Positions 1 to 64,000 of a stretch of 64,000 nt of DNA are shown in pieces. The stretch covers positions 434,001 through 498,000 of the forward strand of contig NZ_POVU01000002.1 of NCBI RefSeq assembly GCF_003261585.1, read 5' to 3'. Position 1 is the stretch's first letter. Every line of letters starts with the position of its first letter. Under the pieces are notes generated by a model. That model ran no database searches, was not told where the DNA came from, and saw only the letters and a list, made by a program, of their open reading frames with translations. Position numbers and translations under genes: made by a program. The DNA comes from Acinetobacter sp. MB5. GTDB lineage: Bacteria > Pseudomonadota > Gammaproteobacteria > Pseudomonadales > Moraxellaceae.

Positions 1-174
1 AAGCGTTTCTGCGCCAGCGACCGTTTTATTGACCCCTTGAAAGCTTTCAGCTTGTTGAATGGCTTGCTCAACAGGCCCACCCGGGGCAATCTGAATCACC
101 ACAAAATTGATCAGCAAAATACACAACAGCGTCGGAATAATCAGTAATAGCCGCTTTAAAATATACGTGCCCAT
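1..174 (-). CDS. yejB: Peptide ABC transporter permease, YejB-like (N-terminal fragment)
   Basis: Only the first 58 codons are in the window; the rest lies beyond base 1. The protein begins [19 protein letters not shown], a short basic N-terminus followed by one hydrophobic membrane segment and then the [10 protein letters not shown] stretch. This is typical of inner-membrane permeases of the DppB/OppB/YejB class. Its start codon lies 18 bp downstream of the stop of the binding-protein gene on the same strand, so the two are probably one yejAB(EF) operon importing oligopeptides or microcin C-like peptides. Family membership is clear; the exact substrate is inference. Confidence 0.8.
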
Positions 175-191
175 CTGCACTCCTTGTTGTT

Positions 192-2015
192 TTAGTGCTG
201 GCGCAAATAGCTGGTGATCTTTTGGGTTTGCTTCGGATCAGCCCACCAATAATCAATTCCCGCAGAGAGTTTTGGCTTGACGCTTGGCTGGCGATACATA
301 TTCCAGTAGGCATACCAGTTTTCACCTTTACCATAGGTCAAAATCTGATAATAACCTGCACGCAACAAGCGATCGAGTACACGCGTATACAGCACCAATT
401 GCGGACGATTAGGCGCTTGTACCAAATGCTGAATCGTTGCATCGATGGCAGGATTTTTAATGCCTGAATAATTATAATTCCCAACCTGATCGGCTGCGGC
501 ACTACCCCACATTTGGAATTGTTCATTGCCCGGAGTCAAGCCTTGCGGAATACCGCCTGTGGTCAGGTCATAATCATAACGGCGCATCCGTTCCAAATAC
601 TGTGGCACATCCACCTGACGAATACTCACGCTAATGCCTAATTTTTTGAGATTTCTGACAAAGGGCATCAAGGTACGTTGTAAACCATCCTGATGAATCA
701 AAAACTCAAGGTGAATCGGTCGACCTTTTAAATCCAACAATTGCTGATTTTGAAAGCGATAGCCTGCCTTGAGGAGCAATTGTCGTGCTATCAGTAAATT
801 ATTACGGTTGAAACCACTGGCATCGGAAACGGAGTATTTCCAGTTTGTCAGTACACCTTGACGCATCACAGGGTCAAGCTTTGGCAACCATGGTTTTAAA
901 ATAGTCAGTTCTGCGGCGCTTGGTCGTCCTGTCGCAGCCAGTTCACTGTTGGCAAAATAACTTTGTAAGCGTTGATACTGTCCATAAAACAAGGCTTTAT
1001 TTTGCCATTCAAAATCATAAGCATAAGTAAGGGCTTGACGAAAGCGAATGTCATTGAGCGGTGGACGACGCGTATTGAACATGAAACTTTGTGCCGTAAT
1101 CGGGTTATGGTGCTGAAAACGGTATTTCACTACCAAGCCTGCTTTAAAGGCAGGAAAGTTATATTGTGTCACCCATTTACGTGCAGTAAATTCTTCATGC
1201 AAGGTGTATTGCCCTGACTTAAAGCCTTCAAACGCAATATCCAAATTACGGTAGTAAATATACTTCAGTTGATTAAAGTTATAGCGCCCACGATTCACAG
1301 GTAGATCTTTGGCCCAGTAATTGGGATTGCGCTGATACGTAATACTTCGCCCCGGATCAATCCGAGCAATGGTATAAGGACCTGAACCTAAAATCGGATC
1401 CAAAATTACACGGGTAAAATCTTTATGTCGCCAATCATTTTGTGAATAGATCGGCATACTGGCCAAGATCGAAGGCATTTCAGGGTTATTTTTTGATTTA
1501 AAAGTACACTTCACCTGATATTTGGATAGCACTTCGGTTTTTTCCAGATCCGCCAGATACATTTGCAAACCAGGATTGGATTTGGTCTGGAAGGTATCAA
1601 AACTGAATTTGACATCTTGCGCCGTAACAGGCTGACCATTGCTAAAACGGGCTTTGGGATTGAGCTGAAAAATCACAAACTGGGTATGTTCAGGGTCAAA
1701 GGTAACTTTTTCAGCCAAAAGCGGATACATCACGCCAGGCTCATCCAGTGAATTCGACATGAGACTATCAAACAGATAGTTCACACCATCAGCTTCACTC
1801 CCCTTACCATTCATGCTGTTTAAATTATCAAATGTCCCATTGCTTGGACGAATCAGATAACCGCCTTTGGGTGCATTCGGATTGGCATAAGGCATATTGA
1901 ACGCATGGCTATATAACGGCTGTGTCCGAATAGCAATATAATTTGTCGTCTGTAACTGAGCCTGTAAGTTTGAACTTAATAAGAGTAACAGACTTCCCCA
2001 ATAGGCAAATTTCAC
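192..2015 (-). CDS. yejA: Extracellular solute-binding protein, family 5 (YejA-like)
   Basis: A 607-residue periplasmic binding protein that would deliver oligopeptides to the permease encoded just downstream. The N-terminus (lysine, hydrophobic core LLLLLSSN, then LQAQ) reads as a cleaved Sec signal peptide. The body has family-5 hallmarks: NPNAPKGG near the N-terminus as in Yej[21 protein letters not shown], and LLKAGY in the C-terminal half. The length matches YejA (about 600). The start codon is GTG at 2013-2015, preceded by an AAGG ribosome-binding site about 10 nt upstream; no ATG fits the signal peptide. The gene sits downstream of mltD but is separated from it by a terminator. Family call is firm; the peptide specificity is not determined by sequence. 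Confidence 0.85.
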
Positions 2016-2066
2016 GCAATTTCAACCTTGAATAATCACAGCACAATCACTGTATTTTTATTATAG

Positions 2067-2093
2067 AAAAAATCCCTCTGTCGAGGGATTTTT
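2067..2093 (-). terminator. Rho-independent terminator after mltD
   Basis: On the minus strand a stem of AAAAATCCCTC pairing with GAGGGATTTTT around a 4-nt loop is followed by further T residues. It lies about 10 bp past the mltD stop and separates mltD from the yej genes. Confidence 0.8.
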
Positions 2094-2103
2094 GGTCTTT
2101 GTT

Positions 2104-5100
2104 TTATGAGTTTGGCACTTGCAGTGTCGTTCCTAAACGCAGTTGTGCATCTGGCTCTATATTGTTCATTTGTGCCAGTTGCTTCACGTCCATATTGTAT
2201 TTATTGGCAATACGAATGAGTGAATCTCCAGATTTGACTTTATAAGTCGTGGTCAATTTTGGAACCAAAATCGTCTGACCGAGACGTAAACCCGCTTTTG
2301 CACTCATATCATTTAGATCTGCCAGATCTTTGGTGCTTAAACCATAACGACGTGCAATCGCGTTCAGTGACTCACCAGATTTCACCGCATAACTTTCAGT
2401 ATTTGCAGTATCACTGGATTTTACTTTGGTCGTCACTACTGAAGATTTGGTATTGGATTTTTTCTGATTTTCATCCGTCAGTTGCAGTTTTTGTCCTGCA
2501 CGTAATTGACTTGAAACAGATAAGTTATTCCAATCAGCAATATTTTTAGTTTGCAAATGATATTTCTTGGCAATACTGATTAATGTTTCGCCACGTTTTA
2601 CCGTGTAGGTATCTGGTGTGTCCGCAACATCATCACTCACTTTGCTAGAACTTGAATCACCCATCAATTTAAGGCGCTGTCCTGGATAAATATTCAGTGA
2701 TTTACCCAAACTATTCCACTCAACCAAGTCATCTTGTGAAATACCATATTTACTTGCGATTAAACCGACTGAATCACCACGTTGTACCGTATAGTATTCA
2801 GGTGTTTTTGTGCCGTTACTCGATGACACTGTTGTTTCAGACGTCATTGAGCCTGCTGGGACTTTCAGAAGCTGTCCAACCATGATTGGCGCATCAACTT
2901 TAATATCATTCAGTTTGGCTAAATCTGTTACAGACATATTGGCTTTGCTTGCAATCACACCCAGTGAATCACCACTTTGAACCTTATAGTTCTCAGTTTT
3001 AACTGACTTGCTGTCATTCTCAGCAGTTGGCTGATCAGCCTCACTTTGGCTCACTTCATGTAGAGGAACATTGATTTTTTGTCCAACCAATACATTACTA
3101 CTAATGTTTAAACCTGGTGTTAAATCCGCCAACTCCTGTACCGACAAGCCATAACGATCAGCAATGACTTTGAGATATTCCCCACGTTTCACGCTATAGC
3201 TTTTGGTTTTAATCTTAACTGATTTGTTACGAGCAGTTGAGGTATCGGCTGTTTTGCTTTCTGCTGGTTGTTTCAACGTCAACTTCTGACCAACCATTAA
3301 ATTGCTAGACAATGAAAGATTATTCCAATCTGCCAAATCTTTAAGACTTAAACCAAACTGATCTGCAATTGCTGTCAAACTATCATTCGGCTTGACTGTA
3401 TAACTCTCTGGGCGTGTTGATTTGCTGCTCGCACTTGCCTGCTGTTGCGGTTTTGCATCATATAAATACAATACTGTTCCCACAAACAATGGTGCATCTG
3501 GATCAATCTGATTCCATTTAGCAATATCTCGCCACGACACTCCATTTTTCATGGCAATAATGGCTAAAGTATCACCTGCAATGACTTTATAGTTACTGCG
3601 CTTGCCTTTAGGTGCAACCACCACAACATCCGTGTCGGTCTTAACAACATTTTTGCCTTGGTTACGTTTCGCATCTTCTGAATCTGGAGAAACTGATTCT
3701 GCTAACTCTTTCGGATAGGAGAAGCTTTTACTGACTTCTTTACCTTGCTTCTCTGCGACTGACAAACTGGTTTGAATCGCTGTCAGCTTAATCTTACCAT
3801 CATACGGATCGACAATTTCTGTTCCAGCAGGCGCAATCGCTTTAATCTCGTCAACAACTTGCTGTTTTTCAGCATTGGATGCTACTGGCTGCAACACTTT
3901 TGCCAGTGTTTCTGCCTTCTCATCTTGCTGTTTAATTTCAGTTTGAATCCGATCTTTTTCTGCATCAGAAATTGGCGGCTCAATCGAAATTGGTTTTTTA
4001 ACATTACTCGCTGTCGTCACCGCAACTGGAATACGTGGTGCACTTGGAACATCAGCATTATTCGCAAATGCTGCCAATGCATCCGCGCCTTTAGGCGTTG
4101 GCATACGACTACTGCCCCCAACCGAATTCCTTGTCGATGTACTCCGTGCAGTTGTGCTGACTGAAACATTACTACTCGGCTGACTAATTGCAGCTGCGGT
4201 TGTATTATTCTGAATATCTGGTGGTGTTGTATGCGTTGGTGTTAATACCTGATCACGACTTGAAGTGGTCGTATTATTACTTGCCCAGAACCCACCCGAA
4301 CCCGAACTTGATTTTAATGCCAATAAGCGCTTATCAATCACTGGGCTGATGTCAGATGGAATTAAAATTCGTCCAGGGCTTGCAGGGTCGATGGTATCAC
4401 CACGATAGCCTGGGTTAAGCGAATATAATTCTGTACGGCTTAAACCTGCGGTTGCTGCAATAGCATCCAATGACACGCCTGCTGCAACTTTGACTTCTCT
4501 AAAGTGAGGACGGTTCGCAATTGGCGGCAGACTGACCCCATACTCTCTTGGATTCTTCACAATCTGAGCAACCGCCAAAAACCGTGGTACATAGTTCATG
4601 GTTTCTTGCGGCAATTTCAACGACCAATAATCCGTTGGTAAACCCAGTGCCTGATTTCGGTTAATTGCCTGTTGAACACGCCCAGGGCCTGCATTGTATG
4701 CGGCCAGTGCCAATTCCCAAGAACCAAACTGGTTATATAAACTGCCTAAAAATTCATAAGCAGCACGAGTAGACTCGACAACATCACGACGTGCGTCATA
4801 CGTTCCACTTTGCTGTAATCCGTAAATACGACCTGTACTTGGAATAAACTGCCACAAACCAGCTGCAGAGGCTGAACTGGTTGCCGCAGGGTCATACGAG
4901 CTTTCAATCACAGGCAATAAGGCCAATTCAGTTGGCATACCACGGCGTTCAGCTTCTTTAACGGTATGATACAAATATCGGCTGGCACGCGCACTCATGC
5001 GGTTTAGGTAAGGCTGACGCGATACAAACCAGTTACGCTGCGCCTCAATACGTGGGTCCCAATGTGTTTCATCCATTTTAAAACCGACTGTCATGCGCTT

Positions 5101-5367
5101 CCACACATCACCATGTTTTAAAACCTGTAGACGATCCCCTTCCACCGCACTCATATCTGTTGCTGAAAGTAAATCTTGTAAAGAGTCTAGTGAATCTGCA
5201 TCTAAGTAATCAGAACCGACTTGTTTGGATTTATTTGGCATTTGTGTTGTTGTTGCCGAACTACATCCCGTAGTTAAAGCGATTGCAGCAACTGTAGAAC
5301 TTAAAAAAGAAATTTTAAAAATTTGCGGTGCGGAAAGTTGCCACAATGCTGTGGTAGGTTTAAACAT
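2104..5367 (-). CDS. mltD: Membrane-bound lytic murein transglycosylase D with nine LysM-like repeats
   Basis: A predicted outer-membrane lipoprotein that cleaves peptidoglycan glycan strands to 1,6-anhydro ends. I start it at the ATG at 5367 because GGAACC lies just upstream and the reading begins directly with the signal sequence; the lipobox LTTGC puts the acylated cysteine near residue 35. The SLT fold follows, with the catalytic glutamate in LLPVIESSYDP (about residue 155), then GLWQFIPSTGR and AYNAGPGRV. After a low-complexity Ser/Thr/Gln linker come LysM modules of the form YxVxxGDSLxxIA...N...L..GQ.L. I count one degenerate copy near residue 290 and eight clear copies from about residue 600 to the end. 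E. coli MltD has about 450 residues and two LysM domains, so this protein is more than twice the usual length (1,087 residues). Function is secure; the role of the extra LysM copies is open. Confidence 0.92.
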   Translation of the reverse strand: MFKPTTALWQLSAPQIFKISFLSSTVAAIALTTGCSSATTTQMPNKSKQVGSDYLDADSLDSLQDLLSATDMSAVEGDRLQVLKHGDVWKRMTVGFKMDETHWDPRIEAQRNWFVSRQPYLNRMSARASRYLYHTVKEAERRGMPTELALLPVIESSYDPAATSSASAAGLWQFIPSTGRIYGLQQSGTYDARRDVVESTRAAYEFLGSLYNQFGSWELALAAYNAGPGRVQQAINRNQALGLPTDYWSLKLPQETMNYVPRFLAVAQIVKNPREYGVSLPPIANRPHFREVKVAAGVSLDAIAATAGLSRTELYSLNPGYRGDTIDPASPGRILIPSDISPVIDKRLLALKSSSGSGGFWASNNTTTSSRDQVLTPTHTTPPDIQNNTTAAAISQPSSNVSVSTTARSTSTRNSVGGSSRMPTPKGADALAAFANNADVPSAPRIPVAVTTASNVKKPISIEPPISDAEKDRIQTEIKQQDEKAETLAKVLQPVASNAEKQQVVDEIKAIAPAGTEIVDPYDGKIKLTAIQTSLSVAEKQGKEVSKSFSYPKELAESVSPDSEDAKRNQGKNVVKTDTDVVVVAPKGKRSNYKVIAGDTLAIIAMKNGVSWRDIAKWNQIDPDAPLFVGTVLYLYDAKPQQQASASSKSTRPESYTVKPNDSLTAIADQFGLSLKDLADWNNLSLSSNLMVGQKLTLKQPAESKTADTSTARNKSVKIKTKSYSVKRGEYLKVIADRYGLSVQELADLTPGLNISSNVLVGQKINVPLHEVSQSEADQPTAENDSKSVKTENYKVQSGDSLGVIASKANMSVTDLAKLNDIKVDAPIMVGQLLKVPAGSMTSETTVSSSNGTKTPEYYTVQRGDSVGLIASKYGISQDDLVEWNSLGKSLNIYPGQRLKLMGDSSSSKVSDDVADTPDTYTVKRGETLISIAKKYHLQTKNIADWNNLSVSSQLRAGQKLQLTDENQKKSNTKSSVVTTKVKSSDTANTESYAVKSGESLNAIARRYGLSTKDLADLNDMSAKAGLRLGQTILVPKLTTTYKVKSGDSLIRIANKYNMDVKQLAQMNNIEPDAQLRLGTTLQVPNS

Positions 5368-5571
5368 ATAGGGTTCCAAACAAAATCGTGAGACTTGCAA
5401 TATTCACATAGCATTGTATTTAAGCGTGTCTATCACACAAGGCTCAATCCTACGCTGATCTTCATATAAATGTTACAAGAAATTAAAAAATGTTCAGTGA
5501 TTACTGAATCCAGCTATTTTGCGCGTTAGAATAAGGTATTTTTGCAGTTCACTAAGTTTGGGTTTTGTATC

Positions 5572-6918
5572 ATGTCACAAACAATCACACTTTACGTAGA
5601 CGGCGCTTGCCGTGGCAATCCTGGTTTAGGTGGTTGGGGAGCCTATATTTTAGAGGATGAAATCCAGCATGAAATTTGCGGTGGCGAAGCTGAAACCACC
5701 AACAACCGTATGGAGCTCACCGCTGCTATCGAAGGCATTAAGTTTTGCCCTAAAGAAGCCAACCTGATCATTTGGACAGATTCCAACTATGTAAAACAAG
5801 GCATTACCGAATGGATTCACGGCTGGAAAAAGAAGAACTGGAAAGATGTCAAAAACCCTGATTTATGGAAATTGCTAGATGCAACCTGCGCAGGTCGCAA
5901 CATTGAATGGAACTGGATTAAGGGACATGCTGGACATGCTGGTAACGAAAAAGCCGATCAGTTAGCCAATCGCGGCGCAGACCAAACTGCCGCTAAACTA
6001 AAACAACCTGCTCAATCGCAAGATATAAAAAAGCCTGCAACTGAAACCACAGACTGGCTGCTAAATGACCCCTTTGGTTTGGACTTCGGCAGTGAGGATG
6101 TCATTGAACCAGACCTTTCAAACGAGCCAGTTTTGGCAGATGAATCAATGCCAGAAACTCAAACTGAAATAGCAAACTCACACCCACAAATTAAAATTAC
6201 AACGGCAACCATCGAACAGCATGGGCCTCGTCAGTTCATTCTCGATACAGAAACCACAGGTTTTTATTACCAAGATGGCGACCGCATCATTGAGGTTGGT
6301 GCAATTGAAATGATCAATCGCAAACTCACTGGCAGCTCGATTCACATTTACATCAACCCTGAAAAGCCTGTGGGAGATTCAGTACAAGTCCACGGTATTA
6401 CCGATGAGTTCCTCACCGACAAACCTAAATATGCCGAAATTGCTCAGGTGCTTTTTGACTATTTACACGGTGGAGAAATCATTGCACATAATGCCAGCTT
6501 CGATATGAACTTCCTCGACATGGAATTCCGGAAAGTTGGCTTACCTGCCCTTTCTGAAGTCTGTGGTGTGATTGATACACTAGCCTTAGCCAAAAGTAAG
6601 CATCCCGGACAAAAGAACTCACTCGATGCTCTTGTTCGTCGTTATGAAATTCCTGCACGTGACCGTACCTTCCACGGTGCCTTACTCGATGCCGAGATTT
6701 TATCTGACGTTTATCTCGCCATGACGGGTGGACAAGTTTCCTTTGATATGGATGCCTTGTCACATAATGATCAACAAAACAGTACCTCTATTCGTCGGGT
6801 ACAATTTGATGTTACGCTTCCTGTGATTTTACCTTCTGCTGAAGAAAATGAAGCACATGAAAACTGGGTGAAGCAATATCAGGAAAAAAATGGGGAACCC
6901 TGTTTATTTGCTAAATAA
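5572..6918 (+). CDS. rnhA-dnaQ: Fused ribonuclease HI / DNA polymerase III epsilon (proofreading exonuclease)
   Basis: One 448-residue protein joins two enzymes that are separate in E. coli. Residues 1-145 are RNase HI, with carboxylates D10 (YVDGACRGNPG), E48 (NRMELTAA), D70 (WTDSNYV) and D129 plus H119 (KGHAGH). A variable, acidic linker of about 75 residues follows. Residues about 220-400 are the DnaQ exonuclease: Exo I ILDTETTG, Exo II HNASFDMNFLD, Exo III HGALLDAEI. GGQVSFDM right after the exonuclease resembles the beta-clamp-binding motif of epsilon. The ATG at 5572 is chosen over an upstream in-frame codon because it starts the RNase HI fold exactly. All catalytic residues of both halves are present, so both activities are expected. 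The fusion is in keeping with Acinetobacter. Confidence 0.93.
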   Translation: MSQTITLYVDGACRGNPGLGGWGAYILEDEIQHEICGGEAETTNNRMELTAAIEGIKFCPKEANLIIWTDSNYVKQGITEWIHGWKKKNWKDVKNPDLWKLLDATCAGRNIEWNWIKGHAGHAGNEKADQLANRGADQTAAKLKQPAQSQDIKKPATETTDWLLNDPFGLDFGSEDVIEPDLSNEPVLADESMPETQTEIANSHPQIKITTATIEQHGPRQFILDTETTGFYYQDGDRIIEVGAIEMINRKLTGSSIHIYINPEKPVGDSVQVHGITDEFLTDKPKYAEIAQVLFDYLHGGEIIAHNASFDMNFLDMEFRKVGLPALSEVCGVIDTLALAKSKHPGQKNSLDALVRRYEIPARDRTFHGALLDAEILSDVYLAMTGGQVSFDMDALSHNDQQNSTSIRRVQFDVTLPVILPSAEENEAHENWVKQYQEKNGEPCLFAK

Positions 6919-7045
6919 ATTACCATTTTCATGAAGGGAAGCGCTTTCACTGCCACTGTTTTCAGTTATATTATTGTAAATAACATCAGTGGCTTAATTC
7001 TCACTGCGACAAGACACAGCATAATTACAGGACAGGTGCAGATTT

Positions 7046-8692
7046 ATGTCTTACCAAACCTCGATTCATTTTGATCCAACCGCATTATTAATTATAAAAA
7101 ATGAGGTCGATAACTCAATTAAACTTGTTGAATCCGCAGTTGCAACGCTGGTTGAAGAACAACAATTGCCTTTTGGTATTGATGATGCCTTACTCCAACT
7201 TGAACAATGCTCTCAAATCCTGTTGCTGATTGATCTTCCTGATATTGCTCAGATTGCTCAATATAGTGCTGAGCTCATGCGCAAAATCATGAGTAACCCT
7301 CAAGAGATTATTACTAGCGATATTCAGCATCTGAGTGAAGGTGTTACAACCTTAAAATGCTACATTGAATTCAGTTGTGTCCAACAGGTTTCTATTCCGC
7401 AGTTTTTATTGCAAAGCCTGAATCAACTTGAGCTTTCATTGAACAAGCCACTTACTCGTGAAGGCTATCAGGTTCAAAAAGAACTCGACTGTGTTTCACC
7501 TGAACTTAATCTTCCTGTAGAAACGGCACTTGAAAAAAGTGACCATATCCACCGCCTCTACAAAAACTGTTTATTAAAGTTATTGACCAACAAAGCACAA
7601 AAACTAGATTTTGAAGGCTTTAAACTGGTGGGTAGCTACGTTTCTGGTATTGCACAGCAAACACAAAGCGAACAATATTGGAACTTGGTTCGCATTGTTT
7701 TCACACATCTAAGCGATACGTTAGTGACTGAACCACGCTTACGAGTTCTGATTAATCTTGAAACTCAAATTGCTCAGTTTTTAGCACAACCCCTCGGTTT
7801 CATGCCATCTACAAGTGACATGTCTGACATTCTCACGCTCTGTATCACACAAGATAATCAGCATTCTGATTATCTACGTCAGCAATTGAGCATTGGTGAT
7901 GAAATTTTGTCTGACTCAGAGTTGTATTTGTATCGTAAGCAACTATTTGGTCCTAATCAGGAAACCATGCACACTGTATGCAACCTGCTGAGTGATGAAA
8001 TTACAGTGATTCGTAAAGACATTGAATTTAATTACATGACATTCAATGACGAGCATACAGCCGAAATCAAGCAACAATTGCTGAATGTATGTAACACATT
8101 AAGCATTTTAAATTTAACTGAAATTAGCCAGCAGCTTGCCGAACAGCTTAAACGTCTTCATTCTGCACATGACTTTCAAGATGAATCACTCACCCAATCC
8201 ATCATGAATAGCTTACTGACAGCACTCAATGATTTAGGTTTGCTAATTCGTCAATATCGTTCAAACCTATTACAATATCCTGTCCACAATCCAAATATTG
8301 CCCTTGATCGCCTAGATAATGCCTATAAAGTGTTAGTGACCGAGCTTAAAGCACTAGTCGATCTATCCAGTCAAAGTGTAATTACATACGCACAATCTCA
8401 AGACAACATGCTGCTTGAAAATCTGGCTAGCCAATTTAAAGAAATTGCAGGAGCGGTGTTGTTCTTATTGCAATACGATAACCTTTATCATGCATTTATG
8501 AACTGTGCGACGTTTATTGAGCAACAAGTTGAAGCAGAAAAAGGGCTTGAAGCTGATCAAATTAAAGACATCTTGGATGTTTGCGCAAGTGCTGATATGC
8601 TCATTGACACAATTCATCAGCATCATCCAATCATGTACCGCATGTTTGATGTTGCCTTTAATAGTAGCCAAAAACTAAAAAGTGTAGCCTAA
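7046..8692 (+). CDS. fimL: FimL-like protein (ChpA N-terminal homologue, twitching/cAMP signalling)
   Basis: A 548-residue, largely helical soluble protein without signal peptide, membrane segment or obvious catalytic motif. Its opening (TALLIIKNEVDNSIKLVESA) and the helical-bundle pattern resemble the FimL / ChpA N-terminal family, whose members carry HPt-like folds without a working phospho-histidine. In Pseudomonas aeruginosa FimL is a polar scaffold that helps adenylate cyclase and type IV pilus activity. The next gene, nudC, overlaps it by one base (TAATG), and rnhA-dnaQ and mltD lie upstream; as I recall, fimL-nudC and mltD-rnhA-dnaQ are also close together in P. aeruginosa, which supports the call. 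Function in this organism is inferred from that neighbourhood. Confidence 0.7.
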   Translation: MSYQTSIHFDPTALLIIKNEVDNSIKLVESAVATLVEEQQLPFGIDDALLQLEQCSQILLLIDLPDIAQIAQYSAELMRKIMSNPQEIITSDIQHLSEGVTTLKCYIEFSCVQQVSIPQFLLQSLNQLELSLNKPLTREGYQVQKELDCVSPELNLPVETALEKSDHIHRLYKNCLLKLLTNKAQKLDFEGFKLVGSYVSGIAQQTQSEQYWNLVRIVFTHLSDTLVTEPRLRVLINLETQIAQFLAQPLGFMPSTSDMSDILTLCITQDNQHSDYLRQQLSIGDEILSDSELYLYRKQLFGPNQETMHTVCNLLSDEITVIRKDIEFNYMTFNDEHTAEIKQQLLNVCNTLSILNLTEISQQLAEQLKRLHSAHDFQDESLTQSIMNSLLTALNDLGLLIRQYRSNLLQYPVHNPNIALDRLDNAYKVLVTELKALVDLSSQSVITYAQSQDNMLLENLASQFKEIAGAVLFLLQYDNLYHAFMNCATFIEQQVEAEKGLEADQIKDILDVCASADMLIDTIHQHHPIMYRMFDVAFNSSQKLKSVA

Positions 8693-9438
8693 TGTCTGAA
8701 TTATCACTTGCTTATATTTTTCAAAATCAACAGTTGTTAGTCGACCAAAATCTACAGCTTCCAAAAGTTGAGAAATTGGCAAGTGATTTAATTTTTAGCT
8801 CGGGAGATCAGGTGATCGCCCGAGATCTTAAAGAAGATGAAGCGATTCCTGAAGGTTTCCAGCTTCTACCTATTCGTCAACTCATTACCCAATGGTCGAC
8901 CACAGAGTTTGAGCAAGCCAGCCGTGCCATGCAACTCCTCGAATGGCGCAGAAACCACCGTTTCTGTAGTCATTGTGGCGAAAAAACTCATGCTCATGCT
9001 ACTGAATATTGTATGGTCTGCCCTACATGCGGTTATCACCAATATCCACGTATTCAACCTTGCGTCATTACCATTATCACCAAAGGTTCTGACCAACTCT
9101 TGCTGGCAAAATCAGTCCGTCAAAAAACCATGTATGGCTTAATTGCAGGTTTTGTTGAAGTTGGTGAAACTCTAGAACAAGCTGTTGCTCGTGAAACTCT
9201 GGAAGAAGTTGGGGTAACAGTGAAAAATGTGCGTTACTTGTCAAGCCAGCCTTGGCCCTTTCCAAGTAACCTGATGCTCGCTTTTCATGCCGAATATGAC
9301 AATGGTGACATTCAGCTTCAAGAAGAAGAAATTCAGGATGCTCAATTTTTCCATTTTGATCAACTTCCTGAAATTCCACATGAAGGCAGCATTGCTTACC
9401 GCATGATTATGCATATCACTCAAGGGCAAGCACTCTAA
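8692..9438 (+). CDS. nudC: NADH pyrophosphatase / RNA NAD-cap hydrolase (Nudix)
   Basis: A 248-residue NudC. It hydrolyses NADH to NMNH and AMP and, from work on the E. coli enzyme, removes NAD caps from RNA. A four-cysteine zinc ribbon (FCSHCGEK, then CMVCPTCGYH) precedes the Nudix box GFVEVGETLEQAVARETLEE, in which the GX5EX7REXXEEXG pattern is intact. The NudC-specific motif SQPWPFPSNLM follows. Length is close to the E. coli protein (257). Its ATG overlaps the fimL stop as TAATG, so translation is probably coupled. It ends 2 bp before the stop of the convergent esterase gene. Confidence 0.95.
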   Translation: MSELSLAYIFQNQQLLVDQNLQLPKVEKLASDLIFSSGDQVIARDLKEDEAIPEGFQLLPIRQLITQWSTTEFEQASRAMQLLEWRRNHRFCSHCGEKTHAHATEYCMVCPTCGYHQYPRIQPCVITIITKGSDQLLLAKSVRQKTMYGLIAGFVEVGETLEQAVARETLEEVGVTVKNVRYLSSQPWPFPSNLMLAFHAEYDNGDIQLQEEEIQDAQFFHFDQLPEIPHEGSIAYRMIMHITQGQAL

Positions 9439-9440
9439 AT

Positions 9441-10325
9441 TTAGCGTGGTGGAAAGAGTTGGTTCAGTTGTTTGAGAATTACGGCTTTAGTTTGAAAATA
9501 GCGACTAAACCAGCTCGATACTGTTGCAATAATGGTAATATGCCCCGTTCGAGGGATCACAAAAACTTCACTATGATTCCCCACTTCATTTAAACGGCGG
9601 TGCATATCGTAGGTATTGTAATCACCGACCAAGTTATCTGCCTCAGCCAATAATAAAAAGTGGCGAATTGAGTTCGATTCTACAAAATAATATGGCATCA
9701 CCTGCTGATAAGGCACCCCAATATCAAAAGCAGGCTCAGCATATTGATCGCCTTTATAATCAAAATGATATGGCCCAGCAATTCCCACAACAGCACGAAT
9801 TCCATCTCGACAAGCCAGATCATAGCTTTGTGGATGATAGATCGCCGACATCACATTAAAGCTACCCGCCGAATGTCCCATTAACACCAAGTTTTCCGTT
9901 GAAATCTTCAGATCGACCTGCTGTTGGTGCAAATAATTGAGTGCCAGCACCAAATCATCAATATAACTTGGAAAAATATGCTGTGGTGCCAAATGATAAT
10001 TTAAAATGGCAACATCAAAACCCTCTCGCGTGAAACTTTCCGCAAGGAAGACATAATCATCTTTATTGCCATGTGCCCAAGAACCACCATGTACAAAAAC
10101 CAAAAGTGGTCGGCTCTGGCGTGGCTGCTGCGCACAATACAAATCTAAACGCTGGCGTGCTTTTAAACCATAAGCCAGATGATGTTTGAGTTTAAAACTT
10201 TTACGTGGCGTACAGCGGTTTAAAGTTTGACTGGCTAAATCATAAAAACGAAAATCAGCCAGTTTTTGTTTACCCTGACTGATTAGACGTTGCATACTTT
10301 GAAACGTATTAAATGAAATCGGCAT
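9441..10325 (-). CDS. Alpha/beta hydrolase (carboxylesterase family)
   Basis: A 294-residue cytoplasmic hydrolase without signal peptide. The oxyanion-hole motif FVHGGSWAHGNK and the nucleophile elbow GHSAGS (serine), followed by an aspartate in LAEADNLVGD and histidine in RTGHITII, make a complete Ser-Asp-His triad in the right order for the BD-FAE / kynurenine-formamidase-like esterases. The natural substrate cannot be read from the sequence. It lies on the minus strand directly downstream of the dolP homologue (10 bp gap) and may be co-transcribed with it. Confidence 0.75.
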   Translation of the reverse strand: MPISFNTFQSMQRLISQGKQKLADFRFYDLASQTLNRCTPRKSFKLKHHLAYGLKARQRLDLYCAQQPRQSRPLLVFVHGGSWAHGNKDDYVFLAESFTREGFDVAILNYHLAPQHIFPSYIDDLVLALNYLHQQQVDLKISTENLVLMGHSAGSFNVMSAIYHPQSYDLACRDGIRAVVGIAGPYHFDYKGDQYAEPAFDIGVPYQQVMPYYFVESNSIRHFLLLAEADNLVGDYNTYDMHRRLNEVGNHSEVFVIPRTGHITIIATVSSWFSRYFQTKAVILKQLNQLFPPR

Positions 10326-10335
10326 AAATCAGATA

Positions 10336-11001
10336 TTATTCATTATAAGGTGTAGCAGTTGCCGTTGTTGGTGGAACGTTATTGGAGTCGACCGCAACAG
10401 GCGTTTGCACACTTGGTTGAACACTGGATGGGTCAATATTATCAATTAAAGTTACGATTTTAGTCACATCCCCAACTTGCGATAATACACTGTTTAAGTC
10501 TGCGATTTCACCATTATTCAAACGTCCCATAACATACAACACGCCATTTTCTGTATGTACCAGAACTTTGCTGTCTGAAATGACAGGAGCCTTGGCAATG
10601 AGTGCACGAGTATTTGCCGTAACTGCTGCATCTTGCATAATTGTTGAGTAACTCACCTGATTACCAACAGTAATGTAGTTATGCACCGATTTTACATCAC
10701 TCATGGCTTTGAGATTATCTTCTGCCAGTTGTTTCAAATGCTCGTCAGGCACTTCCCCTGTTAACAGCACACTGCTATGAAAACTCTTAATATTGACACG
10801 TGCCTGCTTAAAGCGAGCATCGAGCTTATATAAATTAATCAGTGCGGTACGTTCAATTGATTTATCAATGACAATTTGCCCGAGCGAACGTGAACCACTT
10901 TGCGTCCCCACAGGGGTCGTTCCTGTTTCTCCAGCAATAAAGCTTGCACAACCCGATAAACTTGCAGCACATAATAATGCCAATACAATACGCTTAGACA
11001 C
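10336..11001 (-). CDS. dolP: BON-domain outer-membrane lipoprotein, DolP (YraP)-like
   Basis: A 221-residue lipoprotein: the signal sequence ends LCAASLSGC, a good lipobox with Cys near residue 18. Two BON modules follow (about residues 45-115 and 120-195), recognised by DARFKQARVNIKSFHSSVLLTGEV and GVLYVMGRLNNGE. In E. coli DolP binds anionic phospholipid at the division site and maintains outer-membrane integrity. The neighbouring yraN and rsmI genes are in the same cluster in E. coli, which supports the identity; lpoA and diaA, also there in E. coli, are missing here. The C-terminal 25 residues are Thr/Pro/Val-rich and probably disordered. Confidence 0.82.
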   Translation of the reverse strand: MSKRIVLALLCAASLSGCASFIAGETGTTPVGTQSGSRSLGQIVIDKSIERTALINLYKLDARFKQARVNIKSFHSSVLLTGEVPDEHLKQLAEDNLKAMSDVKSVHNYITVGNQVSYSTIMQDAAVTANTRALIAKAPVISDSKVLVHTENGVLYVMGRLNNGEIADLNSVLSQVGDVTKIVTLIDNIDPSSVQPSVQTPVAVDSNNVPPTTATATPYNE

Positions 11002-11080
11002 TCAGAAAAACTCCTTCGTCGCTATTTTCTTCTATCTTTCAATAATCTGCTTCGTAGTCTCGTTACAGCTTAATGAACTC

Positions 11081-11482
11081 TCAATCTAAAGTAAATGCAC
11101 CTTCAATCCAGTCCAAATCATAAGTGAGCTGAGAAAAGTCTTGCTGTAGCATTTTTGCAATTTGTTGCTGTGTTTGGATACAAATCACATCAAAACGGCA
11201 AGCAAAATCCTGATAACTGACATGCTGTTGCAAAAAATGTTCTGCAGTACGCATAATTTTGCGCTGTTTACTCAAAGAAATACTTTCCACCGCATCACCA
11301 AATGTCCTAGATGAGCGCGCCTTAACTTCAATGAAAAGTAACTGTTCAGCATTGACCATGATCAGGTCAATCTCACCAAAACGGCAGCAATACCCTTGCA
11401 CAAGCAAACGAAACCCTTGCTGCTCTAAATGGAGCTGAGCCAATTGCTCTGCCCAAATTCCAAATGCATTACTATTTTTCAT
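11081..11482 (-). CDS. yraN: YraN / UPF0102 family endonuclease-like protein
   Basis: A 133-residue protein of the UPF0102 family, which has a restriction-endonuclease-like core. The features are GIWAEQLAQLHLEQQGF at the start, the FGEIDLIM segment (core Glu and Asp) and LLFIEVKARSS (the ExK pair). All putative active-site residues are present. No function is established for the family. It is transcribed away from rsmI with about 90 bp between the start codons, and its stop is 79 bp upstream of dolP, which is the E. coli neighbourhood in compact form. Confidence 0.88.
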   Translation of the reverse strand: MKNSNAFGIWAEQLAQLHLEQQGFRLLVQGYCCRFGEIDLIMVNAEQLLFIEVKARSSRTFGDAVESISLSKQRKIMRTAEHFLQQHVSYQDFACRFDVICIQTQQQIAKMLQQDFSQLTYDLDWIEGAFTLD

Positions 11483-11572
11483 ATCAAATGATAAGCTCTA
11501 ATTATATGAATCACTCTGATACACCTAAAAATCAGGTAAACTACGCTTTTTAGTTATCGTGTCGGAGAATGT

Positions 11573-12415
11573 ATGAGTGCTCAGTTATTTGTTGTTGCAA
11601 CCCCTATTGGGCACTTAGATGATATGACATTCCGTGCGATTGAAGTCCTTAAGTCTGTGAGTCTGATTGCAGCAGAAGACACTCGCCAATCTGCTCAACT
11701 GCTTAAACACTTCAATATTGATACACCACTCACTGCCTGTCACGATCATAACGAAGCCAATAAAATTCATCAACTTATTGAAAAATTAAAACATGGTGAA
11801 AACCTTGCACTGATTAGCGATGCTGGAACACCTTTAATTAGCGATCCAGGCTTTAAATTGGTTCGTGCAGCTCAAGAACATGGTATTCGTGTAACGCCTG
11901 TCCCTGGTGCATGTGCAGCAATTGCAGCACTCAGTGCAGTGGGTTTACCGAGCGACCGTTTTAGCTTTGAAGGGTTTTTACCGTCCAAGTCTTCACAACG
12001 TCTCAGCCAACTCGAAAAACTCAAAGACGAAACACAAACTCTAATTTTTTATGAAGCACCACATCGTATTTTAGAATGTGTCAAAGACATGAAAGAAGTT
12101 TTTGGTGCAGATCGTGCTGTCGGTTTTGCACGAGAAATTACCAAGACTTTTGAAACCATTAAGAAAATGACGCTGGGTGAATTGGTTGAATTTATTGAAC
12201 GCGATCATAACCAGCAAAAAGGTGAAATTGTACTGGTGATTGGTGGAGCCGCGACCGAGAAAGACCTGAGCCAAGCGAAACTTGATGAATGGCTACTACG
12301 CTTGCTACAAGATGTCTCTGTTAAAGCAGCCTCACAAATTGTTGCTGATCTCACAGGCATGAAGAAAAAAATTGCCTATCAGCGCGCTTTAGAACTAACT
12401 CAAGCGCAAGATTAA
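11573..12415 (+). CDS. rsmI: 16S rRNA (cytidine-1402-2'-O)-methyltransferase RsmI
   Basis: A 280-residue SAM-dependent methyltransferase of the tetrapyrrole-methylase fold that methylates the ribose of C1402 in 16S rRNA. The N-terminal FVVATPIGHLDDMTFRA, IAAEDTRQS, the LISDAGTPLISDPG loop and VPGACAAIAALSAVGLP are all diagnostic. RFSFEGFLP and FYEAPHRI follow. Length is standard (E. coli 286). A GTCGGAGAATG context gives a good ribosome-binding site. It is divergent from yraN, and its stop is 15 bp from that of the convergent MgtC-family gene. Confidence 0.96.
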   Translation: MSAQLFVVATPIGHLDDMTFRAIEVLKSVSLIAAEDTRQSAQLLKHFNIDTPLTACHDHNEANKIHQLIEKLKHGENLALISDAGTPLISDPGFKLVRAAQEHGIRVTPVPGACAAIAALSAVGLPSDRFSFEGFLPSKSSQRLSQLEKLKDETQTLIFYEAPHRILECVKDMKEVFGADRAVGFAREITKTFETIKKMTLGELVEFIERDHNQQKGEIVLVIGGAATEKDLSQAKLDEWLLRLLQDVSVKAASQIVADLTGMKKKIAYQRALELTQAQD

Positions 12416-12430
12416 GCCCTACGGGAGCAT

Positions 12431-13717
12431 TTACGCAAACCAGTGAATGCTCCCCCATAACAACATCACTAGAAGCAACATGTGGAAGATTTGTACTGGC
12501 GCAAATGCCAATCCATATTTCCAACCACCTGATAGGCTTGCATTAATACTTTTAGCAAAAGCATGCATCAAAAGCCCCAACATGACCGCGAACAACAAAA
12601 TATTCCCTTGTGCCGATCTTGGATCTCCTTGTAAAACCACAGCGGCCATCGCAGCATGAATCTCAAAAAATGAAGCCAAAACAGTGCCTGCTATTAGTCC
12701 TGCATGCCCCAGTAACACGCCTAATCCATATACAACAACTTGTATTAACGTCAAAATCAGTGCAATCAGAACTGCCTGTTTTAAGCTAAACATCCGTGAA
12801 TCTATAGACTGGCTTTCCATATTTTCTTGTACCTGATGCCCACCTATACGCAAAAGCCAAAGAGCCGCAAAAACTAAAACGGTGCCTGCAATTAAACATG
12901 GAAGCAAAATTAGCTTAAACCAAACCCAACTGCTATTGGCAATAATCAATAGCAGCTCGATTAGCGTGGAAACACAGGACATGAGTGCTGCTGCTGCATA
13001 ACGTACGGGATGACCCTGCCCTGCACGCACCTTCACTCCGAGCGTTGCAATTGTTGCAGTACTCGAAACAAACCCAGAAGCTAAAGCTGAGAAAATCAAA
13101 GCCTGCTGATTTGAAAATAGACGTTGCGCCAAATGTGCCAAGGCTTGTACCGATAAAATCAACACCAGTAATTTCACAATCAGATAAGGGTTGAGCACAG
13201 GCCCCCATAATGGCTGATTGGGCATAAGTGGCAAAGCAATCAGTGCTAATGCCAAAAGTAATAAACCATCCCGCAGTTCAGTTTCAGTAATCCAATGGCT
13301 TGCGATGCCATGCAGGTCTTCCTTAGCCCACAAAATAATGGTCACCGCAACAGAAACACCCGCTGCAATCGCAATATTCCACCAACATAACGCTCCAATA
13401 AAATAACTCATACAAAATGCCAGTTCGGTAGTCACACCCTGATCATCTTTTTGAGTCCAAACCGAATGCCATGCGAAACCACCCACCAAAATTGCACCGA
13501 TAGCACCAATTTCGATACCAAATGCAAAACACAAAACGCCCAGCAATGCGCTGAGACAAAACGAGCGTAGTCCTGCGAAGTCTTCTTTTTTTTCTTGAAA
13601 TTGATGGCGTTCACGCTCCAGACCAATCAGCAAACCACACCCTAGAGCTGCTGCTAACACAGCAATCGAATCTTGAAATTCCACGGCTGAATACAAGGTA
13701 TGCAAAGGCAAGTCCAT
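12431..13717 (-). CDS. MgtC/SapB + DUF4010 family inner-membrane protein
   Basis: A 428-residue protein with about 12 hydrophobic segments. The N-terminal quarter is MgtC/SapB-like (LGCGLLIGLERER, then GLRSFCLSALLGVL), and the remainder is a DUF4010 module (LLLLALALIALPLMPNQ, SGFVSSTATIATLG). Proteins with this two-part architecture are widespread but uncharacterised; a transport or ion-homeostasis role is only inferred from MgtC. No magnesium-sensing leader is evident: the region upstream, 13718-13784, is short and AT-rich. The gene stands alone between convergent rsmI and the bidirectional terminator at 13785. Confidence 0.75.
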   Translation of the reverse strand: MDLPLHTLYSAVEFQDSIAVLAAALGCGLLIGLERERHQFQEKKEDFAGLRSFCLSALLGVLCFAFGIEIGAIGAILVGGFAWHSVWTQKDDQGVTTELAFCMSYFIGALCWWNIAIAAGVSVAVTIILWAKEDLHGIASHWITETELRDGLLLLALALIALPLMPNQPLWGPVLNPYLIVKLLVLILSVQALAHLAQRLFSNQQALIFSALASGFVSSTATIATLGVKVRAGQGHPVRYAAAALMSCVSTLIELLLIIANSSWVWFKLILLPCLIAGTVLVFAALWLLRIGGHQVQENMESQSIDSRMFSLKQAVLIALILTLIQVVVYGLGVLLGHAGLIAGTVLASFFEIHAAMAAVVLQGDPRSAQGNILLFAVMLGLLMHAFAKSINASLSGGWKYGLAFAPVQIFHMLLLVMLLWGSIHWFA

Positions 13718-13784
13718 AACATGTCCAGATTATTTTTATAATGTCACACTCATTATGAAGCATTCTTTTTAGAATTTGGATAAT

Positions 13785-13815
13785 AAAAAAGCACTAGATC
13801 AACTAGTGCTTTTTT
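13785..13815. terminator. Bidirectional hairpin terminator before the SutA-like gene's 3' end
   Basis: AAAAAAGCACTAG pairs with CTAGTGCTTTTT around a 5-nt loop. It lies just past the stop of the small acidic minus-strand gene. The T/A runs on both sides would terminate transcription on either strand. Confidence 0.85.
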
Positions 13816-13820
13816 ACGTC

Positions 13821-14072
13821 TTAATCGTTTGCGCCTTCATCAGGTGGAACTTCTGTGATTCTGCCACCGCGTGCTAAAAATGCAGCAACTTCATCTTCTA
13901 ATGCTTGACGCTGTTTTTGTTTAGCAGTCACCGTAAGAGTTTCTGCTTCTGCAAGATCAACATCACTGACACTATTTTCAGTATCACTCGCACCTTTTTC
14001 TGCGGCTTTCGCTTCATCATCATCGACAACTGCATCTTCTGCATCGTCGTAATTATTCATTTCGTCCGTCAT
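13821..14072 (-). CDS. Small acidic protein resembling RNA-polymerase-binding SutA
   Basis: An 83-residue protein. The first 50 residues are extremely acidic and low in complexity (Asp, Glu, Ala, Ser), hence probably disordered. The C-terminal part, RQALEDEVAAFLARGGRI, closely resembles the core of SutA, a small RNA-polymerase-binding factor described in Pseudomonas aeruginosa that boosts transcription during slow growth. The signature I rely on is the helix followed by FLARGGRI. It is a single-gene unit with its own terminator. The assignment is by motif only; another acidic small protein family remains possible. Confidence 0.6.
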   Translation of the reverse strand: MTDEMNNYDDAEDAVVDDDEAKAAEKGASDTENSVSDVDLAEAETLTVTAKQKQRQALEDEVAAFLARGGRITEVPPDEGAND

Positions 14073-14211
14073 GACTAACTCCCAAAATTATGCATTGTGT
14101 GAGCTGTTTTCAGCATTTAACAATTAGGGAGAAATGTATCAATCTATTCCTCAATCGCAAAGAGGTTAATTTAAAAATTTCTCAGTTTTTAGACAAAAAA
14201 ACATCGGCCAG

Positions 14212-15444
14212 TCACAAAACTGCATAACGGGTCGATTTTAGTGCACTTAAACCACTGGCTTGCTGCATAAATAGATCTTTAGCAAGCGGATGTTTTTGCA
14301 CTTGTTTTAGCCCAAAATTTCTTACCCAGATAAATGGGGTAAATTCAGAGCTCTCAAGCCAACCAATCGCTGACATGCTATGCATCATGGCTTCATTTTG
14401 TCCTTTGCGTAAATGAGCATAACGGCGTAGCGTTTGCTCATGTGCCCAAACACCGCGGGACAAATCATGTAGTAGTACATCACAGAGTACAGCAGCATCT
14501 AAACAGCCAATATTGACCCCTTGCCCAGCCAACGGATGAATCACATGTGCAGCATCACCAATCAAAGCCAGACCTGCTTTGACATAATGTTCAGCCGAAC
14601 GCGCTTTGAGTGAGAAGCTTGCGCGTGGTGTCACCTCAACGACTTCGCCCAGCATATGCAAACTGGCTTGATTGAGCAGTTGCATAAAGGCTGCATCATC
14701 GAGTTTCTGATATTCTTCAGCATAATCATCAGGCAAAGTCCAAACAATCGACTGCCAGTAACCCTGCTCTTCAGGTTTCAGACTGCACATCGGTAAATAT
14801 GCCAATGGGCCTGTCGGCAAGAAAATCTGACGTGCGACATACTCATGCGGCTGTGTGGTTTTAATCGCACAGCTAATTGCAGCCTGATGATAATCCAGAA
14901 CGTCTAAACCAATCAGTGCCTGATGACGTACAAATGAGTTAGCACCATCTGCCCCAATCACTAGCTTAGCATGCAACATCTCACCATCTGCCAAAGTGAT
15001 TTGCCAACCTTGAGCAAGCTGTTGTAGATCTGCCACTCGAACTTGAGTCCGATAATCCTGAATCTGTTGCTGCATTTTTTGCTGAATCGCAAGATTCAAG
15101 ACACTCGGTTCAACCATTGAGCCGAGCCACTGCTCAGCAATTGGAAAATTTGCGCTGGTCTGACCAAAATTAATTTCGCCATAGCCATTTTGATTCCAAA
15201 CCTGCATGCCTGTATAAGGCATATGCCGAGCCAGTAGCTCCCACACGCCGACTTGTTGCAACAAATGCATGGTGGCATGGCTTAACGCTAACACGCGTGG
15301 ATTCGGCTCAGCCAACACCTTGTCTGCATCCAAAATGGGTGCTGCATCGAGGACTGTCGCTTGTACACCGCCTTGTGCCAAGAGCAAAGCCGTTAAGCCA
15401 CCCACTAAGCCGCCACCAATAATCACGACATCATATTGACTCAT
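14212..15444 (-). CDS. FAD-dependent ubiquinone-biosynthesis hydroxylase (UbiH/UbiF/VisC family, second copy)
   Basis: A 410-residue flavoprotein monooxygenase. It has the dinucleotide-binding motif VVIIGGGLVGGLTALLLAQ at the N-terminus, the DG motif VIGADGANSFVR in the middle, and the C-terminal FAD motif LIGDAAHVIHPLAGQGVN, which is diagnostic of the UbiH/Coq6 group. Its ATG overlaps the ubiH stop (ATGA), so the two are translationally coupled. E. coli likewise has ubiI after ubiH, so C5-hydroxylation (UbiI-like) is the best guess, but C6 (UbiF-like) cannot be excluded without alignment. Confidence 0.85.
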   Translation of the reverse strand: MSQYDVVIIGGGLVGGLTALLLAQGGVQATVLDAAPILDADKVLAEPNPRVLALSHATMHLLQQVGVWELLARHMPYTGMQVWNQNGYGEINFGQTSANFPIAEQWLGSMVEPSVLNLAIQQKMQQQIQDYRTQVRVADLQQLAQGWQITLADGEMLHAKLVIGADGANSFVRHQALIGLDVLDYHQAAISCAIKTTQPHEYVARQIFLPTGPLAYLPMCSLKPEEQGYWQSIVWTLPDDYAEEYQKLDDAAFMQLLNQASLHMLGEVVEVTPRASFSLKARSAEHYVKAGLALIGDAAHVIHPLAGQGVNIGCLDAAVLCDVLLHDLSRGVWAHEQTLRRYAHLRKGQNEAMMHSMSAIGWLESSEFTPFIWVRNFGLKQVQKHPLAKDLFMQQASGLSALKSTRYAVL

Positions 15445-16652
15445 GCTTTTAACCCCATGGCATAACTGGCCACCAAAGGTTTTACCCCTGGAACCATATC
15501 AAATGCAATCAGACCTGCATTACGCAAGACTTTCAGTACAGGGTTATTGTTACTAAAACCACGCACAACACTGTCACAGAACTTGATCACACGTTGCTGA
15601 TCTTTCAATCGAGATTGCTCATAGGCTTTCAGCATCTCCGCATCACCAATGTCATCAGAAACTTCGAGCTGATGACGGATAAAACGCAACAACACATCCG
15701 CATCACGCAGGCACAGGTTAAAACCCTGCCCTGCGACAGGATGTAAGGTATGTGCCGCATTCCCCATAATCACCACACGACCCACCGTTTGTTGGTGGGC
15801 AAGTACTTGTGATAACGGATAACTGAAACGCTTGCCTGTTTTCTCAAAACGTCCTGCTCGATCACCATAAGTTTGCTGTAAGGCATCAAGGAAATGCTGA
15901 TCATTTTCCTCACCCAACCACTCATGCTCTGTGCCTTTTTTCACAGGCCAGACCACTGAACGGCGATATTCACCTGGTAAAGGCAATAATGCCAATGGGC
16001 CTAAAGGACTAAAACGCTCAAAACCGACATGTTGATGCGGTTTTGACGTTTGTACCGTGGTGACAATCGCAACCTGATCATAATCATGCTCATCAACCCC
16101 CACACCGAGTGCCTGACGGCATAACGAATCACGACCATCGGCAGCGATCAGTAATTTTGAAGTGAATTTAAGTTCTTCTTCGCCACGTTTTGCCTGAATC
16201 GTGACTTGGTCAACATCTTGCGTTAATGCAGTCACTTGTATGCCATCGATCAATTCAATCAAAGGCTGCTGACGGACTTGAGTCAGTAAAACTCGTCCAA
16301 GCCAAGCATTTTCAATAACCTGTCCGAAGCTCTCGACATTTTCCTGTTCAGCCACCAAACGCGCCTTCCCAAAACTGCCTTGCTCGGTGATATGGACTTG
16401 CAGAATAGGCGTCGCATGCTGTTGCAACACATCCCACAACCCCAGTTGCTGATAAATCTGCACACTACGACGTGACAAGGCACTATTTCGCGCATCAAAA
16501 CTAGAGTGATACGGAATTTCCTGTTGCCCTTCAGCAAATTGAGGATATTGAATCGCCTCAAGTAATTTGACTTCAATCTTGGCCTTAGCCAACATCAATG
16601 CCAAACTGAGTCCAACCATACCACCACCAACAATAATCACTTGTTGTTGCAT
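15441..16652 (-). CDS. ubiH: 2-octaprenyl-6-methoxyphenol hydroxylase UbiH
   Basis: A 403-residue flavoprotein monooxygenase acting on the ubiquinone ring. The Rossmann motif VIIVGGGMVGLSLALMLAK opens the protein. DARNSALSRRSVQIY, LIAADGRDSLCR and VIMGNAAHTLHPVAGQGFN follow. DARxxALS and GNAAHTLHPVAGQG are the UbiH-type versions of the motifs. A good ribosome-binding site (GGAGTTCAAAAATG) fixes the start. It lies 11 bp after pepP and overlaps the next hydroxylase; pepP-ubiH-ubiI is the E. coli order. Confidence 0.88.
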   Translation of the reverse strand: MQQQVIIVGGGMVGLSLALMLAKAKIEVKLLEAIQYPQFAEGQQEIPYHSSFDARNSALSRRSVQIYQQLGLWDVLQQHATPILQVHITEQGSFGKARLVAEQENVESFGQVIENAWLGRVLLTQVRQQPLIELIDGIQVTALTQDVDQVTIQAKRGEEELKFTSKLLIAADGRDSLCRQALGVGVDEHDYDQVAIVTTVQTSKPHQHVGFERFSPLGPLALLPLPGEYRRSVVWPVKKGTEHEWLGEENDQHFLDALQQTYGDRAGRFEKTGKRFSYPLSQVLAHQQTVGRVVIMGNAAHTLHPVAGQGFNLCLRDADVLLRFIRHQLEVSDDIGDAEMLKAYEQSRLKDQQRVIKFCDSVVRGFSNNNPVLKVLRNAGLIAFDMVPGVKPLVASYAMGLKA

Positions 16653-16662
16653 TTTTGAACTC

Positions 16663-17994
16663 CTATTTAGACAAACGTGCTTCAGCCATTAAATGCTCAA
16701 TATCCGCAATATCTTTGACCACATCTGAAGTCAGCACACGTGGGCCTTGCTGAGTCGCTACGACATCATCTTCAATCCGAATGCCGATACCACGCCATTT
16801 TTCATCCACAGTTTCATCATCTGGTGCAATATAAAGCCCAGGTTCAACCGTCACCACCATGCCAGCTTCATAGGCACGCCATTCACCAGCGGTTTTATAT
16901 GCACCCACATCATGCACATCCATACCCAGCCAGTGACCTGTACCATGCATATAAAATTGACGATAAGCTTCGGTTTCTAAAAGCTCGTTCAACTCACCTT
17001 TGAGTAGACCTAAATCGAGCAAACCTTCGGTTAAAATTTTGGTTGCAACCGCATGTGGCTCACGATATGAGTTTCCAATTTTAACGGCATCAATTGCAGC
17101 ATATTGCGATGCCAGAACAACTTCGTACAGCGCTTTTTGTTCTGCCGAGAATTTGCCATTGACAGGAAATGTTCGAGTAATGTCTGAGGCATAACATTCA
17201 TATTCACACGCAGCATCTATCAGAACCAAATCACCATCTTTCAGCACTTGATTGTTTTCGACATAATGCAGAATGCAGCCATTCGCGCCACTACCGACAA
17301 TGCTGTTATACGATGGGACACAACCATTTTGCCCAAAAATATAATTCAACTCTGCTTCAAGTGCATATTCCATCATGCCCGGATAAACAGCTTGCATGGC
17401 ACGTGTATGTGCCTTGGCACTGATCTTGGAAGCAATCTGCATCAGTTCAATTTCTTGCATTGATTTAATCAAACGCATTTCATCGACAATTCGATCCAAC
17501 TGCACGACTTGTGCTGGAGAACCATGCCCTTGACGCTGCTGAGCATCTGCTTTTTTCAGCCATTGGCTGACACGGGCATCAAATTCGGCCTGATGACCAA
17601 TCCGATAATAGAGACGGTCTTTATTCAGCAGTTTTTCAAGAATTTCTTCATCGAGCAGATCAATCGCATAAGCTTCATCTGCATCATAATCATCAATTGC
17701 GCCATCAATGCCAGCCCGATATCCATTCCAGATCTCAAGCTCGCGGTTTCGTTCACGGCAAAACAAGCTATAACTATATTCATCACCCGACTCAAATGTT
17801 TCAATCACCGCAACGGCTTCTGGCTCAGCAAATCCTGTCAAATAAAAGAAGCTGCTATCTGCACGAAACTTATAATCTGCATCACGATTACGATAGGCCA
17901 CAGGACTTGTCGCAATAATCGCAATACTATTTGCACCCATTTTCTGTGCCAGTTGTGCACGGCGCTGTTGAAAGTCAATTTGAGTCAATTTCAT
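16663..17994 (-). CDS. pepP: Xaa-Pro aminopeptidase PepP
   Basis: A 443-residue M24B metallopeptidase that removes an N-terminal residue preceding proline. The pita-bread fold's metal ligands are visible in order: LVLIDAACEYECYASDITRT (two Asp), GTGHWLGMDVHD (His), VTVEPGLYI (Glu), GIGIRIEDDV (Glu). The N-terminal creatinase-like domain has RADSSFFYLTGFAEPEAV. I start it at the ATG at 17994 (MKLTQIDFQQRR), which matches the family N-terminus, rather than at an upstream TTG. Operon order ygfB-pepP-ubiH-ubi2 suggests co-expression with ubiquinone synthesis. Confidence 0.93.
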   Translation of the reverse strand: MKLTQIDFQQRRAQLAQKMGANSIAIIATSPVAYRNRDADYKFRADSSFFYLTGFAEPEAVAVIETFESGDEYSYSLFCRERNRELEIWNGYRAGIDGAIDDYDADEAYAIDLLDEEILEKLLNKDRLYYRIGHQAEFDARVSQWLKKADAQQRQGHGSPAQVVQLDRIVDEMRLIKSMQEIELMQIASKISAKAHTRAMQAVYPGMMEYALEAELNYIFGQNGCVPSYNSIVGSGANGCILHYVENNQVLKDGDLVLIDAACEYECYASDITRTFPVNGKFSAEQKALYEVVLASQYAAIDAVKIGNSYREPHAVATKILTEGLLDLGLLKGELNELLETEAYRQFYMHGTGHWLGMDVHDVGAYKTAGEWRAYEAGMVVTVEPGLYIAPDDETVDEKWRGIGIRIEDDVVATQQGPRVLTSDVVKDIADIEHLMAEARLSK

Positions 17995-18047
17995 GATGTT
18001 CTTCTTTATCAATCTAATAAGCGAATAAGGTGATGCACATCATCCAA

Positions 18048-18653
18048 TTAACTTGGACGATGTGGAGTAAACATTTCTACAACAGTGCTCGTTTTTTGCT
18101 GTTTCTTTTGCAGCAATGAACTTTCTGAAACTTCTGTCTTCTTACGTCCAATCGATAAGCTCACAGGAATGAGGCGTACAAACTCATACAACTCCTGATA
18201 ACTGATTTCACCTTCTTCATCATTGTCCGAATCTTCAAACTCGACCGCAGCAACTTCTTGCAAATGCTCAATCAGTTCCATTTCATCTTGACGCAAATGT
18301 CCAGATGCCAAACCAAAACCGAGAACGACACCTGCACACCAATCAGCAAGCGCTTGTACACGTTCTTCAAGCACATGGTCATCATCTGGAAGTAAAGGTA
18401 AATAGTCGAGTTCATCTTCTGACAATGCATGAGCCACATCTTCAGCTTCATCAGCCAAAAGCATCAGCGCATCTTCGTTTAATGTGGGTACATTCAGTGT
18501 TTCTAAAATTTGTAACCATTCTTCACGGCTTGGCGGTAGAGTCACACAAACTATACCTGTCAACAGGCCATGTAACTCACTTGGGCTTGAAATCTCTTCA
18601 ACTGAAGAAAAATTACGTTCCCACTCTGACCAACCAGAAATATCGTCTTGCAT
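18048..18653 (-). CDS. ygfB: YgfB / UPF0149 family protein
   Basis: A 201-residue acidic helical protein of the UPF0149 family. The hallmark is SPSELHGLLTGIVCV near the N-terminus, then LADWCAGVVLGFGLA in the middle. The ATG at 18653 follows GGAT at suitable distance; a TTG four codons earlier is less likely. No biochemical role is firmly known; in Pseudomonas the homologue affects beta-lactamase and pyocin gene expression. As in E. coli it precedes pepP-ubiH and is divergent from zapA. The C-terminal 30 residues are Lys/Gln/Ser-rich and look like a variable tail. Confidence 0.87.
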   Translation of the reverse strand: MQDDISGWSEWERNFSSVEEISSPSELHGLLTGIVCVTLPPSREEWLQILETLNVPTLNEDALMLLADEAEDVAHALSEDELDYLPLLPDDDHVLEERVQALADWCAGVVLGFGLASGHLRQDEMELIEHLQEVAAVEFEDSDNDEEGEISYQELYEFVRLIPVSLSIGRKKTEVSESSLLQKKQQKTSTVVEMFTPHRPS

Positions 18654-18717
18654 TCGTTTATCCAATCTCTATACTTCGTATATATTACCTTTGTTTGCAA
18701 CACTGTGCGACCACGTT

Positions 18718-19275
18718 ATGTTAGAAGAATTAAAGCGCCTTCAGGCACATATTGCGGTAGTGAAAAACCGTTTAGCACACTTTGAGCGTGAAAATACATC
18801 TTTACTTGCTTCTAAACAGCAAAGTGATGAGCAAAATCATGCTCAATTAATGCAAAAAAACGCCATCATCACCAAAAAGCAAGATGAAATTAATACGTTG
18901 CAAGACAACTTAGGCAACTTGCAATCTCAATACAAACAACTCAACCAAGATGCAACCACCTTAGCCGATCGTTACAACCGCTTAGAAAAAAGTTGTACTG
19001 ATCTTAAAAATCGCTTTCAGGAAATCTTAAATGAGCGCAATGAACTGCGTGTAACTAAAGAAAAACTGCAAAATGATTATCGTCATGCTCAACAGGAAAT
19101 TACATCGCTAAAACAAGAGCAAGAACGCCTCATTCAAAAAAATGAACAGGCAAAATCCAAAGTTGAAGCAATCATTCACCGTCTGTCTGTGTTGGGTACG
19201 GAGCAAGATCAATACACGCAAGAAATTCAACAACTTGAAAATCCTGCAGAGCAAAATGAGGAAACTTCGCCATGA
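18718..19275 (+). CDS. Coiled-coil protein upstream of zapA
   Basis: A 185-residue protein that is almost entirely coiled coil: heptad-patterned, rich in Gln, Lys, Glu, Asn and Leu, with no signal peptide or membrane segment and no cysteine-based motif except one Cys. It starts at MLEELKRLQAHIAVVKNRL at 18718, 64 bp after the ygfB start on the other strand, and its TGA overlaps the zapA ATG (ATGA). Many gammaproteobacteria have a short coiled-coil (ZapB-like) gene immediately before zapA, and this is probably the counterpart, although longer. A role at the Z-ring is inferred only from context and shape. Confidence 0.65.
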   Translation: MLEELKRLQAHIAVVKNRLAHFERENTSLLASKQQSDEQNHAQLMQKNAIITKKQDEINTLQDNLGNLQSQYKQLNQDATTLADRYNRLEKSCTDLKNRFQEILNERNELRVTKEKLQNDYRHAQQEITSLKQEQERLIQKNEQAKSKVEAIIHRLSVLGTEQDQYTQEIQQLENPAEQNEETSP

Positions 19276-19559
19276 GTGAAGCAGTTACTGTCGAGTTACG
19301 TATTATTGAACAGGTCTTTCGTCTTGCTACAACCTCTGAGCAAAAAGCTGACCTAGAAAAAGCAACAGAATTACTCAACGAAAAGTTTCAAGAATTTCGT
19401 CGTAATGCTCCACGAGCAGAACACCATAAACTTGTGATTATGGTTGCTTTAGAACTCATGCAGGAAGTGTTGGCTTTGAATAAATCACTGCAAGAATATA
19501 GCCATTGCGAACGAATTCTCAGCACATTACTGGCTGAAGTTGAAGAAATGGTCGAGTAA
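19272..19559 (+). CDS. zapA: Cell-division protein ZapA
   Basis: A 95-residue ZapA, the FtsZ-bundling protein. It begins with the FtsZ-binding domain (VTVELRIIEQVFRLATT, then LEKATELLNEKFQEFR) and ends in a coiled coil with HHKLVIMVALELMQEVL. It is slightly shorter than the E. coli protein (109). Translation is probably coupled to the upstream coiled-coil gene through ATGA. 6S RNA follows about 90 bp later, the arrangement seen in E. coli. Confidence 0.88.
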   Translation: MSEAVTVELRIIEQVFRLATTSEQKADLEKATELLNEKFQEFRRNAPRAEHHKLVIMVALELMQEVLALNKSLQEYSHCERILSTLLAEVEEMVE

Positions 19560-19648
19560 CTGCACAAATCCGCAACACTTGAAAAACAACTTAACAATGA
19601 CGAGGCTTATGGAATTTGCATCCTCCTTGTTATTGGTTATACTGTCTA

Positions 19649-19834
19649 TAGTCTCTGAGATGTTCGCCAGCGGGTCGAATTCCCCTGAGCCGATATCATT
19701 ACTTTAGGATTGCGTTCTGCGTATTTAGAGCGTATGCCTACCTTAGAGTAGGAAACCCAGCAAGTATGCGTCGCGTCCACCTTGAACTTTAGGGTTCAAG
19801 GGTAACGACATGCAGCGGCATCTTCGGAGTACTA
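19649..19834 (+). ncRNA. ssrS: 6S RNA
   Basis: 6S RNA mimics an open promoter and sequesters sigma-70 RNA polymerase, mainly in stationary phase. The 5' side carries TCTCTGAGATGTTCGC, AGCGGG and CCCCTGAGCCGATAT, as in E. coli 6S RNA. The 3' side carries CACCTTGAAC...GGGTTCAAGGGT and GCAGCGGCATCTTCGGAG, which closes the long rod. A good sigma-70 promoter precedes it: TTGCAT (19616-19621), 16 bp, TATACT (19638-19643), placing the start near 19650. The location after zapA is also as in E. coli. The last bases at the 3' end are estimated. Confidence 0.95.
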
Positions 19835-19858
19835 TCTTACTATTGTAGCGAACATAAA

Positions 19859-19890
19859 TAAGCTGAATTTCCATATCCAGCTTTTCTTTT
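19859..19890. terminator. Terminator between 6S RNA and folP
   Basis: AAGCTG pairs with CAGCTT around a 12-nt loop, followed by TTCTTTT. It serves the 6S transcript on the plus strand and possibly folP on the other strand. Confidence 0.5.
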
Positions 19891-19899
19891 AAGAATCTA

Positions 19900-20763
19900 T
19901 TATTCCCATTCTTTCCAGTTCTGCATTGCCTTCCAGATATTAATCGCATCGACTGTTGCTTTAACATCGTGTGCACGCACCATACATGCGCCTTGCTGAA
20001 TAGAAAGCAAATGGGCTGCGACACTCCCAACCGCACGTGCTTTTGCATCCACCTCATCCACAACAGCACCAATAAAACGTTTCCGAGATAATGCTGACAA
20101 AATTGGATAGCCCAATTCATTCAACTTCCATAACTCATTGAGTAGTTGTAGGTTATGCGCTGTATTTTTAGCAAACCCAAAACCTGGATCAATCAGAATA
20201 TTTTCCGCTGCAATTCCTGCTTGTTGTGCCAAATCAATTTTCTGTTTTAATTCGGTCATAACCTCAGTCGTGACATGCTCATAATTTGCCAACTGATTCA
20301 TGGTGGTTGGCTCACCACGCATATGCATCAAGATCACAGGAATCTGAAGTTCTACTGCTGTTTCCAATGCTTTTGGACGAGTCAATGCACGAACATCATT
20401 CCAAATATGAGCGCCTGCGCGTACTGCCTCACGCATCACCGCAGGTTGACTAGTGTCAATCGACAAAATCACATCTTGATCAGATAGTGCCTCAACCACA
20501 GGAATTACACGTGCTAACTCTTCCTCAACCGCAACTTCCGCTGCACCTGGACGTGTTGATTCTCCACCAATATCAATTACTGTCGCACCATCAACAATCA
20601 TTTGCATCGCATGATCTATGGCTTGTTGCTTTGAGTTATGCAAACCACCATCACTAAAGGAGTCAGGAGTGACATTTAAAATCCCCATTACATGTGGCTG
20701 TGATAAATCTAAAAACTTTGATCCACAGCTAAGTTGACGTTGTGGCAAAGAAATGTATTGCAT
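19900..20763 (-). CDS. folP: Dihydropteroate synthase
   Basis: A 287-residue DHPS, condensing 6-hydroxymethyl-dihydropterin pyrophosphate with p-aminobenzoate in folate synthesis; target of sulfonamides. Signatures: HVMGILNVTPDSFSDGG (pterin-binding start), IDIGGESTRPGA, LIDPGFGFAKN, LSALSRKRFIGAV and VRAHDVKATVDAI at the C-terminus. All signature segments are intact, and nothing looks like an acquired sul-type enzyme. It lies 72 bp downstream of ftsH, as in E. coli, with a terminator in between. Confidence 0.96.
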   Translation of the reverse strand: MQYISLPQRQLSCGSKFLDLSQPHVMGILNVTPDSFSDGGLHNSKQQAIDHAMQMIVDGATVIDIGGESTRPGAAEVAVEEELARVIPVVEALSDQDVILSIDTSQPAVMREAVRAGAHIWNDVRALTRPKALETAVELQIPVILMHMRGEPTTMNQLANYEHVTTEVMTELKQKIDLAQQAGIAAENILIDPGFGFAKNTAHNLQLLNELWKLNELGYPILSALSRKRFIGAVVDEVDAKARAVGSVAAHLLSIQQGACMVRAHDVKATVDAINIWKAMQNWKEWE

Positions 20764-20801
20764 AACCCGATCCTAAAACAAATTTTTAATTAGTTTAAAA
20801 T

Positions 20802-20829
20802 AAAAAAGAGCCACCGAAGTGACTCTTTT
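20802..20829 (-). terminator. UUCG-loop terminator after ftsH
   Basis: On the minus strand AAAGAGTCAC-TTCG-GTGGCTCTTT (one G-T pair) is followed by T residues. It is a stable tetraloop hairpin directly downstream of the ftsH stop and would partly insulate folP. Confidence 0.85.
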
Positions 20830-20834
20830 AATTA

Positions 20835-22730
20835 TCAACTCATTGCAGGTAATGGCGGAGGTGTTGATGGACCATCTTTCGGCGGTTCAAGATCTGATAC
20901 AGGATTTTCTGCAACGTAAACTTTTGGTGGCCGTGGTTCACGGCCTTCCATAATGTCACGTACCTGTTCGCGATCAATTGTTTCCCATTCCATCAATGCT
21001 TTAACCATCACATGAGCTTTTTCTTTATTTTGCTCAAGAATGTCCCATGCAACTTTATATTGCTCGTCCAGAATACGACGAACTTCTGCATCAACTTGTT
21101 GTTGAGTTGCTTCAGAAATCGTACGGCTACCAATACTGCCTAAGAAAGACTGTTGGCTATCATCTTCATAAACCATGACACCCATTTTGTCCGACATACC
21201 GTATTTGGTCACCATAGCACGTGCAATTTTAGTTGCACGTTCAAAATCATTTGAAGCACCTGTAGACTGCTGGTTAATAAAGATCTCTTCAGCAATACGA
21301 CCACCAAACAAAATTGAGATTTCATTTAGCATTTTGTCTTTGTAATTACTGATTTGATCTTGCTCAGGCAACTGCCAAGTTACGCCTAACGCCCAACCAC
21401 GTGGCATAATCGTAACTTTATGCACAGGATCAGTTCCAGGGAGAACTTCTGCCACAATTGCATGACCAGACTCATGGTAAGCAGTCGCACGGCGCTCTTC
21501 ATCACGAATGATCATTGATTTACGCTCAGGGCCCATATAGATCTTGTCTTTAGCATCTTCAAAATCATGCATATCGACCGTATTTTTATTACGGCGAGCT
21601 GCAAACAAAGCTGCTTCATTCACAAGATTTGCTAATTGAGCGCCTGAGAATCCAGGTGTACCACGGGCAAGAACTTTTACATCAACGCCCGTAACAGATG
21701 GCAATTTACGCAAATGCACATTAAGAATTTGTTCACGACCTTTGATGTCTGGCAAACCAACCATCACCTGACGGTCAAAACGGCCTGGACGAAGTAATGC
21801 TTTATCAAGAACATCGGCGCGGTTTGTCGCCGCAATCACGATAATTCCTTCATTACCTTCAAAACCATCCATTTCAACCAGCATCTGGTTTAAGGTCTGT
21901 TCACGTTCATCATGACCACCGCCTGTGCCTGAACCACGATGACGACCCACTGCATCAATCTCATCAATAAAGATGATACATGGTGCATGACGTTTAGCTT
22001 GTTCAAACATATCGCGAACTCGCGAAGCACCAACACCCACGAACATTTCAACGAAATCAGAACCCGAAATACTAAAGAATGGGACTTTTGCTTCACCCGC
22101 AATTGCTTTAGCAAGCAAAGTTTTACCCGTACCTGGAGGACCGACCATTAAAACGCCTTTAGGAATAGATGCTCCAAGACGTTTAAACTTAGCAGGGTCT
22201 TTCAAGAAATCTACAATTTCAACAACTTCTTGTTTTGCTTCATCACAACCAGCAACATCAGAAAATGTCACTTTGATTTGATCTTCAGCAAGCATTTTGG
22301 CTTTAGACTTACCAAAACTCATTGGGCCATTTTTGCCGCCTGCACCACCACCCATGTTACGCATAAAGAACATGAATAACAAAATAATCAAAAGCACAGG
22401 GAAGCTTGCAATGAGTAGTTGCATCAAAACACCTTGACGCTGTGGTGCAGTACCTTCAACCACAACATTGTTTTTGATCAAACTTGGCATAAGTTCAGGG
22501 TCTTGAACCGCTGGGCGAATACTTTCAAAATCTGAACCGTTCTTTTTTTCGCCAGTGATTTTTTCGCCATCTATAGTGACTTGTTTAATTTGGCCCGCGT
22601 TTACCGCAGCAACAAACTCAGAGTAGTTCATTTCTGACGGTTTCTTGTGATCACTGATATTGCTGAAAATTAATATCAGTGCTCCAAGTATCACTAGCCA
22701 CAACACGGCGTTTTTGAAGAGATCGCTCAA
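20835..22730 (-). CDS. ftsH: ATP-dependent zinc metalloprotease FtsH
   Basis: A 631-residue membrane-anchored AAA+ protease for quality control of membrane and regulatory proteins. Two transmembrane segments (about residues 8-26 and 103-122) flank a periplasmic domain. The AAA module has Walker [14 protein letters not shown], Walker [12 protein letters not shown] and [24 protein letters not shown]. The protease site HESGH follows near residue 418, with the third zinc ligand Asp further on. The C-terminal tail is Pro-rich. The start codon is TTG (22728-22730), with GGGAA upstream; no ATG gives a proper first membrane segment. rlmE lies upstream, as in E. coli. Confidence 0.96.
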
Positions 22731-22870
22731 AGCTTTATTCCCATATCATCAATCTAATTTAATCATGCCCTACTACTAGGGTGATCTATTCTCAAACAAG
22801 CGAGTCATCACACTCAAGCTGCCTTGAATTGTACAACATGCACAATTTTTATCGACTTGGCAAGTCAACT

Positions 22871-23521
22871 TTATTGCGATGTCTTCTTACGACCCTGCCC
22901 AATCAGAAAAACTTCTTTTGAGCGTGCTCGTGATGCCGCTGGCTTTGCTGTTTTCAATACATCAAAACTATCGACAACTTGTTTACGAAACTCGTCAAAC
23001 CCTGTTCCTTGGAAAACTTTAACTACAAACTGCCCATTTGGCCCGAGAACCTTATTCGCAAAATCTAGAGCAAGTTCACAAAGGTAAATTTGACGAGGTT
23101 GATCAACAGCCCTATTACCTGATGTATTGGGGGCCATATCTGAAATTACAACGTCAACTTGACGTCCATTTAAAATATTTAACAATTTTTCGAAAACTTC
23201 TTCTTCACGAAAATCGCCTTGCAAGAAAGTAACATCTGGCAGAGCATCCATTTCCAAGATATCAGAAGCGACAACCAAACCCTTTGAGCCGACGAGTTTA
23301 CCTGCGATTTGTGACCAACTCCCTGGAGCTGCGCCCAAATCCACAACTGTCATACCTGGCTTGATAATTCTATATTTCTCTTGGATTTCAAGAAGCTTAT
23401 ATGCAGCACGCGCGCGATAACCTTCCTTTTGTGCTTTTTTGACAAAAGGGTCATCTAAGTGCTCTCTCATCCACGCACGACTACTTTTAGACAGCTTTTG
23501 GTTGGTAATGCGTGTTGCCAT
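22871..23521 (-). CDS. rlmE: 23S rRNA (uridine-2552-2'-O)-methyltransferase RlmE (FtsJ/RrmJ)
   Basis: A 216-residue SAM-dependent methyltransferase that modifies U2552 in the A-loop of 23S rRNA. The features are [20 protein letters not shown] (substrate-binding start), the SAM motif [27 protein letters not shown] (catalytic Asp) and [10 protein letters not shown] (catalytic Lys). Two candidate ATGs lie six bases apart (23527 and 23521); the second gives MATRITNQK, and no strong ribosome-binding site separates them. It forms an rlmE-ftsH pair as in E. coli. Confidence 0.95.
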
Positions 23522-23854
23522 AATCATCTATATTTAAAAACATTAATTGTCTATTGTACGAAAAAAAGATATTACTTGCAGTATTGATCTGTATAGAAAC
23601 ACATGACTTTTTCTGATGCTGTTTATCGTTAGTCTGAGAAATTTAAAACTTGTTGATGTTTTAAACTTATCCTTAATAAAAAATGCTTATATTCATCTTT
23701 TGATGATTTAGCCACTGACAAAAACAATTTAGCATACTTTTTCAAAAAATTAATCATCAAAAAATATGCATTTATGTGATTAGGTCTAAGTTTTTTATAC
23801 GGTTCGCTGTACAATTTGCTATACTGTTGCGCTTTTCAAAATCAGGTTTATTTC
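23522..23854. other. AT-rich divergent intergenic region, rlmE / yhbY
   Basis: About 330 bp of AT-rich DNA carrying the promoters of two divergent genes. For yhbY there is an extended -10 element, TGCTATACT (ending at 23825), about 30 bp before the ATG, with no good -35. A 61-codon minus-strand reading frame is present but has no family resemblance or ribosome-binding site, so I do not annotate it. Confidence 0.5.
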
Positions 23855-24178
23855 ATGGCAACGTTATCTATTCAAGAACGCAAACGTTTACGTCAAATTG
23901 GTCACGCCTTAAATCCAGTTGTTATGATTGGTGGTCAAGGTTTAACTGACAGCGTAATTGAAGAAACAGTTCGTGCTTTAGCTGATCACGAATTGATCAA
24001 AATCAAAATTGCGGGTGAAGACCGCGATGCTCGTGCAGAGATTACTGATGCGATTGCACAAGCGACACAATCAGAAGTTGTACAAAAGATTGGTAAAATT
24101 GTTCTGCTTTATAAAAAGGCAGCAAAACAAAATCAAAAACTATCTAATCTGGTTCGCCACGCTCACCTTTCTAAATAA
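23855..24178 (+). CDS. yhbY: YhbY, CRM-domain ribosome-associated RNA-binding protein
   Basis: A 107-residue CRM (CRS1-YhbY) protein that binds pre-50S particles. The core is RLRQIGHALNPVVMIGGQGLTDSVIEE with the GxxG RNA-binding loop (GGQG), and LIKIKIAGEDRDAR. The ATG at 23855 (MATLSIQERKRLRQ) is chosen over an upstream in-frame start because it matches the family N-terminus. It is slightly longer than E. coli YhbY (97) owing to a basic C-terminal tail. In E. coli yhbY is also divergent from rlmE-ftsH. Confidence 0.93.
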   Translation: MATLSIQERKRLRQIGHALNPVVMIGGQGLTDSVIEETVRALADHELIKIKIAGEDRDARAEITDAIAQATQSEVVQKIGKIVLLYKKAAKQNQKLSNLVRHAHLSK

Positions 24179-24190
24179 TCAGAGATTTGT

Positions 24191-24727
24191 ATGGCAAGTT
24201 ACGAGCTACAAGCTTTTCATCGCCTTGATGAGATTTCATTGGTTGGTGCAATTGAATATCAGGCACCTTACACCCTGAATATCGGCTTTTGGCTGCGTGA
24301 CCCGCTACAATTGATTCATTGGCCAGACTTACAAGCATCTCACCCTCGCCATGACTTTCTATGGGAAAAAACCTGTTTTGAGTTATTTATCGGGGTGAAA
24401 AATGAAGATTATTATCGTGAAATAAACCTGTCTCCATCTCAAGCTTGGCAATGCTATCAATTTGAAGAATATCGTTATCCAGAAGATATGCCACCTCAAG
24501 CAGCGTATGATATTGAACTGGTCAACTTACAGCGTACCCATTACGGTTTAAATGCTACACTTGATCTAAGCCTGTTTATGCAAAAATACCAGCTCAAATG
24601 GCAAGACTTATTTATAGGTCTTTCTGCTGTTCTAGATACAGCAAAAGGCTTAAATTTTTACGCGATGCAACATAGTGGTCGCCAAGCTGACTTTCACAAT
24701 AAGCGCGATTGGCTACATATTTTCTAA
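24191..24727 (+). CDS. DOMON-like domain protein of unknown function
   Basis: A 178-residue soluble protein starting 12 bp after yhbY. The sequence suggests a beta-sandwich: PYTLNIGFWLRDPLQLIHWP, FLWEKTCFELFIGVK, YREINLSPSQAWQCYQFEEYR and the final GRQADFHNKRDWLHIF. This pattern resembles small CBM9/DOMON-like proteins in gammaproteobacteria. No signal peptide, heme ligand pattern or catalytic motif is evident. Function unknown; the close spacing and shared terminator suggest an operon with yhbY. Confidence 0.55.
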   Translation: MASYELQAFHRLDEISLVGAIEYQAPYTLNIGFWLRDPLQLIHWPDLQASHPRHDFLWEKTCFELFIGVKNEDYYREINLSPSQAWQCYQFEEYRYPEDMPPQAAYDIELVNLQRTHYGLNATLDLSLFMQKYQLKWQDLFIGLSAVLDTAKGLNFYAMQHSGRQADFHNKRDWLHIF

Positions 24728-24730
24728 ATA

Positions 24731-24757
24731 AAAACGGGCACATAAAATGCCCGTTTT
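24731..24757. terminator. Bidirectional terminator between convergent genes
   Basis: AAAACGGGCA pairs with TGCCCGTTTT around a 7-nt loop. It lies between the DOMON-like gene and the convergent coiled-coil gene. Confidence 0.85.
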
Positions 24758-24779
24758 CTATTTAAAGAAACGATTTCAC

Positions 24780-25286
24780 TTATTCAGTTTCTTTTTCTTT
24801 CTCAGGCTTTACTTCAGTCGGTTTTTTCTCTTCCGTATCTTTAACTTTATGCCAAGCCTCTACAGCATTACTTTTTGTGCGCTGTATTGTTTCAGCAACA
24901 TGTTCTTTATGCTTTGAAGAAAATTGAGTGACATCTTCTTTCACTTCTTTCGTTAATTTAGAAAACTCCTCAACAATAGAAGCAAATTCTATTTTCACAA
25001 CTTCCTTCAATTCAATCAGGTCATCTTGTGACAAAGTAAATTTATCGCGAAAATCATTAAAATGAACAAGAAAATCTTCTTTGAGTTTTTTAACTTGCTC
25101 TTGGAGAGTCGCACTAGCTTCTTTGACTTCTGCACCAATATCAGCAGCCTGCTCTGCAGCTTTTTCTTTCACCTCCTCAAGTTTAACTTCTGCTGCTTCA
25201 ACTTTTTTCTCAACTTTTGCCTTCACTTCTGTTGCGGCTTGTTCAAGTTGTTCTGTTTTTTCTTGTAGCGTTGTTTTTGTCGCCAT
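24780..25286 (-). CDS. Lys/Glu/Ala-rich amphipathic helical protein of unknown function
   Basis: A 168-residue, highly charged protein made of long amphipathic helices: repeated AxEVKxKVEKK / KLEEVKEKAAEQ blocks over residues 10-70, a less repetitive middle (FNDFRDKFTLSQDDLIELKEVV) and a Lys/Glu/Pro tail. No signal peptide, membrane segment or cysteine. A strong ribosome-binding site (AAAGGAGCTGAATCATG) supports translation. The pattern is reminiscent of phasins, apolipoprotein-like or stress-related (LEA-like) proteins, but I recognise no family. It has its own terminator and is divergent from carA. Confidence 0.6.
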   Translation of the reverse strand: MATKTTLQEKTEQLEQAATEVKAKVEKKVEAAEVKLEEVKEKAAEQAADIGAEVKEASATLQEQVKKLKEDFLVHFNDFRDKFTLSQDDLIELKEVVKIEFASIVEEFSKLTKEVKEDVTQFSSKHKEHVAETIQRTKSNAVEAWHKVKDTEEKKPTEVKPEKEKETE

Positions 25287-25471
25287 GATTCAGCTCCTTT
25301 TTCACAAAGAAATTGATTTATTAATGGTTACCAATCTAGCAAACTGCAGTATTTCCCACCATAAAATTGTCTAACAATTAACGAATTCTCACATAATGAC
25401 ACTACTTTTTTCTCAAGTGATGCATATCCTTTTTACATACCTTTAGTCTGATTGATTATTTATAAATTACG

Positions 25472-25500
25472 TGGACTTTCCCAATCGATATGCGTACAAT
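25472..25500 (+). promoter_or_regulatory. Sigma-70 promoter of the carAB operon
   Basis: TGGACT (-35, 25472-25477), a 17-bp spacer and TACAAT (-10, 25495-25500) match the consensus well. Transcription would start near 25507, about 100 nt before carA, giving a leader that contains the hairpins and leader ORF. Confidence 0.65.
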
Positions 25501-25515
25501 ATGTTTTTAAGTTAC

Positions 25516-25583
25516 AAGCGAGCAGACCAAGGGAGGGCATGTTTTTTAGACAGCCGCCTTTTTTTATGTCTACTCGCTTTTTT
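25516..25583 (+). promoter_or_regulatory. Attenuator-like hairpin in the carA leader
   Basis: An outer stem pairs AAGCGAGCAGAC (25516-25527) with GTCTACTCGCTT (25568-25579), 12 positions with one mismatch, followed by T residues to 25583. Inside it a second imperfect stem, AAGG...GGC with GCC...CCTT (25529-25560), is followed by a T7 run. Both look like intrinsic terminator or pause hairpins placed just upstream of carA. The right arm of the outer stem lies inside the leader ORF (codons 10-14), so a translating ribosome would prevent its formation. This matches the logic of the E. coli pyrBI attenuator. Confidence 0.6.
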
Positions 25584-25592
25584 ACAGCTTAA
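25539..25592 (+). CDS. Putative 17-residue leader peptide of carAB
   Basis: ATG at 25539, 17 codons and TAA at 25590-25592, ending 18 bp before carA. The peptide MFFRQPPFFMSTRFFTA has three Phe pairs, each encoded by a TTTTTT run. A purine-rich AAGGGAGGG precedes the ATG, although the spacing is short. U-rich runs that slow RNA polymerase when UTP is low, together with overlap of the terminator stem, are the features of UTP-sensing leaders such as pyrL. Translation is not proven. Confidence 0.5.
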   Translation: MFFRQPPFFMSTRFFTA

Positions 25593-25610
25593 AAATTCAG
25601 GAGCTTTGGT

Positions 25611-26750
25611 TTGAGCACCCCCGCCATTTTAGCCCTCGCAGATGGAACTATCTTTAAAGGTACCTCTATCGGCGCTACGGGATGTACGACTGGTGAAGTC
25701 GTTTTTAATACTGCCATGACTGGCTATCAAGAAATTCTAACTGACCCAAGTTATGCACAACAACTTGTGACTTTAACTTATCCGCATATCGGGAATACGG
25801 GTTGTAACGCAGAAGATTCTGAATCAGGTCGTATCCATAAAGTATGGGCGAACGGTTTAATCATCCGCGATCTTCCATTACTTCACAGTAATTTCCGTGC
25901 TGAACAATCTTTAGGCGAGTATCTTGCACAGCATAACGTTGTTGCGATTGCTGACATTGATACCCGTAAATTGACACGTATTCTTCGTGAAAAAGGTGCA
26001 CAAAACGGCTGTATCCTTGCTGGTGAAAACATCACTGAAGAGCAAGCTCTTGCTAAAGCACGCGAATTTGGCGGTCTAAATGGTTTAGACCTTGCTAAAG
26101 AGTGCTGTGATCCTGAAGGCTTTGAATGGACTGAAGGTTCATGGGCTTTAGGTCAAGGCTTTGCACAACCTGAATTTAAATATCATGTCGTTGCATATGA
26201 TTACGGTGTCAAAACCAACATCTTACGTATGCTTGCAGACCGCGGTTGTAAATTAACTGTTGTTCCTGCACAGACTCCTGCTGAGAAAGTTCTCGCATTA
26301 AATCCTGATGGCGTATTTTTGTCGAATGGTCCTGGTGACCCAGCGGCATGTGACTACGCAATTGAAGCTGTAAAAACTATTGTTGAAACCACAACTTTAC
26401 CTGTATTTGGTATTTGTTTAGGTCATCAAATCCTTGCTCTCTCTTCTGGTGCAAAAACAATCAAAATGGGTCATGGTCACCACGGTGCAAACCATCCTGT
26501 ACAAAACCTTGAAACAGGTACAGTGATGATTACATCGCAAAACCACGGTTTCGCAGTTGATGCAGATACACTTCCAGCAAACTTAAAAGCAACACATAAA
26601 TCGTTGTTTGACGGCACGCTACAAGGTATCCACCGCACAGACAAACCAGCGTTTAGCTTCCAAGGTCACCCTGAAGCAAGCCCAGGCCCACATGACTGTG
26701 CCCCACTGTTCGATCATTTCATCGAACTTATTGAAGCCGCTAAGAAGTAA
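25611..26750 (+). CDS. carA: Carbamoyl-phosphate synthase small subunit (glutaminase)
   Basis: A 379-residue subunit that hydrolyses glutamine and channels ammonia to CarB for carbamoyl phosphate (pyrimidine and arginine synthesis). The N-terminal CPSase domain has [18 protein letters not shown]. The class I amidotransferase domain has [17 protein letters not shown], the nucleophile in [11 protein letters not shown], and the His-Glu pair in [13 protein letters not shown]. The start codon is TTG at 25611, with AGGAG seven bases upstream; an ATG would truncate the conserved start. carB follows after 14 bp. Confidence 0.97.
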
Positions 26751-26764
26751 TTAAGGAGCGAATA

Positions 26765-29700
26765 ATGCCTAAACGTACGGATATTAAAAGCATCTTAATT
26801 ATTGGTGCTGGTCCTATTGTGATTGGTCAAGCCTGTGAGTTTGACTATTCTGGTGCACAAGCCTGTAAAGCACTTCGTGAAGAAGGCTACCGCGTTATTT
26901 TGGTGAACTCTAACCCAGCGACCATTATGACCGACCCTTCAATGGCCGATGCAACTTACATCGAGCCAATCACTTGGCAAACTGTTGCACAAATCATTGA
27001 GAAAGAGCGTCCAGATGCTGTTCTTCCTACAATGGGTGGTCAAACGGCATTGAACTGCGCGCTTGCACTTGATGAACACGGTATTTTAGAAAAATACAAT
27101 GTTGAATTGATCGGTGCGACCAAAGACGCGATTGAAAAAGCTGAAGACCGTAAACTGTTTGACATCGCAATGCGTAAAATTGGACTTGAATGTCCTCGCG
27201 CTGACGTTGCAGAAAGCATGGAACATGCTTTAGAAATTCAAGCACGTTTCGGTTTTCCTGTAATCATTCGTCCATCATTCACGATGGGTGGTTCAGGTGG
27301 CGGTATTGCGTATAACAAAGAAGAATTCATCGAAATTTGTGAACGCGGTTTCGACCTTTCTCCAACTAAACAGTTATTGATTGATGAATCTTTAATTGGT
27401 TGGAAAGAGTACGAAATGGAAGTTGTTCGTGACAAAAACGACAACTGTATCATTGTTTGTGCGATTGAAAACTTCGACCCAATGGGCGTGCACACAGGTG
27501 ACTCAATCACTGTTGCCCCTGCGCAAACATTGACGGACAAAGAATATCAAATCATGCGTAATGCATCGATTGCTGTTCTTCGTGAGATCGGTGTTGAAAC
27601 GGGTGGTTCAAACGTTCAGTTCGGTATTAACCCGAAAGATGGTCGTATGGTTGTAATCGAGATGAACCCTCGTGTTTCTCGTTCATCTGCACTTGCATCT
27701 AAAGCAACTGGTTTCCCGATTGCAAAAATCGCAGCAAAATTGGCAGTTGGTTACACACTTGATGAGCTTAAAAATGACATCACTGGCGGTGTAACACCTG
27801 CGTCATTCGAACCAGCAATCGACTATGTTGTGACCAAAATTCCACGTTTCAACTTTGAGAAATTCCCTCAAGCTGAACCTGTATTGACCACACAGATGAA
27901 ATCTGTGGGTGAAGTGATGGCAATTGGCCGTAACTTCCAAGAATCAGTACAAAAAGCACTTCGTGGTCTTGAAGTTGGCGTTTGTGGTTTTGACGAACAA
28001 ATCGCTGTAGGTACAGAAGGCGCGAAAGATAAGATCTTAAAAGAACTTAAAGTTCCAGGTCCTGAGCGTATTTGGTATGTTGCTGATGCCTTCCGTCACG
28101 GCTTTAGCCTTGATGACGTGTTTGAAGCAACCAAGATTGACCGTTGGTTCTTGATTCAGATCGAAGACATCATCAAAACTGAAGCTCAAGTAAAAGCTTT
28201 AGGCTTTGGCGACTTGACTGCTGACAATATCCGTTCATTCAAACGTAAAGGTTTATCTGACCTTCGCATTGCGAACTTGATGGGTATTTCACAAAAACAA
28301 TTCCGTAAGCACCGTTGGAACTTGGGCGTTTACCCAGTTTACAAACGTGTTGATACCTGTGCAGCAGAATTCGAATCTGGCACTGCCTACATGTACTCAA
28401 CTTACGATGAAGAATGTGAAGCAAATCCTTCAGCGAAAGACAAGATCATGGTGATTGGCGGTGGTCCAAACCGTATCGGCCAAGGTATCGAATTTGACTA
28501 CTGCTGTGTACACGCTGCGCTTGCAATGCGTGATGACGGTTATGAAACAATCATGGTGAACTGTAACCCTGAAACTGTTTCTACCGACTATGACACTTCA
28601 GATCGTTTGTACTTCGAACCAATTACTTTGGAAGATGTCCTTGAAATCGTACGTACTGAAAAGCCAAAAGGCATTATCGTACAGTACGGTGGTCAAACTC
28701 CGCTTAAATTGGCTCGTGCTTTAGAAGAAGCAGGTGCACCAATTATTGGTACATCTCCAGATGCGATTGACCGTGCAGAAGACCGTGAACGTTTCCAGCA
28801 AATGATTCAACGCCTGCAATTACGTCAACCAAACAACAGCATCGTAAAATCTGCTGAAGAAGGTATTTCTGAAGCTGCGAAAGTGGGTTATCCGCTAGTT
28901 GTTCGTCCATCTTATGTATTGGGTGGTCGTGCAATGGAAATCGTATATAACGAAGATGAGTTAAAACGCTACCTTCGTGAAGCGGTTCAAGCCTCTAACG
29001 AAGCGCCTGTACTTCTTGACCATTTCTTGGATTCAGCCATCGAAGTTGACGTTGACTGCGTATCTGACGGTAAAGATGTGGTGATTGGCGGGATCATGCA
29101 GCACATCGAACAAGCGGGTATTCACTCTGGTGACTCTGCATGTTCGATTCCTCCATACTCGCTTTCTCAAGAAATCCAAGACGAAATGCGCCGTCAAACT
29201 GTTGCTATGGCGAAAGAGCTTGGCGTTATCGGTTTAATGAACGTACAGTTTGCGGTTAAAGGCAACGACATTTACATTCTTGAAGTGAACCCACGTGCAT
29301 CACGTACTGTTCCTTTCGTATCTAAATGTATTGGTGAATCTTTAGCGAAAGTTGCTGCACGTTGTATGGCAGGTCAGTCTTTAGAATCTCAAGGTTTCAC
29401 CAAAGAGATTATTCCGACTCACTTTGCTGTTAAAGAAGCGGTATTCCCATTTGCAAAATTCCCTGGTGTTGACCCAATGCTTGGACCTGAGATGAAATCT
29501 ACAGGGGAAGTGATGGGTGTTGGTAAATCATTTGGTGAAGCATTCTATAAAGCTGTTTTAGGCTCAAATGAACGTTTACCAGGCTTACCAACAGAAGGCG
29601 AAGTTAAACATGCATTCTTGTCTGTTCGTGATTCAGACAAAGAACACGTGGTTGATATTGCCAAACGCCTTGCTGACTATGGTTTCAAACTGGTTGCAAC

Positions 29701-29992
29701 TTCTGGTACGCACAAAGTATTGAGCGATGCGGGTGTTGAATGCGAACGCGTAAATAAAGTAACCGAAGGGCGTCCACACATTGTAGACCGCTTGAAAAAT
29801 GGTGAAATACACCTTATTGTCAATACCACTGAGGGCAAACGTGCTCAGTATGACTCAGCTATGATTCGTCGTGCTGCTCTACAAGGTAAAGTGTACTACA
29901 CAACCACCATTAACGGTGCTGAAGCAGTTTGCCAAGCCTTTGCGATTCAATTACCAATGGATGTATATCGCTTGCAAGATTTGCAAAACTAA
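26765..29992 (+). CDS. carB: Carbamoyl-phosphate synthase large subunit
   Basis: A 1,075-residue synthase with two ATP-grasp halves: the carboxyphosphate half begins [23 protein letters not shown], and the carbamoyl-phosphate half begins [21 protein letters not shown] near residue 560. Each carries its own metal-binding motif ([20 protein letters not shown] and [17 protein letters not shown]). The C-terminal MGS-like allosteric domain (about residues 940-1075) holds the site for UMP/ornithine control in enterics ([12 protein letters not shown]). The length matches E. coli CarB (1,073). A good ribosome-binding site (AAGGAGCGAATAATG) precedes it. A strong terminator follows. Confidence 0.98.
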
Positions 29993-30005
29993 TTCCTAAT
30001 CCAAT

Positions 30006-30047
30006 AAGTCCCGTCACCTTATTGGTGGCGGGACTTTTATTTTTTTT
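30006..30047 (+). terminator. Terminator after carAB
   Basis: AAGTCCCGTCACC pairs with GGTGGCGGGACTT (one mismatch) around a 5-nt loop, followed by a long T-rich run. It lies 14 bp past the carB stop. Confidence 0.9.
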
Positions 30048-30083
30048 AAACGGTATAATCCCATTTCATTTCGAGGGACTAAA

Positions 30084-30560
30084 ATGCAACGTTATCCAAT
30101 GACGCCTGAGGGCAAAGCAGCTTTAGAGAAAGAATTACAGCATTTAAAAACTGTTGAGCGTCCACGTATTATTCAAGCCATTGCTGAAGCACGTGAACAT
30201 GGTGACTTAAAAGAAAATGCTGAGTATCACGCTGCTCGTGAACAGCAAGGTTTCTGTGAAGGTCGTATTCAGGACATCGAAGGCAAGCTTGGTGCATGCC
30301 AAGTGATTGATGTGAATGATCTTGAGCAGAATGGCCGCGTTGTATTTGGGGTAACAGTGACCATTGAAAACCTTGATACTGAAGAACGCAAAACCTATAA
30401 AATCGTAGGTGATGATGAAGCAGATTTCAAAATTAATAAAATCTCGGTCAATTCACCAATCGCACGTGGACTTTTAGGTAAAAATGACGGCGATGAAGCA
30501 AAAATCGTCACACCACAAGGTGAAGTCGAATACGAAATTGTAAAAGTAGAATATCTATAA
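30084..30560 (+). CDS. greA: Transcription elongation factor GreA
   Basis: A 158-residue GreA that stimulates transcript cleavage by backtracked RNA polymerase. The N-terminal coiled coil begins [17 protein letters not shown] and carries the tip residues in [21 protein letters not shown] (the acidic pair at the tip). The C-terminal FKBP-like domain has [21 protein letters not shown] -10 TATAAT (30054-30059) lies just after the carB terminator, so greA has its own promoter although carAB-greA adjacency is common in gammaproteobacteria. It has its own terminator. Confidence 0.97.
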
Positions 30561-30565
30561 AAATT

Positions 30566-30593
30566 AAGGAAGTACAATGTACTTCCTTTTTTT
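30566..30593. terminator. Terminator after greA
   Basis: AAGGAAGTAC pairs perfectly with GTACTTCCTT around a 3-nt loop, followed by TTTTT. It overlaps the stop of the convergent HDAC-like gene by two bases and may serve both strands. Confidence 0.88.
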
Positions 30594-31479
30594 AGCTCAC
30601 TGCTTCGGCATAAACTTCATAAGCTGCATCGAAAGTATTGACATGCAAGGGTACAAGCTCTGCTAAAGGCTGATAACCTCCCGCTAAAACAAACATCAGG
30701 GGAAGATTATTTTGTTTTGCCAAAGAAAAAACTAAATAATCTCGCTGCTTAAGTAATTCAGTTGTAAACCAAGCCGAACCAAAACGATCATTTTGATGAC
30801 AATCCATCCCTGCCTGATAAATAATCAGATCTGCCCCCCAAGCAATCGCATTATTAAAACCCTGCTGAATCGCTTTGGCATATTGTTCAAATGAACCTTC
30901 CGCTTTATCAATATGATGCGTCAGACTACGATCATGGTGTGCGCAGCCAAAAGGAATCCCAAAAATACTATAATTAAATAAGTTCGTTAATCTCAAGGTA
31001 AATTCCGCAGTGCCATTCCCGCCATGCTGATCACAATCAAGGATAAAAATTTTCTTTTTCGGAAAGTGCTGTGCCACCAAAGCCAGACCATTAAACGTGC
31101 AATATGCCAAACCACGCTCATACACAGCATGATGGAAACCTTGTGCAATATTGGCAGAGATTCCATCTTGGAAAGCCAGTTCTGCTGCTGCTAACTGCCC
31201 TCCCTGAACACTCAACACGGCATCACGTAGTTGCTCATTCCAAGGTTTAAACCCTTGCGCACTTGCAAGCGGTTTTTCACCTTGTATAAATGCCTCAACA
31301 TAATTAGGCTCATGCAATTTTTTGAGCAAATCCACATCGACCAATTCAGGTTCAACCAACTCAATATAGCTCTTGCCGTGTAAAACCTCAGCAACAGCAG
31401 TTAGTTTTTCCATGCTATTAGTGTGTGTCTTGGCATAATACCGCGAGGAATAACACACACGGATCTTTTTAAGCATCAT
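30592..31479 (-). CDS. Histone-deacetylase-family (acetylpolyamine amidohydrolase-like) hydrolase
   Basis: A 295-residue zinc amidohydrolase of the arginase/deacetylase fold. The catalytic motifs are QGFHHA (paired His), FILDCDQHGGNGT (zinc Asp and His) and IIYQAGMDCHQND (second zinc Asp). The final LAGGYQP matches the Gly-rich loop. All zinc ligands are present, so it should be an active deacetylase; acetylpolyamines or other small acetylated compounds are the likely substrates, but the sequence does not tell which. Its ATG directly follows the TAG of the upstream unknown gene, so the two form one transcription unit. Confidence 0.8.
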   Translation of the reverse strand: MMLKKIRVCYSSRYYAKTHTNSMEKLTAVAEVLHGKSYIELVEPELVDVDLLKKLHEPNYVEAFIQGEKPLASAQGFKPWNEQLRDAVLSVQGGQLAAAELAFQDGISANIAQGFHHAVYERGLAYCTFNGLALVAQHFPKKKIFILDCDQHGGNGTAEFTLRLTNLFNYSIFGIPFGCAHHDRSLTHHIDKAEGSFEQYAKAIQQGFNNAIAWGADLIIYQAGMDCHQNDRFGSAWFTTELLKQRDYLVFSLAKQNNLPLMFVLAGGYQPLAELVPLHVNTFDAAYEVYAEAVS

Positions 31480-32448
31480 CTAAATTTGCTCATTTGCAAT
31501 ATCAACCAATTGAGACAATCTGGTTGTTTCTGGACTAAAAAGGTTATTGTCAATTTGCTGTTTAAAATGTGTTGTGAATGTTCTTTGTCGATTTTCAGGA
31601 CTCACCGCCAATGTAGTTAATCTTAAAAACCAAAACTTTACAGCATCCACAGGAATGACGTGCCCTCTCACCTTTTGGTTTGGGCGTTTATTTTCAATCT
31701 GTTCAAGATCATAGTCTAAAGAGAATAAACTGCCTGCGGGAAGGCAAACACCATTCATGAGTACAGGGGCCAGACTGATACAAGAATGGTTATCTCCCAT
31801 ATTCATTTTTTCTAACAGAATGGGGCAATTATTATGATCAACAAAAATATTGATCGACCCCTGACGTAAAATACGATGGTGAGCAATCTGTAAAAAGAAA
31901 TCCTCCGCCATTGGACAAGACCCCACTTTAGGCTTGTCTTGAGAACATGTCAGTTCCACATATTCATGTTGCTGATTATTTTTCGGCAAAACAATATCCG
32001 CGATTAAACGACAGATCAGTTTACTTTCCTCTAGCACTGCATTTTCATGAATCTGACGCAAGTTCTGCTGAAACTGGGTTTCCTGAAATAATAAATTCGT
32101 AGCCGCATTTCCATCGGCGTGATGCGTGTTCAGATAGTTTTTAACTTCAGGAGATTCATCCAGATTTCTCCAGTCATCTAGTTCTAAACCCTGTTGTTTT
32201 AAAATCGGAAACTTTGCTTTTAAGTTAGAAACTTTATAATCGCTAAAAATTCGATAATCCTTATTGTCCTCACTCTCTCTTGGCTCATTGATGAACTCTG
32301 CCAGTAATCGTGTGGCCTGCGTATAACCACAACCCCGACGCTCACTTTGATGACTAAAATGCTCATTGAGCATTTCAGTTAATTTTCCTGAGAGTGGAAT
32401 CAGCTTTTCTTTAAACAGCGTAACAACTTCGTGATCTTGTTCTTGCAT
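31480..32448 (-). CDS. Conserved-looking protein of unknown function
   Basis: A 322-residue soluble protein I do not recognise. It has no signal peptide, membrane segment or nucleotide-binding motif. It is rich in Asn, Gln and Glu, with five cysteines, including CGYTQA near the N-terminus and GSCPMAEDFF in the middle, and a patch DHNNCPILLEKMNMGDNHSC that could bind metal. The stop (TAG) is immediately followed by the ATG of the HDAC-like gene, so the two are translationally linked and probably work in the same pathway. A cellular role is not evident. Confidence 0.5.
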   Translation of the reverse strand: MQEQDHEVVTLFKEKLIPLSGKLTEMLNEHFSHQSERRGCGYTQATRLLAEFINEPRESEDNKDYRIFSDYKVSNLKAKFPILKQQGLELDDWRNLDESPEVKNYLNTHHADGNAATNLLFQETQFQQNLRQIHENAVLEESKLICRLIADIVLPKNNQQHEYVELTCSQDKPKVGSCPMAEDFFLQIAHHRILRQGSINIFVDHNNCPILLEKMNMGDNHSCISLAPVLMNGVCLPAGSLFSLDYDLEQIENKRPNQKVRGHVIPVDAVKFWFLRLTTLAVSPENRQRTFTTHFKQQIDNNLFSPETTRLSQLVDIANEQI

Positions 32449-32540
32449 GACTTATCATTATTTTTAAATATTTCCCTTGTTGTATCATATCGTTCCGTGA
32501 GTGAAAAGCACTTCACGTGATACAACTTAACTTTTGTCTT

Positions 32541-32852
32541 TTATAGTACCCACTGATATTGACTCAGTTTAATTCGCCCCTGAATCACCATAACACCTTC
32601 ATCAATTAAGCGCTGAGCCTGAATATTTTCACCATGTTCATTCATTTGATTTAAGCTAATTTTCCCTTGTGAATTAATCACTCGATGCCAAGGCATATCG
32701 CTATTTCCATCAAGATTTTGCAAAACTTTTCCAACCAAACGTGCATGGCGCGGTAGTCCAGCCATTTTAGCAACTTGCCCATAGGTCGCCACTTTGCCAT
32801 ACGGAATGCTGGCAACAACTTCCAAAATTTGGCGATATAACTCAACTTGCAT
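32541..32852 (-). CDS. Alkyltransferase-like (ATL) DNA-damage recognition protein
   Basis: A 103-residue MGMT/Ogt C-terminal-domain homologue. The DNA-binding helix region IPYGKVATYGQVAKMAGLPRHARLVG is present, but the alkyl-accepting cysteine of the PCHRV motif is replaced by tryptophan: DMPWHRVINSQGKISL. That makes it an ATL protein (like E. coli YbaZ), which binds O6-alkylguanine and recruits nucleotide-excision repair rather than removing the alkyl group itself. Length fits ATL proteins (about 100-130). It lies between the unknown gene and the antiporter, with a terminator upstream. Confidence 0.87.
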   Translation of the reverse strand: MQVELYRQILEVVASIPYGKVATYGQVAKMAGLPRHARLVGKVLQNLDGNSDMPWHRVINSQGKISLNQMNEHGENIQAQRLIDEGVMVIQGRIKLSQYQWVL

Positions 32853-32867
32853 AAATGCCTCATATTA

Positions 32868-32891
32868 AAAAGCCATCTGGACGATGGCTTG
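32868..32891 (-). terminator. Terminator after the antiporter gene
   Basis: On the minus strand AAGCCATC pairs with GATGGCTT around a 5-nt loop, followed by TTT. It separates the antiporter gene from the ATL gene. Confidence 0.75.
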
Positions 32892-32896
32892 AATAT

Positions 32897-34402
32897 TTAG
32901 AAATTTCGCGGATTTTCCAACTGGTTACGCTCAGTCATTTTGCTTGGATCATGCAATGCAGCCACACCATCATCCGCCTTAACATCGGTAATCTGTTCTG
33001 GGTTATAAACGGTAATGGTTTCATTGCCGTTTGCATCTTCCCCCACAATATACTTGATTCCCTTACGATTCATTTTATGGCATACACGCTGATACCAACC
33101 TTTAAAACCATCTGTTTCTTCATGCGGATTATAGTAAAAAGCATTCATGACCGCAGGTAAACCTAACCCACAGACTAGACCTGATGATAGTACCGTAATA
33201 AACGTATAACCAATTAATATACTGCTATATGGACTTAATGCTGGATGGTTGGCAACAGCCAGAATTAATGCCAGTGATAAACCACCACGCACCCCACCCC
33301 AACTTAAAATCGTTAGACTGCCATTGTAGCTATTCTTACGAAAGCTTGGGAAAAAGGCAAAAGACAGGAAGTTTGCAGCGAAACGGGAAATATGCAGAAC
33401 AATAAAGGCAATAATGCCACCCAAAATCATGCTGGCATTGAGATCTAAAATAAACAGTTCCAGACCAATTAAGGTAAACAGGAATGAGTTAATAATGCCT
33501 TCTACTGTATGCCAGAAATGATTAATTTCACGTGTCGAACTTTCAGGCAAAATATCTTGCCAACGATTTCCGACAATCAAACCGCCAATCACACAGGCGA
33601 TCGGTGCAGATGCATGGGCAAACAAAGCCACCAAATAAGAACCACAAGCCAACAATGCTGTGGTCAAAATCAAAGATTCTGGTTCATGTTTTCCACGAAG
33701 TAATCGCAAAATAAATTGACCAAAAGCCCAGCCAATTAATACCGCAACGATAATCTCGTAAAAGAGTGCATCCAATGTGCCAATTAAATTAAAGTTCTTG
33801 CCTTGAATCACATTCAACAAGGTCATAAACACGGCAATACACATGGCATCATTAAATAGCGATTCGCCTTCAAGCTTCACAATCAAATGATGTGGTGCAC
33901 GAACAGAACTCAATACACCTTTAATCCCAATCGGGTCAGTTGCACCTAAAGCAGAACCAAGCAATAACAACACCACAATAGGAACTGGATGTCCGACCAA
34001 GATTTGAAAACCAAAAAGCATTCCACCAAATAATAAAGCACATAACACCAAGGAAATACTGGCAAGAATGCTGATGGGTTTCCAATGGTTACGTAAATCA
34101 GAAATCTTAAATTTCAGCGCTGACGACGTTAAAATAAAACAAATCACACCGTTAATTAAAAAATCATAAAAGTCGATGTGACGAACTGCATTCTGAATGT
34201 TATGAATATTAATCGTGATAAAGTTATTACCACTGAGCAGGCTTGCACCCCATTGTAAAATAAAGACAAAAATGGCTGATACAATTGGCACACCAATCGC
34301 CTGAGGGAAACCTAAAACACGTTTATTGAAAATTGTAGTGGCAATAGATAGGGCAAAAACGACTGTGAAAACTTGTAAAATAAAATAGCTACCCATAAAC
34401 AC
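32897..34402 (-). CDS. CPA1-family cation:proton antiporter (NhaP-like)
   Basis: A 501-residue inner-membrane antiporter with about 12 hydrophobic segments followed by a hydrophilic cytoplasmic tail of about 80 residues (from roughly residue 420). The transport core has LGSALGATDPIGIKGVLSS (the conserved Asp-Pro), EGESLFNDAMCIAVF (the Asn-Asp pair of electroneutral antiporters) and WGGVRGGLSLALIL. The ND motif argues for a Na+/H+ or K+/H+ CPA1 antiporter rather than an electrogenic CPA2 one. Ion specificity is not readable. A 210-bp AT-rich gap lies upstream. Confidence 0.85.
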   Translation of the reverse strand: MFMGSYFILQVFTVVFALSIATTIFNKRVLGFPQAIGVPIVSAIFVFILQWGASLLSGNNFITINIHNIQNAVRHIDFYDFLINGVICFILTSSALKFKISDLRNHWKPISILASISLVLCALLFGGMLFGFQILVGHPVPIVVLLLLGSALGATDPIGIKGVLSSVRAPHHLIVKLEGESLFNDAMCIAVFMTLLNVIQGKNFNLIGTLDALFYEIIVAVLIGWAFGQFILRLLRGKHEPESLILTTALLACGSYLVALFAHASAPIACVIGGLIVGNRWQDILPESSTREINHFWHTVEGIINSFLFTLIGLELFILDLNASMILGGIIAFIVLHISRFAANFLSFAFFPSFRKNSYNGSLTILSWGGVRGGLSLALILAVANHPALSPYSSILIGYTFITVLSSGLVCGLGLPAVMNAFYYNPHEETDGFKGWYQRVCHKMNRKGIKYIVGEDANGNETITVYNPEQITDVKADDGVAALHDPSKMTERNQLENPRNF

Positions 34403-34615
34403 CCTACTGACAAATAATGTTGTTTTACATAAATAAAAGCTCTACGACGAAAAAATACGTCAGATGTATTTTACAATTTTTTGGACTTTTTTTCGATAAA
34501 AATTTCAGTAAAAACTTAAAGAATGAAATTTTTAACTCAATTTAGATTAAATAATGAAATAAAAATTATATTTATAGATTTTCTTTATTCATACTACATC
34601 AGTATATAAACATAT

Positions 34616-35463
34616 CTATTGTTTACGATGCTGTTTCAAAAACTTCCAGACCGCCTCTGTCGAATCAAACTGATTTGCATCTTCAGCCTCTACCCACGTA
34701 TGCCCTTCCTCTTTCAATAGATAAACCTGGAGATCTGCTTTACAAGATTTGTAAGACCAGACTTCAAACTGTTTAGAATCCGATTGTGTTTTCGACTGAC
34801 ACTGATTTGTTTTTTGCCAACGCTCTAGGGTTTGATTTAACGACAAAAATGGCTGGGCTTGCGCACGAGCAACAAATCTCATCTGACTCATTCCACCCTC
34901 TATAGGTACAACACGATCTTTCAAACCATGCACAATCAGTAAAGGCATACTAGCTGGAGGTTGTTCCTGTCCCACAAACATGGCAGCAGAAACAACAGCC
35001 GCAGCTGCAAATGGCGTTTTCTTCTGAGCAATCAATTGATAGGTCAGCATTCCCCCGTTTGAGAAACCGACCATATAAATACGATGTGAATTAACTGGAT
35101 ATTGCAGTTGTGCAACCTGTAGAACCGACTGAAAAAAGCAGCGTCAGCACTTTGCTGTTGTTGAGCTTGACCACAACATCCACCAGCATTCCAAGTAGCC
35201 GCTTGTGCATTGGGCGCAATGACAATCAAACCTTCGCGTTCAGCTACACTTTGCCAACGCTTAAGCATACGTGAAGCATTGCCACCACCTCCATGTAAAA
35301 CCAACACCAAAGGTGCAGGCTGCTGCTGATGATGTGCATCAAGTACAAGATATTCTCGTTCAATACCTTGTATCTGTAAATGCCGTTCAACTGGCTGTTG
35401 CGCCATGACCTCAGAGGAACCCCAAAAACCGAAACAGATCAACAGCAGAGTGACCCAACGCAT
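34616..35463 (-). pseudogene. PHB-depolymerase-like (LpqC-type) esterase with a one-base frameshift
   Basis: Two overlapping reading frames together make one secreted esterase of about 282 residues. The upstream part begins MRWVTLLLICFGFWGSSEV (signal peptide) at 35463 and runs through the oxyanion motif VLVLHGGGGNASRM to SADAAFF. The downstream part, in the neighbouring frame, continues QSVLQVAQ...IYMVGFSNGGM (nucleophile serine) to the catalytic-His segment EEGHTWVE. They join at a run of six T (plus-strand A6, 35132-35137); a seventh T would restore one continuous frame. The substrate class (polyhydroxyalkanoate or aryl ester) is inferred. It is either a recent inactivation, slippage-switched gene or sequencing error. 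Confidence 0.78.
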
Positions 35464-35476
35464 AAGGGTATACCTC

Positions 35477-36379
35477 TTATAAGCTTTGCTGAAACGTATC
35501 ACAGGCTGATAAGTCCTGTGCATGTAAGCCCTGCTGGAACCATTTAATCCGTTGCTGACTTGTCCCGTGAGTGAAGCTGTCAGGAACAATTTGCCCTTGG
35601 CTACGCTTTTGCAGATAGTCATCACCAATTTTTTCAGCAGCATCAACTGCTTCCTCAACATCGCCTTGTTGCAAGAAGTGTGTTCGCTGATTGTTATATT
35701 TTGCCCAAATACCAGCAAAACAGTCAGCTTGTAACTCTTGTTTGACTGAAAGCTGATTCGACTGTTTTTGACTCATCTGTTGGCGCTGTGCGTAAACCTT
35801 TTCAGAAATACCTAACAGGTTTTGAACATGATGACCCACTTCATGCGCAATCACATAAGCCATCGCAAAATCTCCAGCCTGATCCTGCCTTGAGAGCTGA
35901 GTACTGTTTTTCTCACCAGAAACCCCCAACTGTTGACGCATTTCAACAAAGAAATCTGTATCTAGATAGATACTCCGGTCTGAAGGACAATAAAAAGGCC
36001 CCATCGCAGATTGCCCAGTCCCACAGGCTGTTGGTGTAGACTGACGATAAAGCACCAATTTAGCAGGGGTATATTGTAGACCTTGCTGCTTGAAAATGAC
36101 TTTCCAGGTATCTTCCGTATCAGCAAGGACAGTAGACACAAATTGTTTTGCTTCTTGTTGCTCGGCTGTTGGATTTTGGATGGTTTGAGAAGAAGCTGGC
36201 TGCTGCTGTGTAGTCAATTGCTTGGTTACCTGATACGCCTGCTGCGGATCTGCACCAAAGAATTTCCATGCCACAAATGCAACCACGAGTCCCAGAATAC
36301 TGATTCCACCCGTTTTCGCTGCCCCACCACCACGACGGTCTTCTACATTGTCACTTTCTCGACGTCCTTTCCATTCCAT
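35477..36379 (-). CDS. ypfJ: Neutral zinc metallopeptidase, YpfJ family
   Basis: A 300-residue membrane-anchored protein. The Arg/Asp-rich N-terminus with RRGGGAAKTGGISILG precedes a single transmembrane helix (about residues 26-42), and the rest is outside. The zinc signature HEVGHH is at the centre (AYVIAHEVGHHVQNLLG), and ELQADCFAGIWA provides the downstream Glu of the zincin motif. GPFYCPSDRSIYLDTDF is another family mark. Length matches YpfJ (about 290). The physiological substrate is unknown. It ends 14 bp before the frameshifted esterase gene, probably in the same operon. Confidence 0.88.
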   Translation of the reverse strand: MEWKGRRESDNVEDRRGGGAAKTGGISILGLVVAFVAWKFFGADPQQAYQVTKQLTTQQQPASSQTIQNPTAEQQEAKQFVSTVLADTEDTWKVIFKQQGLQYTPAKLVLYRQSTPTACGTGQSAMGPFYCPSDRSIYLDTDFFVEMRQQLGVSGEKNSTQLSRQDQAGDFAMAYVIAHEVGHHVQNLLGISEKVYAQRQQMSQKQSNQLSVKQELQADCFAGIWAKYNNQRTHFLQQGDVEEAVDAAEKIGDDYLQKRSQGQIVPDSFTHGTSQQRIKWFQQGLHAQDLSACDTFQQSL

Positions 36380-36394
36380 AGCAACACCTTTTAT

Positions 36395-37303
36395 TTAATT
36401 TGCACGACGAAAAATCTTGCTGATTACGGTCATTGCCACAAGGACAATCACTCCAGCAATCATGCCGATACCAAAATTGAGTAGCATAGGAGTAATGCTT
36501 CCCAAAATTTGTCCAACAGTTGGGATCACTTCAGCCTGATTCATTGCATGTTCAGTAAAATGATGGGCAAAAGGAACCGCATGACTGATAATGCCACCAC
36601 CCACCAAAAACATGGCAATAGTCCCAACAACAGTCAATGTTTTCATCAACCTTGGAGCAAATGCCAATAGCAGATTTCCTATATACTGTTTTGCCGCTTG
36701 CTCTTTTTGAGTCAAATACAAACCCAGATCATCAATTTTAACGATTACAGCAACCAATCCATAAACCCCAAGCGTCATGGTAAAAGCAATCAAACTCATC
36801 ACAATAATTTTATCTAGGAGAGGAGCTGTCGCGACAGTTCCAAGTGTAATCACCACAATTTCAGCAGATAAGATAAAATCAGTACGAATTGCACCTTTAA
36901 TCTTATCTCTTTCATAAGTGACAAGATCTTCTGGTAATTCTGGAATTTCACTGACATCAGTATGTTTTTTGGTTTGCAAAGTATGCAAGACCTTTTCCAC
37001 ACCTTCATAACATAAAAATAAACCACCCAACACCAAAAGTGGATTAATAATCCAAGGTGCAAAAATACTGACAATCAGGGCCACTGGCACCAAAATACAT
37101 TTATTGAGCAATGAGCCCTTTGTCACAGCCCAAACAACTGGAAGCTCTCGTTCTGCCTTTACCCCTGACACTTGTTGTGCATTCAGTGCAAGGTCATCCC
37201 CTAAAACACCCGCTGTTTTTTGTGCTGCTGTTTTACTCATTAAAGCAACATCATCTAATAAAGTTGCAATATCATCTAATAGTAGTAATAAGCTACTTGC
37301 CAT
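36395..37303 (-). CDS. yedI: DUF808 inner-membrane protein, YedI-like
   Basis: A 302-residue membrane protein with about six to seven hydrophobic segments. It opens MASSLLLLLDDIATLLDDV, followed by VLGDDLALNAQQV and LLVLGGLFLCYEGVEKVLH, typical of the DUF808/YedI family. The ATG at 37303 is chosen over an upstream in-frame codon because the family starts with this hydrophobic segment. Function unknown. It is 15 bp upstream of ypfJ, so they are likely co-transcribed. Confidence 0.85.
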   Translation of the reverse strand: MASSLLLLLDDIATLLDDVALMSKTAAQKTAGVLGDDLALNAQQVSGVKAERELPVVWAVTKGSLLNKCILVPVALIVSIFAPWIINPLLVLGGLFLCYEGVEKVLHTLQTKKHTDVSEIPELPEDLVTYERDKIKGAIRTDFILSAEIVVITLGTVATAPLLDKIIVMSLIAFTMTLGVYGLVAVIVKIDDLGLYLTQKEQAAKQYIGNLLLAFAPRLMKTLTVVGTIAMFLVGGGIISHAVPFAHHFTEHAMNQAEVIPTVGQILGSITPMLLNFGIGMIAGVIVLVAMTVISKIFRRAN

Positions 37304-37469
37304 AAGTGGTCCGATATAAATTATTTTCTTGCATTGTAAAGTGTTTTTAAGATGCAAATCTAACAATCTTGATGAATTGCCTGACTTTGGCATAAGACAT
37401 CACTTCGCTTATGCCTTACAATAACTGCATTTTTGAAAAACGATCAAAGCACAGCGTTTAGGATATCCC

Positions 37470-38483
37470 ATGACAACAGCAGATCAACGCCCAATTATTT
37501 TGACTGGTGACCGCCCAACTGGACAACTCCATTTAGGTCACTTTGTTGGTTCACTTCGCTCACGTGTTGGTTTACAAGACACACATCATCAACACATTTT
37601 ATTAGCTGATGCACAAGCATTGACTGACAATGCCGATAACTTTGAAAAAGTTCGTCGTAATGTCATTGAAGTTGCGACAGATTATCTAGCAGTCGGTATC
37701 GACCCGACTAAAACAACGATTTGTGTTCAGTCTCATTTATCTGCTTTAAATGAACTGACCATGCTGTATTTAAACTTCGTGACTGTGGCACGTTTAGAAC
37801 GTAATCCAACCATCAAATCTGAAATTCAGATGCGTGGTTTTGAGCGTGATATTCCCGCAGGTTTCTTATGCTACCCAGTGGCTCAAGCTGCCGACATCAC
37901 TGCATTTAAAGCGACAGTTGTTCCTGTGGGTGAAGATCAAATCCCCATGATCGAACAAACCAATGAAATTGTTCGTCGTGTAAACCGCCAAATTGGCCGT
38001 GATTTACTCCCAGAATGTAAAGCATTGCTATCAAATGTTGGTCGTTTACCTGGATTTGACGGGAAAGCTAAAATGTCAAAATCTTTGGGTAACACCATTG
38101 TGTTAAATGCGACAGACAAGGACATTAAAAAAGCTGTTAATGCAATGTATACAGATCCAAATCACTTGCGCATTGAAGATCCAGGTCAAGTTGAAGGCAA
38201 TGTGGTGTTTACTTATTTAGATGCCTTCGATCCAAACAAAGAAGAGTTAGAGGAGTTGAAAGCATACTATCGTCGCGGCGGTTTAGGTGATGGTACGGTG
38301 AAAAAACGTCTTGAAGGTATTCTAAAAGATTTGATCGCTCCAATTCGTGAACGCCGTAACGAGTTATCTAAAGATCCTGACTATATTATGGATGTTTTGA
38401 AAGCAGGTACTCAAAAGTGTCAAGTGATTACCCAAAACACTTTAGATGAAGTGAAAGATGGCCTTGGAATGTTCCGTTTCTGA
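37470..38483 (+). CDS. trpS: Tryptophanyl-tRNA synthetase
   Basis: A 337-residue class I aminoacyl-tRNA synthetase. The HIGH-type motif is GQLHLGHFVGS near residue 20 and the KMSKS motif is intact (DGKAKMSKSLGNT, about residue 198). GFLCYPVAQAADI and PVGEDQIPMIEQT bind Trp and ATP. The length matches bacterial TrpRS. It is divergent from the DUF808 gene. No T-box is expected in this group and none was seen. Confidence 0.96.
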   Translation: MTTADQRPIILTGDRPTGQLHLGHFVGSLRSRVGLQDTHHQHILLADAQALTDNADNFEKVRRNVIEVATDYLAVGIDPTKTTICVQSHLSALNELTMLYLNFVTVARLERNPTIKSEIQMRGFERDIPAGFLCYPVAQAADITAFKATVVPVGEDQIPMIEQTNEIVRRVNRQIGRDLLPECKALLSNVGRLPGFDGKAKMSKSLGNTIVLNATDKDIKKAVNAMYTDPNHLRIEDPGQVEGNVVFTYLDAFDPNKEELEELKAYYRRGGLGDGTVKKRLEGILKDLIAPIRERRNELSKDPDYIMDVLKAGTQKCQVITQNTLDEVKDGLGMFRF

Positions 38484-38598
38484 GCAAAATGTCAGAAAAA
38501 CCATCCCAAAAGTGACCATTTTTGTTAATTTCAAACAAAACGTGCAACAAATAGTGTCGTTTTTTTACGTTATTTAACACTTAGTCTATATAAAAGCC

Positions 38599-38740
38599 TA
38601 TTAATTTAGTCTGCTTTTTTATATACTAACTCTATAGCGTTTAGTTGTTACAACTAAATGACATTTCTCCATTTTACGGAACTGTTTTCAGTTTTTCGTT
38701 GTTCTACGCAGTGGTCACCCCAACCATTGCGTATTTTTTT
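38599..38740 (+). ncRNA. aar: Probable Aar small RNA (Hfq-type)
   Basis: A transcription unit without ORF between trpS and sucD. A promoter-like pair TTTACG (38564-38569) / TATATA (38587-38592), spaced 17 bp, lies at the 5' side. Within the transcript are a 9-bp perfect inverted repeat (TTTAGTTGT / ACAACTAAA, 38640-38658), a small AACTG-TTTT-CAGTT hairpin (38680-38693) and a 9-bp terminator stem (ACGCAGTGG / CCATTGCGT, 38706-38732) with seven T. In Acinetobacter baylyi an Hfq-dependent small RNA, Aar, linked to amino-acid metabolism, was described at this same trpS-sucD position. Identity is inferred from location and layout; the 5' end is estimated. Confidence 0.7.
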
Positions 38741-38754
38741 GTCTAAAAATCCTC

Positions 38755-38796
38755 AAAAAAAATCAAGTTTCCACTTTCATGAAAACTTGATTTTTA
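38755..38796 (-). terminator. Terminator after sucCD
   Basis: On the minus strand AAATCAAGTTT pairs with AAACTTGATTT around a loop of about 12 nt, followed by T residues. It lies 20 bp downstream of the sucD stop. Confidence 0.8.
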
Positions 38797-38816
38797 AACT
38801 TTAGAGAAATTACAAC

Positions 38817-39707
38817 TTAAACCAATTTTTTCTCTTTTAAGACTTCCAGCATGGTCGCACCAATTTCTGCAGGACTACGTGTATAAGCCATACCTGCGCG
38901 CTCAAATGCCATAAATTTCTCTTCCGCAGTCCCTTTACCACCAGAAATAATCGCGCCTGCATGCCCCATACGTTTACCTTTTGGTGCTGTCACTCCTGCA
39001 ATATAACCAACAACAGGCTTAGTCACATTGGACTGGATATATTCAGCAGCTTCTTCCTCGGCCGTTCCACCAATTTCACCAATCATAATAATGGCATCGG
39101 TATCTGGATCATCTTGGAAAAGTTTTAAAGCATCAATTTGATTCATACCTGGAATCGGATCTCCTCCAATCCCAATACAAGTCGACTGCCCAAGTCCTAA
39201 TTTTGTGGTTTGAGACACTGCTTCATAGGTCAAAGTACCTGAGCGTGAGATAATACCAATCCGCCCAGCTTGATGAATATGACCTGGCATAATCCCAATT
39301 TTACATTGGTCAGGTGTAATAATACCTGGACAGTTTGGCCCAATCAGACGTGTATTCTGACCACATGTTTCCAAATAGCGTTTTGCTTTTAACATATCCA
39401 GAGTTGGAACACCTTCCGTGATCACCACAATCAAACCAATCCCTGTATCAATTGCTTCAATTACAGAATCTAATACATAAGGTGCAGGGACATAAATGAC
39501 TGAAGCATCTGCCTGAGTCTCATTCACAGCATCTTGCATGGTATTAAATACAGGTAGGTCTAAATGTGTTTGCCCACCTTTACCTGGTGTGACACCACCC
39601 ACCACTTTCGTTCCGTAATTTAAGGCTTGTACCGAATGGAAAGTTCCGTTTTTTCCTGTGAAGCCTTGCACTAAAACTTTTGTATCTTTATTGATTAATA
39701 CGCTCAT
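38817..39707 (-). CDS. sucD: Succinyl-CoA synthetase alpha subunit
   Basis: A 296-residue subunit of the enzyme that converts succinyl-CoA to succinate with ATP or GTP formation. The CoA-binding Rossmann motif is [29 protein letters not shown] and the P-loop region [15 protein letters not shown] follow. The phosphorylated histidine is in [15 protein letters not shown] good ribosome-binding site (AAGGAATTTCAGCATG) precedes the start, 11 bp after sucC. Confidence 0.97.
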
Positions 39708-39718
39708 GCTGAAATTCC

Positions 39719-40894
39719 TTAATTATTGTTATGCTGTAATGTTGCAACGACTTTTTGTGCTGCATCGGCCAAACCATTTGCAGAAATAAGTGTCAATCCA
39801 GATTCATCCAGAATTTTTGCACCCAACTCAGCATTATTTCCTTCTAAACGTACAACAACTGGAATATTGACATGGACTTCTTGAACAGCTGCAATAATTG
39901 CTTCAGCAATCATGTCACAACGTACAATTCCCCCAAAAATATTGATTAGAACTGCTTCAACCGAACTATCGGCCAAAATAATCTTAAATGCTTCGATCAC
40001 GCGTTCTTTAGTTGCACCACCACCCACATCAAGGAAATTCGCAGGTTTCCCACCATAAAGCTGGATAATATCCATGGTCGCCATTGCTAGGCCTGCGCCA
40101 TTGACCATACAACCAATATTCCCTTCGAGAGCAACATAGTTTAGATCATGCTCAGAAGCTTTAAGCTCTCTCTCATTTTCCTGTGTCTTATCTCTCAGTG
40201 CAGCAATATGAGGAAGTCGAAATAATGCGTTTGAATCAATACCAATTTTGGCATCGACACATAAAATTTCACCATTTTCACGGATTGATAGCGGGTTAAT
40301 TTCAAACAATGCAAAATCATTTTCGGTAAATGCACGATAAGCACCTTGCATTAACTTCGTAAAACTATCAATTTGTTCTTCAGACAACTTTAAAGCATAA
40401 CCCACTTGACGAGCTTGAAATGGCAACAAACCCACTAAAGGGTCAATACTAATTTTAATGATCTTTTCAGGTGTTTCTTCTGCAACTTTTTCAATTTCAA
40501 CACCACCTTCAGTCGATGCCATAAACGTCACGCGACGTGATGAACGATCAACAACTGCCCCTAAATACAATTCACGCTGTACAGGATAAACATCCTCACA
40601 AACCAAAACACTATTTACAGGTTGACCCAAGGCATCCGTTTGATAGGTCACCAACCTCGTTCCTAAAATCTCACCAGCATATTCAGCAGCTTCATCTTTG
40701 GATTTTACAACTTTTACGCCACCAGCCTTACCACGCCCACCTGCATGGACTTGGGCTTTCATGACTGCAAACTTTCCAGCAAGTTTTTTATATGCAGCCA
40801 CAGCTTCATCAGGTGTAGTCGCTAAAATTCCTTCTTGAACAGGTAAACCATATTGTTTGAGTAAAGCTTTTGCCTGATATTCGTGTAAATTCAT
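39719..40894 (-). CDS. sucC: Succinyl-CoA synthetase beta subunit
   Basis: A 391-residue ATP-grasp subunit. It opens [19 protein letters not shown], has the nucleotide-binding [19 protein letters not shown], the metal site [11 protein letters not shown], and the Gly-rich loop [13 protein letters not shown] with [11 protein letters not shown]. Length is standard (388 in E. coli). It is followed closely by sucD. Unlike a simple run-on from lpd, a terminator and a structured leader lie between lpd and this gene, so it probably has its own promoter. Confidence 0.97.
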
Positions 40895-40953
40895 TCTCGT
40901 ACCTTTTTACTTATTACATTCACTTATTTTTAAAATCCATCTCGATGAGCGAG

Positions 40954-40986
40954 CTACAACAGCATCATGCTGAAGTCTAATTGTAG
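40954..40986 (-). promoter_or_regulatory. Bulged hairpin in the sucC leader
   Basis: On the minus strand CTACAA, an 8-nt bulge, then CAGCAT pair with ATGCTG and TTGTAG across a single-base loop: 12 bp in total. It lies about 60 bp upstream of sucC. An RNA element or operator is possible. Confidence 0.4.
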
Positions 40987-41130
40987 TTGTATTAGAAATT
41001 TGTCCTGAACTCAACTCTTTACTACAAATTAAACATAATTCTCAAAAATATCGCAAAATTTGGTATTTTTTATATAAATAAAAATACAATTTACTAACCA
41101 TTAGTATTTATTTATCAATATCTTAAAATA

Positions 41131-41160
41131 AAAAGAGCGACCAAAATGATCGCTCTTTTT
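41131..41160. terminator. Terminator after lpd
   Basis: AAAAGAGCGA pairs with TCGCTCTTTT around a 9-nt loop. It lies 26 bp past the lpd stop and has A/T runs on both sides. Confidence 0.82.
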
Positions 41161-41185
41161 CAATTAAATTATTTAACTAATCTAA

Positions 41186-42652
<1,467 letters not shown>

Positions 42653-42679
42653 CTAAGCCTGTTATTTTTATTCTATAAA

Positions 42680-43897
42680 TTAAAGGTCAAGGATTAATTT
42701 AGCTGGTTCTTCTAACAATTCTTTGATTGTTACCAAGAAACCTACTGCTTCTTTACCATCGATCATACGATGGTCATAAGAAAGCGCTAAATACATCATT
42801 GGCAAGATTTCAACTTGACCATTCACCGCCATAGGACGTTCTTGGATTTTGTGCATACCCAAGATACCTGTTTGCGGCTGGTTCAAAATTGGAGTTGAAA
42901 GCAATGAACCGAATGTACCACCGTTAGTAATGGTGAATGTACCGCCAGTCATGTCTTCGATGCCCAATTTGCCATCACGTGCTTTATACGCATAATCACG
43001 GATGCCATTTTCAACTTCGGCATAGCTCATACGGTCTGTATCACGAAGTACAGGAACCACTAGACCACGTTCTGAAGATACGGCAACACCGATGTCATAG
43101 TAACCGTGATAAACGATGTCATCGCCATCAATTGATGCATTCACTGCTGGGTAGCGTTTTAATGCTTCTGTAGCAGCTTTAACAAAGAAAGACATAAAGC
43201 CTAAACGCGCACCGTGACGTTTTTCAAAGATGTCTTTGTATTGCTTACGCATTTCCATGACTGGTTTCATGTTCACTTCGTTAAACGTTGTCAACATTGC
43301 AGTTTGTTGAGTTGCTGCAAGCAAACGTTCAGCTACACGTTTACGCAAGCGAGTCATTGGAACGCGTTTTTCAATACGTTCACCAACAGCCACGCTTAAC
43401 GGTGTTACGTTAGCAGCAGCTGGTTTAGTTTGGTGATTCACAACATCTTCTTTCGTAATGCGACCACCACGACCTGTACCTGCCACATCAGCTGCAGCAA
43501 TACCTGTTTCGTTTAATGCTTTACGTACTGCTGGTGCTTGATCTTGAACTGCTTGAGCACGTTCAACCACAGGCGCAGCACCTGCTTGTGTGTTTGCAGC
43601 CGCTTGTTCTACTTTTTCTTCGCTTTGAACAGCTTCAGTCGCTGCAGCGCCAGAAACAGCACCTTCTTGGAATTGAGCAATCACTTCGCTAGAAAGAACG
43701 GTCTCACCTTCACCTTTCACAATTGCAACTAAGCTACCATCAGCAGGTGCAACAACTTCCAATACAACTTTATCGGTTTCAATATCACAGATCACTTCGT
43801 CACGTGATACTGCTTCGCCCACTTTTTTATGCCAAGTTGCAATTGTTCCGTCTGCTACAGACTCTGGGAATACCGGAGCTTTAATTTCGGTTGCCAT
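42680..43897 (-). CDS. sucB: Dihydrolipoamide succinyltransferase (E2 of 2-oxoglutarate dehydrogenase)
   Basis: A 405-residue E2 with one lipoyl domain (lipoyl lysine in [11 protein letters not shown], near residue 43), an Ala/Gln/Pro linker, a peripheral-subunit-binding domain ([21 protein letters not shown]) and the catalytic core ending in [16 protein letters not shown] (catalytic His and Asp). The start is fixed by AGGAGAGACTAGTATAATG. It is between sucA and lpd in the minus-strand operon. Confidence 0.97.
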
Positions 43898-43918
43898 TAT
43901 ACTAGTCTCTCCTGATGA

Positions 43919-46750
43919 TTAAGCTTCAATCGCAAGCGCGTCTTGAATTAATTTAGCTTGTTGTTTTGCATGCAAATATGGTGAACCACATGCTGGGGCT
44001 GCAGAAGCGTCACGACCTGCGAAGCTAATGCGTGCTTGTTTGCCTACATTTGACACTGAGTCATATAAAAATGGGGCAATAAAGTGCCATGCACCTTGGT
44101 TCTTCGGCTCTTCTTGACACCAAACAACGTCTTTTGCGTTTGGATATGCATTAAGAACTTCAGCAATACGTTGTTCTGGGTATGGGTACAATTGTTCTAC
44201 ACGTACAATTGCAACATTTTTCAATTCAGCTTCACGACGTTTTTCAAGCAAGTCGTAATACACTTTACCACCACAGAACACAATGCGATTCACATCTGCT
44301 TTGTTGATTTGATCAACTTCATCAATCACAGTTTGGAATTGACCATTCGCCAATTCATCTAGATTAGATACTGCAAGTTTATGACGAAGCAATGATTTTG
44401 GTGACATTACGATCAATGGCTTACGAATTGGGCGTACAGCCTGACGACGTAATGCATGATAAATCTGAGCAGGCGTTGTCGGTGTAATCACTTGCATATT
44501 GTCTTCTGCACAAAGCTGCAAATAACGCTCTAAACGTGCAGATGAGTGCTCAGGACCTTGACCTTCAAAGCCATGTGGTAACAACATGGTTAAACCACAA
44601 ACACGTTCCCATTTGGTTTCGCCAGATGCGATAAACTGGTCAATCACCACCTGTGCACAGTTTGCGAAGTCACCAAACTGAGCTTCCCAAACGATCAAAC
44701 TATTTGGCAATGTAGTTGCATAACCATATTCAAATGCCAAAACAGCTTCTTCAGAAAGCAGTGAATCCCAAAGTGCAAAACGCGGTTGGTTTTCTTTGAT
44801 GTTACAAAGCGGAATGTAAACTGCGCCATCTTTTTGGCTATGTAGTTTAGCGTGACGGTGTGAGAATGTACCACGACCAACGTCTTCACCACTAATACGT
44901 ACCAAGAAACCTTCATCTACCAAAGTGGCATAAGCGAGAGTTTCAGCCGCCCCCCAGTTTAGAGGAACTTCACCAGTTTGCATTTTCAAACGTTCGTCAA
45001 TCACTTTAGAGACTTGACGTTGCATTTCAAAACCTTCTGGAAGCTCACGCATTTTGGTACCTAACGCTTTTAAGCGGTCGATATCAAATGAAGTATCCCA
45101 GTTGTCTGTGTAATCATGGCCCAAGTACGGTGTCCAATCCACAAACATTTTTGTATTTGGCTCAAGTACTAGTGCATTCGCAACATGGTTACCTGCTTCT
45201 AAATCAGCACGGTAGTCTTCAACCATTTTGTCCGCTTCAGCGCGATCCAAGATTTTTTGTTGAACCAATTGATCAGCATAAAGCGTACGAGTCGTCGCTT
45301 TTTTGTTAATCACTTGATACATCATTGGTTGAGTTGCAGATGGCTCATCTGCTTCGTTGTGACCACGACGACGGTAACAGAACAAGTCAATCACAACATC
45401 TTTACGGAATGTATGGCGGAAATCATGCGCAAGTTGTGCCACAAATACAACAGCTTCAGGGTCATCACCATTTACATGGAAGATTGGTGCCTGAACCATT
45501 TTTGCGATGTCAGTACAGTATTCTGTAGAACGCGCATCACGTGGATCAGAAGTTGTGAAACCAACTTGGTTGTTCACTACAATGTGAACTGTACCACCAA
45601 CGGTATAACCGCGGGTTTGTGACATTTGGAAAGTTTCCATGTTCACGCCTTGACCTGCAAATGCAGCATCACCGTGAACGATCACCGGTAACACATCATC
45701 ACCACCAATGTCTTTACGACGTACTTGGCGTGCACGAACAGAACCTTCAACTACAGGCCCAACGATTTCTAAGTGCGATGGGTTAAATGCCAATGCCAAG
45801 TGGACTTCACCACCTGGAGTCATTACATTTGATGAGAAACCTTGGTGATATTTAACGTCACCAGAACCTTTTTTGTTGAGGGCTTTACCTTCAAACTCAC
45901 CAAAAAGGTCTGCTGGGTTTTTACCCATAATATTCACAAGCAAGTTCAAGCGACCGCGGTGTGGCATACCAATAACCACTTCTTTACAGCTCACTGTACC
46001 TGCACGTTGAATCAGCTCATTCACCATTGGAATGAAGGTTTCACCACCTTCCAGACCAAAGCGTTTCGCACCTACATATTTATTACCAAGGAATTTTTCT
46101 AAACCTTCAGCGGCGGTCAAACGCTCTAAGAAATGTTTCTTTTGCTCTGCCGTAAAGCTAAATTGACCACGCTCACCTTCAAGGCGCTGTTGAATCCAAC
46201 GCTTCTCTACTGTGTCTACAATGTGCATATATTCAGCACCGATAGACCCACAGTAAATTGCTTGCATGGTGTCAACCATTTCACCAAGAGTTGCTTCATC
46301 TTTACCAATCGCCAGATTACCTGTGTTAAATACAGTATCTAAGTCAGATTTGGTCAACCCATGTGCATTTAATTCTAAATCTGGAACGTCTTCACGCTTA
46401 GCCAAACCTAATGGGTCCAACTTCGCTTTTTGGTGTCCGCGGTTGCGGTAAGCAGCAATAAGTTGCAAAACACCGATTTGGCGTTTTTCATGCTCAGTAC
46501 TTACAGTGCTTTGAACAACAGACTGTACACGGTTTGAATTACGACCAAGTAATAAAAATTGTTCACGCACAGTTCCGTGTGGTTGGTCGCCTTTTGGGAA
46601 TTTATCGAAATATTGACGCCAGTCTTCACTGACAGAGGATGGAGAAGTTAGGTACTGCTCGTATAGTTCTTCAATATACGCTGCACTATCAGCGGAAAGT
46701 TCAGTATCGAGACGCAGTGCGTCAGCAACTTCTTGCATTTGTGGACCCAT
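43919..46750 (-). CDS. sucA: 2-oxoglutarate dehydrogenase E1 component
   Basis: A 943-residue thiamine-diphosphate enzyme that decarboxylates 2-oxoglutarate. The N-terminal E2-binding stretch has YIEELYEQYLTSPSSVSEDW; the ThDP region shows GMPHRGRLNLLVNIMGK, VHGDAAFAGQG and VVNNQVGFTTSDPRDARST. The C-terminal half carries FGDFANCAQVVIDQFI and EGQGPEHSSARLERYLQL. Length is usual (933 in E. coli). Two ATGs four codons apart are possible; I keep the first. The spacing of AGGA to the first ATG is very short, so the second is also plausible. Confidence 0.97.
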   Translation of the reverse strand: MGPQMQEVADALRLDTELSADSAAYIEELYEQYLTSPSSVSEDWRQYFDKFPKGDQPHGTVREQFLLLGRNSNRVQSVVQSTVSTEHEKRQIGVLQLIAAYRNRGHQKAKLDPLGLAKREDVPDLELNAHGLTKSDLDTVFNTGNLAIGKDEATLGEMVDTMQAIYCGSIGAEYMHIVDTVEKRWIQQRLEGERGQFSFTAEQKKHFLERLTAAEGLEKFLGNKYVGAKRFGLEGGETFIPMVNELIQRAGTVSCKEVVIGMPHRGRLNLLVNIMGKNPADLFGEFEGKALNKKGSGDVKYHQGFSSNVMTPGGEVHLALAFNPSHLEIVGPVVEGSVRARQVRRKDIGGDDVLPVIVHGDAAFAGQGVNMETFQMSQTRGYTVGGTVHIVVNNQVGFTTSDPRDARSTEYCTDIAKMVQAPIFHVNGDDPEAVVFVAQLAHDFRHTFRKDVVIDLFCYRRRGHNEADEPSATQPMMYQVINKKATTRTLYADQLVQQKILDRAEADKMVEDYRADLEAGNHVANALVLEPNTKMFVDWTPYLGHDYTDNWDTSFDIDRLKALGTKMRELPEGFEMQRQVSKVIDERLKMQTGEVPLNWGAAETLAYATLVDEGFLVRISGEDVGRGTFSHRHAKLHSQKDGAVYIPLCNIKENQPRFALWDSLLSEEAVLAFEYGYATTLPNSLIVWEAQFGDFANCAQVVIDQFIASGETKWERVCGLTMLLPHGFEGQGPEHSSARLERYLQLCAEDNMQVITPTTPAQIYHALRRQAVRPIRKPLIVMSPKSLLRHKLAVSNLDELANGQFQTVIDEVDQINKADVNRIVFCGGKVYYDLLEKRREAELKNVAIVRVEQLYPYPEQRIAEVLNAYPNAKDVVWCQEEPKNQGAWHFIAPFLYDSVSNVGKQARISFAGRDASAAPACGSPYLHAKQQAKLIQDALAIEA

Positions 46751-47254
46751 TTCCTATTGCAAAAATATTACAGATTACTCAGTGAAGCAATCCATGATCA
46801 ATAATGTCAGATTGGTAAACATGACATCATGCCCAATGACTTTCATCATCAGGAATATTTACGCTTATAAAATAGATATAACCTATTTTATAAGCACAAT
46901 AAACCATAACACCCATACCTGGCATTATCGTTCATCATATACCCGACTGGAAGTCGAGCAATTTTTTGCAAATCGTCTTAGATAAAGATAAATTCACGAT
47001 TTAGCTTTTCTAAAACATTTACGCGTTTTTAAATCACCATCATTTTCTCACATAATGAAAATAATAGCTCTTTTTTTTCATTATTTTTTTCAATATGGTG
47101 ACTTGCTAAATGCTAACATGTTCTCCGAAATGATTTAATTTTTTTCCCACATACCCCCCATAAATCATAAAAATATATAAATACAAAACAAGTATATATG
47201 TTGATCAATCTATCAAAAATAATCCTTACATTTCCCCAACCAAACACATAAAAA
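46751..47254. other. Upstream region of sucA
   Basis: About 500 bp between sdhB's terminator and sucA, without a coding frame I trust. The half nearest sucA contains a 13-bp perfect inverted repeat (listed separately) and a smaller CATGA-CA-TCATG repeat near 46820-46835. The distal half (47000-47250) is very AT-rich. A sucA promoter must lie here, because the sdhB terminator separates the two operons. Confidence 0.6.
46863..46895. repeat. 13-bp perfect inverted repeat upstream of sucA
   Basis: GCTTATAAAATAG (46863-46875) and CTATTTTATAAGC (46883-46895) are exact reverse complements around 7 bp. There is no T-run at its 3' side on the sucA strand, so a terminator is unlikely; an operator or leader hairpin about 115 bp before sucA is more likely. 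Confidence 0.6.
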
Positions 47255-47282
47255 AAAGCGCACATTAAATAATGTGCGCTTT
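47255..47282 (-). terminator. Terminator after sdhCDAB
   Basis: AAAGCGCACATT pairs with AATGTGCGCTTT around a 4-nt loop; on the minus strand a T-run follows. It lies 13 bp past the sdhB stop. Confidence 0.88.
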
Positions 47283-47294
47283 CTATACATATAA

Positions 47295-48005
47295 TTAGCC
47301 CGCTTGGTCTAACAACATGCTACGAATGTGACCAATTGCCTTAGTCGGGTTCAAACCTTTAGGACAAACAGAAACACAGTTCATAATACCTTTACAGCGA
47401 AATAGACTAAATGGGTCATCTAAACGAGCCAAACGATCTTGAGTTGCTGTATCACGCGAATCAATAATGAAACGGTATGCATTCAACAATGCTGAAGGAC
47501 CCAAGAATTTATCTGGGTTCCACCAGAATGATGGGCATGAAGTTGAACAACATGCACATAAAATACATTCATACAAACCATCTAAATGTTCACGCTCTTC
47601 AGGAGACTGCAAACGTTCTTTTGGCGGTGCTGGCTGACTATTAATAAGGAATGGCTGAATCTTGTTATATTGATCATAGAATTGGTTCATATCAACAACC
47701 AAATCTTTAATCACAGGCAAACCTGGTAGTGGACGAATCACAATTTTTTCAGGTAAATCGTTCAAATTCCACAAACAAGCCAAACCATTTTTACCGTTGA
47801 TATTCACACCATCTGAACCACAGATCCCTTCACGACAAGAACGACGGAAAGTTAGTGTTTCATCTTGAACTTTCAAAGCAAGCAAAGCATCAAGCAACAT
47901 ACGGTGCTTATCTGTCAATTCAAGCTTAAAAGTTTGCATGTACGGTGCTTTATCCTTATCAGGATCATAGCGGTAGATTTCGAATGTACGAGTACCTCTA
48001 CTCAT
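47295..48005 (-). CDS. sdhB: Succinate dehydrogenase iron-sulfur subunit
   Basis: A 236-residue subunit carrying three Fe-S clusters. The 2Fe-2S site is CREGICGSDGVNINGKNGLAC, spread over about residues 58-80; the 4Fe-4S site is CILCACCSTSCPS; the 3Fe-4S site is CKGIMNCVSVCPKGL. All cluster ligands are present. It transfers electrons from SdhA to the membrane quinone site. It is last of the operon, 14 bp after sdhA. Confidence 0.97.
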   Translation of the reverse strand: MSRGTRTFEIYRYDPDKDKAPYMQTFKLELTDKHRMLLDALLALKVQDETLTFRRSCREGICGSDGVNINGKNGLACLWNLNDLPEKIVIRPLPGLPVIKDLVVDMNQFYDQYNKIQPFLINSQPAPPKERLQSPEEREHLDGLYECILCACCSTSCPSFWWNPDKFLGPSALLNAYRFIIDSRDTATQDRLARLDDPFSLFRCKGIMNCVSVCPKGLNPTKAIGHIRSMLLDQAG

Positions 48006-48019
48006 CTTTATACTCCCGA

Positions 48020-49915
48020 TTAGAATGTACGTGGTTTTGGTGGAATAGCATCAACAGTAAGCGGTTTATAGCGTACTGGTTTGTATTCCAAATGGTTGTC
48101 AGATGAATACCACAAAGTATGCTTCATCCAGTTATCATCACGACGACCATATGGATATTCAGGATGATCTGGCGGTAACTCATAATCAACAACCGTATGT
48201 GCACCACGACATTCTTTACGTGCAGCTGCAGAAATCAAGGTCGCTTTTGCAACTTCATACAAGTTTTCAACTTCAAGCGCTTCAACACGAGCTGTGTTAA
48301 ATACTTTCGATTTGTCTTTCAAATGAATGTTACGAACACGTGACTCAATCGCAAGAATTTGTTTTACGCCTTCATCAAGCAATGCCTGAGTACGGAATAC
48401 ACCTGCGTGATCTTGAACGATATCACGAATTGCATCAGCAACGTCTTGTGCATTCTCACCCGTTGTTGAATCATCCAACTTACGAACACGTGCTAACGTG
48501 TTTACAAGTACATCAGTTGGTAGTGGAGCATACTCATCGCCATGATGTTTAGTTACATAGTCAATGATATGTTCACCAGCAGCCTTACCAAACACAACCA
48601 AGTCAAGTAACGAGTTTGTACCTAAGCGGTTTGCACCATGCACAGACACACAAGAACATTCACCAATCGCATAAAAACCTTTAACTGGTTTTACAAAGTT
48701 ACGCTGGTTATTAGCATGATAAGTTTCAGTCGCTTTGTCATATGCAGCTTCAAGCCCTTCAGCAGTCGCTACTTCAGGAAGCACAACCTGACCATGCATG
48801 TTCGTTGGAATACCACCCATTTGGTAATGGATTGTTGGTACAACTGGAATCGGCTCTTTGGTGATGTCCACGTTCGCGAATTTTTTACCAATCTCAAATA
48901 CAGATGGTAAACGCTTCATGATGGTATCTACACCCAAGTGAGTCATATCTAGCAAGATATAATCACCTTTAGGGCCACAACCACGTCCTTCTTTAATTTC
49001 TTGGTCCATAGAACGTGAAACGAAGTCACGTGGTGCCAAGTCTTTTAAAGTTGGTGCATAGCGTTCCATGAATGGTTCGCCATCTTTGTTACGAAGAATC
49101 GCACCTTCACCACGGCAACCTTCCGTCAAAAGAACGCCCGCGCCAGCCACACCTGTTGGGTGGAACTGCCAGAATTCCATATCTTGTAATGGAATACCAG
49201 CACGCGCAGCCATACCTAAGCCGTCACCAGTGTTGATATAAGCATTTGTTGATGCACGGTATACACGACCCGCACCACCAGTAGCAAACAATGTTGCTTT
49301 TGCTTGGAATACTGCAATGTTACCTGTTTCTTGGTCAATTGCCGTCACACCAAGCACATCACCTTCTTCATTACGGATTAAGTCAAGCGCAATCCATTCA
49401 ACAAAGAATTGAGTACCCATTTTCACGTTGCTTTGATAAAGCGTATGTAAAAGCGCATGACCTGTACGGTCAGCAGCAGCACATGCACGTGGAACTGGTT
49501 TTTCACCATAGTTTGCAGAGTGACCACCAAATGGACGCTGATAGATCGTACCATCTTTGTTACGGTCAAACGGCATACCTAAATGTTCTAACTCATACAC
49601 AACTTTTGGTGCTTCACGACACATGAATTCAATTGCGTCTTGGTCACCTAACCAGTCAGAACCTTTTACAGTGTCATAAAAGTGGTAGTGCCAGTTATCT
49701 TCTTGCATATTACCAAGAGATGCACCGATACCACCCTGCGCCGCAACAGTGTGCGAACGTGTTGGGAATACTTTAGTTAATACCGCAACTTTCAAACCAG
49801 CTTGAGCCAGCTGATAAGCAGCACGCATACCAGAACCACCACCACCAACGATAACTGTATCGAAAGTTAGGTTTTGGATATTTGAATAATCTTCTTTAGG
49901 GGTTATAGCGCCCAT
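48020..49915 (-). CDS. sdhA: Succinate dehydrogenase flavoprotein subunit
   Basis: A 631-residue subunit with covalently bound FAD. The FAD-binding start is VIVGGGGSGMRAAYQLAQAG; the flavinylated histidine lies in TRSHTVAAQGGIGASL. HPTGVAGAGVLLTEGCRGEG and GECSCVSVHGANRLGTNSL are the substrate-site and FAD-cap motifs. Length is close to other beta/gammaproteobacterial SdhA with a slight extension at the C-terminus (NWMKHTLWYS motif present). Start has GGAAAAAAATCATG. Confidence 0.97.
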   Translation of the reverse strand: MGAITPKEDYSNIQNLTFDTVIVGGGGSGMRAAYQLAQAGLKVAVLTKVFPTRSHTVAAQGGIGASLGNMQEDNWHYHFYDTVKGSDWLGDQDAIEFMCREAPKVVYELEHLGMPFDRNKDGTIYQRPFGGHSANYGEKPVPRACAAADRTGHALLHTLYQSNVKMGTQFFVEWIALDLIRNEEGDVLGVTAIDQETGNIAVFQAKATLFATGGAGRVYRASTNAYINTGDGLGMAARAGIPLQDMEFWQFHPTGVAGAGVLLTEGCRGEGAILRNKDGEPFMERYAPTLKDLAPRDFVSRSMDQEIKEGRGCGPKGDYILLDMTHLGVDTIMKRLPSVFEIGKKFANVDITKEPIPVVPTIHYQMGGIPTNMHGQVVLPEVATAEGLEAAYDKATETYHANNQRNFVKPVKGFYAIGECSCVSVHGANRLGTNSLLDLVVFGKAAGEHIIDYVTKHHGDEYAPLPTDVLVNTLARVRKLDDSTTGENAQDVADAIRDIVQDHAGVFRTQALLDEGVKQILAIESRVRNIHLKDKSKVFNTARVEALEVENLYEVAKATLISAAARKECRGAHTVVDYELPPDHPEYPYGRRDDNWMKHTLWYSSDNHLEYKPVRYKPLTVDAIPPKPRTF

Positions 49916-49927
49916 GATTTTTTCCTA

Positions 49928-50293
49928 TCAATTCGCCCAGAAAATCTGGATACCCCAGATTGCATATACAAACACAGCAATAATTACTGCACTCGTTAAT
50001 ACTAGGCGCAAACCTTTAGCAGATGGACCCATCTGACGAGTAGTAACATAGTCTGTAAAGACTTGCCACATACCAATCCAAGCGTGCACAACCAATGATA
50101 AAATTGAAAGCAATGAAAGAATTTTCATTGGCAAAGTCATCATAAAGCCAGACCACTGTTCAAAACTAAAGCCGCTATGGAATAGAATCCAACCAAAAAT
50201 CACGACTGTATAAACAGATAGAATGACCGCACTCACACGTTGGAGAAACCAATCGCGAGAACCTGAACCCGTTAAACCTGTAGCACTTTTCAT
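49928..50293 (-). CDS. sdhD: Succinate dehydrogenase membrane anchor subunit SdhD
   Basis: A 121-residue anchor with three transmembrane helices (about residues 25-45, 58-80, 97-117). SGSRDWFLQRVSAVILSVYT is the typical start, and LSLVVHAWIGMWQVFTDYV holds the helix-II histidine for heme and quinone binding. The start is the ATG at 50293, overlapping the sdhC stop as TAATG, rather than an upstream in-frame codon. It anchors SdhAB with SdhC in the inner membrane. Confidence 0.93.
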   Translation of the reverse strand: MKSATGLTGSGSRDWFLQRVSAVILSVYTVVIFGWILFHSGFSFEQWSGFMMTLPMKILSLLSILSLVVHAWIGMWQVFTDYVTTRQMGPSAKGLRLVLTSAVIIAVFVYAIWGIQIFWAN

Positions 50294-50694
50294 TAGAATA
50301 CAATCCATACAAAAGCTGCGATAATTGCTACCACAGATAGAACCAATGAAATTGTAGCTGCAACTCGACCACTTTGTAGTTCTTCATTAAAACCAAGGTC
50401 TGCGAGTAAATGTTTAATACCATTAATAAAATGGAAAATTAAACCTGCTACAAAAACCCAAACAATGAATCGTACTAAGAAATTCCCAAATATTTGTTCT
50501 TTCACATAAGTAAAGCCTTCTGGCGAAGACAGTGACTTATCTAATATCCATAAAAGTACTGGAACCAACAAAAATACGATGACACCAGATAAACGGTGCA
50601 AGATTGATGCAATAGCCACGGGAGAGCGTAAATTAACCGCTAACACCTGCCCCATGGACAAATTGACAGGTCTGTTGCTTTTCACAGCGGGCAT
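50293..50694 (-). CDS. sdhC: Succinate dehydrogenase cytochrome b556 subunit SdhC
   Basis: A 133-residue anchor with three transmembrane helices. The quinone/heme region is SPVAIASILHRLSGVIVFLL, and FHFINGIKHLLADLG holds the heme-ligand histidine. The start at 50694 is overlapped by ACAGG; the ribosome-binding site is very close to the ATG, and a hairpin sits just upstream, so translation may be controlled. First gene of sdhCDAB. Confidence 0.93.
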   Translation of the reverse strand: MPAVKSNRPVNLSMGQVLAVNLRSPVAIASILHRLSGVIVFLLVPVLLWILDKSLSSPEGFTYVKEQIFGNFLVRFIVWVFVAGLIFHFINGIKHLLADLGFNEELQSGRVAATISLVLSVVAIIAAFVWIVF

Positions 50695-50705
50695 CCTGTA
50701 AGTAG

Positions 50706-50723
50706 AAACTCCGTCCGGAGTTT
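50706..50723 (-). repeat. 8-bp inverted repeat / hairpin before sdhC
   Basis: AAACTCCG and CGGAGTTT are exact reverse complements around 2 bp. In the sdhC mRNA this hairpin ends about 8 nt before the ACAGGATG ribosome-binding site and start codon. Confidence 0.5.
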
Positions 50724-51533
50724 GTTTGATTAATTCGAAGGAAAGCTGGCATCGTTAGGCGAGCAAATACCTAAACTTTTAAACGACACTCGATTATAGA
50801 ACGCAAACAGACAAAATTCAAACAACCTAAGTGCATGCTATTTCAATATTTTTTCATAAATAAGAATCATTTACAAATATGTAAGGCTTAATATTTCCTG
50901 TATTTTTCACTATTTATTTCCTATGTTATTATTTTTATATAAAAAATTTAAAAATTAAAGACAAATACAGTTCATTCATTCAATTTACCACCTACAACCA
51001 AAGACCAATATTATGCAAAATAATAAGGAATATTTATTAAATGAAATATACAACCAACTTTTTGCATACCTTTTCACCAATTCCCCTTTAAAAAGTCCAG
51101 AATCGAGATAATTTATTAAAAGAATGAGTATTTCGAAAATAAATAATGGTCTGAAACAAACTTTACCAATTTGTCGCTTTTTATCATTGTTATTTTCCAT
51201 GAGAGTGCGTAATTTGATCTAAATTGAGCTAAATATGTGATGTAGCGCATGGCTTTCCATTTTTTATTATGACTTTTTACCAATAAATGTTTTACTAAAT
51301 ATTTCGAGAGCAAATAACCGTGTTTTATAGGCTTTAATATTTTTTTTGTTCATTTTTTAGACTTCTTTAAGCTTTTTTGCCTCTTTTTTCACACGATTGT
51401 TGCAATATGGACTGTATTTTTAAGCACTGCTTGCTGTACATTTATGTCGGGCAAAAGAACGTGCTACCTTTTTGCATGCGTACATCACAAGTTTGGATTA
51501 ATGCAGCGGTCAAAAGTTAATCCATAAGTATTA

Positions 51534-51561
51534 TTGACATTTTTGTAGTAACGAATAATCT
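51534..51561 (+). promoter_or_regulatory. Possible gltA promoter
   Basis: A perfect -35 TTGACA (51534-51539) with a weak -10 TAATCT (51556-51561) at 16 bp. It gives a 5' leader of about 80 nt. The weak -10 suggests help from an activator or an alternative start. Confidence 0.35.
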
Positions 51562-51649
51562 TTGTCCGTGTTCATCCCCCTGATTACGTTCATTAAAATA
51601 CAATTAATACGTATCAGATCAACATTCACCAGGACAGGAGATCTATTGA

Positions 51650-52924
51650 ATGTCTGAAGCAACTGGCAAGAAAGCCGTTTTAAAACTTGATGGAAAAGAA
51701 ATTGAATTGCCAATTTACAGCGGTACATTAGGTCCAGACGTTATCGACGTTAAGGACGTATTAGCCGCAGGTCATTTCACTTTTGATCCTGGTTTTATGG
51801 CTACCGCTTCTTGTGAATCTAAGATCACATTCATTGATGGTAACAAAGGTATTTTATTACACCGCGGTTACCCAATCGATCAATTAGCGACTAAAGCTGA
51901 TTATTTAGAAACTTGCTACTTGCTTTTAAATGGTGAATTACCAACGCCAGAACAAAAAGCAGAATTTGATGCAAAAGTTCGCAACCATACTATGGTGCAT
52001 GACCAAGTAAGCCGTTTCTATAATGGTTTCCGTCGTGATGCTCACCCTATGGCGATTATGGTTGGTGTTGTTGGTGCGTTGTCTGCGTTCTATCACAACA
52101 ACTTGAACATCGAAGATGTTAATCATCGCGAAATTACAGCTGTTCGCCTGATTGCAAAAATTCCTACACTTGCAGCGTGGAGCTACAAATACACTGTAGG
52201 TCAACCATTCATTTACCCACGTAATGATTTAGGTTATGCAGAAAACTTCTTACACATGATGTTTGCTACACCTGCTGACCGTGATTACAAAGTAAATCCA
52301 ATTCTTGCAAAAGCAATGGATCGTATCTTTACGCTTCATGCTGACCATGAACAAAATGCATCGACTTCAACTGTTCGTTTAGCTGGTTCTACTGGTGCTA
52401 ACCCGTATGCATGTATTGCTGCTGGTATTTCTGCACTTTGGGGACCTGCGCACGGTGGTGCAAACGAAGCAGTTCTTAAAATGCTCGATGAAATTGGTAG
52501 CGTAGAACACGTTGCTGAATTCATGGAAAAAGTGAAACGCAAAGAAGTTAAATTAATGGGCTTCGGTCACCGCGTTTATAAAAACTTTGACCCTCGTGCT
52601 AAAGTAATGAAAGAAACTTGCGACGAAGTTCTTAGTGCGCTTGGTATCAATGATCCTCAACTTGAACTTGCGATGGAACTTGAACGTATTGCATTGTCAG
52701 ATCAATACTTTATTGACCGTAACTTGTATCCAAACGTAGACTTCTACTCAGGTATCATCTTAAAAGCGATCGGTATCCCAACAGAAATGTTTACTGTGAT
52801 CTTTGCACTTGCACGTACTGTTGGTTGGATCAGCCACTGGTTAGAAATGCACAGCGCTGCTTACAAGATTGGTCGCCCTCGTCAGCTTTACACTGGCGAA
52901 ACTCAACGCGACATCAATCGCTAA
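51650..52924 (+). CDS. gltA: Citrate synthase (type II, hexameric)
   Basis: A 424-residue citrate synthase condensing oxaloacetate with acetyl-CoA. The signature region is [20 protein letters not shown] (catalytic His) and [15 protein letters not shown] (second catalytic His), with Asp in [16 protein letters not shown]. The N-terminal beta domain starts [19 protein letters not shown], typical of the type II, NADH-sensitive gammaproteobacterial enzyme. The ATG at 51650 follows AGGACAGGAGATCTATTGA. Terminator follows at 52952. Confidence 0.97.
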
Positions 52925-52951
52925 TTCCACGAAGGGAAGTAGCAAAACGAC

Positions 52952-52979
52952 AAAAAAGACCGCTTTCGCGGTCTTTTTT
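52952..52979. terminator. Terminator after gltA
   Basis: AAAAAAGACCGC pairs with GCGGTCTTTTTT around a 4-nt loop. It lies 27 bp past the gltA stop and also ends the convergent HTH gene. Confidence 0.9.
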
Positions 52980-52989
52980 AATTGGTCAA

Positions 52990-53229
52990 TTAATATGTGA
53001 GATAGCGAACGACAAAGCTTGGATTTTGAATAAAAAGCTTCAATAAGGTCTGCGCTGCACTCGAAGGTTGACGTGTACCTCGCTCCCAACTTTCCAAAGT
53101 TCTTACCGAGACACCCAGTATTTGTGCCAATTGCAATTGTGTGATTTGAATCCGCTTGCGTGCCAAAACAATTTGCCGAGCCAATTTCAAATCTTGTATT
53201 TGATGAATGGATTGGTTTTGGATATACAT
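52990..53229 (-). CDS. Small XRE-type HTH regulator, HigA/antitoxin-like (orphan)
   Basis: A protein of about 79 residues dominated by one helix-turn-helix: LARKRIQITQLQLAQILG, then VSVRTLESWERGTRQPSSAA, followed by QTLLKLFIQNP. The SVRTLxxWExGxRxPSxAAxTLL pattern is that of HigA/RelB-linked antitoxin regulators. The ATG at 53229 follows GGGGA at 7 nt; a GTG and another ATG upstream are possible (up to 84 residues). No toxin-like gene is next to it: gltA ends on one side and a DUF2946 gene on the other. Likely an orphan regulator; its target is unknown. Confidence 0.7.
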   Translation of the reverse strand: MYIQNQSIHQIQDLKLARQIVLARKRIQITQLQLAQILGVSVRTLESWERGTRQPSSAAQTLLKLFIQNPSFVVRYLTY

Positions 53230-53261
53230 TCTTTGCATCCCCACCTATTTTTATAATGTGA

Positions 53262-53693
53262 TTAGAAGTATCGATAACTATTCGTTCTCAACATCACAGG
53301 TGGTGCGCGCCCTTGTGGCAATAAAAAGACGCCAACCCAAAATATTTCAAAAAATCGCCTGACATTGTTGACCAACATCAGGATTCTAATTTGAATTCCA
53401 TCCACAACAGCTTGAATACTAAGCCCCAAAGCAATCGGTAGATGTCCATAAACAAAACAATATAAACAAGTATGCTGTTTTGAGTTGTCCTGCACAGGTA
53501 AATGCTGCATACGAGAATGTTCTGCAACATTCATGACCATCACACATGCAGGTTCTATCTGGAACTTTTTCGGCAATAAAGGCTGAGCAAATACTGCGAT
53601 TTGACACAGGATTGCAAACAGCCCTAAATATGCAAAAGTTAAGCGAAACGTCCCTTTCTTATTGCTGTTTAACCGCGCTTGCTGGCGTATCAT
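53262..53693 (-). CDS. DUF2946 family membrane protein, copper-cluster member
   Basis: A protein of about 143 residues with one hydrophobic segment near the N-terminus (LTFAYLGLFAILCQIAVFA), a HTCLYCFVYGH metal-ligand-like motif in the middle and the family-typical C-terminal FLLPQGRAPP. The CxxCxxYGH pattern suggests a copper ligand set. I use the ATG at 53693, which makes the gene overlap the upstream 94-residue ORF by 35 bp; an earlier start at 53720 is possible. It resembles the second DUF2946 protein at 56108 (same C-terminal motif). Function inferred from its neighbours. Confidence 0.65.
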   Translation of the reverse strand: MIRQQARLNSNKKGTFRLTFAYLGLFAILCQIAVFAQPLLPKKFQIEPACVMVMNVAEHSRMQHLPVQDNSKQHTCLYCFVYGHLPIALGLSIQAVVDGIQIRILMLVNNVRRFFEIFWVGVFLLPQGRAPPVMLRTNSYRYF

Positions 53694-53943
53694 GATGCAT
53701 GTTTGCCATATCTTGCTCACTCATTTTCGACATATCCATATCTTTCATATTGGACATATCATGCTGCATTGAAGATGATGATTCATCTCCTGTTGAACGC
53801 CATTGTTGTGAATAGCGGTTGATATCATTACTATCTGAAGCAACGCTGTAATATAAAAATCCTAAGAATACAATGCCTAAGATGACAGCAATAATAACGC
53901 CACGCCAGCCATTTGAAATTTTCTTTGGTTGAGAATTTTCCAT
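53659..53943 (-). CDS. Met/His-rich single-span membrane protein, copper cluster
   Basis: A 94-residue protein with one transmembrane segment (GVIIAVILGIVFLGFLYYSV, residues about 15-34) and a periplasmic tail rich in Met, His, Asp and Ser (SMQHDMSNMKDMDMSKM, then MANMHHD). Such MxxM/HD-rich tails bind copper ions in other copper-handling proteins. The gene lies 41 bp downstream of the copper-receptor gene and overlaps the DUF2946 gene. I recognise no named family; a periplasmic copper-binding role is inference from composition and context. Confidence 0.65.
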   Translation of the reverse strand: MENSQPKKISNGWRGVIIAVILGIVFLGFLYYSVASDSNDINRYSQQWRSTGDESSSSMQHDMSNMKDMDMSKMSEQDMANMHHDTPASAVKQQ

Positions 53944-53984
53944 AAAAAAATACCTTAAATTAAGAGGTGAAAAATCTAGAGAGA

Positions 53985-56030
53985 TTAAAATTTAAAGCTC
54001 ATGCGTGCCCAATAATTACGCCCAATACTATCAAATTGTGTATCTGCGGCATAACCAAAAACACTGGCTCCTGCTTTGTTCAGATGCTCGGCATAAGCTT
54101 TATTAAAGAGATTGTCTACACCCAGAGACAGATCAATTCCCGAGCTCAGATGGTAAGTCGCATTCAGGGCAACTGTGGTAAAGGCCTTACTTGGCCCCAT
54201 GTCATAACCCACAACATTTCCCTCATATAAGCTATAGCGGTTCTGTTGGGCAACTGAACGGATTAACATTCCCAAGGTATAACGATCTTGGATATAACGT
54301 ACATTCAAACGCGCTTCTAAAGGTGCAATTTGCGGTAATGGCGTATGATCTGTGGTGTTCTGCCCCCATGCATACATCAAATTTAGATCAGTCTGAACAT
54401 GCGGCGTAAACTGATAACCTACACCAGCCTCGGCCCCTGCGATTGTTGCATCGACATTGCGAACCGTTGGATAAGACTGTGAACTACTTGGATTGGCGTA
54501 TTGCATTAAAATAAAATCTTTCACGACACCCGCATAAGCTGACACCCACGTATTCCACTGCCCCTGTTGCCACTGTGTCCCAAGGTCGAGCTGTAAGGTA
54601 TTCTCGGTTTTTACAGCATCCATGTTATTGATGGTATATGCACCCGAGGTTAACGATGTGCTATATAACTCCCAAAAATCTGGAACACGCTCAACATAGC
54701 CCAGACCTGCATAATTTTTTAACCCATAGCTCGGCTGATTATTTTCAATCCGAATAAATGCACTAGGTACAGTTTCAGTACGTTCACTTGGATTGGTAAT
54801 CACATTGGTTTTTGATGTCGTCATTGCTACGTGATCAAAACGTGCGCCTGTCACCAATTGGTTATCTGCACTCAAATGATAAGTGAATTCACTAAAAGCC
54901 CCATAAGACTGATATTTCATATTGCGCATATATGGCTTGTTCATGGTCATCATCGTGCTTTGCATTTTCATATCACCGCCATGATTCCAGTGCTGCGAGT
55001 CTACACCGCTGACAATGCTCCATTTACCCCATTCCGTGGTGATTGCCAAACGTGAATTCAGGGTTTGACGGGCAAGCTCCATCGAACTTTTAGTACCCGT
55101 ATTCACACGGTAACTATAGTTATCCATGACATGATCGTTGTCGGTATAGTCAATTTGCGCTTCAATTTTCTTAACATGTTCAGTCAAGTTTTTCTTTTCG
55201 GCATGAAAGCCCAAGCTCTTACGCTTGAATTGTGCTCCATCCATTGAACGACCCGCATATTCAGAATAGCCATCACCTGTGCCTGCATTCAGCTCAAGCC
55301 ATGTATCATCATCAGGCGTCCAACCCATCGCCACATCGGCAGTCCAGCGCTCCCAAGCTGATGGTACTTTATTGCCATCACCATCTTTATAACTGTTAGA
55401 TGTAGATCGACTAGTAGTCAGACGTAAGTATTTGGTTTCATCCCCCAAAGTCCCATCAAAGTTCTGATCTAAACGGCCATATGACCCGACCAAAACACTT
55501 GCTGTTCCTTGATATGGTTTCTCACTGCTCAATTTAGGTGGTGTACGTTCAAATGAAACTGTCGCTGCTGAACCTGGAGTTGGGTAAAGTACAGTTTCAG
55601 GCCCTTTAACAACGGTGATCTTGTCATAAGTTTCTGGTGAAATATAAGAAGTCGGTGCATCCATTCGCGCTGGACAGGCACCCAACTTTTCAGTTCCGTT
55701 GGTCAGCATTTTAATACGCGAACCAAACATCCCTCGAAAAGTAACGTCACCATTGGTTCCACCGCTACTAATCGCATTAAATCCCATAATACTTTTGAGA
55801 TAATCTGCACCATCGGTTGCAGGGACAGGCTGAATCGGTTGTTTTGGGTCTGCAACAACGATCAAGCCATTGGCCTGATTGCCTTTTTCTGCAGTCACCA
55901 CAATCGGAGCAAGCTGAATTTCATCGGTTGTTACTGATGATGGGGTGGTGGTTTCTTCTGCGTGAGTCAAATTTGAAGCAAGTGCAACTGCAACCGCGAG
56001 CGACTGTAAAATAAATTTCGGCTGTGACAT
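53985..56030 (-). CDS. TonB-dependent copper receptor (NosA/OprC-like)
   Basis: A 681-residue outer-membrane beta-barrel receptor. The signal peptide (about residues 1-24) precedes the plug, which has the TonB box-like IQLAPIVVTAEKG and then FRGMFGSRIKMLTNGTEKLG and ACPARMDAPTSYISPE, the latter characteristic of the copper receptor subfamily. The barrel ends ...YWARMSFKF with a terminal phenylalanine. Met/His-rich stretches (MKMQSTMMTMNKPYMRNM) sit in an extracellular loop and fit copper capture. It takes up copper, presumably Cu(I)/Cu(II) complexes, using TonB/ExbBD energy. Confidence 0.88.
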   Translation of the reverse strand: MSQPKFILQSLAVAVALASNLTHAEETTTPSSVTTDEIQLAPIVVTAEKGNQANGLIVVADPKQPIQPVPATDGADYLKSIMGFNAISSGGTNGDVTFRGMFGSRIKMLTNGTEKLGACPARMDAPTSYISPETYDKITVVKGPETVLYPTPGSAATVSFERTPPKLSSEKPYQGTASVLVGSYGRLDQNFDGTLGDETKYLRLTTSRSTSNSYKDGDGNKVPSAWERWTADVAMGWTPDDDTWLELNAGTGDGYSEYAGRSMDGAQFKRKSLGFHAEKKNLTEHVKKIEAQIDYTDNDHVMDNYSYRVNTGTKSSMELARQTLNSRLAITTEWGKWSIVSGVDSQHWNHGGDMKMQSTMMTMNKPYMRNMKYQSYGAFSEFTYHLSADNQLVTGARFDHVAMTTSKTNVITNPSERTETVPSAFIRIENNQPSYGLKNYAGLGYVERVPDFWELYSTSLTSGAYTINNMDAVKTENTLQLDLGTQWQQGQWNTWVSAYAGVVKDFILMQYANPSSSQSYPTVRNVDATIAGAEAGVGYQFTPHVQTDLNLMYAWGQNTTDHTPLPQIAPLEARLNVRYIQDRYTLGMLIRSVAQQNRYSLYEGNVVGYDMGPSKAFTTVALNATYHLSSGIDLSLGVDNLFNKAYAEHLNKAGASVFGYAADTQFDSIGRNYWARMSFKF

Positions 56031-56107
56031 GAATTTTCTCTTTTATGCCATAAACAAAATTCCTGAGTCTTTACTCAAGAACATAGCGTTTGTATTTAAA
56101 ATTTTGT

Positions 56108-56611
56108 TTAAGCAAAAAGAGGGGGTGCTCGCCCTTGGGGCGTAAGAAAAAGTCGTTGTAAAACAAAATAGATATGTTTAAAGGCTTTTTGGAAAGCAAT
56201 TAAACGAATCTGCAAGCGTTCAAAAACTTCTTTAATGTCAAGATCAAGAAAAGCAACGACATGTCCATACACTTTACAATAAATACATTCATGATTTGGG
56301 TCATGTTGATGTTGCTTATCGTGGGAAGTGGCATGTGCCATGTACATACCTTGCATATGGGACATCTCTGGCATATCCGCCATCGACATTTCCATTGGGG
56401 CAGCATTGTTATGAGTGGTTAGCGCTAAAGCATCAGAAATAGTGGCACACACCGGAGAAATCTGAAATTTTTCCGGCAGCAACGCCTGTAAAAATACGGC
56501 GACTTGTAACAACATTGCACAAAGTGCAAGTACAAATCCTGTTCTTAACAAATTACTTTGTCTCTGCTTTGGTTTAACCCTAAAAAGTGCAGTTAAAATG
56601 ATCAACCGCAA
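56108..56611 (-). CDS. DUF2946 family membrane protein, His/Met-rich
   Basis: A protein of about 167 residues upstream of the copper receptor. It has a hydrophobic segment (TGFVLALCAMLLQVAVFLQA), a Met/His-rich middle (PMEMSMADMPEMSHMQGM, HATSHDKQHQHD) and the motif HECIYCKVYGH, closely matching the HTCLYCFVYGH of the second DUF2946 protein. It ends LFLTPQGRAPPLFA. The start codon is uncertain: a TTG at 56611 is used because no ATG gives a better N-terminus. The tail and histidine-rich loop suggest a periplasmic copper ligand role. Confidence 0.6.
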   Translation of the reverse strand: MRLIILTALFRVKPKQRQSNLLRTGFVLALCAMLLQVAVFLQALLPEKFQISPVCATISDALALTTHNNAAPMEMSMADMPEMSHMQGMYMAHATSHDKQHQHDPNHECIYCKVYGHVVAFLDLDIKEVFERLQIRLIAFQKAFKHIYFVLQRLFLTPQGRAPPLFA

Positions 56612-56936
56612 GAAAGTCCGAGGCAGTCTACTATATTCTTGGCAGTTTGACCAAAAAATACATCGATGCTTGCCTGAGAAACCAATCCATGAACTGCAAA
56701 ATATCAGCAGATCATCGCGATTTCTTTTTTTTGATTAAAACAGAGTAAAAATGTTGGTTTTTCTGTATTTCCAGTAGAATTTTTTAATATTTAAGATCAA
56801 TCCCAGCCATGTTTCGTATATAGTATGACTACTCAAACACCGCCATATATCACTGTTGTATTTTGCATTGTACTGAACAACTAAATTTATAAATCAGCCC
56901 AATGCATGCGCCCTATAGGAATAGGATTTTATTTGA
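56612..56936. other. Divergent region between copper cluster and nadE
   Basis: About 325 bp that must hold promoters for the copper operon (minus strand) and for nadE (plus strand). I cannot pick out a convincing -10/-35 pair or a metal-regulator box by eye. No ORF with a ribosome-binding site is seen. Confidence 0.5.
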
Positions 56937-58562
56937 ATGAAAAATTTTAAAATTGCCCTTGCTCAATTCTCTCCGCATATTGGCAATATTGAAAACAACA
57001 CCCAAAAAATGATCGAACAGGCCAATCAAGCCAAACAACAACATGCTGACATTATTCTATTTCCAGAACTCAGCATGATTGGCTACCCTGCCGAAGATCT
57101 TTTTTTACGTCCAAGTCTAAAAAAACGCACCGAAAATGCTTTTGCTGAACTTCGTGCTGTCAAAGATATTGTGATGGTCTTTGGTTTTGTCCACCATAGT
57201 GAAGATGGTCAGCGCTTTAACTCTGCTGCCGTGATGAAAGATGGTGAAATTCTGGGAATTTACAACAAGCAGAATTTGCCAAACTATAGCGTTTTTGATG
57301 AGAAACGTTATTTTGCAACTGGCCATCAACACTTAGTTTTTGAATATTTAGAACATAAATTTGGTGTTCTAATCTGTGAAGACATCTGGAGTCTCAACAC
57401 AGTTCAGCAACTGAGCCAATTGAATGTGGATAGCGTTTTAGTCCTCAACTCATCGCCTTATGAAGTGGGTAAACCGCAACACCGTTTAACCACGATGGCT
57501 CACCTTGCAAAAGAGCTGAATCTTAACTTGATCTACAACAACCAAGTGGGTGGTCAGGACGATTTAGTCTTTGATGGTACAAGCTTTGTCATTAACCGTA
57601 ATGGTGAACTGGCACTTCGTGCTGAGAGCTTCAAAGAAGAAGTTTACTATGTTGAGTTTAATGCTGAACAAGCAGCTTACAACAAGCAAGCTGCTGCGCC
57701 TGAACTCGATACAATGGCCGAGATTTATCAAAGCCTGGTCATGGCTACACGTGACTATGTACAGCGCTCAGGGTTCCCTGGTGTTATCTTGGGTTTATCG
57801 GGCGGGATTGACTCAGCTTTAACTTTAGCCATTGCAGTAGATGCTTTAGGTGCAGATAAAGTTCAGGCAGTGATGATGCCATATACCTACACATCACAAA
57901 TCAGTGTGGAAGATGCGGCTGAACAAGCAAAAACGCTTGGCATTACTTTTGGAATCGCGGAAATTCACCCGATTGTAAATAGCTTTATGCAAACGCTCTA
58001 TCCATTCTTTGGTGATCGCCCTGCCGATGCAACTGAAGAAAATCTTCAAGCACGTGCACGTGGTACTTTGCTGATGGGCTTGTCAAACAAATTTGGCAAC
58101 CTCGTACTTTCAACAGGCAATAAGTCTGAGTTGGCTGTGGGTTACTGCACACTGTATGGCGATATGGTTGGTGCTTTCGCTGTCCTGAAAGATGTTTATA
58201 AAACCATTGTGTTTGAATTGGCAAAATATCGTAACAGCATCAGCGAAACTCCTGTGATTCCTGAGCGTGTGATTACTCGTCCACCTTCAGCAGAACTTCG
58301 CCCAGATCAAAAAGACCAAGACTCTTTACCTGCCTATGATGTTCTTGATGCAATCCTTTATGCTTATATCGAAGAAGATAGCAGCCAAGCCGACATTATT
58401 GCACGTGGTTTTGAGCAAGAAATGGTTGAGAAAGTCATTCGTCTGGTTGACCGTAATGAATATAAGCGCCGTCAGGGTGCGATTGGCCCACGTATCAGTT
58501 CACGTGCATTTAGCCGCGAACGCCGCTACCCAATCGTAAATGGCTGGAAACCTGGCATCTAA
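56937..58562 (+). CDS. nadE: Glutamine-dependent NAD+ synthetase
   Basis: A 541-residue fusion of a nitrilase-type glutaminase (residues 1-260) and an NAD synthetase domain. The glutaminase triad is visible: Glu in LFPELSMIGYPAEDL, Lys in YNKQNLPNYSVFDE, Cys in LICEDIW. The synthetase P-loop is GLSGGIDSALTLAIA. Further AMP-site motifs TGNKSELAVGYCTLYGDMVG and RPPSAELRPDQKDQDSLP follow. It makes NAD+ from deamido-NAD+ using glutamine. ATG at 56937 follows AGGAATAGGATT. A terminator closes it. Confidence 0.96.
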   Translation: MKNFKIALAQFSPHIGNIENNTQKMIEQANQAKQQHADIILFPELSMIGYPAEDLFLRPSLKKRTENAFAELRAVKDIVMVFGFVHHSEDGQRFNSAAVMKDGEILGIYNKQNLPNYSVFDEKRYFATGHQHLVFEYLEHKFGVLICEDIWSLNTVQQLSQLNVDSVLVLNSSPYEVGKPQHRLTTMAHLAKELNLNLIYNNQVGGQDDLVFDGTSFVINRNGELALRAESFKEEVYYVEFNAEQAAYNKQAAAPELDTMAEIYQSLVMATRDYVQRSGFPGVILGLSGGIDSALTLAIAVDALGADKVQAVMMPYTYTSQISVEDAAEQAKTLGITFGIAEIHPIVNSFMQTLYPFFGDRPADATEENLQARARGTLLMGLSNKFGNLVLSTGNKSELAVGYCTLYGDMVGAFAVLKDVYKTIVFELAKYRNSISETPVIPERVITRPPSAELRPDQKDQDSLPAYDVLDAILYAYIEEDSSQADIIARGFEQEMVEKVIRLVDRNEYKRRQGAIGPRISSRAFSRERRYPIVNGWKPGI

Positions 58563-58577
58563 TCTTTAGAATGCTCT

Positions 58578-58608
58578 AAAAACCCAAACACACGTTTGGG
58601 TTTTTTTA
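58578..58608 (+). terminator. Terminator after nadE
   Basis: AAAACCCAAAC pairs with GTTTGGGTTTT around a 4-nt loop, followed by T residues. Confidence 0.88.
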
Positions 58609-58630
58609 TGATTTAAATTTTTTCTAGGCA

Positions 58631-58663
58631 CAAAAAAAGAAACCATGCAAGGATGCATGGTTT
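58631..58663 (-). terminator. Terminator after tRNA-Met
   Basis: On the minus strand AAACCATGCA pairs with TGCATGGTTT around a 4-nt loop, followed by CTTTTTTT. It lies directly 3' of the tRNA. Confidence 0.88.
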
Positions 58664-58670
58664 ATAAAAA

Positions 58671-58747
58671 TGGTGGCTATGACGAGACTTGAACTTGTGA
58701 CCCCCGCATTATGAGTGCGGTGCTCTAACCAACTGAGCTACATAGCC
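58671..58747 (-). tRNA. tRNA-Met (CAU), elongator
   Basis: A 77-nt cloverleaf on the minus strand with the 3' CCA encoded. Acceptor stem GGCTATG / CATAGCC, D-arm GCTC...GAGC, anticodon stem CCGCA / TGCGG with loop CTCATAA (anticodon CAT), T-loop TTCAAGT. The sequence resembles the E. coli elongator tRNA-Met more than initiator tRNA (the first base pair is intact, and there is no run of three G-C pairs next to the anticodon loop). A terminator follows at once, so it is a single-tRNA unit. Confidence 0.93.
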
Positions 58748-59044
58748 GTAAACTGTGGGTGCATTATCTACAGATCTATAATGTACGTCAACTCTTTTCC
58801 AACCCATCTGATCATCAAATATGCAAAACCCTGTTTTTTGACTATAAATTAGCTTTTTTACCATTAAAGTCCGAATTTTTATCTCATTTAAAAGATGATC
58901 TTAAGCCAATATATGAAATTGCCAGTTTGCGGATATATGGGTATTTCAAAGTAGATGAGTCAAAAACATTTTGCCCAACACTAGGTTGGGCAAAATGATC
59001 AAAGAAAAAATGTATGCTAAATTCTTATGTCACTGCTCGCTATT

Positions 59045-60352
<1,308 letters not shown>

Positions 60353-60371
60353 CTATGCTTAAAATAGGAAA

Positions 60372-60413
60372 ATGACCGATATACAATCAATTTGTCCGAA
60401 TATCGGACAAATT
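60372..60413. promoter_or_regulatory. PobR operator (inverted repeat with an extra half-site)
   Basis: AATTTGTCCGA (60389-60399) and TCGGACAAATT (60403-60413) form an 11-bp perfect inverted repeat around ATA. A related AATGACCGATA half-site lies 16 bp upstream. PobR-type IclR regulators use such repeats in the pobA-pobR space, and the operator is placed here for both genes. Confidence 0.8.
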
Positions 60414-60433
60414 CACATTAGGATTAGTTTGCC

Positions 60434-61243
60434 ATGGATCAACAGGCAATTCTCCAATCAGCACATGGAGAACAGATTTCACAAGAAGATTACATTGCAG
60501 GGTTGGCAAAAGGATTATTGGTACTTGAAGCCTTCGGTGTCGAACGACAACGTCTGAATATCACCCAAATTGCACAACGTACAGGGATTAGCCGTACAGC
60601 AGCACGACGTTATGCCAAAACCTTAAAATTTTTAGGTTTTTTAGATACCGATCAACATTATTTCTGGTTAACGCCGAGAGTATTACGTTTCTCAAGTGCT
60701 TATCTCAGTTCTGCACATTTACCCAAAGTTGCTCAACCTCTGCTGAATTTACTCAGTGTACAAACCAATCAGACCTTCTCTGTGGTGGTGCTCGATGAAC
60801 AGGAAGTCGTGCCGATTGCTCGTGGTTTTTTACCGCAAGCTGACAGCTTACGACTCAATCCGTATGGTATGCACTTGGGACATCGTTTGCCTGCACATGC
60901 AACATCAACAGGAAAACTACTCTTGGCACATTTAAGTTCAGATGAGCGGCGAGCATGGGTAGAACGTTATGGCTTAAAACGTTTAACTCCATTTAGCATT
61001 ACCGATGAAGCGACATTTTTGCAGGAACTCGAGAAGATTGCTCAGCAAGATTATTGCATTTCTCAGGAACAGCACGAGCTAGGCATCATTGCGATTGCTG
61101 TGCCGATTTTTGATGCTCAAGGTAAAGTGATTGCTGCACTGAATTGTATTGCACAACAACAGCGAGTCGATGAAGCCTATCTTTTAAAAAGCATTTTGCC
61201 ATTACTCAGACACTGTGCCCAAGAAATTCGCAATATGATCTAA
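60434..61243 (+). CDS. pobR: PobR, IclR-family activator of pobA
   Basis: A 269-residue regulator. The N-terminal winged HTH is ITQIAQRTGISRTAARRYAKTL, and the IclR ligand-binding domain begins around residue 85 with VAQPLLNLLSVQTNQTFSVVV; HATSTGKLLLAHLS and ISQEQHELGIIAIAVPIFD are the IclR signatures. It activates pobA in response to 4-hydroxybenzoate in Acinetobacter. It is divergent from pobA with the operator between them. Start ATG at 60434 precedes DQQAILQSAH; AGGATTAG lies upstream. Confidence 0.92.
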   Translation: MDQQAILQSAHGEQISQEDYIAGLAKGLLVLEAFGVERQRLNITQIAQRTGISRTAARRYAKTLKFLGFLDTDQHYFWLTPRVLRFSSAYLSSAHLPKVAQPLLNLLSVQTNQTFSVVVLDEQEVVPIARGFLPQADSLRLNPYGMHLGHRLPAHATSTGKLLLAHLSSDERRAWVERYGLKRLTPFSITDEATFLQELEKIAQQDYCISQEQHELGIIAIAVPIFDAQGKVIAALNCIAQQQRVDEAYLLKSILPLLRHCAQEIRNMI

Positions 61244-61245
61244 AC

Positions 61246-61275
61246 AAAAAAGCCAGTGATGACACTGGCTTTTTC
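61246..61275. terminator. Bidirectional terminator between pobR and the symporter gene
   Basis: AAAAGCCAGTG pairs with CACTGGCTTTT around a 4-nt loop, with A and T runs at the sides. It lies 3 bp after the pobR stop and 10 bp past the stop of the convergent AGCS gene. Confidence 0.88.
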
Positions 61276-61284
61276 GATGTGATC

Positions 61285-62760
61285 TTACCAAATATCGGTA
61301 TCGATCTTTTTCTTGAATTCTGGATGATTATCTAACTTAAATACAGGCTCTTTCACGCCGCGATTGAGCTGTGAACGATAGTCTTTTAGCATCATACGCA
61401 AGAATGGCATCAGTAAGAGAATCGCAATCAAGTTAATGGTTGCCATGATACCCATCGACAAGTCAGCCATTGACCAAACTAATGGAACGCTGGTAATCGC
61501 ACCGAAGTACACCATAAACAACACCATCAAGCGGAAAATAAACATCACCACACGACTGTTATTGATGAACTGGACGTTACTTTCTGCGTAAGCATAGTTA
61601 CCTAAAATCGCAGAGTAGCAGAACAAGAACAAAATGAATGCAAGGAAGTCACCACCATAGTGTCCAATCTGGGTTTCTAGTGCATGCTGAGTCAGCTCAA
61701 CACCTTGCAAGCCAGAATTGGTATAAACACCTGAAATCAAGATGATAAGTGCTGTACTGGTACATACCACGAAAGTATCCACAAACACGCCCAACATTTG
61801 AACCAAACCTTGGTTTACAGGATGGTGCACATCAGATGCTGCAGCAGCGTTTGGCGCAGAACCCATACCCGCTTCGTTTGAGAACAAGCCACGTTTAATG
61901 CCTTGCATCATTGCCATAGACACCATACTACCGAAGAAACCACCTGCAGCCGCATCAAACTGGAATGCTTTGCTAAAGATCAGATAGAAAATGTGCGGAA
62001 TAATGTCGTAATTGCTGATACAGATATAAAATGCAATTGCCAGATAAAGCCCAGCTTTAAGCGGTACGAACATTTCAGCAAAATGTGCAATACGCTTGAT
62101 ACCACCAAAAATGGCCATTGCTGTAATGGCAACCAATGCTAAACCGACCCAAGAAATGGTCAGGTTCAAACCACCAAGTGGTAGCACAATATTGGCTTTG
62201 TCCCAACCCCAAGCATGTGATGAAGCATCAATCATGGCATTGGCTTGTACCGAGTTAAATACAAAACCGTAAGCCAAAATCATCGCCAAGGCAAAAATAA
62301 CACCGAACGGTTTGCTCTTTAAGCCTTTAGTGATGTAGTACGCAGGGCCACCACGGAACTGTGCGTTATTTTCATCACGGATTTTAAACAACTGTGCCAA
62401 CGAGGACTCAACGAATGCTGAACTCATGCCCACCAATGCAGTTACCCACATCCAAAAAACCGCACCTGGTCCACCAATTGCGATCGCCATTGCAACCCCG
62501 CCGATGTTACCCACACCAACACGGCTCGCTAAACCTGTTACAAAAGCCTGAAATGGGGTAATCCCATGTTCATCTTCTCCTGGCTGGCGACTTTCTTTCA
62601 TTACTCGAATACTTTGTAAAAACATTCGAACTTGAACACCACCTGTTACAACGGTATAAATCAAGCCGACCGCAAGTAGTAAAATTACCAAGAAATTCCA
62701 TAATGGGTCATTAAAGTATGAAACCCACTGCATGAGGAATGCATTTAATTCCGAATTCAT
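61285..62760 (-). CDS. AGCS-family amino acid (alanine/glycine):Na+ symporter
   Basis: A 491-residue membrane transporter with about 10-11 hydrophobic segments. It begins FLMQWVSYFNDPLWNFLVILL, then carries the family motifs GLASRVGVGNIGGVAMAIAIGGPGAVFWMW and GMSSAFVESSLAQLFK, followed by GGPAYYITKGL, FSNEAGMGSAPNAAAAS and FVDTFVVCTSTALIILISG. These are the AGCS (AlsT/DagA) marks. It imports alanine, glycine or a related amino acid with sodium. The start ATG is at 62760; AAGGACG lies upstream. Convergent with pobR. Confidence 0.92.
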   Translation of the reverse strand: MNSELNAFLMQWVSYFNDPLWNFLVILLLAVGLIYTVVTGGVQVRMFLQSIRVMKESRQPGEDEHGITPFQAFVTGLASRVGVGNIGGVAMAIAIGGPGAVFWMWVTALVGMSSAFVESSLAQLFKIRDENNAQFRGGPAYYITKGLKSKPFGVIFALAMILAYGFVFNSVQANAMIDASSHAWGWDKANIVLPLGGLNLTISWVGLALVAITAMAIFGGIKRIAHFAEMFVPLKAGLYLAIAFYICISNYDIIPHIFYLIFSKAFQFDAAAGGFFGSMVSMAMMQGIKRGLFSNEAGMGSAPNAAAASDVHHPVNQGLVQMLGVFVDTFVVCTSTALIILISGVYTNSGLQGVELTQHALETQIGHYGGDFLAFILFLFCYSAILGNYAYAESNVQFINNSRVVMFIFRLMVLFMVYFGAITSVPLVWSMADLSMGIMATINLIAILLLMPFLRMMLKDYRSQLNRGVKEPVFKLDNHPEFKKKIDTDIW

Positions 62761-63433
62761 TCAAACGTCCTTCTAGATTATACGGGATCACTCGTTCTGG
62801 ACAATTCAGCCATCCTTCTCCATTTAAGCCGTATGACAAATGGGTATCCATGAAAGTCTAGCTCAATTTCCCCCACAAAGCCTGAGTGATGGTCAGCATG
62901 AATGAGTCAGTACTCACCATGAAGCGCCGCAACTAAATTGTGCTTCACAATAGAATTGCTTAGCCCTCAACAAAAAATTTTTGACTGGCACAAATTAAAA
63001 TCATAAAAAATCTTTAGAAAAGATTAAGAATAAAACAGTATGAAGAATTTTCCACTCTGCAAAATTGCACCAAAAGAAATCTTTTGCACTAAAAAAAACA
63101 CGATTATACTCATCCCAACCTTAAAACCAACTTATTTTTTTATTTTTGCACCATTTTAGTGATTATTTTTTAAGCGTGTTTTTATCATTATTTAAACAAT
63201 CAATTCATTTATTTAGTATAGATAAACAACAATTTCTTAAATTTTAAACCTCATGTTCTTTAATTTTCTTTACGACAACAATTATTTAAATTAGACCATT
63301 TAGTCCAACAACACAAAAGACAATTATTCGTCAATCATCCATACAAATGATTTGTGCTTTTGCTAGCCACTGCCCTGTTCTATCGTTTATAGTGCTAAAA
63401 AAATCATTAACTCATCAGATTACAGGAGTACTT
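62761..63433. other. Divergent region between the symporter and nitroreductase genes
   Basis: About 670 bp. The stretch 62761-62960, next to the symporter start, is clearly more GC-rich than the rest and has several small inverted repeats (for example TTGTG-AAG-CACAA and TGAGT-ACTG-ACTCA on the minus strand). It may be a structured leader of the symporter mRNA. A promoter-like TTGTCC / TATAAT pair (16 bp) lies immediately before the symporter start codon on the minus strand. From 62960 to 63420 the DNA is very AT-rich with no gene I can support. Confidence 0.55.
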
Positions 63434-64000
63434 ATGAACTTGGAGCAAGTTCGCCACGTCGATGACGCCATTACTTCACGCCATTCAGTACGTGCTTTTC
63501 TAGACACCCCTGTTGACCCACAAATCATCCGTGACATTTTAAGCGTTGCTAGTCGTGCACCTTCAGGCACCAATACACAGCCTTGGAAAGTTTATGTCGT
63601 TACAGGAAAAAAACGTGATGCCATGGTTGAACGAGTATGTCAGGCTCAACTTGAAGTGAATGAACATCCTGAGCTTGCAGAAAAATATAAAGAAACCTTT
63701 GCGTATTATCCTGAAAAATGGATTTCACCATTTATTGACCGTCGCCGTGCCAATGGTTGGGGACTATATGGCTTGTTGAACATTCAACGCGGTGAAAAAG
63801 AAAAAATGGCAGCTCAGCAGTTGCGTAATTTCAAACTGTTCGATGCACCTGTCGCCCTTTATTTCACCGTCAATAAAGCAATGGGTATTGGTTCAAAAAT
63901 GGACATTGCCATGATGATTCAAAATGTGATGGTGGCTGCTAGAGCGCGTGGTTTAGACACTTGCCCACAGGCAGCGTGGAATCATTTTCACCCAATCGTG
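63434..64000 (+). CDS. Nitroreductase-family flavoprotein (N-terminal part, cut by window end)
   Basis: The window ends inside this gene, after 189 codons. The start is the ATG at 63434, with CAGGAG upstream. The N-terminal DDAITSRHSVRAFLDTPVDP and the FMN-binding stretch VASRAPSGTNTQPWKVYVVTG are typical of NfsB-like nitroreductases, and FDAPVALYFTVNK and ARGLDTCPQAAWNHF follow. It would use FMN and NAD(P)H to reduce nitro compounds, quinones or similar. The substrate is not readable. It is divergent from the AGCS symporter gene. Confidence 0.85.
   Translation, partial: MNLEQVRHVDDAITSRHSVRAFLDTPVDPQIIRDILSVASRAPSGTNTQPWKVYVVTGKKRDAMVERVCQAQLEVNEHPELAEKYKETFAYYPEKWISPFIDRRRANGWGLYGLLNIQRGEKEKMAAQQLRNFKLFDAPVALYFTVNKAMGIGSKMDIAMMIQNVMVAARARGLDTCPQAAWNHFHPIV

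Follow-up and report, generated by a model that had tools for sequence, protein, structure and literature searches.

The window, a 64,000-nt stretch of Acinetobacter sp. MB5 DNA, was found to contain a gene for the small RNA Aar on the forward strand after trpS. Judged from its sequence, the gene belongs to the Aar family, which is already known and goes back to work on A. baylyi (Schilling 2010), and its host is an Acinetobacter near A. brisouii. In its very probable layout, a sigma-70-type promoter, whose -10 is good and whose -35 is poor, is preceded by 10-bp-phased repeats that are probably activator sites, and would yield an RNA of approximately 107 nt (~38634-38740). In this RNA, a 5' hairpin would be followed by a single-stranded seed with CUCC as its core, then by a second hairpin and a U-tailed terminator. 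If the A. baumannii RNA is a guide, CUCC would pair, with Hfq, with the ribosome-binding sites of mRNAs and lower their translation. Aar is a prominent Acinetobacter small RNA which represses an outer-membrane porin in A. baumannii; the present analysis adds where the promoter lies, a reading of the palindrome as a 5' hairpin that covaries, and a set of conserved repeats upstream. The identity, anatomy, conserved structure and distribution of the RNA in the searched genomes were established by computation.

The first-pass annotation had called the RNA a probable Aar homologue, and this was upheld by the Rfam family model, by a model made from relatives and by the location after trpS. The Rfam Aar model (RF02375) matched 38563-38750 (+) with 70.8 bits compared to a gathering score of 60. 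The covariance model aligned end to end (model positions 1-191). The second hairpin and the terminator of the model fitted the window sequence closely. In contrast, the first ~70 model positions, read here as promoter and upstream DNA, fitted poorly by eye. Model R2 was made from 28 relatives, the window and its four nearest kin being left out; it scored 75.9 bits at window positions 38635-38740 (E 4e-16, 88 kb searched) and 74 to 78 bits on the four kin. When the window sequence was added to R2, the resulting short-Aar model (R1) gave a score of 84.8 bits on the window, a value that includes the window's own sequence. The closest TrpS proteins (99%) were those of two strains named Acinetobacter brisouii and of two other Acinetobacter strains.

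Among relatives, RF02375 matched 35 of 58, 32 of them over the cut-off and all of the same genus, compared to 0 of 14 controls; two of 37 same-genus genomes were without a match. With a stricter filter, R1 matched 63 of the 199 genomes of the family, all in one of 16 genera, the non-matches listed including at least three same-genus genomes, and in the order sample it matched 1 of 95 genomes, the window's own. In the window, Aar is intergenic and on the same strand as trpS (tryptophan--tRNA ligase; 37470-38483, +), an ORF with a TIGR00233 match above the cut-off. R1 placed Aar after trpS at 78 of 81 trpS loci, or at 49 of 52 when the members of R1 (29 of the 78) were left out, and the genomes of the three remaining loci (L040, L069 and L090) carried Aar outside the fetched locus. 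Convergent sucD (succinate--CoA ligase subunit alpha; 38817-39707, -) lay within the fetched downstream stretch at only 20 of 80 loci. The earlier placement of the RNA between trpS and sucD therefore holds generally for trpS and is not typical for sucD, which makes trpS the better marker of the aar position. A separate inverted repeat at 38758-38795 (-), with arms 94% complementary and A/T runs on either side, is likely the terminator of the convergent sucD operon.

For comparison, the regions 3' of trpS in 80 named loci and in the window, 81 in all, were used. A filter for the terminator anchor and CTCC was passed by 66 of the 81; ten had the anchor without CTCC and five were without the anchor, two of the latter (L095 and L103) being misses of the filter. 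The 66 sequences were thinned at 88% identity to 35 representatives, window included, and a set of 29 omitted the six with another 5' layout (L042, L048, L052, L068, L074 and L092). Conservation of the region after trpS fell in blocks (35 representatives, 66 aligned sequences). The 188-nt Rfam match folded at -42.1 kcal/mol compared to -23.4 kcal/mol (sd 3.5) for shuffles (z -5.3; 0 of 200 as good). When sliding 30-nt windows were folded in the 29 representatives, those starting at 38520-38624 gave a mean z of 0 to -1.0. Peaks were found at 38636-38665, 38672-38701 and 38704-38733, with a mean z of -3.24, -3.21 and -7.07 and p<=0.05 in 20, 28 and 29 of the 29, respectively, and there was a lower shoulder near 38692-38725 (about -2.1, 19 of 29). 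By these sliding folds, conserved structure starts only near 38634, at the palindrome.

Arm-swap tests, in all of which the tree was ignored, gave the same picture for the 5' hairpin. In the 29 representatives, cognate arms paired at -6.47 kcal/mol compared to -3.34 kcal/mol (sd 0.35) for permuted arms (0 of 2000), and the outcome was 0 of 2000 with all 35 representatives and 0 of 5000 with 15 sequences that had at least 8 differing columns. For hairpin 2 and for the terminator, the outcome was likewise 0 of 2000. Three control windows gave 99, 179 and 856 of 2000 with the 29 representatives and 32, 359 and 781 with the 35, the smallest value in each set being that of the upstream-repeat window; 856 of the 29-representative set belonged to the -35 to -10 window.

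The RNA start proposed by the first-pass annotation, 38564, probably does not hold, as it falls in conserved upstream DNA and the likely start is near 38634. Its promoter-like pair survived in one half: the -10 element TATACT at 38622-38627 (+) is backed by conservation, with TAnnnT in 66 of 66 aligned sequences, window included, and the -35-like element TATTAA at 38599-38604 (+) is poor. The latter reads xATGAA in 37 of 66 aligned sequences, the window having ATTAA at 38600-38604 where those have ATGAA. It lies 17 nt upstream of the -10 element, which is the spacing of sigma-70 promoters, and such spacing would put the RNA start approximately 7 nt past the -10, near 38634. Taken with the alignment, RF02375, R2 and the conserved structure, the predicted transcript probably covers 38634-38740 (+), 107 nt, with any start at 38634-38639 being possible, and 38562-38633 would in that case probably be promoter and upstream DNA. 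An imperfect 24-nt inverted repeat (38581-38604 / 38606-38629, 79% complementary) spans the -10 and the -35-like element; by eye, L031-L034, which are close relatives, differ within it.

The Aar of A. baumannii AB5075 (sRNA21) is given in the available part of PMC11472050 as 103 nt long, its CUCC seed lying at 29-32, and it has this seed, two 3' hairpins and a U-tail in common with the window. When the A. nosocomialis gene (L054) was cut at the alignment column that holds 38634 of the window, its length came to exactly 103 nt and CUCC fell at 29-32, and by way of this gene the start register of the AB5075 RNA agrees with that of the window. Position 38634 was set by the -10 spacing with the published register already known, so that this is an agreement and not a blind test. 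The window itself, cut at 38634, gave 107 nt with CUCC at 34, and counting 28 bases back from the seed led to 38639. A pattern scan of 38000-39300 found two promoter-like sites compared to 3.9 expected from shuffles, none of them in the intergenic region, and one terminator-like site compared to 1.4 expected, which is no excess. By a simple pattern scan alone, the aar site would go unnoticed.

Directly upstream of the poor -35, a conserved element at 38562-38597 (+) is made up of 10-bp-phased (T)TAAC-like repeats. All 35 representatives had the dinucleotide A-C at 38567-38568 and at 38577-38578, and all but one had it at 38588-38589 (34 of 35), the exception being the window, in which the third repeat is degenerate. 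Another 20 bp upstream and in phase with the repeats, the window has CAACA at 38545-38549 (+), and 21 of 35 representatives have TCACA. Phased direct repeats by a poor -35 are typical for activators of the OmpR/PhoB kind. The TTAAC-like repeats are probably activator-binding DNA, and we infer an activator acting on them in the window's species. The full repeat motif with up to two mismatches occurred once in each of four of five genomes, always at aar, and was absent from the window's genome; the reversed control pattern occurred twice over the five genomes, once in the window's genome. No published BfmR motif with which to compare the repeats was found in the literature consulted, including the available part of PMC4888885. 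According to the literature, AdeR and GacS affect the A. baumannii aar promoter slightly, and the aar promoter regions of A. baumannii and A. baylyi differ in major ways.

A longer Aar of approximately 180 nt, starting at ~38563 as in A. baylyi, would place the repeats and the whole of 38564-38633 inside the RNA. A form of this kind is possible because the A. baylyi Aar was reported as 181 nt, and it would agree with the RF02375 model spanning 38563-38750 end to end and with the helices seen within 38567-38640 in the single-sequence fold. The end-to-end span, however, includes the first part of the Rfam alignment, which is poor by eye, and the 30-nt windows starting at 38520-38624 had mean z values of only 0 to -1.0 in the 29 representatives. 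The arm-swap value of the upstream-repeat window, 32 of 2000 with all 35 representatives, likewise favors structure in this part, but with the 29 representatives it was 99, and that of the -35 to -10 window 856. Since the -10 at 38622-38627, which the long RNA would contain, is kept in 66 of 66 sequences, we consider the long form unlikely. For the genus as a whole, the balance tilts towards a short Aar with a 5' hairpin kept by compensatory change, the first ~40% of the Rfam model being promoter DNA with a 10-bp-phased activator array, and towards hairpin and array as overlooked control elements. If the short RNA, the covarying hairpin and the driving repeats are true, each would lend itself directly to mutational study, and promoter and RNA could be separated in the Rfam model.

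The 9-bp perfect palindrome noted earlier, TTTAGTTGTTACAACTAAA at 38640-38658, is exact, with arms at 38640-38648 and 38650-38658 and a 1-nt centre. With up to three mismatches allowed, the window held no second site besides the palindrome's own complement, compared to an expectation of 0.06 matches, and two matches were seen in 1 of 100 shuffles. Folds and arm swaps place it within a predicted 5' hairpin of 10 bp with a UUA loop at 38638-38660 (+). The first-pass annotation had also suggested an operator of the small RNA gene, and a DNA site for an aar repressor might indeed look like this: the inverted repeat is perfect over 9 bp, would lie at about +7 to +25 shortly past the start, and is unchanged in the nearest relative, while three others show a single change. 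An operator, however, should hold its letters across the genus, whereas here the arms change between clades and yet stay complementary, which favors a hairpin in the RNA over an operator in the DNA. The operator is thus quite improbable, and the palindrome is best read as an RNA 5' hairpin kept by compensatory change.

The 5' hairpin was not placed by rigid-column RNAalifold; its register shifts between clades, and sliding folds and arm swaps were for this reason used instead. It was predicted to be stronger in the window than in A. nosocomialis (-9.1 compared to -6.0 kcal/mol). According to the available part of PMC11472050, in-line probing of A. baumannii Aar in vitro did not reveal the 5' hairpin although it had been predicted; the hairpin may form solely inside cells, or A. 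baumannii may have a weak version of it. No earlier account of Aar covariation in Acinetobacter was found in the literature consulted, where other wording or supplements may hold one.

Downstream of the 5' hairpin, the seed ACAUUUCUCC at 38661-38670 (+) is predicted to be single-stranded, and its core CUCC (38667-38670) was unpaired in the fold, before two 3' hairpins. TTCTCC at 38665-38670 was found in 55 of 66 aligned sequences. The second hairpin and classic terminator of the first-pass annotation were both recovered, the former at 38676-38699 (+) with covarying pairs and the latter, rho-independent, at 38705-38740 (+) with an 11-bp stem (38705-38733) and a T7 tail. RNAalifold supported both helices, and for 7 of 16 pairs at least one sequence had both partners changed. 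All 66 aligned sequences shared the letters ACCCCAA around the terminator loop (38717-38723), suggesting a role beyond termination. A terminator with such a T7 tail would be the usual Hfq-binding type of 3' end. The description of the transcript as ORF-free needs some qualification: the ORFs of at least 30 aa over 38634-38740 are one of 33 aa and one of 48 aa only, and the ATG of the latter is present in 6 of 35 representatives, window included. That the RNA is a mere trpS 3'UTR or read-through product without a function of its own, which would be possible in that the sole terminator-like site in 38000-39300 is that of Aar, is highly improbable in view of the -10 conserved in 66 of 66 sequences, the presence of aar away from the trpS locus in three genomes and the description of A. 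baumannii Aar as independently transcribed (PMC12802169, available part).

In A. baumannii, CUCC of Aar was reported to pair with the ribosome-binding sites of three mRNAs, carO and bfnH among them. In E. coli, Aar repressed reporters of both carO and bfnH; in A. baumannii it repressed CarO, but a bfnH reporter showed no significant change (PMC11472050, available part). A rise of Aar expression in stationary phase was also reported for A. baumannii. A. baumannii Aar was also prominent on Hfq in RIL-seq, scarcer on Hfq depletion, and lowered an rsuA reporter (PMC12802169). A two-plasmid study gave carO repression of ~77% in E. coli and 10% in A. baumannii (PMC12646401). The role in amino-acid metabolism comes from over-expression work in A. 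baylyi, as cited by later papers. We infer transcription, Hfq binding and targets of Aar in the window's species.

In A. nosocomialis (G008), the seed paired at -16.1 kcal/mol with the start region of carO, a gene whose product NCBIfam identifies as CarO, and none of 200 shuffles did as well. The CarO relative in the window's genome was 54% identical, and the pairing there was -9.0 kcal/mol (p 0.09 compared to shuffles), the weakest of 27 genomes. In the brisouii-type seed CUCC is followed by A, in contrast to U in most relatives and in the A. baumannii AB5075 Aar (PMC11472050). Of 30 genomes with carO loci, 28 were scored, some starts or seeds being misread (G010, G019, G022 and G027), and p<=0.05 was obtained in 19 of the 28. 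For permutation, 27 genomes were used, with starts corrected and G019 left out (G014 and G035 were without a fetched Aar locus); the cognate mean was -12.14 compared to -11.57 (sd 0.18) for permuted pairs, 10 of 5000 being as low with the tree ignored. The lwoffii-type carO paired with main-type Aar at -13.3 and with its cognate seed at -13.0; because the main type pairs equally, co-evolution of Aar and carO is only hinted at. CUCC suits any strong Shine-Dalgarno sequence, so that pairing energies are weak evidence. It is plausible that carO is an old target of the genus; it is not established in the window's species, and carO regulation is not to be assumed in the brisouii-like clade.

A target pattern, GGAGAAATN{1,8}ATG, had 28 sites in the window's genome (reversed control 5) and 31 in G008 (reversed control 17), many of the sites lying inside genes, and no target is claimed from it. 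Pairing energies of the pattern targets with a 60-nt structured Aar were uninformative (28 and 30 sites analysed, respectively). One clear orthologous pair recurred among them, an 89-aa protein resembling ribosomal protein S15. The RsuA family had three members over the cut-off in the window's genome and three in G008. None of the RsuA-family starts examined paired well with the seed, one member (L185) having been read in another frame, and the result does not bear on the published rsuA.

Some loci of the comparison sample differed from the main type. In L035-L039 and L041, the Aar terminator was kept, the CTCC seed was not found by the filter, the 5' part was divergent or shortened, and R1 scores went down to 34-52 bits; several of the species among them are presumably nectar- or bee-associated. 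In L042, L052, L058 and L060-L063 (A. lwoffii and similar), another 5' layout was observed together with the seed CUCUCC, which the folds of L042 and L052 put into a hairpin loop. The carO start regions of four genomes carrying this seed read GGAGAG; the change may be a matching one, although main-type Aar pairs with these regions equally well. Elsewhere in the window, 6S RNA (SsrS; RF00013, 111 bits) was matched at 19649-19834 (+) and a tRNA gene (RF00005, 70.3 bits) at 58674-58747 (-).
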